Of a DNA stretch of 64,000 nucleotides, positions 1 to 64,000 are shown one piece after another; position 1 is the first letter of the stretch, and every line of letters begins with the position of its first letter. The notes under the pieces were generated by a model. The model had not been told where the DNA came from. It did not search any database and was given only the letters and a program-made list of their open reading frames with translations. Source of the stretch: Ectocarpus siliculosus (taxonomy: Eukaryota; Sar; Phaeophyceae; Ectocarpales; Ectocarpaceae); NCBI GenBank assembly GCA_000310025.1, contig FN649750.1, forward strand, positions 2,244,337-2,308,336. Direction: 5' to 3'. Position numbers and translations under genes: made by a program.

Positions 1-3000
1 TCGGTGGCCTCTTCACGTGTCTGTCCGCTTCGTCCCGGGCGTCGTCCTCCCTCGCGACTTTGATGCGGACCAAGTCCCGCCGCGGGCGGCGGAGCGAGTC
101 GCGGGTCACGCGCGGCACGCGGCCGGAGCGCGAGGCGGGCGGGTCGGGCAGGCAGTGGCAGCAAGGCGGCGGCGGCGGCGGCGGAGCCAATGACGGCCAG
201 GGGTCGCAGCAGCGGACGGCGGCTGACGGGCGGGGGGGGCGGCAGACCGGCCAGCCTTCCCCCGGGGCGCCGCTCAGGGTGGGGGCCCGGGAGCTGCGCA
301 GGGGCGGGAGCAGCGGGAGCTCCCGGCGGGGACGGAAGAAGAAGACCGGAAGCGAGGACCGCGGAGCCGCCGCCACGGCTGCGCGGGGATCAGGCGGCAG
401 GGGCGAGGTTGGGGCGCGAGCCGGCGTGGTGGGCTCGGGTAGGTTTCGGCTGGGTCGGGTCGGGCGAGGCAGCGGCATGACGGGGGGCCGGGCGGGTGGA
501 CGGGACTGGAGCGGGAAGGAGCTGAGTCGCAATGATTCGACTGTATCGAGCGAGGGCGACGAGATGCACTACGTGAACCCGATGAACGTGAGGAGAGAGC
601 ATCGGGTGCCAAACTGCTTTATTTTGTCTCTGTGTGTTGGTTGTCGTGGTCGTTGTTGTTGTGTGGGTTTGCTGTTGTTGGAAGTGTACCGCAGAGGGGA
701 ATACGGTTGATGTATGGGGGTCTCAATGTTGCCTCTCAAGCGTGGCCCCCGCCTATCCAGAGTGGGCTAAAGGATGTAGGGCCTGCTTCAACGACGGCGA
801 AGAGACAGAGGGGGGTGAACACGGTGACAATAGTTTTCGCTTTCTACGTGTCCCGCGATTCGTTTTTGGCTCCTGCCTGTGCGCCGACGTTCACGATTCA
901 CGGTGGCGCTCATCCATGGCTGTTGGCCCGGGGTGCTGTCGATGCTGTCCTTTCCTGGTGTTTTGTAGTTCTAGGAGTGTGTAGTCCGAAGGACTCTGTT
1001 GCGTGTGCTGATTTTCGCTGCGATTCCTCCTGTATCTATCGCTCTGAGCGATGTGCGAGCATGACCTCCACCCTTTCCCGTCCAAGCGCGCGTGCGGGCC
1101 TGTTTTTTCCTGGCGGGTGAGGACCTCTTCTCTCTCTCTTGCCATTCGGTCTCTGACTTGCCTCCCCCCGTGTGCTGCTCGCTTCTGCCATCATCTCCTT
1201 CCTTCCTAGCTGAGGAGGAGATCCGCTCCCCACATCAACTCGCACCCGAAAGGCGGCAGCGGTGGCGGTGGCTCGAGGAGTGTACACCCTGAACATCGAG
1301 GGGTAAGTGGATTGAGACTCGGCGACGACGTGTGGCATGTTTTTTCTGATGTTTTGTTTAGGACGCGGGCGGTCCACTTCATCTAGTCTCGTGTCTTGCG
1401 ATGTTTCACGAGCCTGAAACCTTGGTGCTGACGAGTTACGCATTTTTTTTTCTGGTGTCATGACCGCCTTCGCGGGAAGTGGAGTTAATGAGGAAATAGT
1501 ACAGGGAGGGGGTACACAGACCCGACAAAAACCGAACCTAACTTCCCGAATTCTTTTATCCAACATGTTTTACTTGAACGTAACCCTGCGGAGGCTGCTG
1601 ATACATGTTCCGTTGTGTGGGGCGGACTGCTGCTGCTGTACATTCCTCGGACCAATGTCTCGGCGCGCTCTTCCCGCTGTACCAGCACCGGCTCCCCAAC
1701 CTCCTCAGCTGTATCTTGACTTAATGTTGTGTGGTGCGGAACTGCTGTTGAACCTTCCTCTGACCAACCTCTCAATGCGCTCTTTCCGCTGTTCCAGCAT
1801 GGGCTGCCCAACCTCCTGCGCAAGTTCACATTCCTCCGGCGGTCATGGCGCGGCGGGAAGCAGCAGAGGCAGGGAACCACAGAACGCGGCAAGGGCGGCC
1901 TGAACAACGGCACCATGAACTACGACCAGCGCATGGAGTTCCTGGCGGATAAGGCGTTGAGGACTTCAGTCGGCGGGAGGGGTAGCGGGGACGGGGTGGT
2001 TTCGGGGCTGGAAGAGCTGGGGTTGGGAGCAACGGCGGACTTCGACGGGGACGAGCTGGACATGGCGTGCAGGTAGCTTTTCATATTGCTTTTTCTGCTT
2101 TTTGTTGGGACAGACACGTTTTGTTTCTTTTCGTCCACATACATACATGAGAAGTGTAGTACACGTCTCATCACGAAAAATGGGGGGACTGTCGCCTGTA
2201 TCAATGTAGGACAAAATCAACAAAAACATAGGGTCTTCGTTGTGGTTTCTCCGTTATTTTTGCGGAGGCCTGCTGGACGCGCCGAGGAAAATTTATTAGT
2301 GTCGAACCCGTCGTAGTTGCCGTTGTTGGTGTTGGTGTTGGTGTTGTTTGGCTCGTTGGTTGTCACCACCGTATTCTCAGAGGACCACATGACGTTTGCT
2401 TTGTCCCAGACGATAGCTTTTCCGCTGTGTGGATGTGTGACTGTCGTTGCTGCGATTGGTGGTGGTCTCGTGCTGGTTGTACCCACATTCTAAGGCAAGC
2501 AACCTTTGCCCCCCCCCCCCCCCCTTGCACACAGGCGGTTGCTGGACGCGCTGTGGATGTCCGCCAAGCGGGGTTCAGACACCCTCCAGCTCTCCGTCGT
2601 GGACGGCCGTGCCCTGCTCTCCGGCCTACTCATGGGCCTCGCCCCACCGCCACCCCTCGAGATCGACCCCGCGACAGGCAAGGCGCAGGAGAAGGAAAAG
2701 GAGGAGGAGTTGTCACCGTCGCCGCTTGTTGACCTGGGGATTCCCCTGCCCAGAGGTACGTACCGTAGGCGCCCGTGCTTGAGAAGCTCTAGTTTGGGCC
2801 GGGGGCCGGGGTTCTCGGGTATGCTGCGAATGACCGCTATCTGCACGGGGTTCTCAGCCGAGCTTACAAGTGGTTGGTGCTATGCATAAAGTCATTAGAT
2901 GTTGAGTTGTTAGAGGCGATATCGATTTCTTGACTGCTAGGTTCTAGAACAGGTGCGCTAACTCTGTACCGCTGTTGTCTATGGACGGCGTACAAGCAAG

Positions 3001-6000
3001 GCGTGTCGACCGACTTCTCGTACGCAGTTCGGTTGGGTGTATATGCACGTATCAGCAACCTTCCACAAGGTAAGGGTTAAGGGAGGGGAGGGGGGCGTCA
3101 TCTGCGCTTGTTTGTTCGACGAGTTGTTGGCACGGCGTGTTCGTTGTTTCATGTGCTTTTGCGTTTAGTTTTGTTTTTTGCTTGGCAAAGTTGCGTTCGA
3201 ATCATTCGGAAACGTGGAGTGTGCGCTGTAGTTTGAATTCATCGACACACGCGCTCTTGTTGCTTTGACACATCTCAGCCTTCCCGCCCAAGAGGTCCAT
3301 CGGGTCTACATATGTATTGTCGTTTCGTGGGCGTTTCATGTGAAGCGAGTCCGACACGCACGCACGACCGAAAATATGCACATGGTCAGCCAGCAGGTGA
3401 ACGCGGTCACTCCTTTACTGTGGCGACACTCACGCTGGGCCCTGAGTTGCCCGGCGTTGTGTCCATGTGCGTGCGTGCGTGCGCGCATGTGTGTGTTTTT
3501 ATGCCACGGGACCGTTCTCATTTCTTTCACCGGCCTCCAAGATGTTTTTGCTGATTCACCGCCGGTGTGCCCGTGTGCGTGCGTGCGTGAGCCCGTGTCC
3601 GGGCCAAGCGATCGCTATCATTGCCATCCACCGCTTTCCTAGCCTCTTAGCCTTTCCAGGTTTTACACCATTCAACCACCCTTGTCACCTAACCGCCGCC
3701 GCCCCGCGACTCCCTTCAAACCAAAAAAACGCCACCCAACCGCTTAGCGCTAGCGGCACTAACGGCGGCAAGGGCGGCGGGCACCGCGGCGAAACAGTTC
3801 GGGTCTACGCCGGGTCTCCACCAGAAGGCGATGAGGCCTATTCTTGTCGGGGCGTCCGGGCCGTTCGCAAGGGCTGCTAGGGAGGCCGGCCGGGGAGGGA
3901 GTTCCCGGTATGTGTTTGCGCGTGTGTGTTTTATCACTTGCATCGGCCACCGTGTTATCCGGCTGACCAATGAAAGACTTCTGTATGGTATCGGCCACCG
4001 TGTTAATCGGCTGACCAATGAAAGGCGTCTGTATGGTATCGGCCACCGTGTTGATCGGCTGACCAATGAAAGGCGTCGGTGTGTGTAGTTTTTTTTTTTT
4101 TTTCATCGACCGCGCTATCCGGCTGACCAATACGCCAGTCTTAGTGCGGCAGAAAACAGAAAAAACATCTGAAGACCATGGTCTATGTGGAGTATTCGAT
4201 AAGATTAAACTTAGATTGCGGATGGTGTTGGACGCCGGCAAAGGGCCTTGCAGGAGGAAGAAACATGTCCTGGAGTACAACAGAAGCATAGAACGGGAGG
4301 GGGGGGGGGGGGCTCTTGCTTTGGAATCCTTTTTTTTTTTTCGTAGAGATGTTTTTCGAAGAAAAGCTCCTGGGTTCTACGCCGGCACCCACCAACAATA
4401 TCGTGAACAATGTAGCGGAAAAAGGCGAGAGGGGATAGTCACCCGCAACTTGTCGTGCTATGGAGCCACCTTTCCCTTGCCATCCCTTGACATCCAAGCA
4501 GCCGTATGTACCAACCAATCGCACTCATGGGATGTGATTTTTTTCAGGGAGGGGAGCACAAGGTCATCGTCGAGCGCGAGGCGGCGAGAGAAGGCGGCCC
4601 TGCAGCGGGCGATGGAGTTGGCCATGGGAGTCGAGAGCGAGAAGGAGGTTAAGGCACGCCGGATGCGCGAGAGGGCTAGAGAAGGGGCGACTACGGCTAT
4701 GAAGGTACGTATATATTGATGTATAGAAATGGGTCCGGGCCCATCAGAGCTTAGTGTCATCAAGGCGTTATGGAAGATGGAGATAACGCCTTTGTTGATG
4801 TGAATCAACCAGCTGCCTTGTTGATGTGAATCAACCAGCTGCCGTCAGTGACGTTTTCCATGCTCGCATAACTGACGTGTTTTGTACTCGCGAACAGCCA
4901 AGCGAACCTCAGCAAACCAAAAAAGGAAATGCTCAAATCTTAATGTGTACAGACAAGTGATCCTGTCCGGAGTGAGAGTACAATATCATGAAGGGGTGAT
5001 GCAAGAGGAAAGTAGAAGCAGGCAGCAGGAAAATCGCCCCGAGTGTCAGGTGCGGTATGACGGTTACAACAGCTTACACAGCTGACGTGTTTTTTGTCTC
5101 GAACAGCCCAGCAAACCTTAACGAACCAACAATAAAGAATTACAGATGTGTAACAGGCTATGCCGGTGTGCTCTGGGAGCCCCCCCCACCTCCCCTCTCA
5201 CCCCCTGCCGAGGCGGCTTGGGTTGGGGGAGGCTGGTAGGCTGGCGCGAAGACCAGTTAGGTGGGGCATAGTTGCACATTTACCCTGTTGAGGGGTATTT
5301 TCAGGGGGCCCTTCTTGGCGCGGTGAGCAATTGATTTCCCAGTTTGAGGCCTCAAATGTGATGTCGACAATGAGGCCAAGCGCGCGGCGAGCGAGGTTGT
5401 TGTAGTTTGCCTCGGAACACGGTGGCGTAACGTGTTTTGTGTCTTGTACAAATATTGGGGGCTGATGTCGTCTCTTGCGGGCATCGTCCGAATACGAAGC
5501 TTGAACATAACTTGCGGGCATCGTCCGAATACGAAGCTTGAACATAACAGAATGGCGTCCATGAGAAGAGCCAAGCTTGCACGCGACGGTGACTTCGTGT
5601 TCGGGACCCATTTTCGTGGCATGTTTCGGCAGCCTGCATTTCTAGGCTGGCTTTTGGCGACCGCACGGCACTTTGTGGTGTTGTTCGGGTGTCCTTGCTG
5701 GCGCAGGCGCGCAAGAGGAACGGGTGGTGGTGGTGGTGGCGGCACAATGTATGCGGAGGTACAGTAGCGGAAGGTGTTGTGCGGAAGGCGTATTTGATAT
5801 GTTTCAGGTTTGGTGCCTGTCCGTCATCGCGAAGGAAACCTTGGTCGGACATGTTTGTGAAGAGGAGGCGGCGGTCCCGGAGTCACAACACACGTGTGCG
5901 TATACTCCATGGTATTGAATCGGCGTGTAAGGACTAGCTCGCTCGGTGCGACGAAGACGACGGCGCTCACGCAACGGTTGTTTAACCCGACCGGTTTTAA

Positions 6001-6980
6001 CCGCACCTGTCATCCCGCTTCTCCTTTGTTTTCCGGTCGCTGTGCCGGGGGACCCACAACGTCCTTTTGCGCCGTCTGCGCTGTTGACACCAACCGCGCA
6101 CTCACGCAACAACTCTCGAGGACGCGCGGTGAAATAGTCCAATCTCCAAGGCATGCAACTAATCGCCAAGGCATGCAAAAACATGAGAGTGCGCGTCCCC
6201 CCCTCCTCCATCCCTGCCTGTCCGCGCTCACCACTTGCTCAGGACAAGATGCCCAGCGGCGAGGTAGATAAGCACAAGGAGTGGCTGGCCTCCCCGTACA
6301 GACCGGCCCCGTCGGAAGCCCGGGTGCAAGGGCGACAGCTCGCGTCCCGCGCCCGCGTTCACCGCGAGCTGCGCAACGCCAGCGCGGCCGTCGGTCTCTC
6401 GCTGGGAAGCGGCGGCGGCGGCGGCGGCGGCGGCGGCAAGCGGGGCACGTCGCCGGTGGGGGGCTCCGAGAAGGGGGCGGGCAGCGGCGGAGGAAGCTCA
6501 AGCGGGTGGGAGCACCGTCGGAGCTCGTTCCCGCTGTCTCGGGCCCGGAAAGACCTGCACACGGCGGTCTCGGAAAGCAGTCGGCGTAGTCGCCGCCGCC
6601 GCCGTTCCGGCGGCGGTAGCGACGGCGGCGGCAGCAGTGTCGGCGGCGGCGGCGGCGGCGGCGGGTTTGGTGATGTTGGCGGCGACGGAAGTGGTGGTAG
6701 GTTCGGCGGCAGTAATGTGGACCCCCCCAGCGGCGACGGCGGCGGGTACGGCGGTAGCGACGCGGACGAAGGCAGCAGCAGCTTCGAGGACGACTCTAGC
6801 AGCGGGGAGGACGACGACGACTCGAGCAGCGCGTGGGACGAGGACTCGAGCAGCGTCGGGGACTCGAGCAGCGTGGCGGACTCCTTCTGCACCGCTGACG
6901 ACGACTACAGCAGCTTTGGGGACGGCGACTCGAGTTATATGGGGAACGGCGAGAGGCGCAGCGTAGCCGGGCGCGGATGA
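1..6980 (+). CDS. Hypothetical protein, 3' part of a multi-exon gene (5' end off window)
   Basis: I do not recognise this protein. Exons were inferred at 1-605 (frame open to the window edge), 1210-1302, 1798-2072, 2535-2755, 3748-3907, 4548-4704 and 6243-6980 (stop). All junctions are GT-AG, intron phases agree throughout, and the joined frame is open for about 748 residues. The N-terminal part is Arg/Gly-rich and low complexity. The middle (exons 3-6) has more ordinary composition, with helical segments such as RLLDALWMSAKRG and a charged helix REKAALQRAMELAMG. The last exon starts with a basic stretch (DKHKEWLASPYRP), then becomes Gly runs and an acidic Ser/Asp/Glu tail resembling casein-kinase-2 target regions. 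The composition suggests a nuclear or scaffold protein, but that is a guess. Exon 1 might contain the true start (ATG at 63) or continue leftwards. Confidence 0.6.
1600..1830 (+). repeat. Imperfect tandem duplication across an intron/exon boundary
   Basis: Two adjacent ~125-base copies each run from a TGTGTGG-type start through a pyrimidine-rich stretch to a CAG acceptor followed by CA(T/C)GGGCT-like exon sequence. The second copy carries the acceptor used in my model (exon from 1798). The first copy carries a decayed duplicate acceptor near 1697. Confidence 0.5.
3943..4140 (+). repeat. 48-bp tandem repeat with CCAAT core, in intron
   Basis: Three copies start at 3943, 3991 and 4039, exactly 48 bases apart. 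Each contains TCGGCCACCGTGTT followed by CGGCTGACCAATGAAAG. A degenerate fourth copy starts near 4106. A single related copy lies at about 10740-10830, so the sequence belongs to a dispersed family. Confidence 0.8.
5474..5547 (+). repeat. 37-bp perfect tandem duplication
   Basis: CTTGCGGGCATCGTCCGAAT and the following 17 bases occur twice in direct succession, in the last intron of the first gene. Confidence 0.8.
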
Positions 6981-7008
6981 TGGGCAGCGCGGTGGGTGGT
7001 AAGGGCGG

Positions 7009-7235
7009 TTGACAAATTAGAAGAGGTTGGCCAGACCCCCCTCTGGTGGTGGTGGTGGTGGTGGCGGCGGCGGGCTCTGGCGGGGGCGACCCCAGACCTC
7101 GGAATGTCGGGACGGTGGTAAGGACGGAGGCGTTGACAAGCTACAACAGGTTGGCCTGATCCCCTTCCGGCGGATGCGGCGGCAGTGGCGGCGGTGGGCA
7201 CACCCCTGACCTCGCAATGTCGCCACGGTGGAGGA
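7009..7235 (+). repeat. Imperfect 122-bp tandem duplication
   Basis: GTTGACAAATTAGAAGAGG at 7009 and GTTGACAAGCTACAACAGG at about 7131 start two diverged copies. Each copy contains a GGTGG/GGCGG-rich part and ends in CTCGNAATGTCG. Confidence 0.65.
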
Positions 7236-7249
7236 AGCTTCTAAGGCAC

Positions 7250-7250
<1 letters not shown>

Positions 7251-7290
<40 letters not shown>
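7251..7290 (+). repeat. (TGC)n microsatellite
   Basis: About 13 uninterrupted TGC triplets in non-coding sequence. Confidence 0.95.
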
Positions 7291-7291
<1 letters not shown>

Positions 7292-7460
7292 GGATATCCG
7301 GTGTGGCGATGGGTGTGGAGACTGATGTTCGGTCGTCTCTTTGCTTGCACGTTTCTTCGGTGGATCGAGTGACAGATCCACAATAACCCCCGGGAAAGAA
7401 GTTATAATTTCGTTAAGATTGTGTTCGTTGACAAAGGGGTAAGCGCCATGCTTTTTTATC

Positions 7461-7485
7461 GATGATGATGATGATGATGATGATG
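7461..7485 (+). repeat. (GAT)8 microsatellite
   Basis: Eight GAT triplets directly after a poly-T run. Confidence 0.95.
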
Positions 7486-10400
7486 TGTGCGGATTGTTTC
7501 AACCCTGCTTTATTGTATTGGCGTATCGCATCGCCCCAAACTAGAGGGGTCCGCGTAGAAGCTGCGAATTTTCTTTCGTTCTGTTTGTATGTACTACTGT
7601 ACCATGCTTTTGTGTGGCCGTTTCTACATCTTGAGAAGCGCTCGCTGCACTCAGCTATGGCGGTCGTGTGGTGAAAGGGAATCGAATGGCCTACCGTCCA
7701 TACTTATGGGTTAGTCACTCCCTAGGACCGTGCATATAGTGCCGAGGCAAACTCGGTTGGGCGGACTGGGCGTCGTGGGATATAGGTGGCGGGTTTGCTC
7801 CCATGGTAGAAGAGGGTGAAATCGAAGATGTAGGTATTGTGTGGTTTTCTCCCGCTTCATGGTGTTTGTGCCTTTTGGTCGTCCGAGTGCAGCAGATTGG
7901 TTATCCTTGAACGGGGTTTGCACTCTGCCGGAACATTCTTTCCAAGCGCGAGGGGGGACACGCGAACGTTAAGGGTAGCATTGGGTGTTAGATTGGCGGT
8001 TATAACGTAGCCTATGGGGAAAGTCAGAGAGTACCATGCATTTTTATCTGAGATATTTTCTCCGTGTTGTTTTATTCGGTTGTCGCTGCTTTGCGTTGTG
8101 CATTCAGTCTTGATGTTGCACCCTTTTCTACCTACTTGAGTCCATCCGGCCTATTGATGTGGACGCGTGTGGATTACGGTGAGAGCAGGGTGTTGGGGGG
8201 GACAGGGCCCTGTGGATGAGAACGTGGGGGTATTGTATGTCAAAGACACGGGTGCACGTTTTGTTTTTGTTTGACTGTCGAAGGAGTATTGTTTGACTCA
8301 CTTACCAGTGAGCGCTGGAGGGCTGCTGTGAGTTGGTCGTGATGCCGTAGGAACTGCAACTGCAAGGGTGCTGACCTCGCATCTGAGGGGGGCACACTGA
8401 CTGGGCAGGGTCAGGTGTTAGACGGGTACGTGCGATGGAAACACGGTGCACGGATCGCTGTTCCTACAAGCTTTTTGAAGTCTGGGTTATGGTCGAACCC
8501 GGCGTTTTCACACGTTCGCAGAGCAAGATGACGTCTGCTGGGTATCGGTTTGGCAACTGACCGGGGCGGAGTGACAGCGGCGGCTGGGTGTACGATATCC
8601 ACACGCGCGTCGAGAACCACGCCTCCAAGAGATCGTAATATACGTCGCTCTCGCCAGCGGATTTACAGTAAATTAGCGGAAAAGGGAAGATATTTGATGG
8701 TACTGGAATTTTTTCTACTTGAACCTCGTGCGAATCGGCCTACGCTAGATATAGATCAGACGCAACAGCGGGTGAGTGGGATGCCGCGCACGCGACTTAT
8801 GTAGTTGTAGCTTGAGTTGGTACTCTCCTTTGTTTTTGTGCGTGTTTTTTTGGACTGGCGAATGACTACTGCTGTACCTCGTGTCATCTGAATCTGGTGG
8901 CGGTAATAAAACCAAACGCAACACGCAGTGTGTGCTCATCTGGCTCCCCAGCGGTTGGTTGCCCTGCATGATTACTTCCGTGTAACCGTTATCTTTAGTG
9001 TTTTTCCTTGGTTGTTTCTTGGGGGTGGTGCAGAAATTTTCCTTGGTTGTTCCTTGGGGGTGGTGCAGAACTTGGTTGTTGGATCCTTCTTGTTGTTGAC
9101 CCATGCATGCTCTTGTAGGTCCCAGTGCTGTTAGTTTTTGTTTTATTTACATGTCCACTGCCGTCGTAAGCACTCGTGTCCGTGTTGCCACCTCTTTTTT
9201 TGTTGTGGGCGTGTGCAAGCTAGCAGTCTCCGCTTACCAGGCGGTTAGCACCAAGTGCCCGCTTTACTCTAGCCCGATGTATGTAGGTGCATGCAGGTTT
9301 TCGTTCCCATTTGGTGTTGGTGTTTATGTCCGGGATTACTTTTCGTGGATTGTTGCCAGGGAGGGGACGCGCAACTTGTCGCTGTTGCTGCTGCTTTGAG
9401 CTTGAGTTCGCATTTGCGATTTTTCGCATTGTACCCTCTTCCTGTCCTCGGTTGTGAGGTACACTCCTTCAAGGAAAGGAGGATTGTTCTTGTGAAATGT
9501 CTGTCGCGAATAAAAAAACAGGCTCCACATATGCATGCATTGAGTGAAAGGGCTAATCAGAGCTGGGGGTGGAATGTCATCAAGGTAAATGCCAAAATGA
9601 AAGTAAAAGCATGTGTTGCGGTTAATTAACTGTCAGCTGCGATTGACGTTTCCCAAGCTCGGACAACTCATCCCGCTGATGACGCATGTATTATTAATAG
9701 TTATTCGAAGAGCCCCTAGCGAGAAACGTCAACGAACCATTTTTTTTTTTTTGCAAATCTGTAGACAGCGTCTAACGTGCCGCTGCCGCAAGACTGGCCG
9801 TGCGTTCGTCTGGCGCCCACCAGTATGGTCTACTGTAGGGGGTTCAACGACTCACAGGTGTTGGGGTAACGGTGATAGCCAGTCAGCTCCACAAGGTAAG
9901 CTTTTTTTGTCCATAATGAAGATTTAGCGCCGTCGCTGACTTCCGCCGAACACGCTACGCACCGGCTCCTAGCGATTCTGACGTGCAAATCGATCGTGAG
10001 ATTTGGGTATGGGGGCGAAAGACTAATCGAACCATCATCTAGTAGCTGGTTCCCTCCGAAATTTCCCTCAGGATAGCTGCAACCTGCGTTCAGTTTCAGC
10101 GACAAGTTCATAATAGACGCAGCCACGCATCAGTGCAGCTCGTCGCTGCGATGTACCGTCGCTGCGATGCCTCATGAGTGAGTGCGGTACAGCGGTTATT
10201 GTATATATACTGGGTGCGGTGTCGTCGAGGCATCTCATGGGCATACCTACAGATTAGGTACATGCCGAGGGCCGGCACAGTTGAACGTCAATATACTGTA
10301 GTATTCGGCGAGTTGCATGAAGGGTGCGCTGCATCCTGCTTCGGGAGTTTGGCATCTTGTGCTTACTTCCTTGCGTACGGATGACAGCTGCGTGTGACTT

Positions 10401-11479
10401 CATTTTTTTTCTGGTGCTTTCACTCCCAGAGACAGCTATAAGCACTGTGTAACTGCCTCGAGGATGCTTGACCATTTTAACACAACGTGAAGCGATCATC
10501 ACCTTTGCGCGGAGTGACGGTTCTCGACCCCGCACAACATAATCTACTCGACCACCATTCATGGTCGCCGCAAAAAAAAACCAGAGGCAAAAAAAAACGG
10601 TATCCTGGTTGCCGAGCTCACGAAGTGATCGGCTTGTATTACAACGTCGTTGCCAAGCGACCAAAACCCAACCCCGATGGCAAACACCAGGGGGGGGGGC
10701 GCCGCGGGGGGGGCGCATTTATGTGTGTTTTCGTTTTAGGCATCCACCTCGCCAACCGGCTGACCAATGAAAACGCGTCAGTCATAGTGTGGTTGAAACC
10801 AAAAATGTTCATCAGAGGCCATGACCTGGGACCCCTTGACCGGGCGTCATGGGTGAGGTTTATGCAATTCTCCGGATAAAAGATAAAATGCACGTTTTTT
10901 CCAAGGCTGCTGCTTTGAACGCGAGCTCGTTTCGGAGTGCTTTCCTCCTCGTCCCTGATTTTTACCACTGATATTATTTGGGGGCCTGGATTTTCCACCC
11001 TCGTGTGTGCCTTCATTTTGGTGAGCTTTTGTGAGTCAGTGGGGCCCGTCCTCGTATTCTCTTGCGGAGAAGATCCATAAGGATTTAGCTGCCGCTCTAC
11101 TGCACACGCACGGTATTCATTCTAGCCTCACGTTGGTGCTCTCTCACATCCGAAGGTCATTCAGCTCCCACGAGCTTCCCCGTGGGGCTGGTGCTCTCTC
11201 TCTCCCCCCGATCAATCAGTCGATCGATCTAGGTCAACATTTTTTCAGTAGGAATTCCATTCTAGCGGGCGATACGAAGTTTTGGCGTTGCCTTGTGTTG
11301 GTTTTCCGTCTCATTTATTCAGGCGGCGGTAAGCCGACTTGTTGGAGGCGGGCAGCTTGTTGTCAGAACCCCGATGAAAGGATGGAAGGTTGCCTCCAGG
11401 GCCTTGGCATTCGTGTAAGAGAGTGACGGAGAGCCAGAAGCCCCGCCAGGGGCTCCTCTGCACAACGGTCCTTTCACCA

Positions 11480-11712
11480 CACAGGTGGAGGTCGACCCCT
11501 CTTTCCCAAAATGTTTGATGCCCTCGCCCCCTTGTGAAGACCTTGACAAGGCCGACCACCTTGGAGAAGACAACCAAGGCCGCGAACTACCTCGATTTCT
11601 CCCCTTCCGAGGCCTTGGTTGTCTTCTCCAAGGTGGTCGACCTTGTCAAGGTCTTCACAAGGAGGCGGGAGCATGCGACATTTTGGGGAAGGGGGGTCGA
11701 CCTCCACCTGTG
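11480..11712. repeat. Long foldback (inverted repeat), ~103-bp arms, ~26-base loop
   Basis: The left arm (11480-11582) starts CACAGGTGGAGGTCGACC. The right arm (11609-11712) is its reverse complement with roughly 12 percent mismatches, clustered in the outer half. The inner half is almost perfect over about 60 bases. A transcript would form one long hairpin. It could be a foldback or MITE-type element or a small-RNA precursor. No clear target duplication was seen. Confidence 0.85.
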
Positions 11713-13227
11713 CACACACACACACATCAAGGTACAGATTCAATCTCCACAATCCCTGCAAACCAGTGTCAAGTTCAGATACCCCAAAGCCCCCTGTTCA
11801 GTTCTCGAAAAGGTCTATCTGCAGTATGAAAGGAACTCTGCACGTGTCGCCAGGTAGAAGAACAGGACACTCACAATACCAAGCCACACAAAAAAACATC
11901 AAGCGAATCCAACCAAATCTCCGAATGACACGCCGTTCGACGAAATCATCTACCGATCTTCAGAAAATAGTTGTTCCACGATTTTCCCTGAACCTCATAC
12001 CTCTTCCTCATCCCCTTGGCATACACGCTCGCCCTCCCAAGGTTCCGTGTCACCAACCAACTATCCCTTTGGAATGAATATTTCAGAAATGACTGTGAAC
12101 CTATGGATCAAGTCCGCCGCGGTTCCATCCAAAATGATTTTCAGAAACCCCGAGTCGAGAAATCGTTTCACAACTCAAAAGTTACAGTTACCACATCAAA
12201 CCCATCAAATCAACGTGCGCGTCGGTACAATATATCCTCCTCGTGTTTAAACCACTCAACCATGATTCGGCAGCCCTACAATCTGCAGGAATTCCACACA
12301 ACGTCCTGCAATTTGAATGAAATCAACCAAACCAGAAACGGGCAGCCTAAAAACAGAAACAGAGACCAAATGGCATTATTCTGTAGAATGAAAGTACATG
12401 AACGAGTATGAGCGGCAACAAACAAGAAGAAATGCAACAAATATAACAAAGATACAGACGCTGTGTATGGGCGACGCAATGCGCATCACCCGGGATCACA
12501 CGGAACGTTCACCTGACGTTGGCCTGAATGCCCCACCTTGCCTCCTGTGGTGCTTCATTTAGCAATTTCCGCGAGAAGACACAATATTTGTCGCCCCTTC
12601 TGTCCCCGAACGTGCGTAACCTCGGCAGATTGCAGACGTTTTTTCACTCCAGACATGTAGAGAATCTCACGTACGACCTGTTAGACCACAGAAGCTATGC
12701 TGCACAAAAACATTTCCCCGCACGAGCGTCCCGAACCAATGTGTTCTTGCAGGGCAGGTTCTGATTGTAGGAGCGTTCTTATGAAAGAACGTGTAACATC
12801 GATGTACTGCAGATATGACTTCACAAACGAATAAACCACGGACAGTATCAGAAGAGTAGGTGTTTCCGTAGCTATTGTATAAATATCACAGGGACACCTC
12901 TGTGAAAGTATGGTTTAGTTCACACAGCACCAAATCGAGAAGTGACTTCGATGATGAACCCCTCGAAAACGGAACAGAGATCTCCGATCATCCTCCACTC
13001 AAACCGAGCGAGAGAGAGAGGGAGAGAGCGCACCGGATACTCTCCGTTCTACCCAATCATTCATCCCACAAACGCCGTGTATGTGCTAGACGGGTCGCAC
13101 CATCATCCAAGAAATTGAGAAGCGATCTCCGATTCATTCTCAGAAACACACACATGAGAGAGAGACACACTCTCTGATTTTCCCAACCATTCAACCCACA
13201 AGCCACTGCACGAGCGCGTGTCTCATG
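11713..13227. other. No recognisable gene (3' flank of the haloperoxidase-like gene)
   Basis: AC-rich sequence without a convincing exon. Its right end contains a short AG-rich stretch and an imperfect duplication of the end of the neighbouring coding sequence. Confidence 0.4.
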
Positions 13228-13255
13228 CTAGCGGGGCCGCACCATCAGCTCGCCA
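13040..13255. repeat. Imperfect duplication of the 3' end of the haloperoxidase-like gene
   Basis: The block CCCAA(T/C)CATTCA(T/A)CCCACAA ... GCTAG(A/C)GGG(T/G)C(G/C)GCACCATCA occurs at about 13047-13105 and again at about 13178-13245. The second copy includes the last codons and stop of the neighbouring gene on the minus strand, so the 3' terminus was locally duplicated. Confidence 0.55.
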
Positions 13256-16200
13256 ACGTCGCTCTTGAAGACGGCGGCGCTCTCGTCCCCGGCTTTGAGA
13301 CGCTCAAAGGAGTCGTGGATCGACTTGGCCATGTCTTCGCCTCCGCACAGCTCGGCTCCCGCTGGAACGGCTCCCTGACGCAGGGCAACAACAAGTGAAA
13401 TGGTGGCCTTCAACAACCGTCCCAACGGCTTGATGAAGGCGACAGGATGCGCCCCTGTCACTTCATAGTGAGTGCACTGCAATGGATACTATCAGGATAT
13501 GGAAGCAAACAACTTGATTAGAGATCGCATCACACGGAGGTGGGCGGGCGTGAGTGGGAGACTCACGGCAAAACGTAGGGTCGGCACATATTGGATCGTG
13601 CAGTGAGTGACGATCCCAACAGGGCGTGTTTGTTAATGAACAACGCGTATGATCCGAACAAAGATGTGCACTGACCGCGAAGTGCATGCCACTCCAGACG
13701 CGACTGTCTCCACAGACTTGGGAAATCTCGGACCAGGAAGCGAATTCCAGGGATGCGTTCAAGCCGGCGGGTGGAGGACCCGGGGGGAACTGAAGAGCAG
13801 GCTCGATCTTGTCGTTGCCAAGAAAGTTCTCGACTTGCCGTGCAAACCCCTAGCGTTCCGCGGGAGGGAGGGGACGGCCCAGGAGGGCGGAAGGAGAAAG
13901 AACTGACAGTAACATTTAGTTCGATTGGTGTAACTGGACATTCATTGCGAGGTTGTTATATTTTACAACCCATCGTTTTTTGTTGCAACGTTCTGAGGGA
14001 TGCGATAAAATATCCGTTACAACTATCTGAAGCACGTTTGTTTATCTTCTTAAGGGAAAATGAAGGCGTGCCTCCAGCTTCCGTTCGGTGGAGCAGTTCC
14101 GACTGCTATTCGCTTGGCACCCTTCGGGCAGAAACGTTTCAAATCATGACCGTTACGAAGGCGCCATGTTCCCGTCAGTACCCAAAGGACATCATTTGCC
14201 CATCCCGCAAGCGCTAAGATATGTAGACACACCCTTCAAACGAAACGAAACGGTTTCGAGCTCTAGCAGATATAACCTCGTACCTCGCAAAGGCACGCAG
14301 AGGCCGAGGGGTACTCGGAGTGAGGCATGGTCCTGATGAAAGGCTCCCATTCTGATGCCTTCACATTTTGGACGCCCTGATCCGGTCCGGCGTAGGCCTC
14401 CACCAGTTCATCGCCGAGCAGGTGCCTACAGATGGAGATTTCGCATTTCATGGCACTCGTTCATGTTTGTTCAACGTTACTTTTGGTTTCCGTGTCGATA
14501 CCCCGATGTTCACGATAGATTGAGAAGAGCAGAAGCAAAATGATCAGTGCATGCGTGGTCCTGACGGAAGCGGTCCAGCCTTTGTTTTCGTGAAACGTAA
14601 AAGCAAGTTCGAAAGTCTGGCCTACTTTATCGATAATTTTGAAATTCGTTTTAAGCATCCCCATTTCGACCCCCCGGTGCCTCCCCCAATTTCGAAATTT
14701 TGAAGAATAGGATTCGTATGAAATAACCCTTTGGATGGCACAATTTGGTGCGCAGGGCAGCACAAGTACGATTTCACTTGTAATGTTCACGTGAACTTCA
14801 ACAGAAGCTAGATGGTTGCAACTCCGGTGGTGAAGTTCCGAGGTAATACAAGTGGCAAATACCATAGGTCTGCTTCTAGGCGATGTTGGAATGGAAACAG
14901 ATCCCGGAGAGAAGAAACACGACCCATGAGGCAAGGCACGACCGATGGGGCAAAAGATCACACCACATCCTTGGTGCTTATGAGCCTAAACATGCCGTAT
15001 TCTATTTGAACCGACCAGCGTCAATTGAACCGTTCACGGAAGTTTGCACATAGTCAACATGTACGCACGCGTCGACTATCTAGAGAGGCTCCGACGATGG
15101 TCTCACCTGATCATGGTGGGTGGGCGGGGTAGATCGTGGCGGATCTAACGCAAACAAGGCATGCGTGGAGCATGTTCACGCGAGGGGAGCAACGGGGCGA
15201 AGGAAACGTAATCCAATGATGGCACGGGTTACGTGTACAGTCGCGTTGTTGAACAAGCAAGTGCCAGACGCCCTACATAGTTCGTTTCGTCGCTTTGCAA
15301 GCAGTCTACGTGCCTTTAATCGAAAATACAACGAAAAAAAAAAACTTTCCGTCGAAGACTTTCACGGTGAGCAGACAAGCGCGGCGCCCATCATCCGGGA
15401 ATAATCGGAAAACGTCGACCCTGTCGGTTCGGATCACCGTAGAGTTCTCCGCGGACGCTTGCCATTCATTGTCACCTTGATTGGCACTATACAACAAGCA
15501 CTTTGCACGGAAAGTGATATCAATCCACCGCTTTATATCATCTGATGCGCAGGACAATGTGCGACCATTCCGTCAAGTCCTGCTCTCAGGAATCGATCGG
15601 TATCACGGCGAGAAGTTGCTGCCCTCAAAGCCTGAGCTTCTAGTCAACCGAATCGATGGTTGGTTGTGACGCAGTGCTCGTCCCGCCCATTTTTTTTAGT
15701 GTATTGTGTATTGTACAACCCGCACCTTCTCCTTCCAGGCCAGTAGGACGCCATTGTAAATGGCGAGCTGGGCCTCGATAGTGACCTGGTAGAAGTCTGT
15801 TTCTGTGTATTCCTCCTTGGTCGTTTCCCTGTTTCGAGCAGACGAGGGATGGGCCGCGGTGTGAGCGCAGTGCCGACATGCCCCCCATGGGATTGGATCA
15901 AGGTTTCATCACAAGGTGCACAACACATATGTGCCGTCTGTTGTTTCGCTATCGCCTGGGTGCTCCCTCCCTCTCTTGCGTTCTTAACCTTCATAGTACT
16001 GGAAGCCCAAATGGGGACACTTTTCGGGACACAGCAATCAAATACCTATTTAACGGCACTGTAGTCACCCAAGCCTCAGCTGTGTGCAACGCACGTGAGA
16101 ACCCTTGGTCTATCATACTTGGCTGAGGTGGTACGCTGTGTGATATGCTGTGTGATGCCTCTCCTGGGCCTCTGACTTNNNNNNNNNNNNNNNNNNNNNN

Positions 16201-19200
16201 NNNNNNNNNNNNNNNNNNNNNNNNNNNNNNNNNNNNNNNNNNNNNNNNNNNNNNNNNNNNNNNNNNNNNNNNNNNNNNTCGCCTGCTACTGGAAAATACT
16301 TCTGACTTGGCCTCAGTATGAAAAGTGTCCCCACGTGTTTTGGGACATTTTTCATACTGAAGTCAAGCCACCCTTTGTCTGGCAAGGAGCTCCGGTTCTT
16401 TGGAGGGACTGTAGCCCATCGACCAATGGCTGGCAAGCATTGTTTTTGGATATACTATTTGCGGAGGGACTGGGTACTATTGTAGGAGGGTCAACATATC
16501 TTGTCGATGCCGAATCGATGTTACTTCTGTAAAGTTTGCTGCTGTTAAAGTATTGTTGTGTCATTTCTCATCATGTTAATATTTTTCAGGCCGAGGCCGT
16601 CGTTGTTTGCCAAAAAAGAGTACCCTCGAATTGTAAAATTCTACTACAGTAGTAGAAAATAGAATCCCCCGTTTTTGTTCCCTGTGAAACACGCATGGAT
16701 TCACACACGAATGAAATGATCGCGAAGTCTCGAACTACTGTATGGTGAAGAAAGCATCGGCCAAGACGCGCAGGGTCCGTCGGCCGTCCTCGCAGACCTA
16801 CCCGACCTCTATCACCTTTCGCCCGCCTCGGCCCCAGTGGGGGGGGAGCGACGCTTCACCCTAGTAGTACAAAACGCTCATACTTTCGTGCGCATATTGA
16901 GACCAAACTTGATGTGGAAACGTTAGGGACACATCCCCGCATACAACGAATTGTTTGAGTTAATCCAGATGAGTTTTCACGGAGGAGAACGACAGTGGCG
17001 AGTTGAAACGAAAGCAGCGTATGGCCATGACTACAATAGAACCAGGGGCAAAATCTTGTGGTTAGTGGGTACGAACGGTTGTTGTGCCGCACAACCAAAG
17101 CTCACCGGGAAAATAGGCGATCTTGAGAGGGACGAGGGAGTTGAACTTGTTGTCGAATAACGACAAGGCGAACTGCTTGTAGGGTGAGTTCGCGGTCATG
17201 GCGGACTCGTCAAGCACGTCGCGAACGACCTGGTTGTAGCTGATGGAATCGCACGTACGTTGGTGGTGAAACGGGGGGTGAATGAGGCCAAAACATCAGT
17301 GGAGCCCGTCATCACATGCCATGAGAGGGCGCGGGAAAAGCGCCTCGTGTGCAAACGGTTCCTACCTCAAGACAGGGCTACACATATGGCACCGATTTGG
17401 TGTGTTCTGCACGGCTGCACAGCACCCTCTCGTGTCCGTAACCACGCATGGCAAGCCCGGTATCGCGACTGTATTGATTGGCGTTCCTCTCGGCATACCC
17501 TTCGGTTCCCCCATCCCGTCTCATTCTATGTAGGAAATAGACTCTTCAAAAGGCCCATGGTCTTCCGTTGGTCGAGAAACCGCTACACGTATGTACGATG
17601 GGAAATTTCTATAATCGTGATATGTACGATCTCCCGGGGCTTGTACATTTTCGTACTTTTCCATGAAAAGTTTCATGGAAGTCCATGGAAGTCCATTCCA
17701 TGAACTTCCATGGAATTCTATGGAACTTCCATGGACTTCCATGAAATTTCCAGGAAGTCCATGGAAATGTTTCACGGCATTCCGTGAAAAGTTCCATGGA
17801 TGTCCATGACATTTTTGTCATGAAACTTTCCATGAAATAATTTCACTCCTTGTCATGAAACATTTCATGGAACAATTTCATGGACGTTCATGACATGCTT
17901 TCATGAACGCCCGTGAACGTCCATGAAATATTTATGAACGCCCATGAACGTTCGTTCATGAAAAAACGTTTCATGGGCGCACGTGGGCGGTCATGAAATA
18001 TTTCATGATAGCCCATGAACGTCCGTGGAATGTTTCATGAAATATGTCATGAACATCTATGAACGTCCATGGTATCTCATGAACTTCCATGGATGTATGG
18101 ACGTCCATGAAACATTCCATGGACGTTCATGGATGTTCATGAAATATTTCATGAAAGACCATGGACGTTCATGAAACATTCCATGAACATCCATGAACGT
18201 TCATGAAATGTTTCATGAAATCCCATGAACATCCATGAAATGTTCCATGCGAGGGCGGGACGCCGAATCGCCGACGCATCGGCGGAAAACCCGAGGATAC
18301 ATGGGGATATGTCCCCGCCCCCCTCAAAATGGAACAAAATTACCCCGATTTTAGGTTATGTAGTGTACAGTAGGCCTACATAACTAACTGAGTGTCTTAA
18401 TTTATTTGTGTTCACGACACTACCCCCTTGGACAAGGGTTTCGAAACGCACCTCACCTACCTCACTCGGCAATGGCTAGGTACCGGTTGGAAATGTTTTT
18501 CCCTTTCGCCTTCCTCCGCCCCTCCATTATTCGACGGTTCGCCAGATCGGGGCTGGCTGTGATGGGACACCCATTCATTGCTGAACGCGACGAGCTGGCG
18601 GTGGAAGCCATCGGCGAGGTTGTTGTGCCCGGCCGTTTGGCTTCTCCCGCCGCTCTGCTGATGGGCGGAGGATAGCGTCCACCACTCACTCACTTTTCTT
18701 TCGGCTTGGAGCAGATGCACCTTGAGCACGCTGTGTGATTCATCTCAATTATTATAAAGGTAGTTTTGTTATTTTTTTTTTATGTTTTTCATGGAATTCC
18801 ATGAAAATTTTTATGGAAGTCCATGGAACTTTTCATGGAACTCCTTGGACTTTCATGAAACTTTTCATGGCATCTCATGGAACTCGTTGGACTTCCATGA
18901 AATATTTCATGAAGAGTTCCAGGACGTCCATGGACTTCCATGAAAAGTTCCCATGGAGCTCCATGGAATTCCATGAAAAGTTCATGGAACTCCTTGCCAT
19001 GAAAATTTTCATGGAAGTGAAAGAAGTCCCATGAAAAGATTCTTGGAAGTCCATGGAGCTCCGTGGAAACAAGTAACAAGTTTCTTGGAAGTCCAATGAA
19101 GCCCATGCACACATTTCATGGAAATCAATGTCGAACACAGCCAAGGCTCATTGTCGGCATTTATCAACCAAGGTGGCGTCAGTCCATGAAATGTTTCATA

Positions 19201-22200
19201 GACTTCCATGATGAAATATTTCATGGAGTTCCATGGAGTTCCATGGACATGGTGTCATGGAGTTCCATGGACTTCCATGATTTTTTTCATTTTTTCCATG
19301 GACTTCCATGGAACATTTAATGGAAGTCCATGGACTTGCATGAAATATTTCACTAAAAAATACTATAATGTAGATGACTGAATCTCCCACACTGACAGTA
19401 TTGCTAAACCGCCCATGGGACACCCATGGGGTCACCCATGGACCGCCCATGGGATCTTCATGGACTCTTCATGGGCTGCCCATGGGCTGCCCATGGGTGA
19501 CCCATGGGGATACCCACGGGCGGCCCATGAAGTGCTCACCCTGTGGGCACTTCAGCCTAGAACTTATGTAGCCACCTTCACATCAACCTAGAACCAGCCA
19601 CCATGGCCAACCTAGCACGTATCGTGTGGGCTTGGGGTTAGGGTTAGGGTTAGGGTTAGCGTTAGGGTTACTAGCCGTTATAGTGCCGGTTCCAAAGCAG
19701 ACAATATTTTGTTTAGGAGTAAATTGGTTCGGTTCAAGGGCTCTCATTGGCTGCCCATGGGCTGCCCACATAATATGGGCTGCGCATGGGTGCCACCCAT
19801 GGGGCACCCATGGGCTGCCCGTGGGCCTAAGGGGGTGCCCATGGACTTCCCATGGGTGACCCATGGGTGACCCATCGGAGTCCCATGGGTCGTTTGGGAA
19901 AACTGTAGAAAGTGTGGGAGACCCTATGTAAGAGTCACTCGTTTCGTGCGAGGCTCAGTTCCTATTTTCTCTACGGGGTACCCCAGCAGTGGAATAGACT
20001 ATAGGATATAGTATATAGTAGAATTCTTGACGAAGCACGTGCTCTTATGGCCAAGTTCTTGTAGTTCCTATGTTTTGAGCCTGAGTTTCTTAACTCCCAG
20101 GTTCTACAGTGCGGCCGCTAACTGAACTGCACAGGTTGCGCAAAAGAAGCACCAATTCATCCCAGGAACATATATATCTTTGGTTTCGGCTTCAGTAGTG
20201 AGCCCTCTACGATATGGAAATGCTACAGTACATTGGGTAAGGCGGCCACCCGCCCGTTAGGCGGGACGGCCACCTGGAGGAAAAATCGTCACCAGCCCAT
20301 TTGGCGGGACGGCCACCGGGCAAACATGATGCATGAGAATGAGAAGGTGATCGTATTTGAAAGTGGGAGGACTACATATGCACCGTAGCAAACTAATGCC
20401 ACATGTTGCATCCCTTCCGTCGGGTCCTCGCGGCGTATCCTGTTGTGCGCGTATCCAACAAAATGTTACCGTGCGTACAAAAAAGGTGTCCAAGTGATTT
20501 TATGGGGCAAACCCCAACAGCAAAACGGAGCCAGGCATACCTGTTCATGGCATATGCTGCGGGCAAGGTAGGTAGAACGTGTTCGTGTGTGCATGAGCGG
20601 ATGAGAATATTCCAACGGGACTGTAGGAATTGGCTACGCAGATAGGAATTGATAGTCCCCTGGGTTGGTTTCATGGTTGATCCACGGGGCTCGGGAGTGC
20701 TTGCTGTGTCGTGGCACTCTCTCTCTCCCGCCGCGTCCTGATCGTGTCTGCTGTCCTAAAATACAAGTGATACCATCATCTTCAACACACTTACAAGGGT
20801 ATACTAACACTCTAGAGTGTATCCCTCGAGGGAACCCGTGCTGGAGATGAGTGGCGCCGATGTTGCAGCAGAGGCTGCCGACGTCACCACTAGTACGCAG
20901 GGCAGGGTTGCCAACCTAGAGAGCAAAGTTTCAGGCCTGACGGACGAGGTACAGCAGTTGGCAGGGCTACTCCGAGCCGCCCTCGGAAAGTTAGAGAAGG
21001 AGGGGGAGTCCGGCGGCGCCACGGTGGGCGCTGTCGTTACGGGCGCCACGTCTGCCCGCGGTCTGCTGGAAGAGGGGCCGCACAACGACGGAATCACGCC
21101 GCCCGCACAGCACGGGGGAAGAAGCACCAGACCGGGAACCAGCCCGGTAGTGCCAAGGATCCCTGCTGGAGCGGACCTGGACATAGGACCGGGCAGCGGG
21201 GACGTCAGGGGGTCATCATCCCAAGAGCAGCCTGCTTCGGTGGGCGCTTGCATAGACTACACGGCTGCAGCAGAGATCATCAGCAGTCGGCCGGTTGCGG
21301 AAGGCGAACCGCTGTGTGCATTTCAGGTCCCTGCTGACGGTGGGTTTGGTAGATTCCAGAACACCGAATACCTCTACAACATAGGCAACGCTGGTAGAGA
21401 TGCAGCCGCCGCTCGAGGCACTTGCCGAAGAGTCAGAGCAACGTACTCATCACGTCGAGAAGAGCTGTGCGGCGCTGGAGGGGTTGCCGCAGACGGCACA
21501 CCAGGTGTGCCTGTTGACCGCGGGAAAGTGCTTGCGTCTAGAGAGCTGGGGCAGCATGCATCCCCACGACGCCGTCGATGCGCCATCAAAGCAACCAGGT
21601 GAAGCTAATCGTGGGACCATGGGAAGAAAGACACGGTGGGGTGAGGCAGTAGATAATATCGGTGCAACAAGCGGGGGCATCGGTCAGTATCGTGCAGACC
21701 CTGTAGGCAGTCCTGGCGGTTGTGGTGGCGAGCGATGACGAGGAGCTGGATGTGGCACGTGAGGCGTTGTAAGGACAGGCGGGGGAAAGACGCCAAAGCC
21801 GCGCGGGTCACCGCGCACGCTCCATCTACACCATCGCAGCAGCGTGGAAAGGTGGAGACACAGAAAAACCGGCCGCAAGGCCGTGCGCCCATAGCCGCAA
21901 CGGAAGGGGCGCGGGAGGGCAACAACAAAAATAACACGGCGGGAGGGCCGTGTGCTCATAGCCGCGACGGGAGGGGCGCGGGAGGGCAACAACCAAATAA
22001 CACGGCGGGAGGGCCGTGTGCTCATAGCTGCGACGGGAGGGGCGCGGGAGGGCAACAACAAAAATAACACGGCGGGAGGGCCGTGTGCTCGCAGCCGCGA
22101 CGGGAGGGGCGCGGGAGGGCAACAACAAAAAAAAAAATCTAAGGCCCCATGGCGCGTCGGACGGGGCGTGAGGGGGGGAGAAAACCGAAGCAGCCCCGTG

Positions 22201-25200
22201 GCGCGCCGGAAAGGGCGTGAGGGGGAACCCCGCGGCACGTCGGAAGGGGCGTGGGGGGGAGGGTACTTGCCTCGTGATGCTAAAACGGGAACTCCTTTTC
22301 TGGCGAGGCTACAGGCCGGGACGAGCGCTGGGAGGGGAGCAACACGCATCACAGTGCTGGATTGGCGCTTCTTTCTTGACGGTATTTGGTGTTTGATGGT
22401 ATTCGTAGCGAAGTTGGTGATCCTCGTTAGTTGTCATGAGTGCACTTTGGTTGAAGAGCCAGGGAGGGTGTTCCGTGTTTGTCGGAGGCGTTCGCGTCCA
22501 CATGTTCAGTATTTTCCTGGTAGTCATTTGGTTGAAACTTCTTGATTGCCGCCAAGTGGGGCCGTTCTCTAGGTTGCGAAAATGTGCAGGAATCTGGGAT
22601 ACTGTTGGAACCGCTGAAGGAACGTATGAGGAAAAATTGGGACATCAGTGTTGTACGTCGACGAGAACAGAGGATTGTCGAAAAATGCATGCCGGTTGTG
22701 TGTCGCTCAAAAAATGTTGGATGATTGCCTTATGCCCCGGTGCGCTGTGTTACGTCAGCGAGGGGGGGGGGGGGCGATTTCGATGTTTGTCTGATGTTTG
22801 TTTGAAGAACAGATAGTAGTGCAGCCGCATGGTAGTTGTTTGAACCAACTCCTCAGGATAGTCTTACGCTATTGCTCACCAAGAATTGAGATAGGCCGTT
22901 GTTGGAAACAGGGTTATGATCTTGGTACGTCATGCAGGAAGAATATGATAGCACGCCGCCCACGTTTGTAGATATAGATTCCGAGCGTGGATCCTGGCGC
23001 GACTGGTATTATGCATGTGTTGATCTTGCTCTGGTAGCGCAACAGTGACAGTATCTGGTGGAACGGTGAATATTGGTGGGGGTTTTGACCCGGAGGCCGG
23101 GTTTCCCCCTGTTATTTTTTCGCGTTTTTTTTTGCCCGTTTGGGTTTTCGTCACATCCGGCGTGTGCATGCCCACTAGTGGTTAGTTACTAGCGTAAAGA
23201 ACCAGGGAGGGTGTCCGTGTGTGCATGAGCGGATGAGAATATTCCAACGGGACTGTAGGAATTGGCTACGCAGATAGGAATTGATAGTCCCCTGGGTTGG
23301 TTTCATGGTTGATCCACGGGGCTCGACCCTGCGGGAGTGCTTGCTGTGTCGTGGCACTCTCTCTCTCCCGCCGCGTCCTGATCGTGTCTGCTGTCCTAAA
23401 TACAAGTGATACCATCATCTTCAACACACATACAAGGGTATACTAACAGAACGTAATGGCAACAGCAGCGTGGGCCGGCCTACCTGTTGAGGTAGTCTGG
23501 CGCATCTATCGTGCGCGAGCTAAAGTCTTCCTCGTCTTCCTTGGAAGAGAATCCGAAGTAGCGGCCTGTGCTCCCGATGTGCGGCGTCACGTGCTCTTGA
23601 CTTGAAACGTACCCGAGGCCATCCGACTCCACCAGAGGCTGCCACTTCTTGAAGTCCGTGAACTGGTGCATCATCGAGCATTCACAACCGAGGTTTTTGA
23701 ACATGGTGGCATGGAAAGTCGGCGGAATAATGGAGGGATCGCTCACCGCACCAATGGCGAGCTCGCTTGCTCTGCGAAGAGGTTATCGACATGTGTGTTC
23801 ACATGCTTTCCAGAACAGAAATATAAAGCTAGACGTGAGCCATATGCCACGCAAAAGTCGAAGTGTTTCCGCTTCCATGCATCCTGGCTGAGGCCTTTGG
23901 CAACGCGCAAATACTCCTAAAAACTACTGTGGCATCTCACACCAAAACATACTCATTCCCTTGCTTCAAAGGTGGGATGCAGACTGACATACAGAACCAC
24001 GTCGCAAGAAGCCAAAGCGGAATCAGTAGCACGACGAGGGTAAACGTATATTACAACGGACGTTGCAACCTTGAGCAATCTACGGGGACGGTGCCCATGT
24101 ACTGCATCTCACCTCGTACGGGCTGTTGCTAGGGGTGTAGGGCGTCCAAGAATTTCCCGCCGAATCAGTCATCGAAAAATCACCCGTGAACGGGACGCGG
24201 TTGAATTCCCGGCCTCCCATATTCCCGTCGGCGTTCCATCCGTCATTAGCGCCGAGGTAGTCCCATATCTCGTTGGCGTAGGCCCGGCCCAGCCCCCCAC
24301 GGCGTGGACGTGTCGATGTAGTCGTCGACACCCTCCTCCGGGAAGGACAGGGGGTGGCCCCGGGATATCATGAGTGGCTCAATCTCAGCGCGGCAGAACG
24401 GCATCGCCTTTAGCGCGATGTGGGTGACCGTGTAGATCTCAGCCACCTGATCAAGTACGGATCCCGAATGGTCTCAACGTGGTTGGTACATACGTTGCGT
24501 ATTTTGATTTATGATCATGATATCAACCAGCATACGCGCATCATCGGGTATAACTTATCAATTCCTCTCTGCAACGTATTTCAGCGGCTGGAGAATAACA
24601 TTGTTGATTAACCGCTGCCACTGTGACCGGTCGCCCCGGTGGTCTAGTTGGTATCCTCGAAACCTTCTAGAGGTGAGGCCAGGGGTTCGAATCCCGGCGT
24701 AAGCGAGCTTTTCTTTCAAAGTGAGTTTTTCTCTCGCTTCCGCTCCTGGCCTACCTACAGTAGTGGACAGCGCTAGTTCGTGTGTAAAAGGGGGAAGAGA
24801 GTGCTGAACTCTTCTCGCATTAAAAATCGAAGGCAAAGTACCGCAGGAGGGGAGGGTAGAGAGGGGCTCTTCTGTGTGACCACGGGTTGGAGTAAACGGC
24901 ACTAGTGCTGTGAGCGCTGATTTGAAGTTAAGACAAAAACAAATCTGTGACGGTTCAAGCTAAACCAGTTCCACTTCTATATAAAATTTCATATTTGATT
25001 GATTTCGCGCTCAATATCACCACCAAACCAAGCACGATGTCCCTGGCTCGTGCTGTCCATACCCTGTAGTGCAGGAGGAATAGTTCTTCCTCGTCATTCG
25101 TGCTTCCCGAACAGCGGCGGCGTTTGTCGGACGTACGCTTGTCGCCAAAGATATTCAGCCACGGGGAGGGTTGAAAGGCACTGGCCACAGACCACACCGA

Positions 25201-27719
25201 GCTGTCAATAGCTGCAGAGCAGCAGGTGGGCAGGCAGACAGGCGGGCGGGCGGGTGGGCGGGCGGGTGATGTTTGCGGCACACTTGTTTTCAGTTGTCCG
25301 CAGACACGAATGGCTCATACGACATGAACGTCATCAGCCGCAGCTGGCGGCCGTCAGCGCCCGAGGATTTATGCCCGTTTTCCCTGCATACGACCTGGCT
25401 GGATCGAGCAGTATCCTGGGGTGCCCCCCGCGTCTTGCCGGGATTGTCAGGTAGCCTCTTGCAACGTCCATCATGCATGTCGCGGTTCACGAAAGGTCTG
25501 AGTCGTTTTACGTGGGATTGACTTTGGAACCCCGGCAATAGTAGAGAGTCTCTCCTAGCATAGAGCATCTATTTCGCCGAGAGTGTGAACGAGAGCGAGA
25601 CTGATCTTGAGTGTTGTCTGCTCGGGGACGTAAATGTCCGTAGGCGGCCAATACATGTATCGCTTATGCACCATCATTCCTAGGCAGGCTGTGGCAATGA
25701 ATGTCTCGGTTGAACTCCCCTCGATCACTTTCGGACACGACAGCCCGACACGTCTCACATGACTTCAGTACTACTGTACGTCGCACCAAGATATGCCATG
25801 GCCAGCACTACTCTGAAACGGAATATGGCTTTTTAGACATTAGTATCGTGTTCTCTTTGTCGACCTGTTCATAAGAGCATTTGTTTTGAATATGATATAA
25901 ACCGATTATTCTGTAGGTTGTCGAACATTGCCAACCTGATTGTTTCAAAGTTCTCTATCTCGTGGGTGCACTCTGCTACCCGGGTTGAAGCTCATCAACA
26001 ATAGAGAGGTAAGCCCCAGCGATGCGACGGTCTGACTAGCAGCCTGGATGGCGGACATCATAGAACATGAGTGAAAAACCAAGTACAGATTCATTCTGAG
26101 CTCGGGCAGATTTGCAACATGAATGTGTGGTGCTTTGAATGTTTGGGGAATTCATTTCGTGGCTCCAAAACATGGACAAACGTGTCCACCGTAGTCTGGT
26201 CTACAACCCACGTCGCCTTACGACTACAAAGAGTTCACGATGGACTTGTCGAACCCCGAAATACCCTAACGTTTTGCTGGACGCACCGAGTGGTCGCATA
26301 CTAGACGAATCAAGCTCTTCGACCTCGAATGAAAATCCAGGGGATACAATACACGCAATCGGAATATTTACATGGAGCGGAAACCACAAACATGTATGGA
26401 ATGCCGGAAGATTGCACTTGGTCTGTCTGTAGAATAGACTCCTCTACCGGTTCGAGAGGACTCGAAATCACTCTTGCGGTTGCTTGGCGCATGACAAACA
26501 GTCATCCGTCAAACCCCGTTGCACACACCATGAAGGGACCCACCTAGCAGGGTCCTCATAGCCACGGGAGTCTCCAGACCTAAGTTAGGGTAATCAAAAG
26601 GGCATGGAAAAAAGGGCGTGGTAAAGTCTTCGGTGAGGGGAGGTCTTCGGCCAACGTTCTGGAGCACATGCGCTCGGGCAGCTGCTGCACGGATACGAAT
26701 TTTACTTGAACTGCCGTTGGATATTGTCATCGCATCGTATATAAGGTGAGTACGTGACGACGATAGTAAAATGTCGCTACACCTTCGTGTCAAAACACGC
26801 TGTAGCGCAGGCGTGCATTCTATGTTTGACGCACTGTTCGTGTGGTAGGATGAGGCTATTCGGTTACCCGTCATTGTGATACTTTTTTCCTGTCATGTTC
26901 TTCAGCAGTTTCATTCTATTAAACTTTGGTTGTTCTTGGAATATTGACGTGCACGTACGTACGGTCAGCGGATTGCTGAAAAATCTGAAAGTACATCCCT
27001 ACGAGTAATTGATACTTGCGACTAGATGATGCTAGCATATGAGTGGTCAACCTCATGTTGAGTACGTCAGTCTGTTACACGAGACGACGTCAGTTTTCCT
27101 TCCGGTCTCATCACCAAATATCTACATTTTTCCAATGATCTCTTTTCCCTGGGAACTCTTCGTACTCGAACAAGAGTCCGCCGGCACAGTCTCTCATGGA
27201 GGTTGATTTCCACGAGCAGTGTGAACCGGGTCACGACGCACCACGTGCGGACACGCTGTGCTACGAGTTCCGCTTGCGACCGCCTGTAAGATCGCACCAC
27301 GTGCTTTGTTTACTTCCATCGGGCGTGTCACTCGCATCACATTTCTTCTCTTGGCGTGCGCACGAGACGCACGAGCTCCAGACAGAGGTTCTTTAAATTT
27401 CCACACACAGAAGCTCGTGCAAAAAGGCCATCTATGTAAGCGGCTTTCGTCATACGCCCCCCAGCCTCTCATCCACACATCACATTCCCGAGATGAACCA
27501 ACCTGAGGAGCACGCGGCCAGCGTCGGGATCACCGGGTTGCTGAAATCGAAGATCTCGGTGTTCATGGAGGCCTTGATCTCGGCGAGGTTCAGTGTTGTC
27601 GTCGTGCCATTCCCATCTTGGACGATACCGTTCAGCGGGACACACGATGACACTGGTGATGGGGTGCTGACTCCCATGCGCACGAGGAGCAGCAGCACCA
27701 CACCATGGTAGTATTGCAT
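13228..27719 (-). CDS. Vanadium-haloperoxidase-like secreted protein (VHPO/PAP2 superfamily), with a frameshift
   Basis: The minus-strand exons are 27503-27719 (possible first exon, signal peptide with VVLLLLV core), 24113-24446, 23484-23662, 17106-17239, 15726-15802, 15107-15144 (38-bp microexon), 14284-14425, 13676-13849 and 13228-13374. From 23662 on, phases match at every GT-AG junction. One or more exons between 24447 and 27502 are unresolved. The family motif K-x6-RP is present (KIRHDLPRP), split between the 77-bp exon and the microexon. The vanadate-ligand motif SR-x5-H is present (SRVWSGMHF). The PSGH motif reads PSASA, so the catalytic histidine is absent. The block ending WQPLVESDGLGYV and EHVTPHIG is typical of the secreted algal/fungal branch. 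A six-G run at 24293-24298 has one base too many and breaks the frame; this is either an assembly error or a disabling mutation. The product is probably extracellular. Haloperoxidase activity is unproven. Confidence 0.82.
16179..16278. other. Assembly gap (100 N)
   Basis: Exactly 100 Ns, so probably a placeholder of unknown true size. It lies in the intron between the exons at 15726-15802 and 17106-17239 of the haloperoxidase-like gene. Confidence 0.95.
16314..16359. repeat. Short inverted repeat near the gap
   Basis: Arms CAGTATGAAAAGTGTCCC (16314-16331) and 16342-16359 pair with one mismatch around a 10-base loop. A related GGGGACACTTTTCGGGACAC lies left of the gap near 16013-16032, so the gap probably falls inside a repeat of this family. 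Confidence 0.7.
16770..16865 (-). repeat. Dispersed repeat, copy 1 (partner at 54497-54600)
   Basis: Read on the minus strand it starts GGGTGAAGC(G/A)TCGC, runs through a C-run, then AAGGTGATAGAGGTCG and AGTAGGTCTGCGAG-like sequence. The same order occurs on the plus strand at 54497-54600. Function unknown. Confidence 0.7.
17655..18252. repeat. CATG-palindrome field 1
   Basis: Dozens of short self-complementary words centred on CATG (TTCCATGGAA, TTTCATGAAA, CCATGAACGTCCATG) follow each other, mostly 10-12 bases from one CATG to the next. It lies in the 6.2-kb intron of the haloperoxidase-like gene. Apparent reading frames through it are artefacts of the repeat. Confidence 0.9.
18785..19365. 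repeat. CATG-palindrome field 2
   Basis: Same type as the field at 17655-18252, here dominated by CCATGGAA/TTCCATGG and CATGAAA words. The two are separated by about 530 bases of non-repeat sequence. Confidence 0.9.
19411..19890. repeat. GCCCATGGGC-type palindrome field with telomere-like insert
   Basis: Words of the type GCCCATGGG and GACCCATGGG occupy 19411-19535 and 19745-19890. They keep the CATG centre of the neighbouring fields but with G/C flanks. The telomere-like tract at 19634-19670 lies between the two halves. Confidence 0.85.
19634..19670 (+). repeat. Interstitial telomere-like tract (TTAGGG)n
   Basis: Five to six units of GGGTTA, one altered to GCGTTA. TTAGGG is a common telomere unit among brown algae. 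The tract is internal here and flanked by unique DNA and palindromes, so it is not a chromosome end. Confidence 0.85.
20580..20809 (+). repeat. 5' LTR
   Basis: 230 bp, TGTTCGTGTGTGC to TATACTAACA. It is nearly identical to the 3' copy except for an 8-bp indel (CCTGCG-type insertion in the 3' LTR) and a few substitutions, which indicates a fairly recent insertion. Confidence 0.88.
20847..21735 (+). pseudogene. Gag-like coiled-coil frame of the LTR element, frameshifted
   Basis: The likely start is ATG at 20847 (MSGADVAAEAADV). A heptad-like helix (VANLESKVSGLTDEVQQL) follows, then low-complexity sequence. Near 21395 the plausible protein moves to another frame (MQPPLEALAEESEQRTHH), again helical, and ends at about 21735. 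No zinc knuckle is visible. Position right after the 5' LTR and the coiled coil suggest a degenerate gag; there is no firm family match. Confidence 0.45.
21868..22136 (+). repeat. ~66-bp tandem repeat inside the LTR element
   Basis: About four copies of a unit containing CACGGCGGGAGGGCCGTGTG and GGGAGGGGCGCGGGAGGGC. Copies start at 21935, 22001 and 22068. Each unit holds the small hairpin CACGGC..GCCGTG. Confidence 0.85.
23212..23448 (+). repeat. 3' LTR
   Basis: 237 bp, TGTCCGTGTGTGC to TATACTAACA, followed directly by the second GAACG target copy. Confidence 0.88.
24633..24940 (+). mobile_element. tRNA-derived SINE, copy 1
   Basis: The 5' part is tRNA-like, with an A box (TGGTCTAGTTGG, 24640-24651) and a perfect B box (GGTTCGAATCC, 24684-24694) at tRNA spacing. 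It is followed by ~230 bp of unrelated body ending TTGAAGTTAAGACAAAAA. The same body with the same tRNA-like head occurs in reverse at 53366-53678, which rules out a plain tRNA gene. It lies in an intron of the haloperoxidase-like gene. Confidence 0.85.
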
Positions 27720-27966
27720 GGTCCCGGAAAAAATGACTTTCAAATGGGAGGCTCTCGGTGCACCCAATGCACAATTGACGGACGGGAAGAAGATTGGTGC
27801 CGAAGGAGGGGGGAGTACACCGGAGGGCCACCCAAAGCTTCCGATTGTTATCCTTGCCGTGTGTGATCAAACCCTGCGGGGACATGGTCGTTGTGATAAT
27901 GTTACTTATGAGGATATAGGTCTGGTGTGTATTTGATGTACTACCGGGAAAAAGGAAGGTTTGTTC

Positions 27967-28215
27967 GTCGAAGCAGATAGAATAAACTGGTGTTTATTTT
28001 GTAACAGTCGAATTAGAATTTGGCTTCATTTTCTACCGGAAACCCAGGGTCACGGTGTTTGGAATTATTAGTCTATAGTTGGGGGTGTCATTCCGTGATC
28101 GAGTCCACGCAGGGGCTGTAGCAAAGTCGGGTAACGTGTGACAGCTACAGAGCGCGTGAAGCAACGGAAGGACAGCAGCAGGCGCCTAACGCAGTAGCGG
28201 CGGCAGTTTAGAAAA
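27967..28215 (+). repeat. Split direct repeat A1
   Basis: Matches 33928-34176 for 249 bases. The match ends at GCAGTTTAGAAAA, after which the two sites diverge. Confidence 0.93.
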
Positions 28216-29108
28216 GGGCGGGACGGGACACGGCGCAAGCATTGGGGAAGTGACCAGCACGCGACTCTCCATATAAAGGTGTGTACTCGTGTCCAACATC
28301 CATCGTGTCGGCCGTGTTCCTATTCGCGTCCCGCTACTCTTGTGACCTCACCGCTGCGTGCATTTAGCACGAGGGGGGAGGGTGCAGTAAGATAAGCGGC
28401 GGCAAGCCAACGCAGTCTCGCTCGCCGCGCCGCTCAGATAGGTCCCTTCCCAAACATGGGATGCGGTTCATCCCAACCGAGACGTACTCTCGCTGAAGAA
28501 AAAAAATGCGGTTCGTCCCAACCAGACGTACTCTCTCTGAAGAAAAAATTCAACGGCAAAAAGAAAGAGCGGGGCCTGTTGTATGGTCGCACGCTGACTT
28601 GTCGCGGTTGATAGCAGCCATTGTACTGCACGGGGTGGAGGAACCCTGCGGCATCGGACATAACCAATCGACCCGCGGCAGTAGGGCATGATGCTGTCAC
28701 GATTATGCACATGAGGCAGGTGCCTTGTTTTCTGTTTCCCCCGGCTTACTAGGGACTACTTGCCGGTACAATCTTGTCTGTGCCGCGCACAGAGGGGCAT
28801 ATAGCTGAAGGAATCGACGATAATATGCCCACTCACGTAAGCAATCGTCTCCACGGATGGTATTGACAAGTCCCCACTGATGGTATCGACAAGTCCCATG
28901 GCATACAAAGCGGCCGCATACGTAATCGGAAAGTGCATTCAACAGCATTCACGGGAACGGATAAAAGCAAAAACACATGCATGCGAGAGAAAGACTCAAA
29001 GAAAAAGACTGAAAAACAATGAAGACGAGAAAAAAAAAACGAGACAGCGAACTACGTGCTGTATGCATAAGGAAAAAGAAGATGAGAAAAAAATAGGGGG
29101 AGATGGAT

Positions 29109-29169
29109 GTGACACGCGAGGTTCGAACTCGCGAGGAACGTCAGGTAGCGGTCCATGTGAGTGTATCAC
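29109..29169 (-). other. tRNA-like hairpin fragment
   Basis: The minus strand reads GTGATAC ... GCGAG-TTCGAAC-CTCGC-GTGTCAC. This gives a perfect T-arm with canonical TTCGAAC loop and an acceptor-like 7-bp stem (one G-T pair). At 61 bases it is too short for a D-arm plus anticodon arm, so it is not a normal tRNA. It could be a decayed tRNA or part of a small structured RNA inside the recombinase element. Confidence 0.3.
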
Positions 29170-29364
29170 GGTCTCGAGGGGCATCACGTCAAATTTATTG
29201 CCGCCGTGACACAAACCTTCTATAAGAATACGTCACGTCCATCGACGATTAAGCGACCAAAAACGCCCGGACAGCAATTGATGCATGCCAAAAACTCGTC
29301 AACCTGCCGTAGGATTGTCTATGCGGAAGTGATCTCAATGAAAATAAAAAAAACAAGGACACGC

Positions 29365-31105
29365 ACCAGCACGGGACGCGCCAATAGTGGAAGCACTCGT
29401 CCGTGCTGTTGGCGAGTGGAAGTTAACCGATCTCAACGCAACGAAACACGAAGTCATACATGTATCAGCACGGGATGCGCCAATGAGTGGAAGCACCCGC
29501 GCTGTTGGCGAGTAGAGTTAACCGAATTCAACGCAGCGGTAGAAAAATACCACAAATCATGCATCAGTACGGGACGCGCCAATGAGTGGAAGCACCCGTG
29601 CTGCATATGTGATGTCAGCCTCAGCACGGGACGCGCCAATGAGTGGAAGCACTCGTGCGGTTGGTGAGTAGAGTTAACCGATCTCAAAAAGAAAGAACAA
29701 AACGCCGTACATGTATCAGCACGGGACGCGCCAATGAGTGGAAGCACCCGCGCTGTTGGCGAGTAGAGTTAACCGAATTCAACGCAGCGGTAGAAAAATA
29801 CCACAAATCATGCATCAGTACGGGACGCGCCAATGAGTGGAAGCACCCGTGCTGCATATGTGATGTCAGCCTCAGCACGGGACGCGCCAATGAGTGGAAG
29901 CACTCGTGCTGTTGGCGAGTAGAGTTAACCGATCTCAAAAAGAAAGAACAAAACGCCGTACATGTATCAGCACGGGACGCGCCAATGAGTGGAAGCACCC
30001 GCGCTGTTGGCGAGTAGAGTTAACCGAATTCAACGCAGCGGTAGGAAATACCACAAATCATGCATCAGTACGGGACGCGCCAATGAGTGGAAGCACCCGT
30101 GCTGCATATGTGTTGTCAGCCTCAGCACGGGACGCGCCAACGAGTGGAAGCACTCGTGCTGTTGGCGAGTAGAGTTAACCGATCTCAAAAAGAAAGAACA
30201 AAACGCCGTACACGTATCAGCACGGGACGCACCAATGAGTGGAAGCACCCGCGCTGTTGGCGAGTAGAGTTAACCGAATTCAACGCAGCGGTAGGAAATA
30301 CCACAAATCATGCATCAGTACGGGACGCGCCAATGAGTGGAAGCACCCGTGCTGTATATGTGTTGTCAGCCTCAGCACGGGACGCGCCAACGAGTGGAAG
30401 CACTCGTGCTGTTGGCGAGTAGAGTTAACCGATCTCAAAAAGAAAGAACAAAACGCCGTACACGTATTAGCACGGGACGCGCCAATGAGTGGACGCACCC
30501 GTGCTGTTGGCGAGTAGAGTTAACCGAATTCAACGCATCGAAAACGAAGTCGTACACGTATCAGTACGGGACGCGCCAATGAGTGGAAGCACCCGTGCTG
30601 CATATGTGTTGTCAGTTTCAGCAAGGGACGCGCCAATGAGTGCTGTTGGCGAGTAGAGTTAACCGATCTCAAAAAGAAAGAACAAAAACGCCGTACACGT
30701 ATCAGTACGGGACGCGCCAATGAGTGGGCGCACCCGTGCTGTTGGGCGAGTAGAATTAACCGATCTCCACGCATCGAAAACGAAGTCATACACGTATCAG
30801 TACGGGACGCGCCAATGAGTGGAAGCACCCGTGCTCATATGTGTTGTCAGTTTCAGCAAGGGACGCGCCAATGAGTGGAAGCACCCGCGCTGCGTACAAG
30901 TATCATCAGTGCGGGTCGCGCCAATGAGTGGAAGCACCCGTGCTGCATATGTGTTGTCAGTTTCAGCGAGGGACGCGCCAATGAGTGGAAGCACCCGCGC
31001 TGTTGGCAAGTGGAGTTCACCGTATCCAACGCATCGAAAAAAAAAAAAAAACACGTATCAGCACGGGACGCGCCAATGAGTGGAAGCACCCGTGCCGATG
31101 GCGAA
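29365..31105 (+). repeat. Higher-order minisatellite (~250-bp unit of ~36-bp subrepeats)
   Basis: The subrepeat core GGGACGCGCCAATGAGTGG followed by AAGCACCCGTGCTG occurs about three times per ~250-bp unit. Whole units start near 29458, 29709, 29960 and 30210, with shortened units up to 31105. Spacers alternate between GAGTTAACCGATCTCAAAAA and GAGTTAACCGAATTCAACGC. Reading frames through it are broken and periodic, so I treat it as satellite DNA, not coding. It lies between A1 and gag of the recombinase element. Confidence 0.93.
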
Positions 31106-31415
31106 CCGGGGTTCACCGAATCCAAGAAAATATATATATAAAAAAAAAAAGAGAAACCATCGCTAGTGTTCCAAAGAGAGAAATATTCGGGATTGGTCGA
31201 CGTCCGGTGACCGTAGCGTCAGCAGCAATAATCACTCCATTCAATCCACAGGCGTCGAGAATGAACTAACGCGAGCTCGCGATATAACAACGCGTCGTTC
31301 TGGGCCCGACGAAAACCCACGTCAGATAGTTTCGCCCGAAGATAGGATTTGTAGACCATTCTAACTGCAGATCCAGGCGCGCGATCGACTACGCCCACGA
31401 TGAAGAGGAAAAGAA

Positions 31416-32428
31416 GTGTTCCCGCAACGCCGCCCTGACGCTCGCCCGCCGCCTGCCGCCGGTCCGCTGCTTATACGACTCCAACCGCGACCAGATGCCG
31501 ACACGGGCCTCCACGCGGAGCGGCAGGGCAGCGGCTGGGCAAGCAGGGCGAGGTCGGGCGGCGACACCTTCGACACCACGCACGAGAGGTCTACCGCGCG
31601 ATCGGTGGCGAGCTCGACGGCTCGCCCCTCGACGCGCAGCGGATCACGTACTCCCGCGAGGCGTCGAGCGGTATCCTCCTCGCGAGCGCCAGGGACAGGC
31701 ACCCGCGGCGACCCCCCCGCTGATGAGACTGAGCTCGCTTCTCTCCGCGGGCTGGTGGACGGCCTGAGGGAGGAGCTGCAGCGGAAGCGCGATGAGGCTG
31801 CCGGTGATCGCCAGCAGCTTCAAGCAACGATCGACGACCTGATCGCCACCCCAAGCAGCAGGACCTGGCCTTCCGGGGGGGGGTGCAACTTGTGGGCACA
31901 ACCGCCCCACCATCGGCCTCTCGGGCCCCCGCTACACCCAGCGCCGAGGCGGCTAAGGCTACGGCAAAGGATAGAGCGCGGATGTGGGGGGACCTCCGCC
32001 GGGTAAAAGCGTGGCTCATCCTGGGGCGGCCCCCGGCAGTTTCAAAACTGTCGCAGATGGAGTGGCAATCCTTGCTTCGCAAAGGCGTCCTGGTGACAGA
32101 GAAAGTGGCGGCATCGCTCGACACGCTCGTGGTTAACTGCTTCGCCTTCAACTCGTCGTCCGGTTGCCATGATCGTAACTGCCCACACATCCACGCCCAG
32201 AACCCTTCCCACGCTAGGCGCGGAGCGTCCGAAACTCCGGCAACCGGCGCGCGCGGCGTTGGCCACGGCAACGGGGGAGGGCGCGGAGGAGAGGCGCGCG
32301 CCGCTGGCGAGGGCGGCGCGAGACCCAAGGCCGCTGGCTTCTTCACCCACGGGAAAGACAAAATAGGGGTGCGGGCTCTCCCGCGTAGCGGGGGGGCCTA
32401 CCTCGGATGGCAGCGCACCTGCGGCTAA
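31416..32428 (+). pseudogene. Gag-like ORF of the recombinase element, frameshifted
   Basis: The N-terminal part is Arg/Pro-rich with a helix (GLVDGLREELQRKRDEAA). The C-terminal part is in another frame, after a shift at about 31845-31883 that includes a nine-G run. It contains the cysteine motif CFAFNSSSGCHDRNCPHIH (C-x8-C-x4-C-x3-H), like the single knuckle in gag proteins of DIRS/Ngaro elements, then a Gly/Arg-rich tail. The start codon is uncertain. The shift may be a sequencing error in the homopolymer or true decay. Confidence 0.6.
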
Positions 32429-32459
32429 ATCGAACGGCAGCACGCCGGTCTACACGAGG

Positions 32460-33614
32460 TTGGCTCCAGGGCTATCAGCAGGTTCAGGACCTGGGACAGG
32501 CAGGACGGGACTTTGTTACCGACGTCTTGGCATGCAGCTCGTCGAGCACTCAGTTGCGTCTTCGTCTAGAAGGACTTACACGTCAGGCTTCAACTCTTGG
32601 TGCACGTTTCGCAGGCTGACGGAGAAGCCCAAGTTCCTAGGGCAACGTGCCGGGGACCTTCATGTGTGGGAGTTGATAGACTTCGTAGCCTGGTGTTTCG
32701 AGTCTGAGGGTAATCTAGCGAGTACAATATCCGGAAAACTCACGGCTGTACAACATTTTCATAGGCTGGAAGCTTCTGTCGAGCTAGACTTGTCGTCTCC
32801 GATGTTGAAATGTGCGCTAAGGGGGATTGCGAGGAACCACGTGGCTGTGGGGACGGTACGCCGTGTGCGCCTGCCTGTGTCTTGGCGTATGCTGCTGGAC
32901 GGGGAAAGCGCAAGCCAGAACTGGGGGGAAGGGGGCAGAGTGATGTGGCTGTGTCTGTGCTTGTCCTATCTCTTTATCACACGGTCTGATGAGGTGTTCG
33001 CGAATGATGCGGGCAGGGTGCATGAGGCACACTGTCTTACGAGGGCGGACGTAGCATTGTTTGCTGGCGAGACGCAATTAGTCTTTAGTCACTATCGTAG
33101 AGCAGACCGTGTCGAAATGAGGTTTAGAGGGCACAAGGCCGATCAAGAGCAGAAAGGAAACATACGGGTTCGTACGCGAGACGAAGGCACCGGACCGCAG
33201 TCAGGTGTGAGAGCACGCGGTGGCGCGGTGGCTCTTGTGGTGGAGCTGTTATCGTGTCATGCGACGTTCCCTGACTCCGCACCGTTGGCTTCGTACCGTA
33301 GTGGAAGAGCAGTGAGAGTAGTGAGGTATACTGCTGCCCTCCGTGCACTCAGAGAAGTGGTAGCGAGGTCGGGGCGTAACCCCCAGGAGTACGCGTTGCA
33401 CTCGTTGCGAATTGGAGGCGCGACGGCTCTTGCATCGGGCGGAGACATCGCAGAACGAGTGATTCAGAGAGAAGGGAAGTGGAGGTCGGATGCATACAAG
33501 CCGTACGCGCGAAACAATGTAGAGGATTCGCGGCGAGTGTCACGGAAACTTACAGACGGCAGTAGGATCGTATCGAGACAGCCGGGGGAGGGGACCGTCT
33601 GGGGGAACGGATAG
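32460..33614 (+). CDS. Tyrosine recombinase (Ngaro/DIRS type)
   Basis: An uninterrupted 384-codon frame; translation may instead start at the second Met (codon 25, 32532). The N-terminal SAM-like DNA-binding region (about residues 30-130) has SSSRRTYTSGFNSW. The catalytic core follows, with Arg175 in the FITRSDE box, Lys226 (FRGHK), His314 and Arg317 in HSLRIGGAT, Trp341 at the third His/Trp position, and the likely nucleophile Tyr349 in SDAYKPYAR. All catalytic positions are present, so the enzyme could be active. In known elements it inserts a circular double-stranded DNA intermediate without target duplication. Length is normal for the family. Confidence 0.9.
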   Translation: MAPGLSAGSGPGTGRTGLCYRRLGMQLVEHSVASSSRRTYTSGFNSWCTFRRLTEKPKFLGQRAGDLHVWELIDFVAWCFESEGNLASTISGKLTAVQHFHRLEASVELDLSSPMLKCALRGIARNHVAVGTVRRVRLPVSWRMLLDGESASQNWGEGGRVMWLCLCLSYLFITRSDEVFANDAGRVHEAHCLTRADVALFAGETQLVFSHYRRADRVEMRFRGHKADQEQKGNIRVRTRDEGTGPQSGVRARGGAVALVVELLSCHATFPDSAPLASYRSGRAVRVVRYTAALRALREVVARSGRNPQEYALHSLRIGGATALASGGDIAERVIQREGKWRSDAYKPYARNNVEDSRRVSRKLTDGSRIVSRQPGEGTVWGNG

Positions 33615-33655
33615 TTGACTTATTCGGTAGTCGTCCAGAAACTGACCTCGATGTG

Positions 33656-33827
33656 GGTGTTGTAGAATGGTGTGTACCATTTGAGGACTTGGTCAGTTTT
33701 GGGACTCCTGCGTTTGCAGTCGTAGTCCCCCGGCTAGTATTTGTGGGGAGAGAGATGGATTTGTAAGAGTTGACGCCGGCCTTTGCAGCTAACGCGGCCG
33801 GAGAGACGATGAGCGTTTCGTGCGTCT
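33656..33827 (+). repeat. Split direct repeat B1
   Basis: Matches 34245-34416 from GGTGTTGTAGAATGG to TTTCGTGCGTCT. Its right edge is cut by the assembly gap. Confidence 0.93.
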
Positions 33828-33927
33828 NNNNNNNNNNNNNNNNNNNNNNNNNNNNNNNNNNNNNNNNNNNNNNNNNNNNNNNNNNNNNNNNNNNNNNNNN
33901 NNNNNNNNNNNNNNNNNNNNNNNNNNN
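33828..33927. other. Assembly gap (100 N)
   Basis: Exactly 100 Ns, a placeholder size, located between repeats B1 and A2 where identical repeats would be expected to defeat assembly. Confidence 0.95.
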
Positions 33928-34176
33928 GTCGAAGCAGATAGAATAAACTGGTGTTTATTTTGTAACAGTCGAATTAGAATTGGGCTTCATTTTCTACCGG
34001 AAACCCAGGGTCACGGTGTTTGGAATTATTAGTCTATAGTTGGGGGTGTCATTCCGTGATCGAGTCCACGCAGGGGCTGTAGCAAAGTCGGGTAACGTGT
34101 GACAGCTACAGAGCGCGTGAAGCAACGGAAGGACAGCAGCAGGCGCCTAACGCAGTAGCGGCGGCAGTTTAGAAAA
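33928..34176 (+). repeat. Split direct repeat A2
   Basis: Copy of A1 starting directly after the gap; its left end may be missing. It is followed by 68 bases of sequence not repeated elsewhere in the element, then B2. Confidence 0.93.
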
Positions 34177-34244
34177 TCCCGCCCTCCCATCCCTTTTCTT
34201 TCGAAGGTGGGGGCATAAGTTCGGGAATATTCGGTATCTAGTCA

Positions 34245-34416
34245 GGTGTTGTAGAATGGTGTGTACCATTTGAGGACTTGGTCAGTTTTGGGACTCCTGC
34301 GTTTGCAGTCGTAGTCCCCCGGCTAGTATTTGTGGGGAGAGAGATGGATTTGTAAGAGTTGACGCCGGCCTTTGCAGCTAACGCGGCCGGAGAGACGATG
34401 AGCGTTTCGTGCGTCT
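34245..34416 (+). repeat. Split direct repeat B2
   Basis: Copy of B1. It may continue rightwards past 34416 into CTCTCCCCAACACG, but B1 is cut by the gap so this cannot be seen. Confidence 0.9.
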
Positions 34417-36599
34417 CTCTCCCCAACACGTAGCCTAGAAACCGAAGAAATAATGAAGCAATTCGAAAGAAAACAAAATAAAAGCGGGTGTTATGACAGA
34501 CACCGGGGTGCGATCATTTTCATTTTTTTTCCTGCGATGGATTTAATCGCACCCCAGTCGACCATGGACCGATGACAGCGGTGCGGACATGCATGCATAA
34601 ACTTGAATCGTTTTGTTCTAGATTTTCGTCGCAACCCCGGTCGGTGCGATGACACGCAAGCAAGCAGCCAGCCCAGAATGGTAATCAGGGCAAGGTACGG
34701 TTCGGTATCAGTTTTCTTCCAACCCCTTTGTTCGTCGCAAGTCCCTCATTTGTTGGCTGGTGCGTCCCTCTGTCTTCCTCAATGAGCACGGTACCGGTAC
34801 TATTATTGTATGTGCAATGACCAGTACGACTTCCATTTCGTTTGGTTGCTTGGAGGTGCGGGATGCATGGTGTGTGCTTGGTTGGTTGAGCGAGTGCATT
34901 CGATGTACGGATGACCGTCAAACAACAACTTGAGTCATATCTACGCGCACACCTCGACGGCACCCTATACATCCTTCAAAAGAACGGCGCCCAACAGCCG
35001 TTCGCCGTATGCAGTTCCAAAAGTGGCCCGCGGAGTACCTGTACATTGTGGTACGCAAATTTACGTCCGTAGCAGACTTTTTCTACGGTTCTTAGACTAT
35101 AGCAGAAGTCCTACGACACGTCATCTTGACAACATTGCTTTGCTTGTTTTGGGCCCAAGATTGTTGACAATTTTTTGTGTGTTTTCGCCCTACTGTAAAA
35201 CATCCAATACGTTCTTTTAGCGGATGAAATACACACATGCTGAGATCATTGCCTTAGAGCATAAATCGAATGCTTCCATCGCGCTCATTAGCGAGATGAC
35301 GTTGCGGCACGTCCGTCAAGACGCAAGAAACTCGGACATTTCAAACATTCTTCCGAATTCCCTGTTTGATGTATCGTCCCTGTTTGACCTCCTGCTGCAA
35401 ACGTACAACTTCACACACTACCAGCACAAGTCACTACAAGGTGGAATAGGGATGGGATGCCGTCTCCTGTTGTGGGTTGCTTGCCATCGCCTGTGCTGCC
35501 ATTTTGAACATCAACAGCCAACCAATCAACCATTATAATTTCGCCGCATCATTGGTTCTCGCGAAACGGTTGTAGTTCCGCCGCAAACAGGCCGCTACTC
35601 GTCCATCGTGAAACGATTAAGGAATAGTAAAAACACACACAGAAAGACTACACGTACCCATTCGAGATATACCCACAGTCGAACGATACAATAGCAGTTG
35701 CAGCGCGTGACACGCCTGCTGTCGCCGTCGCCTCTCGTGCTCGAATTAGCTTGTCATCATATGGTACGGTGTACCTTTCGGCATGACTCCCTCACAAAGC
35801 ATAACAAAGAAGACGATTCTCCTAGAGTCAAATCAACAGAGCCATCATATGAGTTACGGCGTAGATGACGCGCGGGAGGAACGCAACTTATGTAAGACCC
35901 CTCGGCGAAACGCGACGGCTTCCCACGCTCATATACACCGACCTTGACCACAGGTTTACTCAAACCGATCTGACCATACGCCAAGATGGTAGGATGATCC
36001 CGGTGGCCGTCCCGCCTTTGTGGAGGGCGGCCGCCATAACCTTGTTGTTGTTGACATCGCCCCAGGTTACCGGTGCGTAAACGCAACAATAAATCATACC
36101 GCTACAGTTGTGGACACCGATGGGCGCGAAATCAACGATTGGTGCCATAGCACGCAAGTTTATGGTACCCTCGCATAGCGTTATAGCGTGTGCCCGGGAG
36201 GCAACATCAAGGTTATGGTTGAGTGGCCCTTATGGCCGCGTCCAATATTGACACAAGATAGTCGAAGCAAATAAGTTTTTCTCCCCAAACCCACCCGCAG
36301 CAGCACGATCTGTTGTTCCACATACCGTAGAGGTATTGGTAGGTAGGTGCAAGATGGACCGTTTGACAGAGTGCTAATAGTCATATGAAATGCATTGATG
36401 CATCAGGGCAGACAGATTCAGATACTGGGTAGAGAGATCGGAACGGTTGTAGTGTGAAGACAACGACAACAATAATCCACGAATTTCCCAGGGTGGATCA
36501 ATGCCTGCCATGGATATCGCCAAGGTAGTTATTAGCGTACAGAGGCGATGATGGCGACGATCGACGGAGTGACTGCGGCACGATCGGCGAACGAAGCCC

Positions 36600-36790
36600 C
36601 AGGTCGCCCGATCGACGGGCCGATCGGCCCAACCCAACTCTCCCCAACCCAACCCGACCCAACCCAACCCGACCCAACCCAACCCCACAGCGACGAATGA
36701 CGAAGAGTGGGTGGCGCGATCGACGGCAGCCACTCAACCCGAACCCAACCCCAACCCAACCCCAACATCGACCCCGAACCCGACCCAAGT
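36600..36790 (-). repeat. CCCAACC / CCCGACC minisatellite
   Basis: Irregular runs of CCCAACCCAA and CCCGACCCAA at 36628-36695 and 36735-36785. On the minus strand they read as GTTGGG/GTCGGG repeats. Confidence 0.75.
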
Positions 36791-37107
36791 CATTAGTGTA
36801 TGAGCGCAGGGTGAACGGTTGATGAGCGCAGCACGAAAATGTTGCAGTTTCGTTGGGTGCAGGCAGTACTGTGATCGGGATTCCTATACCAATCCTAAGG
36901 GTGTGTCTTAAACCCCCTCCCGAAACAGAACAGGGAACAGGGAACTCGGAATTTTGTCGGATTGGCCAATCACACAAAATAGGATTCCTAGAAGCAAGAA
37001 ATGCCACACATGTTCCTAACTTTTGGGTAAATGCACCGCACCGTAATTTATTCATGAACTTGTTTATAAAAGTACATCGCGAAGGTGTACCTATTCTGGT
37101 ACTGTGA

Positions 37108-37445
37108 TAAATCAACGCGACGACTATCGTCGGCATTGCCTGTCTGAAGCTGATGTGGTTTTTGGCGGGTGTGACTAGCTGCTGGCTTGAGTATACTGCG
37201 TTGACAGATCAAGACCCAACGGTGGATGGAAACAAAAAAAGAAACAACAGCTGCTCGGGGAACGACTGGTGCAATAGTCGACAGCGCAGTCTTGTCTGTG
37301 GAAGAGAACGGGTGTGGTGCTAGAGAAATTCGCCGGTCACCGTTCGTTGTAGTGGTCACACTATATACAGTCGCCCGGTCGCTGCGCAGTCGGGCAGTCA
37401 CACTACCTTGCGCCGGTGGCCACAGGTCACGTACCCAAATGATTT
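37108..37445 (+). repeat. Dispersed repeat family R1, copy 1
   Basis: Shares ATTGCCTGTCTGAAGCTGAT, TAGCTGCTGGCTTGA-like, GCGTTGACAGATCA, ACAACAGCTGCTCG, GTCACCGTTCGT and GTGGCCACAG in the same order with 54195-54445. The first block alone recurs at about 55443-55490. Confidence 0.75.
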
Positions 37446-37649
37446 GCTGTGCAATAAAGTGAATTACCCCAACCAGAAGAACAAATTTAGTACTGATGAT
37501 GACCCCGTTTGGCTTCTGATGGAAATTTGACATTTGATAACTCTCGTATCATGATTTATTTGCTCTATGTAGATCGCTTGGTATTTGTAGCTCATTCGGC
37601 CTAAATTTGTTTTCGGCATTGTTCGAGAAGCGAAAAAAACGATCAAGAT

Positions 37650-38770
37650 AGGAGGATAGACGGCGAACCGGTCAAGAGGAACGAAACAGTGCGCACGGTC
37701 GCACGCTTGCGTCCGGGGGAGCATACAATTTTTTAACTCGTAGACGCAATGTACGCGCTTTCGTCGTATAATGGCATAGCACTACAGTACGTCACGTTGG
37801 AAACTCACTCGCCCAAACAAACTTTCATTTTACAGCCACCACCTGAAAAAAATGGTTTGCCGTTGGTTGCTACCAGGCGAACACTTTGACATTAGATATT
37901 CCCGCCATTGTGGACTTGTTCAAGAAGACAAAGAGCAAAAATTCAACATGTGAATATTCATTGCTACTCTGTCGCGGACTGTTGTCTATCTGTGTGGAAG
38001 TGATGGATTGGTTATGTTTTCGAATAAAAATGCAGTTAGACAGGAAGACAGCAAACCAGTGAAAAGGAGACAAAATACATGGTCGCACTTGTTGTGTCCA
38101 TACTGCTGCGCGCGGACGGGGGTGAACTTCGGTGAGGGGGCATAGCTCGCGATGTGCCCTGTCCAGGCATACACAAGATATCGCGAAACGTGCGCCGTAC
38201 TGTTATTTTTTTATTTTTCTTAATATGACACAACGAAACCATCTCTATCAGAAAAGAGACTGAGACAGATTAGCAATGGATTCATAGCGTCAGAAAGTAC
38301 CTGTATGTCTACGATTTCTGTTTTTTCTCCCATCATTGGACTCTGTCGTCTGCCCCTTTGGCCCCCATCCTCCACTTCTACTAGCTAGACGACCCAACCG
38401 GGGTCAAGCCGTAGTGTAGTCTATTGATTTATGCCACACAAACCGACCATGAGATTCGAATCTTCCTGAAATGAGCGATGAGGACATGAGGACAGGACGA
38501 GGGTCAACCAGGGACGACGAGAGAGAAACAGCGCGCATGGTCGCACATGGCCGCACACTTTTGATGTACACTACTGCAATCGGAAGTCGTCCAAACTTGG
38601 CGATTGGCACTGATTTGGGATGCCCTACGGAGACGTCCTCGAGATCCCGCGAGCCGTGCACGATAGGTCGAGATCGGCTTTTGAGATACGGTCGGGCAAG
38701 GGTGGGGGGGTTTGAGTTAGAGGGTATGCTTGTCTGCGACAAAACGAAGAGACACTGAAGCTTACAGCTC
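37650..38770. repeat. Dispersed repeat family R2, cluster 1
   Basis: At least three diverged copies (about 37650-37720, 38030-38200, 38440-38770) share GACAGGAAGACGGCGAAC-like, GAGAGAAACAGCGCGCAYGG, YGGTCGCACATGGCCGCACA, CGGAAGTCG and ATATCGCGAAACGTGCGCCG blocks. Further copies lie at 55690-56520. Confidence 0.7.
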
Positions 38771-40079
38771 CAGCACAAGTCAATCGACGGATACCCTGCG
38801 AATCGGGTCCTTGTGGAACGTAAATAACGGGCCCTTCGGTGGCAATTGAGGACCTCGTGGAATGTGTGTGATCACTCTCGGGCATGTGGCTGCCACAGGT
38901 GCTGCGTGCTACCGGTTTAGACTAAGCGATATTGGCATTGCCGCCATAATTTGGTGTCTCGTATGAAATAATTTGGCTGCGGATGCTCGTCGTGTAGCCG
39001 TGGTATGAGTGAACATAACGTATCAAAGAACGGCAACCTGACGTGGGCCACACCCCCAGCAGTATGCCTTCCAGGGCACGCTCGAGGGTGCGGATTGCAT
39101 GACGAGCACCGCCTGTTCTAGCTGAAAAACCATGCCTGAGTGCTGTTGCATGAGGTACATGGCACATCGAACAAGGATTTCCGGGTCCTCTGTTCCCTGT
39201 TCCCTGTTTGGACTAGAGGGTGTAAACACGCGCTCACCCTCCACTTGTGCGTACGAAGAGGATAAAATATGAAAAACCTCAACAGCACCTTCTTTTTCTT
39301 CTTTTCGTCTCTCTCTCTAACACCCACCTGACTATCTTTTGGAATGCCCTGGGTCAGCCGCACGCGATCCGTCGAGAGGAGGAGGCGCAGGAGCTGTGTA
39401 GCCGTCGAAGTCCTACTGCGGTCCTCTTTTCGCACAACCACCGGAGGATCCGAAACACTTGCTACTCCAAGTACGAAGAAGGCGGGAGATGGTAGTGGCA
39501 TACCTCCAGCACGATGACTGCGTGTAGTCCTCCTCCCTTTCAGATCTCCGATGGACCTTGCTGGATCTTTCAATGGTAGATTCAGAACCTTGAGTGGGGT
39601 CCCGGTATTGTTAGACTACCAAGGTTCTACTGGCTGCTGTAGATGGATGGATCTCTTACAAAATAGATTGCCGTGTGCCCACGGTTGCTTCCCCAATTGA
39701 TTTTTTTGTCCCGGGGAAAAAGCGCGCACGCACGGACGCACGCGTGGCGCGGAGTGAGTGTAAAAAACACCCCAGCAATAATACATACATGTATCCGAAC
39801 CAAATAATTACATACATAGATAGATATAATATATAGGTGGTGCTAAAAAGAAAAACAACAAAAAATATCCTACTACTGTACTGTATGTAGTACTACAGTA
39901 CTGTAGTCGAAATGCGAAAAAGCTCTTTTCTATGATGGCCGCGGCCGTCGGGTGGTTTTGTCGTCCTTACTCCTTTCTTTCGGCGCCGAAGAATTTGCGG
40001 GTTCTTTCTTTCCTTGTCGTTCCTGCCACAAATTGTCCTGACTTTCTTCTTTAGGGGGCATTGCAAGGGAAAGAGATAC

Positions 40080-40960
40080 GGTCGACGCGGCACACCATAT
40101 AATATGTCGTGATATGGATGTGCTGGGCGGTGACATGTCAGTGTGTGAGCACACATCAGTGTGGGAGCACACAGCACACACAGCTGTATGTACATTAGTG
40201 TGCAATGTTGTTTGTTGTCTGGTGGCGGAGGCGCTGGGGTCGCTGCCATCATCGCGACAATCTTTCATCCAGACCCACGCCTGCAAACAGCAGCAGTACT
40301 GCTGTGTTGCAGCGAGATTGCACGCTACATGGTGGGAGACAGCAGTCAGTGTAGGACGCACGACATCTTGTGGGAGCACATAATAACAGCAATGGACACA
40401 CGCAGCAGTAGTGGTGAATGTTGTGTCTGGGGCCGGTGCTGCTGTAGTTTTGTCCGAAAAGATTGTTGTGGATGTTGGCGCAGACCAAAAAAACGGTGAT
40501 GATGAGTTTAGAACGCGTGACACACATGAAGGCCGTTGTTGGTGTTGTTTCGCTCCTTGCTGACACCAGCGTGTCGACACCCCAGTGTGTGGCAGCACAC
40601 AGCAGTCAGTGTGTGAGCACACAGCAGTGTGGGAGCACACAACACACACAGCTGTACATTAGTGTGCAATGTTGTTTGTTGTCTGGTGGCGGAGGCGCTG
40701 GGGTCGCTGCCATCATCGCGACAACAACAAGCTTTCATCCAGACCCACGCCTGCACAGCAAGTAAGTACTGCTGCTGTGTTGCACCGAGATTGCACGCTA
40801 CAGGTGGGAGACAGCAGTCAGTGTAGGACGCACGACATCTTGTGGGAGCACATAACAGTGGACACAACAGTGGACACACGCAGCAGTGGTGGTGAATGTT
40901 GTGTCTGGGGCCGGTACTGCTGCTGTAGTTTTGTCCGAATAGAGGAAAAACGCGAGAAAT
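40080..40960 (+). repeat. ~470-bp minisatellite, locus 1
   Basis: The landmark CGACATCTTGTGGGAGCACA recurs at 40361 and 40833. Each unit is rich in GAGCACACAGCAGTGTGG-type words and includes GTGTCTGGGGCCGGT. The same unit occupies 51890-52600. Confidence 0.85.
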
Positions 40961-41113
40961 GACGCGATTTTTGCTTTAAGCCGCGTTCAATTTTTAAAAA
41001 TTCCAAAAACCGAAAAACCAAAACGCCAAAATACAGCCACCATGGGGGGGTGGTCATTTTTGAATGCTCGTTTCGCGCCCCGGGTGTGCGGGGCGCACTC
41101 CACTTTGAGCATC

Positions 41114-44100
41114 ATGGCACCCACAACAAGAGGAGCGCATAAAGCAGGGGGGGAGACCGCGGCACCCTCAGGCCGTTCAGGTCGCCCTGTGGTCGGCACC
41201 AGGGCTACCCGCAGCAGCGGCCGCGGTCCGCAACAAGCAGCGAAAAAAAATTCAAAAACAGCACCCTCGCAACGCACGCGAGGCGCGGCCTCTCCCTCCC
41301 GCCGCGTAACACGCGGAGCTCAACGAAGGAGGATGCTGCCGCTGATGGTGCCACATACCCTGCCTCTGCCACGGCTAATGCTGCAGAGGCGTTGGCAGAC
41401 CTAGCGCAAGCTGAGGCGCCTCCCGCTGCTCGTGCGGAGTCTGGAGGACTCACAGCGCAGCCTGTCTCTTCGCCGGCGAGGGCGAGTTCTAGGGGGAAGA
41501 CGCGACGTGACTATAGGTCGATGCACGAAGGCACGCCGCCAACACCTAGTCACACGGCGTCAGGGCGTCAACCTTCAGCGAAGGAGAGGCGTGAAGAGCT
41601 TCAGCGGCGAGCGATGGATATGCCAGAGAGCGACGACAACAACAGCAGCAGCAGCAGCGGGTGCGGCGGCGGCGGGTGCGGCGACGGCGACGACGATGAC
41701 GACGTTGGCCGCGGCGCCGAGGAGGAGGAGGAGGAGGTGGTGGTGGAGGAGGAGGAGGAGGAAGAAGAAGAAGAAGAAGACGAGGAGGACGAGGACGAGG
41801 ACGAGGACGAGAGCCGTGCTGTGTCGGACGGGTTCGACAAACAGAACACGGTGAGAGCGGGAGAACATTGGAACATGACGGAATTATTCTGGAGAGGTGC
41901 CGTTATTTTTTTGCGATCTTGCTGCAGGTTATGTACATGCACTTCTGTTCTACCCTGCCGCTATTGTAGGTGGTTGGAATTGCGAGGGATAGGCTTGTAA
42001 TTGTATCTATGTGGCTCCGATCCCATACATAGGGGTCCAACGAAAAAAATTAAATTATTTCGCGCGAAGCGCGAAAAGAAGGGTCGGAGAGAGACATCAC
42101 AGCAAGCGTAGATAGATATGGATGGAGCCTACGCCACCACGTAGTAGGTCACCAGTGCGCACGCTCACACCTCACCCGATACCACCAGTCAGCCAGGGGA
42201 TGAATGGGAGAGCTGTTTAGCTCTCATCATCATCAGCTCAGCGGCAGCAGTGCTGCTGCTGCTGCTGTGCATGGGTGCGCACTTGCTTTCTTCGCTTTCG
42301 CTACTAGCAGAGGGCAACAGGCTCGAAAAATTGGGCCCGACCCCTCCCACGACGTGCGTATTTGGCCGCCCATGGCTTACAGCGCTGTGTACGTCTCACT
42401 TGTTTCTGTTTCTGGGGTGCATCTGTTGTGGAAGCAAAGATCGGCCGGCAGACGAGAGACAGCAGACAAAGATCTCACTTGTGTGCACTCGCATGTTCCC
42501 TCGCTTACGCTGCTAGCAGTAGGCCTCGGGGTCTAAAAATAGCTTCCGACGCCAGCCATGATGTGTGCCTTTGGCCGGCCTTGGCCTACAGCAGTGTCTA
42601 GGCCTCGTTTTCTCTGTTGTGGGGATACGTCTGTGCGGGAAGCTCCAAATATCGGTAGGTTGAGGGTGATGCAGACGGACCGCGGGTTGACTTGCGTCGT
42701 CACTCGCTTGTGCTGCCGACAGCAGGCAACGGGCCGCAAGAGTCCCACCCAACGCCTCCCATGATGTATGCCTTTGGCTGCCCTTGGCCTACAGCAGTCC
42801 GTATACTGCTGTGCTGGTTGTATCGTACGTTGTCTACGTGATGTGTATGGTGCTGCTGTGCGAGAGGATTTCAGTGATTCTGCCGAGAGCGTCGTGCCCA
42901 TCGCCCAATCATCTGTCTCTGTCTTACAAAATGTCTTACAAACTCGACGGGTGATTGGTGGGAGTCAGGCATCTACCCGGCTCTACCCCTCTAAACATAG
43001 ATAATTGTTGGAAGTTCTTCCGTGTCTTACAAAAAAATTGCCCGATTTATGGGTGCTCTGCCATCTATGTTGGTCAGCGTTCATGTGGCGTGTGATTGAG
43101 GCGTTTTTATCCAAATTTAAGTCTACACACACACCCGCTGTGTTCCACTGTTGCATCTCTCTCCTGCCGCTTGAATATATGGGGTTTAACGGCTTTCTGG
43201 CCGCACCAGTATAGAATGCTCGCTCGCGACGACACAAATCTCGAGTCGCGAGTTTTTACGTAGGGGTAGGCTTAGCATGCTGCATGTAGAGCTTTCTCAG
43301 TTAGACTGTCGGGGTTGCGGTCGACGTACGTAGAGACTTAAGTGGGTTGAACTCGGGGACACCTCCACATCGCCGGTGGTGCTGCCGGGCACGTGCTGGT
43401 TATCCCGTCGTGCTATGTACTGTCTGCCTTGCCTGGTATTCGTTGGTTGCGAGTTTTTGTAGCCTACAGTCGGGCCTATAAAAGCAACACTGGATTTGAA
43501 CAAATGTGTTTCTTGTGCCCATTGCTGCGCGGCGCAAATATACGAAGGGTTAGAGGTCTCACCCCCGCCTATGCCCCCCCCCTCTCGCGTGCCCACATAG
43601 TAGTCTTCGGATCCACGCTCCCGATCCATCGGCTTGATGGTTTTACCGTTGGTTGATAATTTACTCTGGCAACCTTGTCTCCGGGGTTAGGTTTGGGGAA
43701 GGGTCGACCAGGAGTTCGATGTTGTATTTTACTATTTGCGTCCCGCGTACTGAAATGATTAAACCCTGTTTCTTACCCCGCCGACGTCCCTCCGCGCCGC
43801 GCAGAGCAAAATGCTGTACGACTTCCGCGAGAAGAAAAATATCTTCGAGACCATCATCAAACTGGGTGGAGGGAAGTTCATGATGGTGGGTGCATATAAT
43901 TGGTAAGGGTTAGTCTAGTGCTAGGGTTGGCCTGTTGCCAACGCTTCATGCTGGCAAACAGGAAGCAGGTCGACTTGGGCAATGCTTTAGCTGATGTAGC
44001 ACAAACGCTGGCTTCCCGATGTCAGGCGAGATCGCGAAGTATTAAGTTTTCAGGGCGTTTGGTAGTACAGGTTCACCCTGGAGCACCCACGTACGACAGC

Positions 44101-45553
44101 ATAAGTTTAGCTATGCATCGATGCATGGGCGTAGTCTCGGTCCTCCTTTCCAGAATAGTAGGCCAGCAGAAGACCCTCCGGGAAAACCGGTAGATTCGTT
44201 TATAGTAACTCTAAGAGTCTCGAGCTGACTAGGGCACCCTCCCCCGTCCTCTCTCTACCGCCCTACCGTCAAACCGAGCAGAACAAGAGGTTTTCCTTCA
44301 ACAACCAATACGGCGTGGTTGTGTGGTACAACGAGATCGCCAAGCACGTCGTGACCAGGCTTGAGAAGGATAGCTCATACATGAGCTCTAGGAACGGGTC
44401 GCAGGTCCGCAGGCGTTTCGGCAAACGGCGGATGAAGACACTGATGAAGTGGTGGAAAGGGCAGGTCGACGCCGACAAGAAAGCACGGCGGGAGGAGATC
44501 AAAAGCACTGGCGCGAGCGGGGGGAAGGAGGCCAAGAGACCGAGGTTCCTCACCTCGCTCCGGATGGATGCGTTGAACGCCAACCCGGCCGTCAACACGA
44601 AGCAAGTCCTGAACGAGGGCTTTGACTTAGGCGGCGCTTTCGAGGGCGGCGGAACGAAGAGGACGAGGATCGCCAGCAGCGGCGGCGGCAAGGCCCTGAA
44701 CCTTGACGGCGAGGGCGGGGGGGAGAGGAAGAAGAAGAAGAGCAAGAGCCGTGACGGCGGCGGTGGCGGAGGAAGCAGCGGGGTCGGTGCGCCCGTGGAC
44801 CTCACGGGCGACGCAAGCGCCGGGGGTGGCAAGAACAGGAAGAAGGGCGAGAAGAAGAAGCAGAAGGTGACCGGGAGCGGTGACGGCGGTAGCGGCGGCG
44901 GTAGCCGCCTCGTCGGTGCGCCGGTGGACCTTACAGGCGAGGCGAGCGCGGGGGGTGGCAAGAAGAAGGAGAGGGGTGGTGGGAAGGGCACGGGGAAGGG
45001 CAGAGGAAAAGCGAGGGCGGACGCCAATGTCGACGGTGGTGGTGACGAGGGTTGCTCCTCCGAAGAGGAAGAGCAGGTCACCGACGTTTCCCTGTCACCG
45101 GCGGGTGAAGGGCAGAGCGGGGGGGGGCAGAGCGGGGGGGACGAGTCTTCCGACTCCGAGTCCGACTCCGACGCTTCCTCGCGCGACGGAGGCGGCCGGA
45201 GTAAATCGAGGAGGAAGTCGAAAAAGTTCTCCCCCCAAGACACTCTGCACGTCTTGGGTAAGATGAACCAGAAGGCGGCCAAGCAGCGCGAACATAATTT
45301 CTCGCGGTTCGCGGGTGTAGTCGAGAAGGTCTTGTGCGGGGGCGGAGGCCAGGGTGGGGGCGGGGGAGCGAGCTCGGGCGTCGCGGACCGTGCCGCAGAG
45401 CTGGAGATTGAGAAACGGAAGCTTGCGCTGGACGAGAAGAAGGAGGCAGAAAAGCAGTGGCAGCAAGCGGTAGCGTCGGAGAAGGCTGGTACAGAAGGTG
45501 TCACCAAAGCAATGGTGGCGGCGGCCGCACAGAGGTACTTCAGCCTAACTTAG
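41114..45553 (+). CDS. Basic/acidic nuclear-type protein, possibly Myb/SANT-like, transposon-associated
   Basis: Exons are 41114-41850, 43805-43885 and 44282-45553, all phase 0 with GT-AG borders, about 696 residues. The first exon is Ala/Arg-rich (MAPTTRGAHKAGG), then an acidic run of Glu/Asp. A one-base deficit near 41318-41335 puts its two halves in different frames. Exons 2-3 encode a compact helical region with aromatic residues (SKMLYDFREKKNIFETII, VVVWYNEIAKHV, MKTLMKWWKGQV), which could be a Myb/SANT- or MADF-like DNA-binding fold; this is inference. A Lys/Gly-rich linker has two copies of GAPVDLTGxASAGGGK, whose VDLT core resembles SUMO-interaction motifs. The C-terminus is a coiled coil (LEIEKRKLALDEKKEAE). 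It converges with the Harbinger transposase at 47928-50223; such elements often encode a second Myb-like protein. Confidence 0.55.
42250..42860 (+). repeat. ~205-bp tandem repeat in intron
   Basis: Three diverged copies are marked by GGCC-GCCCATGGC/TTGGC-TTACAGC landmarks at 42364, 42574 and 42775. Each has a preceding GCTGNNAGCAG(G/T)NNNCGGG block. Confidence 0.7.
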
Positions 45554-47927
45554 GAAGCTAATGGGGGGGGGGGGCGTGTTTGGTCCCAGGGGGGTTTAGG
45601 TTTACTTTAGCTTCCCAACGCCTCCCCCCTCCTTGCCGCGTGCTTGGACTAGAAGTGTGGTTGGGGCCGTGTCTGCAGGGTAGGGTCGCGCATCGGCGCC
45701 AATACCAGGCGTGAAATCAGCGGTTCCGCGAAAATACCTTGTCGCCGAACACTGATCCCTCGCCCAAGCCCGCGTAGCCGCGACGTCTTTGGTTTTCTCG
45801 ATTGTTTTTCGTCTTTTCCGCTTGCTTTCTGCTAATTTCCTTGTGTTGGGTGGGGACGACTTGATTGTGTCTTGTGTTATCCGCTTGCTTTCTGTTAACT
45901 TCCTTGTTTCGCATGGGGACTTATTGTCTTTGGTTTGCTCGATTGTTTTTCGTCTTTTCCGCTTGCTTTCGGCTAATTTCCTTGTTTTGGGTGGGGACGA
46001 CTTGATTGTGTCTTGTATTATCCACTTGCTTTCGGCTAATTTCCTTGTTTTGGGTGGGGACGACTTGATTGTGTCTTGTGTTATCCGCTTGCTTTCTGTT
46101 AACTTCCTTGTTTCGCATGGGGACTTATTGTCTTTGGTTTGCTCAATTGTTTTTTTGTGTTATCCGCTCGCTTTCGGCTAATTTCCTTGTTTTGGGTGGG
46201 GACGACTTGATTGTGTCTTGTGTTATCCGCTTGCTTTCGGCTAATTTCCTTGTTTTGGGTGGGGACGACTTGATTGTGTCTTGTATTATCCGCTTGCTTC
46301 CGGCTATCTTTCATGTTTGTGGTGGGACTGACTATTTTTCGGGGGAACGTAGCGTGCCATGTCGCCCACGGGGAAGGCCGAGCGACGGACGGAGTAGGGA
46401 TGTCTAAGGTCTTTGTTCATCTATGGTCGCAAATTTCTCATACGATCGGGGTTAGTTTATTTCTTTTGGTTTTCTGGGACGTTGGGCGGTCGCAGCGTGT
46501 CATTCTACTATGGGTGACCAGGCGAAGCTCAGGATGGAGATGCCTGTCGTTGGTCGGCTAGCGTGGTGGTTGGGGTTGGTTTGTTTGTGTTGGCGCTCGG
46601 TGCATAAGCAGCCTGGACTTGGCGGGGGGGTAGCCGGCTTCCTTGTAGCACTACTGTATTTTCCTGTTTCGCGCCGACGTCGTCCTAATGTCTATTCTTG
46701 TTTCGTCGTTACTTTGTCCACTGCTCACGGAGTGGGGGCGATTAGACGATGATGACCGCTGTAAGGGCAACGATTGTGATGTCCCTATGGCTTTTTCGTG
46801 TGCTGGGTTAGGGGACATAGTTCCATCTTTGCTGCTCAAGATGTTATATTTTGCATCGAAGGAAAGGACTTGGTATGTGCTGCTTGGTCATGGTTGGAGC
46901 CTTTGTGCGTTCCGAATGCTGATGAAGTGCTGACCAGTAGGTTGAAATGATGGTTTCATTTGAGGAATTTGGCGCTGATTGAAAGACACGTCAGCTGAAA
47001 TGTCCGTCGCTCTGCAAGACGCAATTCTGATGTGATGTTGTATTTTGTGGATAGTCTTCCAAGGATGTCTCTGTTGTTTTGGCGGGTTGAGTTTTCTTAA
47101 CGGGGGTAGGTAGGCTCTCGGCGTATGTAGGAGGTTTATGTTTGGTCAGGGTTCTGAAGTCAGGAAGGGGGAAAGATGGCTGTTTGACTGGGTGCTTGGT
47201 GTATTATTATTTGAAGCTGCCTGTTCCTGGAACGGTACATGCATGTGATACACATGGACGGCATTGTCCATAAACAAGCACGGTGACTGTTGGTACTTGG
47301 AATAGGAATATTAGTCTGGGACGGATGGCATGGGTTACGCAATTGGGGTAGTGGATTGATCGCTTTATGTTGCGGGGACCCTTGCGCCCCCGCACGCACC
47401 ACAACCTGATAACATGAGAGCAAAACAACTTAGTGGCGCATTCGGCGAGTGTCCACAGCGAGCTGCCAACGCCCTCGCGCCGGCACACAAAGACGACGAC
47501 ATTACAGTTACGAGGTGGTATGACAAGTGTACTAGGCTACCGTACTTAAGATGTTTCCGCGAGCTTCTTCGGGACACCCTCCCGCGAGCTGCGTCACGGA
47601 GAGTACACAAAGAGGCCACAGCGGGCAAAGACACTTCGACTTGAGGGCTAGTATTGCCTATCATGACCTCTTACAGCAGAAGATACACACACTGGGCAGG
47701 CCACCGGAACAGGCCACCCCCGTGTCACACACACACACACAGACATGTGCGCGCGCCAAGCCCCCCGCCCTCTGCCCGAACTCGTCAAGAAAGCCTCTGC
47801 ACAACGACACAACGGGGAGTGTCCAAAACGAGCGACTTCACGGATATTTACGGCTTTAGGGTTACTACGCCTCCAACGTACAACTCATGGCCACGAAACA
47901 CGATAGGGCAGGGCAAGGGCAAGACCC
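45554..47927. other. No confident gene; minisatellite and spacer
   Basis: Contains the 63-67-bp tandem array listed separately. An open stretch at 47414-47644 (+) has a fairly protein-like composition (ITVTRWYDKCTRLPYLRCF), but no recognisable family or splice partner. Confidence 0.4.
45795..46320 (+). repeat. 63-67-bp tandem repeat, about eight copies, two variants
   Basis: One variant has GCTAATTTCCTTGTTTTGGG followed by TGGGGACGACTTGATTGTG. The other has AACTTCCTTGTTTCGCATGG followed by GGACTTATTGTCTTTGG. They alternate in blocks and share CCGCTTGCTTTC. Confidence 0.9.
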
Positions 47928-50223
47928 TCATGTCAACGTCCCGTTGTTCCTCCTCATGCGCTTCTCGGCTCTCTTGCGGCGGCGGTCCGCCCGCGAGCCA
48001 GGCGCTCCCCATTCCCTCAGCAGGAAGTGTCCTCGAAGGTGTTCGACTTCTTGCGCCCTCGCCGAAGCTGCGGGTCCGCAACCGGCTACAATATTGTGGC
48101 CCGTCCCGTTCTTGGTCGGCGCGTTGTCCTTTCCCTGGTCCTTCGGAAACTGGCCCTCCAGTGCGAAGATGAAGTTGTGCAGCACGACACAAGCGTTAAC
48201 CAGGAGAGGGGCGTTCTTGATTTGGCGGTCGAGGCCCTTAGCAAGCGCCGGGAATTTCTTCTTCACGCGCCCGTACGCGTGCTCCACTCGGAAGCGATGA
48301 CTGGAGTGCTTGTAGTTGAAGAACCGCTCGGCCCTGCAAGTGGGCTTGGGGATCGGCGTGCGCATCCAATCAGACTCGGCGAAAGCCGAATCCCCGAGAA
48401 TCACCGCGCCGTTGGCCAAGACGCGGCGCTCTGCTGCAGCCACCGTCCGCTCCGCCTCTGCCGCATGGTAAAACTGACTGTGCTGTAAGACGCCGCTGTC
48501 ACCACAACTCCCTGGCGCGCCGGAAGAGAACCAGCGGAACAGACCCTCGTTGTCCACGATCGTGAGGAGGGATATGGAGTAGAAGTGCTTGTAGTTGTAG
48601 TAAGCCCTCGCCAGGGCCTCGGGGGGCGACACCTTGATGTGGGTCCCGTCTATAGCTCCGATGACGTTCCTGCATGGGGCACAGGTCCGAACGTGCAAGA
48701 TCGGGCGCGAGGGTGGTAGTCATTAGGGCGCGCGAATATGCAAACGCAGATATTGGGCAAGAGAACAGTGTCACGGGTTATACGTGGGTGAAAACTCGTA
48801 CTCGCGCCAAGAGGTCCCAGAGCACACCGGAGAGGCTCAACATCCGTCCTCCATGGAGCGTACGCAAGATACACTCCTATCCCTCCGATGTTATACATTG
48901 GCCAGGGTGATGGTCCCACCGCCGTCTTCACAATCAGCGCTCCCCTAACCCCTGTACCCATATCCATAGTCTATATATGCGCGCGCCATCGGCGATGGTA
49001 AGTGTAAAGGCTACAACAACGGGAAAGGGTCAGAGCTCAGGGCTTTGTAACTTAACGCGCCAACGCTCGGAACAACAACACACGGACCAGCAGGGCCCGT
49101 TCATCGTCCTTCGATCTACACGCCAAGTCCGACCCGCACACAGGTCGACACTGAACTGCGTTAAACTCGGGCAACTAACACCGATTGGATGGGTTTAGGC
49201 GATACTAGTAACCCCGGGTCGTACACACCTGAGACCCTTCTCCAGCTCCCACTCAGTGGAAATCTCACGCTTAGCCGCTGGGCTGGGCCAAGCGACATGC
49301 TTCCGACGAAGCTTTTCTTCGATGAGTTTAGCCACCTCGAGCGTGCAGTAGGAGATCGCCCCCTCTGACAGCCCAAACATGATCGAAGCCCCCCTCACAT
49401 CCGTATTGTCACCCAGGCGCCACAAAAAGACCGCAACCCTTTCGCAGGGATCGAAGAACGGTCCACGAGCCCCCCTCCTGCAAAAGTCCGTCGTTCCGTA
49501 TAGCTTCCTCACCAGTGTCGCGAAGGTCGTCTTCCTGGTTTTTCCACGGAGACAAAAGTCAGTTTAGATCGCGGGCACCTTTTATCGGCTTTGCTGTGCT
49601 TAACCTAACCAGCTGCTAAGCACCAGGGTTAACTACAAAGCATAGAGTGTGTACGCTGTGGGCGTGAAAGAGGTATACGTTTGTTTGGGGCTGGGGCTTC
49701 TTTGGGGCGACTGAGACAGGACTGGAGGGACAGCGGTCACGCGCGCTCGCAAACAAAAAATATCAATCCCATGCAGGCTCATTGCGCGTGACGGCTCTCG
49801 CATTTCTTACCCCTTCATGCAAATGTACACTGACGAAGGGTCGACACGAACGGAAGGCACAAAATCTACGTTTAGGAGAGGCGGAGGTGCTCAGCCTAAA
49901 CTGGTGAACAGCCTTGTGGTCCTAGGGACACCGCCGCATATACTGTCAGCCCTAGCTTTCGGGCCAGCGACATACCTGCACCGAAAGGCACTTCTGAATT
50001 GGGCGCTGCTCAGGTATCGTCCCGTGCGCTCCCAGTACCGCTTTGCATGCGGTCTGGTCGTGCCGTCCCTGGCGCTGCCGTCGAGGAAGTCGGCGACCTC
50101 ATCATACCCGGCGGTTCCAAGGGCTTGCACGAGAGGTGTCTCAAAGTCGTCGTCATCGTCGTCTATAAACATCAGGGACGCGAGCAAAAGCAGCGCCGCT
50201 TTGTCGGACCCGGTGAACGGCAT
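47928..50223 (-). CDS. PIF/Harbinger-type DDE transposase (HARBI1-like), apparently intact
   Basis: Exons on the minus strand are 49976-50223, 49229-49534 and 47928-48669. Both introns are GT-AG in phase 2 and the joined frame is 431 residues, normal for the family. The N-terminal ~180 residues hold the helix-turn-helix region (TDVRGASIMFGLSEGAISY). The nuclease core (DDE_Tnp_4 type) has Asp192 in GAIDGTHI, Asp278 in ILGDSAF and Glu314 in RVEHAYGRVKKKF, so the catalytic triad is complete. The C-terminus is basic (RADRRRKRAEKRMRRN). Harbinger enzymes excise and insert DNA with 3-bp target duplications, usually with help from an element-encoded Myb-like protein. I did not find terminal inverted repeats, so element limits are unknown; the gene could also be domesticated. 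Confidence 0.9.
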
Positions 50224-51018
50224 CCTGCGAGGGACAGCGGAAAAGGGCGTAAAAAATTAACGTCGGCTACCGTAGTTACGAATCTTGACGTCACGCGAGA
50301 AAGGAGGGAAATTCGCGCAAAAGCTTGATGATAGGGTTAGTAACGACGCAATGACGCTAATATTTCGTCAGGAGAGTGTCCTACTAAGGACCCGTGCCCG
50401 CCTGAAAGGCACGCGACATTTCGGCGAGTGGCGCCTTCCCCCCCCCCCGGCCCAATTTGGAGTGCACAGCAGCAACATGTACATATTGCACCTCTTGCTT
50501 GAAGGGTTCGCACAGCACCAGACAACGGGTCCTGCAATAGGGGGATCTTTCTTAAACTTCCCGAGTGTTTCTCAGATTAGTGTTGGATGTGCGTGTGACT
50601 GATTGTCTTTGCGTATGCATGCATGCCGTACCCACCCTCGGGCTAGGGTTAGGCTCATCACAGAAACAGCATTACGCTGGCCAAGCACCAACACGGAAAC
50701 TTAACATCCTAAATCACCTACGTAGGCCCGGGATTGGGATGATGGCATTCGGCGAACTATCTTCTATTTTGAATCCCCTCGGCAGCGGGCCCCCTCAATA
50801 CTACTGCTGCTGTATCGCGACGTGTCCTGTTTCCCGTTGGAGTTATGCGCAAAAGGATTTCGGATAGCGACAGCGTACACACACGGTCGCCTGGTCATGT
50901 TTGGTTAGCGGGCGTACTACACGGTTCGTGCAGAATCAACGAAACCGCTACTCCATAGGGTGTACATTCGTTCGTAGCCCTCATGGCCTCGTGCGGCATT
51001 GGTGGGGCCGCGTCAAGA

Positions 51019-51068
51019 ACCTTGTCTCATACATGTCATACCATTGTACGACATGTATGAGACAAGGT
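51019..51068. repeat. Perfect 19-bp inverted repeat, 12-base loop
   Basis: ACCTTGTCTCATACATGTC at 51019-51037 is exactly reverse-complemented at 51050-51068. There is no T-run after it and no gene end nearby. Confidence 0.95.
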
Positions 51069-51889
51069 CGATAGCGCCATACCACCGGCTATGTCACCGA
51101 CTACAGCAGGGTGGTTAGAGACGCCTGTGCTTCGGCTGCAGTATACGTAGGCCCTCGAAATTCGAAGTAGCCAACAACCACAGGCGCGTGCACGCCCGAA
51201 CCCACCACCACACACACACACACACATATCTTTGCTGTGGACTGAATGCTGACGTTCTTAACCACACGAGAGGGCACGCCCCCGACTGCTTACCTCACGA
51301 GCCCAAGGATTCGCACACTGCTCTTCAGTGGCGCGCTGTGTGTGCATCGCGCGGTCGCGTGTGTGTGGTGATCGGCACAGCGCACAGCAGCAGCAATCGC
51401 GCCGCTTATTAATCGCGCCGCTTGTTACTTCTTATCGGCACCGCAAGAGGAGACTGCACGCGGAAGCCTGACACGCCGAAACCCCAACCGAACACGGAGT
51501 ATGACTAACACACCGCCACCTTCGTTCATATGAGGCGCCGCCCTATTCCTTACACAACTCAACGCCATGCGCAAGGAGAGTCCGAACTGTCACAGCAAGG
51601 CGACAACCGACAACGGCTGCTGCTGCACACACACACACACCTGCACCAAGCCTTGAGTCTCCAGAGCCAAGCACCCTTGGGTAACTGCGTCCGAGCCCGC
51701 TCGCAGAGGTTATGTCACTCGTGGGGGGCTCTCTCGCCGCAGGGGTGGTTGTCTTGGCGTGCGTGTGCTGGCAGGGACTGTGCGCCCGTTGGTCTACAAA
51801 ATAGGCGTTTGTCGAGGTTTGTCCGCTTTTTTTGGAGAAAACGGTTTTTGGAAAAAAAAACTCTGCCCGCGGCTTAATAATATATGTAG

Positions 51890-52600
51890 TATGTTGGCGC
51901 AGACCAAAACATAGAACGCTTGCAGCGAGATTGCACGTTACATGGTGGGAGACAGCAGTCAGTGTGGACGCACGACATCTTGTGGGAGCACATAACAGCA
52001 GTGGACACACGCAGCAGTAGTGGTGAATGTTGTGTCTGGGGCCGGTGCTGCTGTAGTAGTTTTGTCCGAAAAGATTGTGCATGTTGGCGCAGGCCAAAAC
52101 GGTGAGTTTATAGAACGCGTGACACACATGAAGGCCGTTGTTGGTGTTGTTTCGCTCCTTGCTGACACGAGCGTGTCGAAACCCCAGTGTGTGGCAGCAC
52201 ACAGCAGTCAGTGTGTGAGCACACAGCAGTGTGGGAGCACACAGCACACACAGCTGTACATTAGTGTGCAATGTTGTTTGTTGTCTGGTGGCGGAGGAGG
52301 CGCTGGGGTCGCTGCCATCATCGCGACAAGCTTTCATCCACAGACCCACGCCTGCACACAGCAGTACTGCTGCTGTATTGCAGTGAGATTGCACCTACAT
52401 GGTGGGAGACAGCAGTCAGTGTAGGACGCACGACATCTTGTGGGAGCACATAACAGTGGACACACACAGCAGTAGTGGTGAATGTTGTGTCTGGGGCCGT
52501 TGCTGCTGTAGTTTTGTCCGAAAAGAGGAATAACGCGAGAAATGATGGTTTTGTGCATGTTGGCGCAGACCAAAACAGTGAGTGAGTTTAGAACGCTTGA
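51890..52600 (+). repeat. ~460-bp minisatellite, locus 2
   Basis: Same unit as at 40080-40960. The landmark CGACATCTTGTGGGAGCACA occurs at 51973 and 52431. Confidence 0.85.
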
Positions 52601-52639
52601 CATATATAAACGATTCCAATTCCGTGAGGGTCTCTCAAG

Positions 52640-52835
52640 CAAGTAAAAAGTGTGACATTTTTTTACTTGTTTTAACTATCGAAGTGACTACATGCTTTCA
52701 CTTGTTAAATGTGTCGATTTCCATTACATGTTTCACTTGATTAAAGTATGGAATTTGTCAGTTTTTTTACTCGATTGAAGTATGGATTTTTGTCAGTTTT
52801 TTGACTCGATTAAAGTATCGAAATTTCGGACAGGA
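52640..52835 (+). repeat. AT-rich ~40-bp tandem array
   Basis: About five diverged copies of a unit containing TTTTTTACTYGWTTGAAGTATNGA and TTTTGTCAG-like words, in decreasing similarity from right to left. Confidence 0.65.
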
Positions 52836-53365
52836 TTTCTTTATTGCTTTTTTCGGGATTGCTGGCTGAAACCCCAATTTTGCAATTGGGGAATACAAGG
52901 CTCCCCTTTCGGGAGATAGGTGGCTTGCTTCCCGGGGGCGACGCAAGAGGCCATGGCCAATGTCATCGCGGTCGCGTCGTTGCTCGTTACCATCTCAAAG
53001 TCATGACGTTCGGTAGTACCAGTTTCGCGTACAACCTGCGGAAGAAATTGCCTGAAATTTGCGTCATGTGCAACCAACCTGTGAGGGGTATTTTTTCTCG
53101 TCGTGATTTTTCGCATCTGTGTGCGTGTTGGCTAGTGGCGTCTTTGCTGCAGGTCCTACTGCTTGCTGTAATCCGCTGCGTTTGATTACTCACCCTTACG
53201 TATTCATGTTGCCATGGTCTGTGGGACATGTGTGCGTTGCACAGGCATCATTTTTTTTCTGGGGACGCCAAGCAGTTTCATCTTGTATATCTTTCGAAGG
53301 CTTTTTTCGCGCGGAACACATCGGATATCTATCCCTGGGGTATTATTCTTACATTATGATTATTA

Positions 53366-53678
53366 TTTTTTGTCTTCACTTCAAATCAGCGCTCACAGCA
53401 TTATTAGTGCTGTTTACTCCAACCCATGGTCACACAGAAAGAGTCTCTCTCTACCCTCCCCTCCTGCGGTACTTTGCCTTCGATTTTTAATGCGAGAAGA
53501 GTTCAGCATCTGTGTACACACGAACTACAGCGCTATCCACTATAGGCCAGGAGCGGAAGCGAGAAAAACTCACTTTGCAAGAAAAACTCGCGTAATTATT
53601 TACGCTGGGATTCGAACCCCTGACCTGACCTCTAGAAGGTTCCAAGGTTACCAACCAGACCACCAGGTAGAGCCAGAT
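53366..53678 (-). mobile_element. tRNA-derived SINE, copy 2
   Basis: Reverse complement of the element at 24633-24940. On the minus strand it reads TGGTCTGGTTGG (A box), GGTTCGAATCC (B box) and the shared body through GCTGATTTGAAGTGAAGACA. Similarity spans the full ~300 bp with small indels. Outside it the two loci are unrelated. Confidence 0.85.
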
Positions 53679-54194
53679 TTTTCAACTTTGGGCGTCAAGC
53701 ACACGCGCCACGGCTGGATAGTGGTCCTCGGGCGTGCGCGGTATTGTGCCGACGACCCCCCCCCCGCGTGCCCCTGAGAAGGAAGCGTGATGAGAAACGA
53801 TTGATTTGCGCCAGCGAAAGATGTCTCGAAGCACAAAAAAAACAGGCGAAATGATACATACTCGAAAGTACATATTAGTGGGCAAGTAAGTGTGGCTTGG
53901 GATGTATTCTGCCTTCACACAGAAAAGTGAAAAAGACACCTACGACATGTTGGAGAGGTCGGAATTATATAAAAATCAGTGGTGCAGCACTTTCGAGCAA
54001 CATCAAAACCGACAATGGTGTTCTGGATCATCTTTAGTTTTGCTTGGTTTTAGCATACCTCTCCTCCCCCCCAGAGGCGAAATGGGGTACCTACACAGGT
54101 CGGTAGGAACTATTCTGTCGACAACACAGAAATGCAGGGATTTTCAAAGCCTTTTGACTTCGTCGACGATGGGGAGAGACAATCGAGAATTACA

Positions 54195-54445
54195 GTAGTA
54201 TTGTCGGCGTTGCCTGTCTGAAGCTCATAATTTGTTTTGCGAGTGTAAATAATGTGTAGCTGCTGGCTGATCTTTCTGCGTTGACAGATCACGAGGCGAT
54301 GGCCGATGATGAAAAAAGTACATATTTAGCAACAACAACTGCTCGGTCACCGTTCGTCGTTGTAGTCATCACATAGAGTCGTCCGGTCGCTGCTCGGCCA
54401 GTTAGTCACACCACTTTTGACCGTGGCCACAGCCCAAGTACCCAA
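54195..54445 (+). repeat. Dispersed repeat family R1, copy 2
   Basis: Partner of 37108-37445, with the same block order and diverged spacers. Confidence 0.75.
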
Positions 54446-54496
54446 AGGAAGCAATCGCAAAAGGAAATTAGTGGTTTTTGAACATTTGGTACTATT

Positions 54497-54600
54497 ACTG
54501 TAGGGTGAAGCATCGCCCCCCCCCCGCCCCTAGTGAGCGTGGGGGGCATAAGGTGATAGAGGTCGAGTAGGTCTGCGAGAAAACGCCCGACGTGTACCGC
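54497..54600 (+). repeat. Dispersed repeat, copy 2 (partner at 16770-16865)
   Basis: Carries GGGTGAAGCATCGC, a long C-run and AAGGTGATAGAGGTCGAGTA on the plus strand. Confidence 0.7.
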
Positions 54601-55689
54601 GCGGCTACATGGTCGATGCTATCAATTTATACGTGTACAATACATACACCTCTCGGCCATTTCCTTTCGTGGGTAATGCAAACTTCGTGTTCACAGGATT
54701 CGTCCCAAACAACCAACACGCGCGTCACCAATCAATCCTGCATTCGGTGCGGCAATAGAGGTGACACATTTGATATTTTTCGTGTAAGCACTTTTTCACG
54801 ATAGAAACGAGAACATGACGTACATACATGTAGGGGGGTTCCTGTATGGCAGTACGCCCTGCCGTGCTCATCATGTGAAGTGCTGAAGTGGCAGCCGACG
54901 TGGAACTCATCATTCTTCACAATTAATCACCAAACATACAAAGCTACGCCGAATATGGCAGTAGCGCAACGGCATCAATGATGCAATGATACCACAAGAG
55001 GGGCACACACAGTGAGACAACAGCTGCTGTACGCAACCCAAAACCACAGGGCAAACCAGCTGAAGCATCAGACACAAGAAAAACGATACCACCACGAAGA
55101 AGTCAAAGAACGAGCCAACCTGCACACCAAGATGCTCAGGTGCATTCTATAAACAACTCGACGACCACGGCATCAAGCCACACGGAGATTCGGAAGCACG
55201 CCGTACACGATTTATTCACCACAGAAGAAGTGAAGTTCATTTGCCCGAAATTCATTGGCCGAGGGGCACTTCGCCGTCTTGCTATCGCCCTTGATCGACT
55301 CGAACCATTCCAGACAATCATGAATCTCTCGCCTTCCTCTGTCCTACTGTTGTCGAAATACTTTTGTATATATGAGTATCAAGATGGTCGGTGGGGCTTT
55401 CCGGCTCCCTCGCTCAGTGAATCTCGGAGTATTGGTAGTTCAACGCGACGAGTACCGTCTGCATTGCCTGTCTGAAGCTGTCGTTTTTTTAGTTCGCTGT
55501 ATTTTCTCCGAATGAATACGGGATGCTTACACAATCGGCGCACCGTGAGCCCTTTTGTCGTATCATGACTTGTGTTTAGCCAATAGGTCGTGTTGGTAAC
55601 TCAGCCTGTCCACAAACACATTTTCATGCACCAAACTACCAGTGAAATGAATGCACATGATGCCGTGGGTAGCTGCAAAGCGGACACTG

Positions 55690-56520
55690 AAATTCGATTT
55701 TCCGAAATGGGTCATTAACAAGAGCGATGGAGACAGGAAGACGGCGAACACGTGAAGAGGAGAGAAACAATGCACATGGTCGTACATTTTTGTGGCGAAA
55801 GCCACTGCGTTCGGACGGTGATGAACCTTGGCGGGGGACGACTAATCACGATACCTACCGAGGCATCCTCAAAAATATTGTGAGGCGTGCGCCGTAGATG
55901 TGAGCGATATTGGCCTGCTGGTTGCCGTCGACTTCGAGATTCGATTTTTCCGAATTTATTTGCTCGAGGAGACAAAACAGTGATGAAGAGCGATGGACAT
56001 GGGAAAACGGTGAACCGGTAAAGGTGACGAGAATACACAGCGCACATGGTCGTATATGGCCGCATATTGCCGAAATTGCGTGTGGTGTATGCTACTGCCC
56101 GCGGAAGTCGATCAAACTTGGCGAGGAAGGCATACTCAAGATATCGCGAAACGTGCGCCGTACTGTAAGGTCAACATGGGTCTGTTGATTTCTGTCACAC
56201 ATGCTGACTATGAGATTCGATTCTTCCAAACAGAGCGATGAGGGCAGCTGGACGGCGAACCAGCGAAGACGAGAGAGAAACAGCGCGCACGGCCGCACAT
56301 TCCCGCACACTTTTGACGTACGCTACTGCATGCGGAAGTCGATCAAACTTGGCGACTGGCCATCATTTGTGATGCCCTATGGAGGCATTCTGCAGATTTC
56401 GCGAGTCTTGCGCCATAAAATGAGATCGGCGTTTGAGACACGCCCGGCCAAGGGTGGGGGAATCGGAATGAGAGGGTCAGCGACAAAAATGAATATAGGT
56501 CGGAGAGACTGAAGCTTACA
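55690..56520. repeat. Dispersed repeat family R2, cluster 2
   Basis: Three consecutive copies (about 55720-55880, 55975-56165, 56240-56430) carry the R2 blocks: GAAGACGGCGAAC, GAGAGAAACARYGC, GGAAGTCGATCAAACTTGGC and ATATCGCGAAACGTGCGCCG. Confidence 0.75.
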
Positions 56521-57656
56521 GCTGCAGAACTTGTTCGATTGCTGTCGAATAGTTCGTCAGACACAGGGGCGTTCGTGCCCCAGGTGATCGAAGTAGACCA
56601 AAGCCCAAACCCTTGAACGTGAAATCAGCTTTTTCTTGTCGCTTCGCGATCGCAAGGTCGGCCCCAACTCGCAATCGCAAGCATACATCTCCTGAAGTTC
56701 ACTTCTGAAATCAAACTATAACCAGATTTACCAAATTGCTCAACATCGACGAATATTAGTCTCCTCCATTTGTTCTGTACCTATCCAATCAACCTCGAAG
56801 TGTCGCCAGGCAATAGCGTATGGGTTCCTACGCAAACGCCATTATGCTCCCTTTCCGACAGATTCTCGTGCCGCTGAAACTCGGTAATATCTGCGCCTCA
56901 ACGAAGGTTGGTACAGAAAAGTCCGAAAACGTTTCGGGAACGCGAAGGTTTCACTCAACAAATTGTCGTGGGAAAACGCGGCGGTAAATGTACCCCATCG
57001 AGGTACCAAAACACCATTTCCGGAAGCAATGCACGACCCAATGACGAGACATCCGATTATCTAAACAGCAAGTGAATATACGACGACTCGAATCTCCCAA
57101 CACTTCGTGCCGAAACGGATAACGAATTACTTCACCATCGCGTGACTCCCCCCGTGGAGGAGCACAAGAAAACCACCGACGTTCATTTTCCGTCAACGTC
57201 AGCCTGTGTAGGCCAACGGAAATTCACTATCCACATGTTGCTGTAACGGGACCCTCTTCCGAAACGGCTCTCTTGATCTTCCTAAACCTCGGACATTGTC
57301 ACCCTACCCGCTAGAGCACTTTTCATTATCCACCGGCCTAGATGTTGGATTTGTAAGAACGATCGACTCGCAGCACAGCCTAGACTGCACGAAACGGTAG
57401 TAGCGCAGCACGGTCAGGCTCAGGTCACCGTGTTCGAAAATATACTATCTACGGCTATGTCCTGATTGAGAGGGATTCGAACCCATCCAAATATGTAGTG
57501 ACAACCACGTCGATAACAACCCGGTTCGCTATAAACTTACTCTTCGAAGGTTCCTAATTTGTGGACATGAACATTATCGACTGGCTTCGGACGAATGACC
57601 GATTTCCCTCGCAGCCCTGTTTCCTTGCTTGCCAAGCAAAACGTGGAGATGGAAAA

Positions 57657-59238
57657 CTAGGCTTTCATCGCCCAACCGCCATCCATTGTGTAGGTGGAGC
57701 CGGTGACCATGGTAGCGTCCTCCGAGGCCAAGAATATCACCACCTTGGCAATCTGTGACCACGTGAAGATAACCAAACGGCCAAAACAAAAAAGGGTGTT
57801 CATGTCGGCCGATTGCTTACCGTAGTTGGCATGATGACATATCGCATCCCCTGGACCAGTCCCTCAACCTCGAATACTCCACGACGGAGAGGAACTGTAT
57901 ATAGCCAATATATTCTCGTCTACCTCTCGACGAGGCGGTTCCAAAGGCGCCAATATTGGCACCACCATGTATGTTACACAGTGAAGATCTGAAAATCGGT
58001 CTACCGTACTGTAGTAAGGGGTGTGGTGTCATATGTCGCCAACGGTACGTCCGGTTGCGGGTTAAGCTGACGATTTGTCCGTGCCCATGCCAGGCGAAGC
58101 AGTAATCAAGAGTGAACGTTTCTCGATGGACGCGGGCGAAGGCGAACCACGGTACCCGTATCGTTCCTCGCAGCGGAGCCGTGTCCGCCGTTCTTTTGAT
58201 TTCGCCGAACCCACGCCCTGCAGACCGCTCTTTTGCAGCTGAAAAATTGAAAAAGAATGAGCTTGGACCCCGAGACCGACGTGTCATAGTTGTACTTCTA
58301 GCTGGCCTGTACTGCTGCTGAACATGTGCGGGAATGCAGTACAGCCAGCTGTACGCGTCTCACCTCCTCGGGCGCGCAGGGCCTCGGGACGAGCTGCGTT
58401 GCTCCGGCGAAGGCGACCAGAGTGTCGACGGGCATGTCGCCGAAGATGGGTGTTTCCACAAGGCCAGGAGCGACGGAGTTCACCCGCACCCCGGACGCCG
58501 CGCCCTGTCGAGATTCAGTCGAGATTCGAGGGGCAGAGACGTTGACGGGGCAGTGTTTCGGATGAGGAAGGTTGTATCCACGTCTTTCATTCCATCACTC
58601 GAGCCAAATATCAACAACGTAGCTGCGCTAAAGACTCCGACGGTGACGCATTTTATTTGGTCGGGGCATGGGGGAGGGTATCCTATTCTGCCTTCCATTC
58701 CGTAGTTCCCAAGGGGTTGTGTCATGACGTAGGCTGTTACTGGACGTGTTGCCATCTGTGGGGTGGTGGTATTCGGCAAACTCTCGGGGGTGTGGTGTGC
58801 CTAGAGCAAATCGGATGGTTAGGCAGGTTCGAGACTGGGATTGGAGAGTTTCATTTCCTGAGTTTGCTCTTCTTGTCACTTTACGTCCAAAATCCAAATT
58901 CCACAGGCACACAGCAGTAGACTATACCGCAGACAAAACATTTTTAATTTGGAATATCCATACACGCGTTACGCGAATGAATTGCGTCGTTGTGCTTGAG
59001 TGACGCATCGATTCGAACACGAGGATTCAATCACAATTTGTAGCTTTGGGCGGGATGTCAAGAGAACCCAACAGACCTCAATGGCGGCATACTTCATGAG
59101 CATTTCCGCCGCTGCTTTCGAAGCTGAGTACATGCCGGCGCCAGTCAACCCCGGCAAGGCTGACGGACGCAAGCCTGTGACTGAGGTGTTGACGATGATG
59201 GAGCCCTTTCCTCCTGCGGTGTCCTTCATGGCGGGGAT
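57657..59238 (-). CDS. Short-chain dehydrogenase/reductase (SDR), C-terminal exons only
   Basis: Exons on the minus strand are 59077-59238 (54 codons), 58364-58504 (47 codons) and 57657-57752 (31 codons plus stop), all phase 0 with GT-AG borders. The first has the active-site serine region (GSIIVNTSVTG) and the YxxxK motif (MYSASKAAAEML). The second has VRVNSVAPGLVETP, typical of the classical SDR fold. The last ends VTGSTYTMDGGWAMKA, the usual C-terminal pattern. Family members are NAD(P)-dependent oxidoreductases of ~250 residues; substrate cannot be told. The N-terminal half with the TGxxxGxG cofactor loop was not found up to the palindrome field at 60850. The gene may be truncated, or its first exons are distant or unrecognised. 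Confidence 0.85.
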
Positions 59239-60849
59239 CTGCAATGGTAAGCGGCAAGGGGCGCGGGCAGCTACTCAACATAGCGCGCACCGTAACTTGC
59301 TAGCGGAATCGGATGGCAGCTTGAGCCCCACCTTTATTTAAAAAATTGTAAGAACAGACGTCATGTCACACTTAGGGAGAATCGTAATCGTTCCAACATC
59401 AAAGTGAGTGGGATTCCTGATGAAGAATAATGAATCTAGCCGCACACCGAACCTGTTCTGAATCTGTTGTGATGACCTGCGTTTTTTTTCTACAGTGTTT
59501 CGGGAGCAAATTTGAGAGAATCAACGAACGTTTCGGGATTCAACTTCAGTCGAAACAAGGTGTTCTTCAGTGGGTTTGATTCTTCCCAATTTGGAGGATC
59601 TCAAAACCAAATTGCGCCACAAGGTGCTCCCTGCGAAGGACAAGATCGTCCACAATTTTCCGATTCACTCCTATGTACTAGCAATATGCGCCACGTAAAT
59701 GTGACTAACATCTACTGGTTCACCCAACAGTTTCCGCAACAGGACCGCCACAGGTGTGGTCAGGGTATCGGAGGTGGCGACTGGATAGTCCACACGATAG
59801 AATATAGTGTGACTGAGTGAATTTGATTGCTGTATTTTTCCTCTCTCATCAAGACCTTTGGGAAATATGTATGCCTCAACATGTTATACGTGTGTGCACT
59901 CAACCGCGAACATAAACCACACAGAATACGGCGGCAATGATGGCACGAAGGAGACGTCATGTATGTTTGTGTGTTTAGCGGTGACAACAAGTATATCATC
60001 TGCAGTCGGAACTAACTGTTTCACACATAGACAAAGAGAGAAAACGAAAAACAGGGTGTTTTCGCATGTAGCCCCCGCCCCCAACTAGAACAGCCCACAA
60101 AACACGGAAAACAGAAGTATTTGTAAGGTTGCTCTGCACTCCATGACCCCCGCTTTCCGACAACACAGTATCCTACAATCCCTACCATTACACAACGCTT
60201 TTTCAACGGGTTGCAGAACAAGATTGTTGATGTTGACTAATTTTACAAACGCAAGAACACCAGAAAACCCAGAAAACGCACAAGAGACACACAAGACCAT
60301 TCGGAAGGCATTGCGAAGAATATAATAGAAGTCGTTGATTCTCGCACAGGACGGTAGTAGAGGCTGCTCAAAGTGTACATTTCACGCGTCTTCTACCTCC
60401 TCACGCCGCTTTGAAATCATGAAAACATTACCACCATTCCAAATTCAAGTCATAAGAAGAGCGGAACCGGCAGGCGCTCAAATAAGGTCTGTTGCCAGGA
60501 ACCTGGTGCAAAGTACTAATATCACTAATGGACAACCTGTAGCAGCGGGGAGTGCGTGTTGGCGCGCTCAAATCTGCTTCTGTGGTGATGATATCGAGGT
60601 GGCCTACGTACAATCTCCCCAAATCTCCGCAAATTCGACCGACACCCAGTGTCTTGTACTGCTTGTGCTCGCCGCCGCTAACCCTAATCTCCTTAACTGC
60701 GGGTTTACAGCGGATAGTTGATGCCACCGACAACCCACAGTTCAGGGGTTTACGCTCCGCAGCGGTGAGCACGGCTGACTGCGACAAATGTTGGATTCCG
60801 CTTGGTTCCGGCGCAGATTTCGGGGGGTAACCTACACTATTTGACAAAT
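59239..60849. other. No confident gene (upstream of the SDR exons)
   Basis: The expected Rossmann-fold exons of the SDR gene should lie here. I could not identify a TGxxxGxG-encoding stretch on the minus strand. Confidence 0.4.
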
Positions 60850-61745
60850 GGAATAGGGTTCCATGGAAGTCGAAATTGAATTCCATGGAAGTGGTTCATT
60901 GCTCCTTCCGTGGAAGTCACTGTTACTTCCATGAAAGTCAATATCGACTTCCATGGAATCTGTTCATCTGTTTCGGGTTCCAGCTTCCCAATGCTTCCAT
61001 GGAATAAGCGGTAAACAACTTCCACGGGAGTTAATCCGCTTCCATGGAAGTTGATCAGCTTCCATGGAAGCACCCGATATCAACCGCTCGTTGCTACCAT
61101 GGAAGTTGCATTTCGGACTTCCACGGAAGCGCGACGAGCTTCCATGGAAGCTTGTCGCTTCACAGAGTCTCTGTTACTACTTCCATGGAAGCACGAAAAC
61201 TCCCATGAAAGCAACTTCCATGGATGTGGGTGACAGAGGTCGAAACCGACTTCCTTGGAAGCACAAAAAATTCCACGAAAGCAACTTCTACCGAAGCGTC
61301 TGGACATGTGGTCCTTCCCTACCCTATCACTATCATCCCTAACCCTAAACGGAAAGCAACACCACGGAAGCGTCTGGACATACAGTCATTCCAACTTCCC
61401 TATCCTAACCCTAACCCTAACGCCGATAAGACCGTGGAAGCTAACCCGAGGCTGAAAACTTCCATGCAAGCTGCCCTAAACCTGTTTTGAATAGCTTCCA
61501 TGGAAGCCTAAGGTTCGACTTCCATGGAAGCTATTCCACTTCCTCCATGGGGTTTCCATGGGACTTCTGTGGAAGTTAACTTCCATGGAAGTGGCACATC
61601 CATACGTCATATCTTTAGTTCCATGAAAGTGATTATCGCTTCCATGGAAGTGCGAAACGTGTAGTTCTCATGGAACTTGTATCAACTTCCATGGAAGTAG
61701 ATCCAAATTCCAATTTAACCTGATTTGTACTTCCATCTCGCCGCG
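60850..61745. repeat. CATG-palindrome field 3 with telomere-like tracts
   Basis: Dense CTTCCATGGAAGC/T words, often 15-30 bases apart, interrupted by CCCTAACCCTAA-type tracts at about 61335-61348 and 61399-61421. It has the same CATG-centred palindrome plus TTAGGG combination as the fields at 17.6-19.9 kb. Confidence 0.9.
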
Positions 61746-62190
61746 ATATTAGCTCGCCTCCCGCGGCCCCTTTTTATTCGATATACTCGTAGCATAGCAT
61801 GGGGGTGGTATATTGCGTATACATATGCGGGGATTGCAGTGACGAACTACGGAGGGACAAGAAGTTTCTTTGTGTTTTCCTTGGGAGTGTAGTAGATTGG
61901 TGGAGATTCATGGAGATTCGTTCTGGGTATTAAAGCGTTATGCGTGACTTGATGCCGTGATGGAATGACGAGCTCAAGCACGCCCCCGATGAATACAACA
62001 CGTTTTTCACCACGTCTACACGTCTTTACCTACCCGTGCGGCCCGTCATGGCCGAGCTGCTCTACGCTCCCATCACACACAACTGAGCCACCCGAATTAT
62101 CGATCACGCTAGCGTATGACACGTCGTCTACGAGATTCGAGTCGAGCTTAGTTTGGAGTATCGCTTTGCGGCGATCAGCAGCAGCCACCG

Positions 62191-64000
62191 ATGAGCGACA
62201 CCGAGCAAGATCGAGTGAGCGCCCGACTAGCAGAGGAGGAAGCCCGGATCAACTACTTGGTCGAACAGAGGGTAGAAGCAAGACTGGCCGAGATGTCGAG
62301 GCAAGAAGCAGAGGAGCGGAGGACAGATGACGTCCGGACCGGAAGAGAGCACGAGGATCGCCACCAGCAACACGCGGGGCGGCCATCGGCCAACCCGACG
62401 ACCGACGAAATCGCCCGCACACTCGCCGACGCCCTCACCGGTCGACTTCACGTCTCATCAGGGGACATGGGTAGAGTACCCATTAACGCAGGGACGGTTC
62501 GAATGACTGAGACTAAGCGCCTAGCGCCTTGGGATGGTGTTTTCAAGCAAGGGGAGGATGAGCAGGCTAAGTTTTTGATTTTTCGATCGAACATGGTAGC
62601 TATGTTTGCCCAGGAAGGAGTGCGTGACGTAGTACTGACTGAAGAAAAAATTCCAGTTGGGAAAGAAGGCGTGAGCATGGAGGAGATGCGTAGGGTGCAT
62701 TCGAGTGGACGGGTAGAAAAGGCAATAACGGCGTGGAACCTGCTGATCACGACAGTGACATACATGCCAATCCTAACCCAGATCATCGCCGATGGGAGTC
62801 CTAGTGGAGGTTGGAAGATATTCCTCAATTATTACGAGCCGCGTGCCAGGGCCGAAAAAGAAAGGCTGTCATCTCAATATCACGCTCTTGAGATGAAAGT
62901 AGGGGAGACCCCGCAAGAGTACTTCGGGAGATTTGCTGTTTTGCGCAGTAAGCTCGCCTCGCACGGTGTTGTTTTCTCCGACGATGATGCCAATGCCCAC
63001 ATGGTATACCACCTTTCCGACGAGTACTCGGTAGAGAAGAAGATTCTGACCATGTCACCGATTCCCCCCTCGCGCGAGACAATTGAAAAGGCTGTGCGAG
63101 ATGCTCATGCGGACTCGGTTCGCCGTCGGGAGGGGGAACCGAAGAATGGCGCGGGGCACGCGTTCGTCGCTTCCGGTGGCATCCGGGGCGATGGACGTGT
63201 CCAACATGGGTCGAGTGGAAACGGCGGGGGTCAGGACGTAGACGGAGGCGCCCGGAGTCGGAGCAGGAGCAGGGTGAGAGGAAACAAGAAAGGCGGAGGT
63301 GAGAGAGGAGCCGACAACGACCACTGCTACCTACATCCGCGCTTGTTCCACACCAACGCCCAGTGCTACACCCAGCGCGACCGTCGGAAGGAGCAGGAGC
63401 AGCAGCAGCCCCAACAGCAGCAGTCTCAGCAACAGCAACCCCAACAGCAGCAGTCTCAGCAACAGCAGCCTCAGCAACAGCAGCCTCAGCAACAGCAACT
63501 TCACGGACCGCCGCCGCAGCAGCCGAGCTACAGTGGGGGGGGCTGGGGCGGTGGGCCTCAGCACGGACCTCACAGCGGCTACGGAGGACAGCATCAGCAC
63601 AGGTATGCAGCGCCCCCTCGTCCTCCACAACCGCCTTGGCGGCCTCCGTACGGGCACGCTAATGTGATGCACGCGTATAGTGCTATGCCCTACGGGGGGC
63701 CCGCGAATGGTACCGAGTATGGCGGGTGGGAGCAGCAGCAGCAGCAGCAGCAGCCTTCGCCAGACTACTACCAGCAGCAGCCGTACTACCCGCCTCCGAC
63801 ACCGTACTACCAGCAGCAGCAGCCACCATCGCAGCCTCCGCCACCGCCGTCGTTTCAGCCGCAGCAGCAGCAGCACTCCACCCATGCCCCGCCCCAGTCG
63901 CCCTCTCCCGGAGCAGCAACCTATCCGCCTGGGCATCTCCACTCCCTGATGGCACACTTTGTGTCCGCTGACGAGATGAGTTCGCTTTCGGTTTCGAGTG
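62191..64000 (+). CDS. Retrotransposon gag (Ty1/copia-like), 5' part; runs off window
   Basis: The frame opens with ATG at 62191 (MSDTEQDRVSARLAEEEARI) and stays open to the window end, over 600 codons. After a coiled-coil N-terminus comes a copia-type gag core: LAPWDGVFKQGED, ITAWNLLITTVTYMP, LEMKVGETPQEYFGRFAVLR and MVYHLSDEYS. A His-rich knuckle CYLHPRLFHTNAQC (C-x2-H-x4-H-x4-C) replaces the usual CCHC. Then follow long Gln/Pro/Ser/Tyr-rich runs, partly encoded by CAG repeats. Protease, integrase and RT would lie beyond 64000. LTR and primer-binding site upstream (61750-62190) could not be delimited. Confidence 0.75.
   Translation, partial: MSDTEQDRVSARLAEEEARINYLVEQRVEARLAEMSRQEAEERRTDDVRTGREHEDRHQQHAGRPSANPTTDEIARTLADALTGRLHVSSGDMGRVPINAGTVRMTETKRLAPWDGVFKQGEDEQAKFLIFRSNMVAMFAQEGVRDVVLTEEKIPVGKEGVSMEEMRRVHSSGRVEKAITAWNLLITTVTYMPILTQIIADGSPSGGWKIFLNYYEPRARAEKERLSSQYHALEMKVGETPQEYFGRFAVLRSKLASHGVVFSDDDANAHMVYHLSDEYSVEKKILTMSPIPPSRETIEKAVRDAHADSVRRREGEPKNGAGHAFVASGGIRGDGRVQHGSSGNGGGQDVDGGARSRSRSRVRGNKKGGGERGADNDHCYLHPRLFHTNAQCYTQRDRRKEQEQQQPQQQQSQQQQPQQQQSQQQQPQQQQPQQQQLHGPPPQQPSYSGGGWGGGPQHGPHSGYGGQHQHRYAAPPRPPQPPWRPPYGHANVMHAYSAMPYGGPANGTEYGGWEQQQQQQQPSPDYYQQQPYYPPPTPYYQQQQPPSQPPPPPSFQPQQQQHSTHAPPQSPSPGAATYPPGHLHSLMAHFVSADEMSSLSVSS

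Follow-up and report, generated by a model that had tools for sequence, protein, structure and literature searches.

An RT-less family of Ngaro-type tyrosine-recombinase elements in the Ectocarpus siliculosus genome, probably derived by internal deletion from an RT-bearing relative

The genome of the brown alga Ectocarpus siliculosus carries a family of tyrosine-recombinase (YR) elements that combine split direct repeats with an open recombinase frame, and in which only a scar is left of the reverse transcriptase and RNase H (RT-RH). Judging from sequence comparisons, the family is very probably (probability about 0.86) an internally deleted, non-autonomous derivative of an Ngaro-type YR retrotransposon of the same genome, whose RNA would be copied by helper Gag and RT-RH and whose insertion would be carried out by a YR. 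One copy occupies positions 27954−34482 of the window, by which we denote the whole 64,000-nt stretch of DNA that was analysed (contig FN649750.1, 2,244,337−2,308,336, forward strand).

Ngaro elements are laid out as A1-[ORFs]-B1A2B2 (PMC8547959). The window contains two repeat pairs in the order A1-B1-A2-B2, both direct (A 249 nt, B 172 nt), and the plan A1-ORFs-B1-A2-B2, which an earlier, sequence-only reading had proposed for this element, thus holds for both repeat pairs. The true repeats exceed these visible matches: A begins at 27954 with the left terminus GGAAGG, and B2 runs to the right terminus AACAAAATAAA, which ends at about 34482. The identity of the A and B repeats to the reference copy is 100% as rounded, one difference between A1 and A2 being nonetheless present. 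The repeat features are:

27954..28214, + strand: A1, the left split direct repeat; its visible match to A2 is 27967-28215, its true start GGAAGG at 27954
33656..33827, + strand: visible part of B1; the remainder lies inside the assembly gap
33828..33927, no strand: assembly gap of 100 N, elsewhere about 80 bp made up of the B1 tail and the A2 start
33928..34176, + strand: visible part of A2, matching A1
34245..34482, + strand: B2, the right element end; the 172-nt visible match to B1 stops at 34416

In copies without a gap B1 adjoins A2 directly. Across 11 further copies the gap-equivalent sequence is the B1 tail passing straight into A2, 80 bp long in ten of them and 82 bp in the other (L009); 100-N gaps occur in the assembly of two of these 11 fetched copies. 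An RT concealed in the gap, which had been named as an outcome that would speak against an RT-less element, is ruled out by the shortness of the corresponding sequence elsewhere, about 80 bp. Ten of the 11 fetched stretches include A1; in L010 other DNA takes the place of the left part.

Between the terminal repeats, the window element contains the following features:

28272..28277, + strand: TATA-like box just 3' of A1, a role assigned by inference
29359..31139, + strand: non-coding leader with a tandem array, periods about 95 and 250, about 20 units with a hairpin
31330..32362, + strand: gag remnant in three frames, corresponding to codons 1-174, 181-266 and 440-542 of the 542-codon gag of the RT-bearing relative L017 (see below), the middle being gone
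32138..32194, + strand: knuckle C-x8-C-x4-C-x3-H in the gag remnant, CCCH-like, read from the sequence
32367..32483, + strand: RT-RH scar, first 39 codons of the frame, by homology
32478..32483, + strand: 6-bp microhomology at the RT-RH deletion junction, by comparison with L017
32479..32616, + strand: RT-RH scar, last 46 codons of the frame, by homology; overlaps the YR start
32532..33614, + strand: open tyrosine recombinase, 360 aa from Met plus stop

The element was first described as having a gag knuckle, a recombinase with all catalytic residues, a spacing of 31 bases between the two genes and no RT/RNase H frame. The knuckle is indeed present. In the YR alignment (window and four relatives), the catalytic HxxR, W and Y stand in all five rows and the first catalytic Arg in four, the remaining row being misaligned there. 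The spacing is correct for the mechanical ORFs (31883-32428 and 32460-33614) and does not hold by homology, which places the YR start at 32532 with an RT scar between gag and YR. Neither domain scanning nor homology comparison found an RT domain in the window element: what remains are codons 1-39 and 723-768 of 768, so that the RT and RNase H by which Ngaro elements are defined are both missing.

Curated profiles say little about this recombinase. Searched with the YR alignment profile, the PDB returned six matches, all weak, with a ribosomal protein at the top (E 0.062) followed by five Cre entries (E 0.25-0.39). PF00589 gave no match to the window YR at E up to 10 and a single match in the whole genome, at another place, and is thus of no use for this YR. 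Three stretches in viral contigs fitted a pattern for YR kin, none of which tblastn confirmed, and seven phage records reached E about 7-8, which is chance level. Pfam methyltransferases were absent from the scanned ORFs of the window element and of L017, L019 and L021, and no tRNA or known RNA family was found in the element at the thresholds used.

The genome does contain relatives with RT between gag and recombinase, which the sequence-only reading had suggested looking for. One of them, L017, was found through a single A-repeat pair spaced 7.9 kb apart (C27). It has the same A and B repeats as the window element (97-98% identical), the same leader and, in its gag, the same knuckle, and its consecutive open frames span 542 (gag), 690 (RT-RH) and 392 (YR) codons. 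The middle frame has 768 codons in L019 and L021, the RT-RH of L017 being shortened near its end. When the genome was searched with the RT frame (best 40 of 140 candidates scored), at least eight places matched at 94-100%, seven at full length and one from base 197; after two relatives at 68-69% and three partial matches, all the remaining ones listed were to the 117-bp scar of the short form. Seven RT-bearing copies were fetched: gag matches in one frame in four of them and the 768-codon RT-RH in one frame in three, and at least one copy has gag, RT-RH and YR each in a single open frame.

We regard the middle frame as a probable RT-RH, from motifs seen by eye and from model matches, the assignment being weak by curated models. 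The motifs are KVDSKDAF, LQFGWNLSPP and YVDD for RT, and SDASGD and GDN, which are RNase H-like. RVT_1 matches the frame weakly (E 0.005-0.02, below the cut-off) and the PADLOC RT model at E 1.2e-4; a PDB search with the frame gave no match. The weak curated models and the missing PDB match count against our reading. RT and YR matches occur together in all five loci picked by the YR motif alone (L012-L016), and also in the two picked by RT (L064 and L065). Having RT is therefore the rule at the loci examined, and its loss in the short form is derived.

Compared with L017, the short form has undergone three internal deletions: 511 bp of gag (510 net in the window), 84 bp of gag, and 2,056 bp that took most of RT-RH and left the 6-bp microhomology at the junction. 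All three are found in 12 of 12 compared copies, window included, as is the RT scar between gag and YR (codons 1-39 and 723-768; 723-760 in L010). What was retained after the deletions are the A/B split repeats, the leader and the open YR frame. The short form thus shares its termini with an RT-bearing relative yet is without RT-RH, as a non-autonomous derivative is.

This form is widespread and uniform. In the genome searched (189.5 Mb, 492 contigs), a 32-mer spanning the gag-YR deletion junction occurs exactly 68 times, window included, while the reversed-pattern control occurs 0 times; a one-off deletion, the other outcome that would have told against an RT-less lineage, is ruled out by these 68 copies. 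A DNA search with the gag-YR stretch (best 40 of 228 first-look candidates scored) gave 40 of 40 scored matches at 99-100% over the full 1,321 bp, the window among them, and a 37-mer from the A terminus has 194 exact occurrences. In 11 of the 12 copies compared, the YR genes differ pairwise at 0-2 of 1,134 nt, and in L011 at 7-8; because the YR copies are nearly identical, we consider the expansion recent. With at least 68 junction copies against at least eight RT-bearing places found, the shortened form seems more numerous than its relative. A YR retrotransposon family can, in other words, be outnumbered by a shortened form in which the recombinase alone is kept, and such a form could plausibly be an intermediate between retrotransposons and DNA elements that have a YR alone.

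The first reading of the element as a non-autonomous lineage that borrows RT is supported by the 68 junctions and by the relative that has RT and the same repeats. Gag, too, probably has to come from elsewhere, because in 12 of 12 derivative copies compared its matches are spread over at least two frames (the 327-codon open frame of L002 matches gag in the right frame over only part of its length). The element may supply its own integrase: the YR frame is open in the window and in 10 of 11 further copies, but purifying selection on the derivative YR is not detectable. YR substitutions number N2 S10 in the RT-bearing lineage (P 3e-5 vs neutral, purifying selection) and N3 S3 in the derivative lineage (P 0.16 vs neutral), the two lineages showing no significant difference (Fisher P 0.27). 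Dependence of the derivative on its own YR is thus possible but not implied by these counts.

The circular-junction model of DIRS1-like elements has been extended to elements with A1-B1-A2-B2 repeats. In its DIRS1-like form it involves a rolling-circle intermediate made via the internal circular junction, and no target duplication (PMC3266345). We propose that Gag and RT-RH from full-length copies would package the derivative RNA and copy it into DNA, that the missing A1 and B2 ends would be rebuilt from the internal B1-A2 junction to give a circle, and that a YR, its own or the helper's, would put this circle into a short A-rich site without target duplication.

If terminal repeats are copied from the internal B1-A2 junction, paired changes are predicted, whereas plain DNA transfer does not predict them. 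For the B repeats, the comparison covered 11 full derivative copies and 53 short stretches, 64 loci in all and not counting the gapped window copy. Both B1 and B2 are present at 54 of these loci, while five are without A2 where expected and five without a recognisable B2; five highly variable end columns were excluded. Among the 54 copies, eight different substitution events (12 copy-cells) appear identically in B1 and B2 of one copy, the chance of one identical B1/B2 match being about 1/711 per event. One of these changes, C>T at B position 122, occurs in four copies, in both repeats every time. Unpaired cells, indels and end columns included, number 20 for B1 only and 17 for B2 only and are mostly singletons; site 75, paired elsewhere, is changed in B2 only in L092, and L084 has two different letters at one B site. 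At the level of sequence, the paired B1/B2 changes speak more for a cycle through RNA and a circle, with RT supplied in trans, than for DNA mobilisation by the YR alone.

The A repeats fit this cycle less tidily. Six lineage-specific columns of A are altered in A1 and A2 alike in the RT-bearing copies. The derivative copies (30 A1 and 31 A2 rows, with one A1 partly N and two rows partly replaced; 20 of the copies were picked because an exact 37-mer opens each of their A repeats) show no private change paired in A1 and A2, where our reading might lead one to expect a few. A1-only substitutions are common to four and to two copies (window 28137 and 28155), and two B1-only variants, a substitution at position 15 and a 1-nt insertion at position 92, occur in two copies each. 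Such shared variants fit partial regeneration and also simple inheritance, and they would fit an RNA in which the 3' part of A1 is included together with the opening bases of B2. Contrary to such an RNA, one A change downstream of the A1-only sites is paired in RT-bearing copies. The TATA-like box, which turns up in 10 of 12 derivative copies and in 6 of 7 with RT (20-mer, up to 3 mismatches), lies 3' of A1 and likewise fits poorly with an RNA containing the 3' part of A1.

Because the shared single-repeat, paired downstream A and TATA-box results fit untidily, we keep gene conversion as a rival. The element would still be RNA-mobilised, and the identity of B1 with B2 and of A1 with A2 within a copy would have arisen by conversion after insertion, not by template copying. 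Conversion between B1 and B2 could pair mutations too: the repeats are 589 bp apart and nearly identical, and the lack of a paired private A change in the derivative rows agrees with it. Single-repeat changes are, however, so plentiful that conversion cannot have been efficient, and the change at position 122, present each time in both repeats, also tells against this explanation, which we consider improbable.

Less likely still is mobilisation as DNA, the other possibility raised in the sequence-only reading, in which the YR alone would excise the element as a circle and reinsert it, in the manner of a Crypton, without reverse transcription. The open YR and the absence of target duplication would suit it, and A1-only variants in several copies would be inherited in just this way. 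The private mutations identical in B1 and B2 disfavour it, however, since the eight paired changes would need added gene conversion; the internal B1-A2 junction is kept though of no known use to a DNA transposon, and cut-and-paste by itself does not yield 68 junction copies. Cryptons have a YR without RT, as here, but neither terminal inverted repeats nor long direct repeats (PMC3212892), and the long split repeats and RT scar of the window element rule out that it is one.

The surroundings of the copies point to independent insertions. The 35 left and 31 right flanks compared are different from copy to copy. Immediately before A1, at position -1, all 35 left flanks have A, and 32 of 35 have A at position -3. 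Target duplications were not found in the 31 copies with both flanks (mean match 1.03 vs 1.07 shuffled). This flank pattern fits insertion by a YR at short, apparently A-rich sites. Near-identical copies and 100-N gaps might make the RT-less form look like an assembly artefact, or like sequence spread by larger duplications or unequal exchange, but this is very unlikely because left and right flanks differ and the copies are spread over many contigs and both strands.

Within the preferred reading, of a helper-dependent derivative, a more specific version can be put forward only tentatively and is on balance doubtful. It would make the family a stable Ngaro parasite lineage that gave up RT and Gag and kept YR because this works best in cis on its own circle, with an RNA that starts inside A1 and stops some 15-30 nt into B2, the remainder of A1 and of B2 being rewritten from B1-A2 at each jump. 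To our knowledge, the split-repeat replication model has so far mainly been drawn on paper. Copy-private mutations in both B repeats make it testable from genome data alone, and a lineage of this kind, if true, would be a natural test of it.

We place the family in the Ngaro superfamily provisionally, by repeat plan and domain features rather than by an RT or YR tree. Likenesses to published descriptions are the repeat plan, the order of gag then YR, a YR with HxxR and Tyr, the lack of target duplication and the lack of a methyltransferase match (PMC8547959, PMC4157794), and there is an RT-bearing relative with gag, RT-RH and YR; unlike that superfamily, the window copy family is without RT-RH and its gag is broken. 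The EsV-1-7 domain is described as having proliferated in brown algae (PMC12477816), and the genome searched, with at least 150 scored matches to this domain family above the cut-off (880 first-look candidates) against none in any of 14 control genomes, agrees with a brown-algal host. A survey of Ectocarpus counted 15 Ngaro families with 3,893 copies, 2.45% of the genome (PMC12477816). These belong to the same superfamily, and the part of the survey available to us does not mention an RT-less Ngaro, although the present family may already be among the 15. Literature titles and abstract openings showed no YR-keeping, RT-less Ngaro family, which argues only weakly that none has been described.

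Non-autonomous YR retrotransposons are known, Chlamydomonas TOC1 being one, and the unusual part here is the retention of YR despite the loss of RT. Another is SIRE, a truncated non-autonomous VIPER of Trypanosoma cruzi and likewise derived from a split-repeat YR retrotransposon; it consists, however, of the A2-B2 region, about 435 bp, whereas the window element keeps an open YR, the leader and a gag remnant (PMC6681497). Ngaro types described from Cafeteria have also lost coding region, but there the gag-like ORF1 was deleted, while here RT-RH is gone and gag is truncated and frame-broken (PMC8547959).

Of five single units of the leader array that were folded, three are clearly more stable than their shuffles (z -2.6 to -3.0) and two reach -1.7 and -0.3; a 142-nt stretch shows no clear advantage. 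The 18-nt motif of the leader hairpin was found in 0 of 7 other Ngaro loci examined, with a loose 13-nt match once, in L065. Among five stretches folded from the arrays of other families, one clearly beats its shuffles (z -2.2), the others ranging from +0.4 to -1.6.

The leader of the RT-less element carries a tandem array of hairpin units:

29359-31139 of the window, tandem array of hairpin units in the leader

The number of units ranges from 11 to 20 in the derivative copies (n=12) and from 8 to 15 in the RT-bearing copies of the same genome (n=six), with 2 at L023; these counts come from related copies and do not represent many independent events. Tandem arrays also lie upstream (5') of the RT match in three of the seven other Ngaro loci (L013, L014 and L065), where their sequence is unrelated. 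It is possible that the leader array is a packaging or translation signal. Close to the element, ORFs at 36374-37136 (-) of the window encode a GLGWV-type low-complexity tandem repeat.

Additional A termini were found on contigs C6, C10, C12 and C22 of the assembly. Each lies 150-570 bp from another A terminus that belongs to a full element. This spacing points to A-B units, solo or in tandem, that recombination at the repeats may have produced.

At L016 (1850-6310), a related element has its RT match interrupted by ~4.4 kb of other DNA. The locus has ORFs with the same ends on both strands, which suggests that further mobile elements are inserted there:

2247-2936 (+) and 8696-9355 (-), ORFs with the same ends
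8547-9227 (+) and 2405-3817 (-), ORFs with the same ends

The genome search with the Phage_integrase profile (PF00589), in which all 47 of 47 candidates were scored, gave a sole match at E <= 0.001, at 55488-55793 of contig C76 (E 6e-5).
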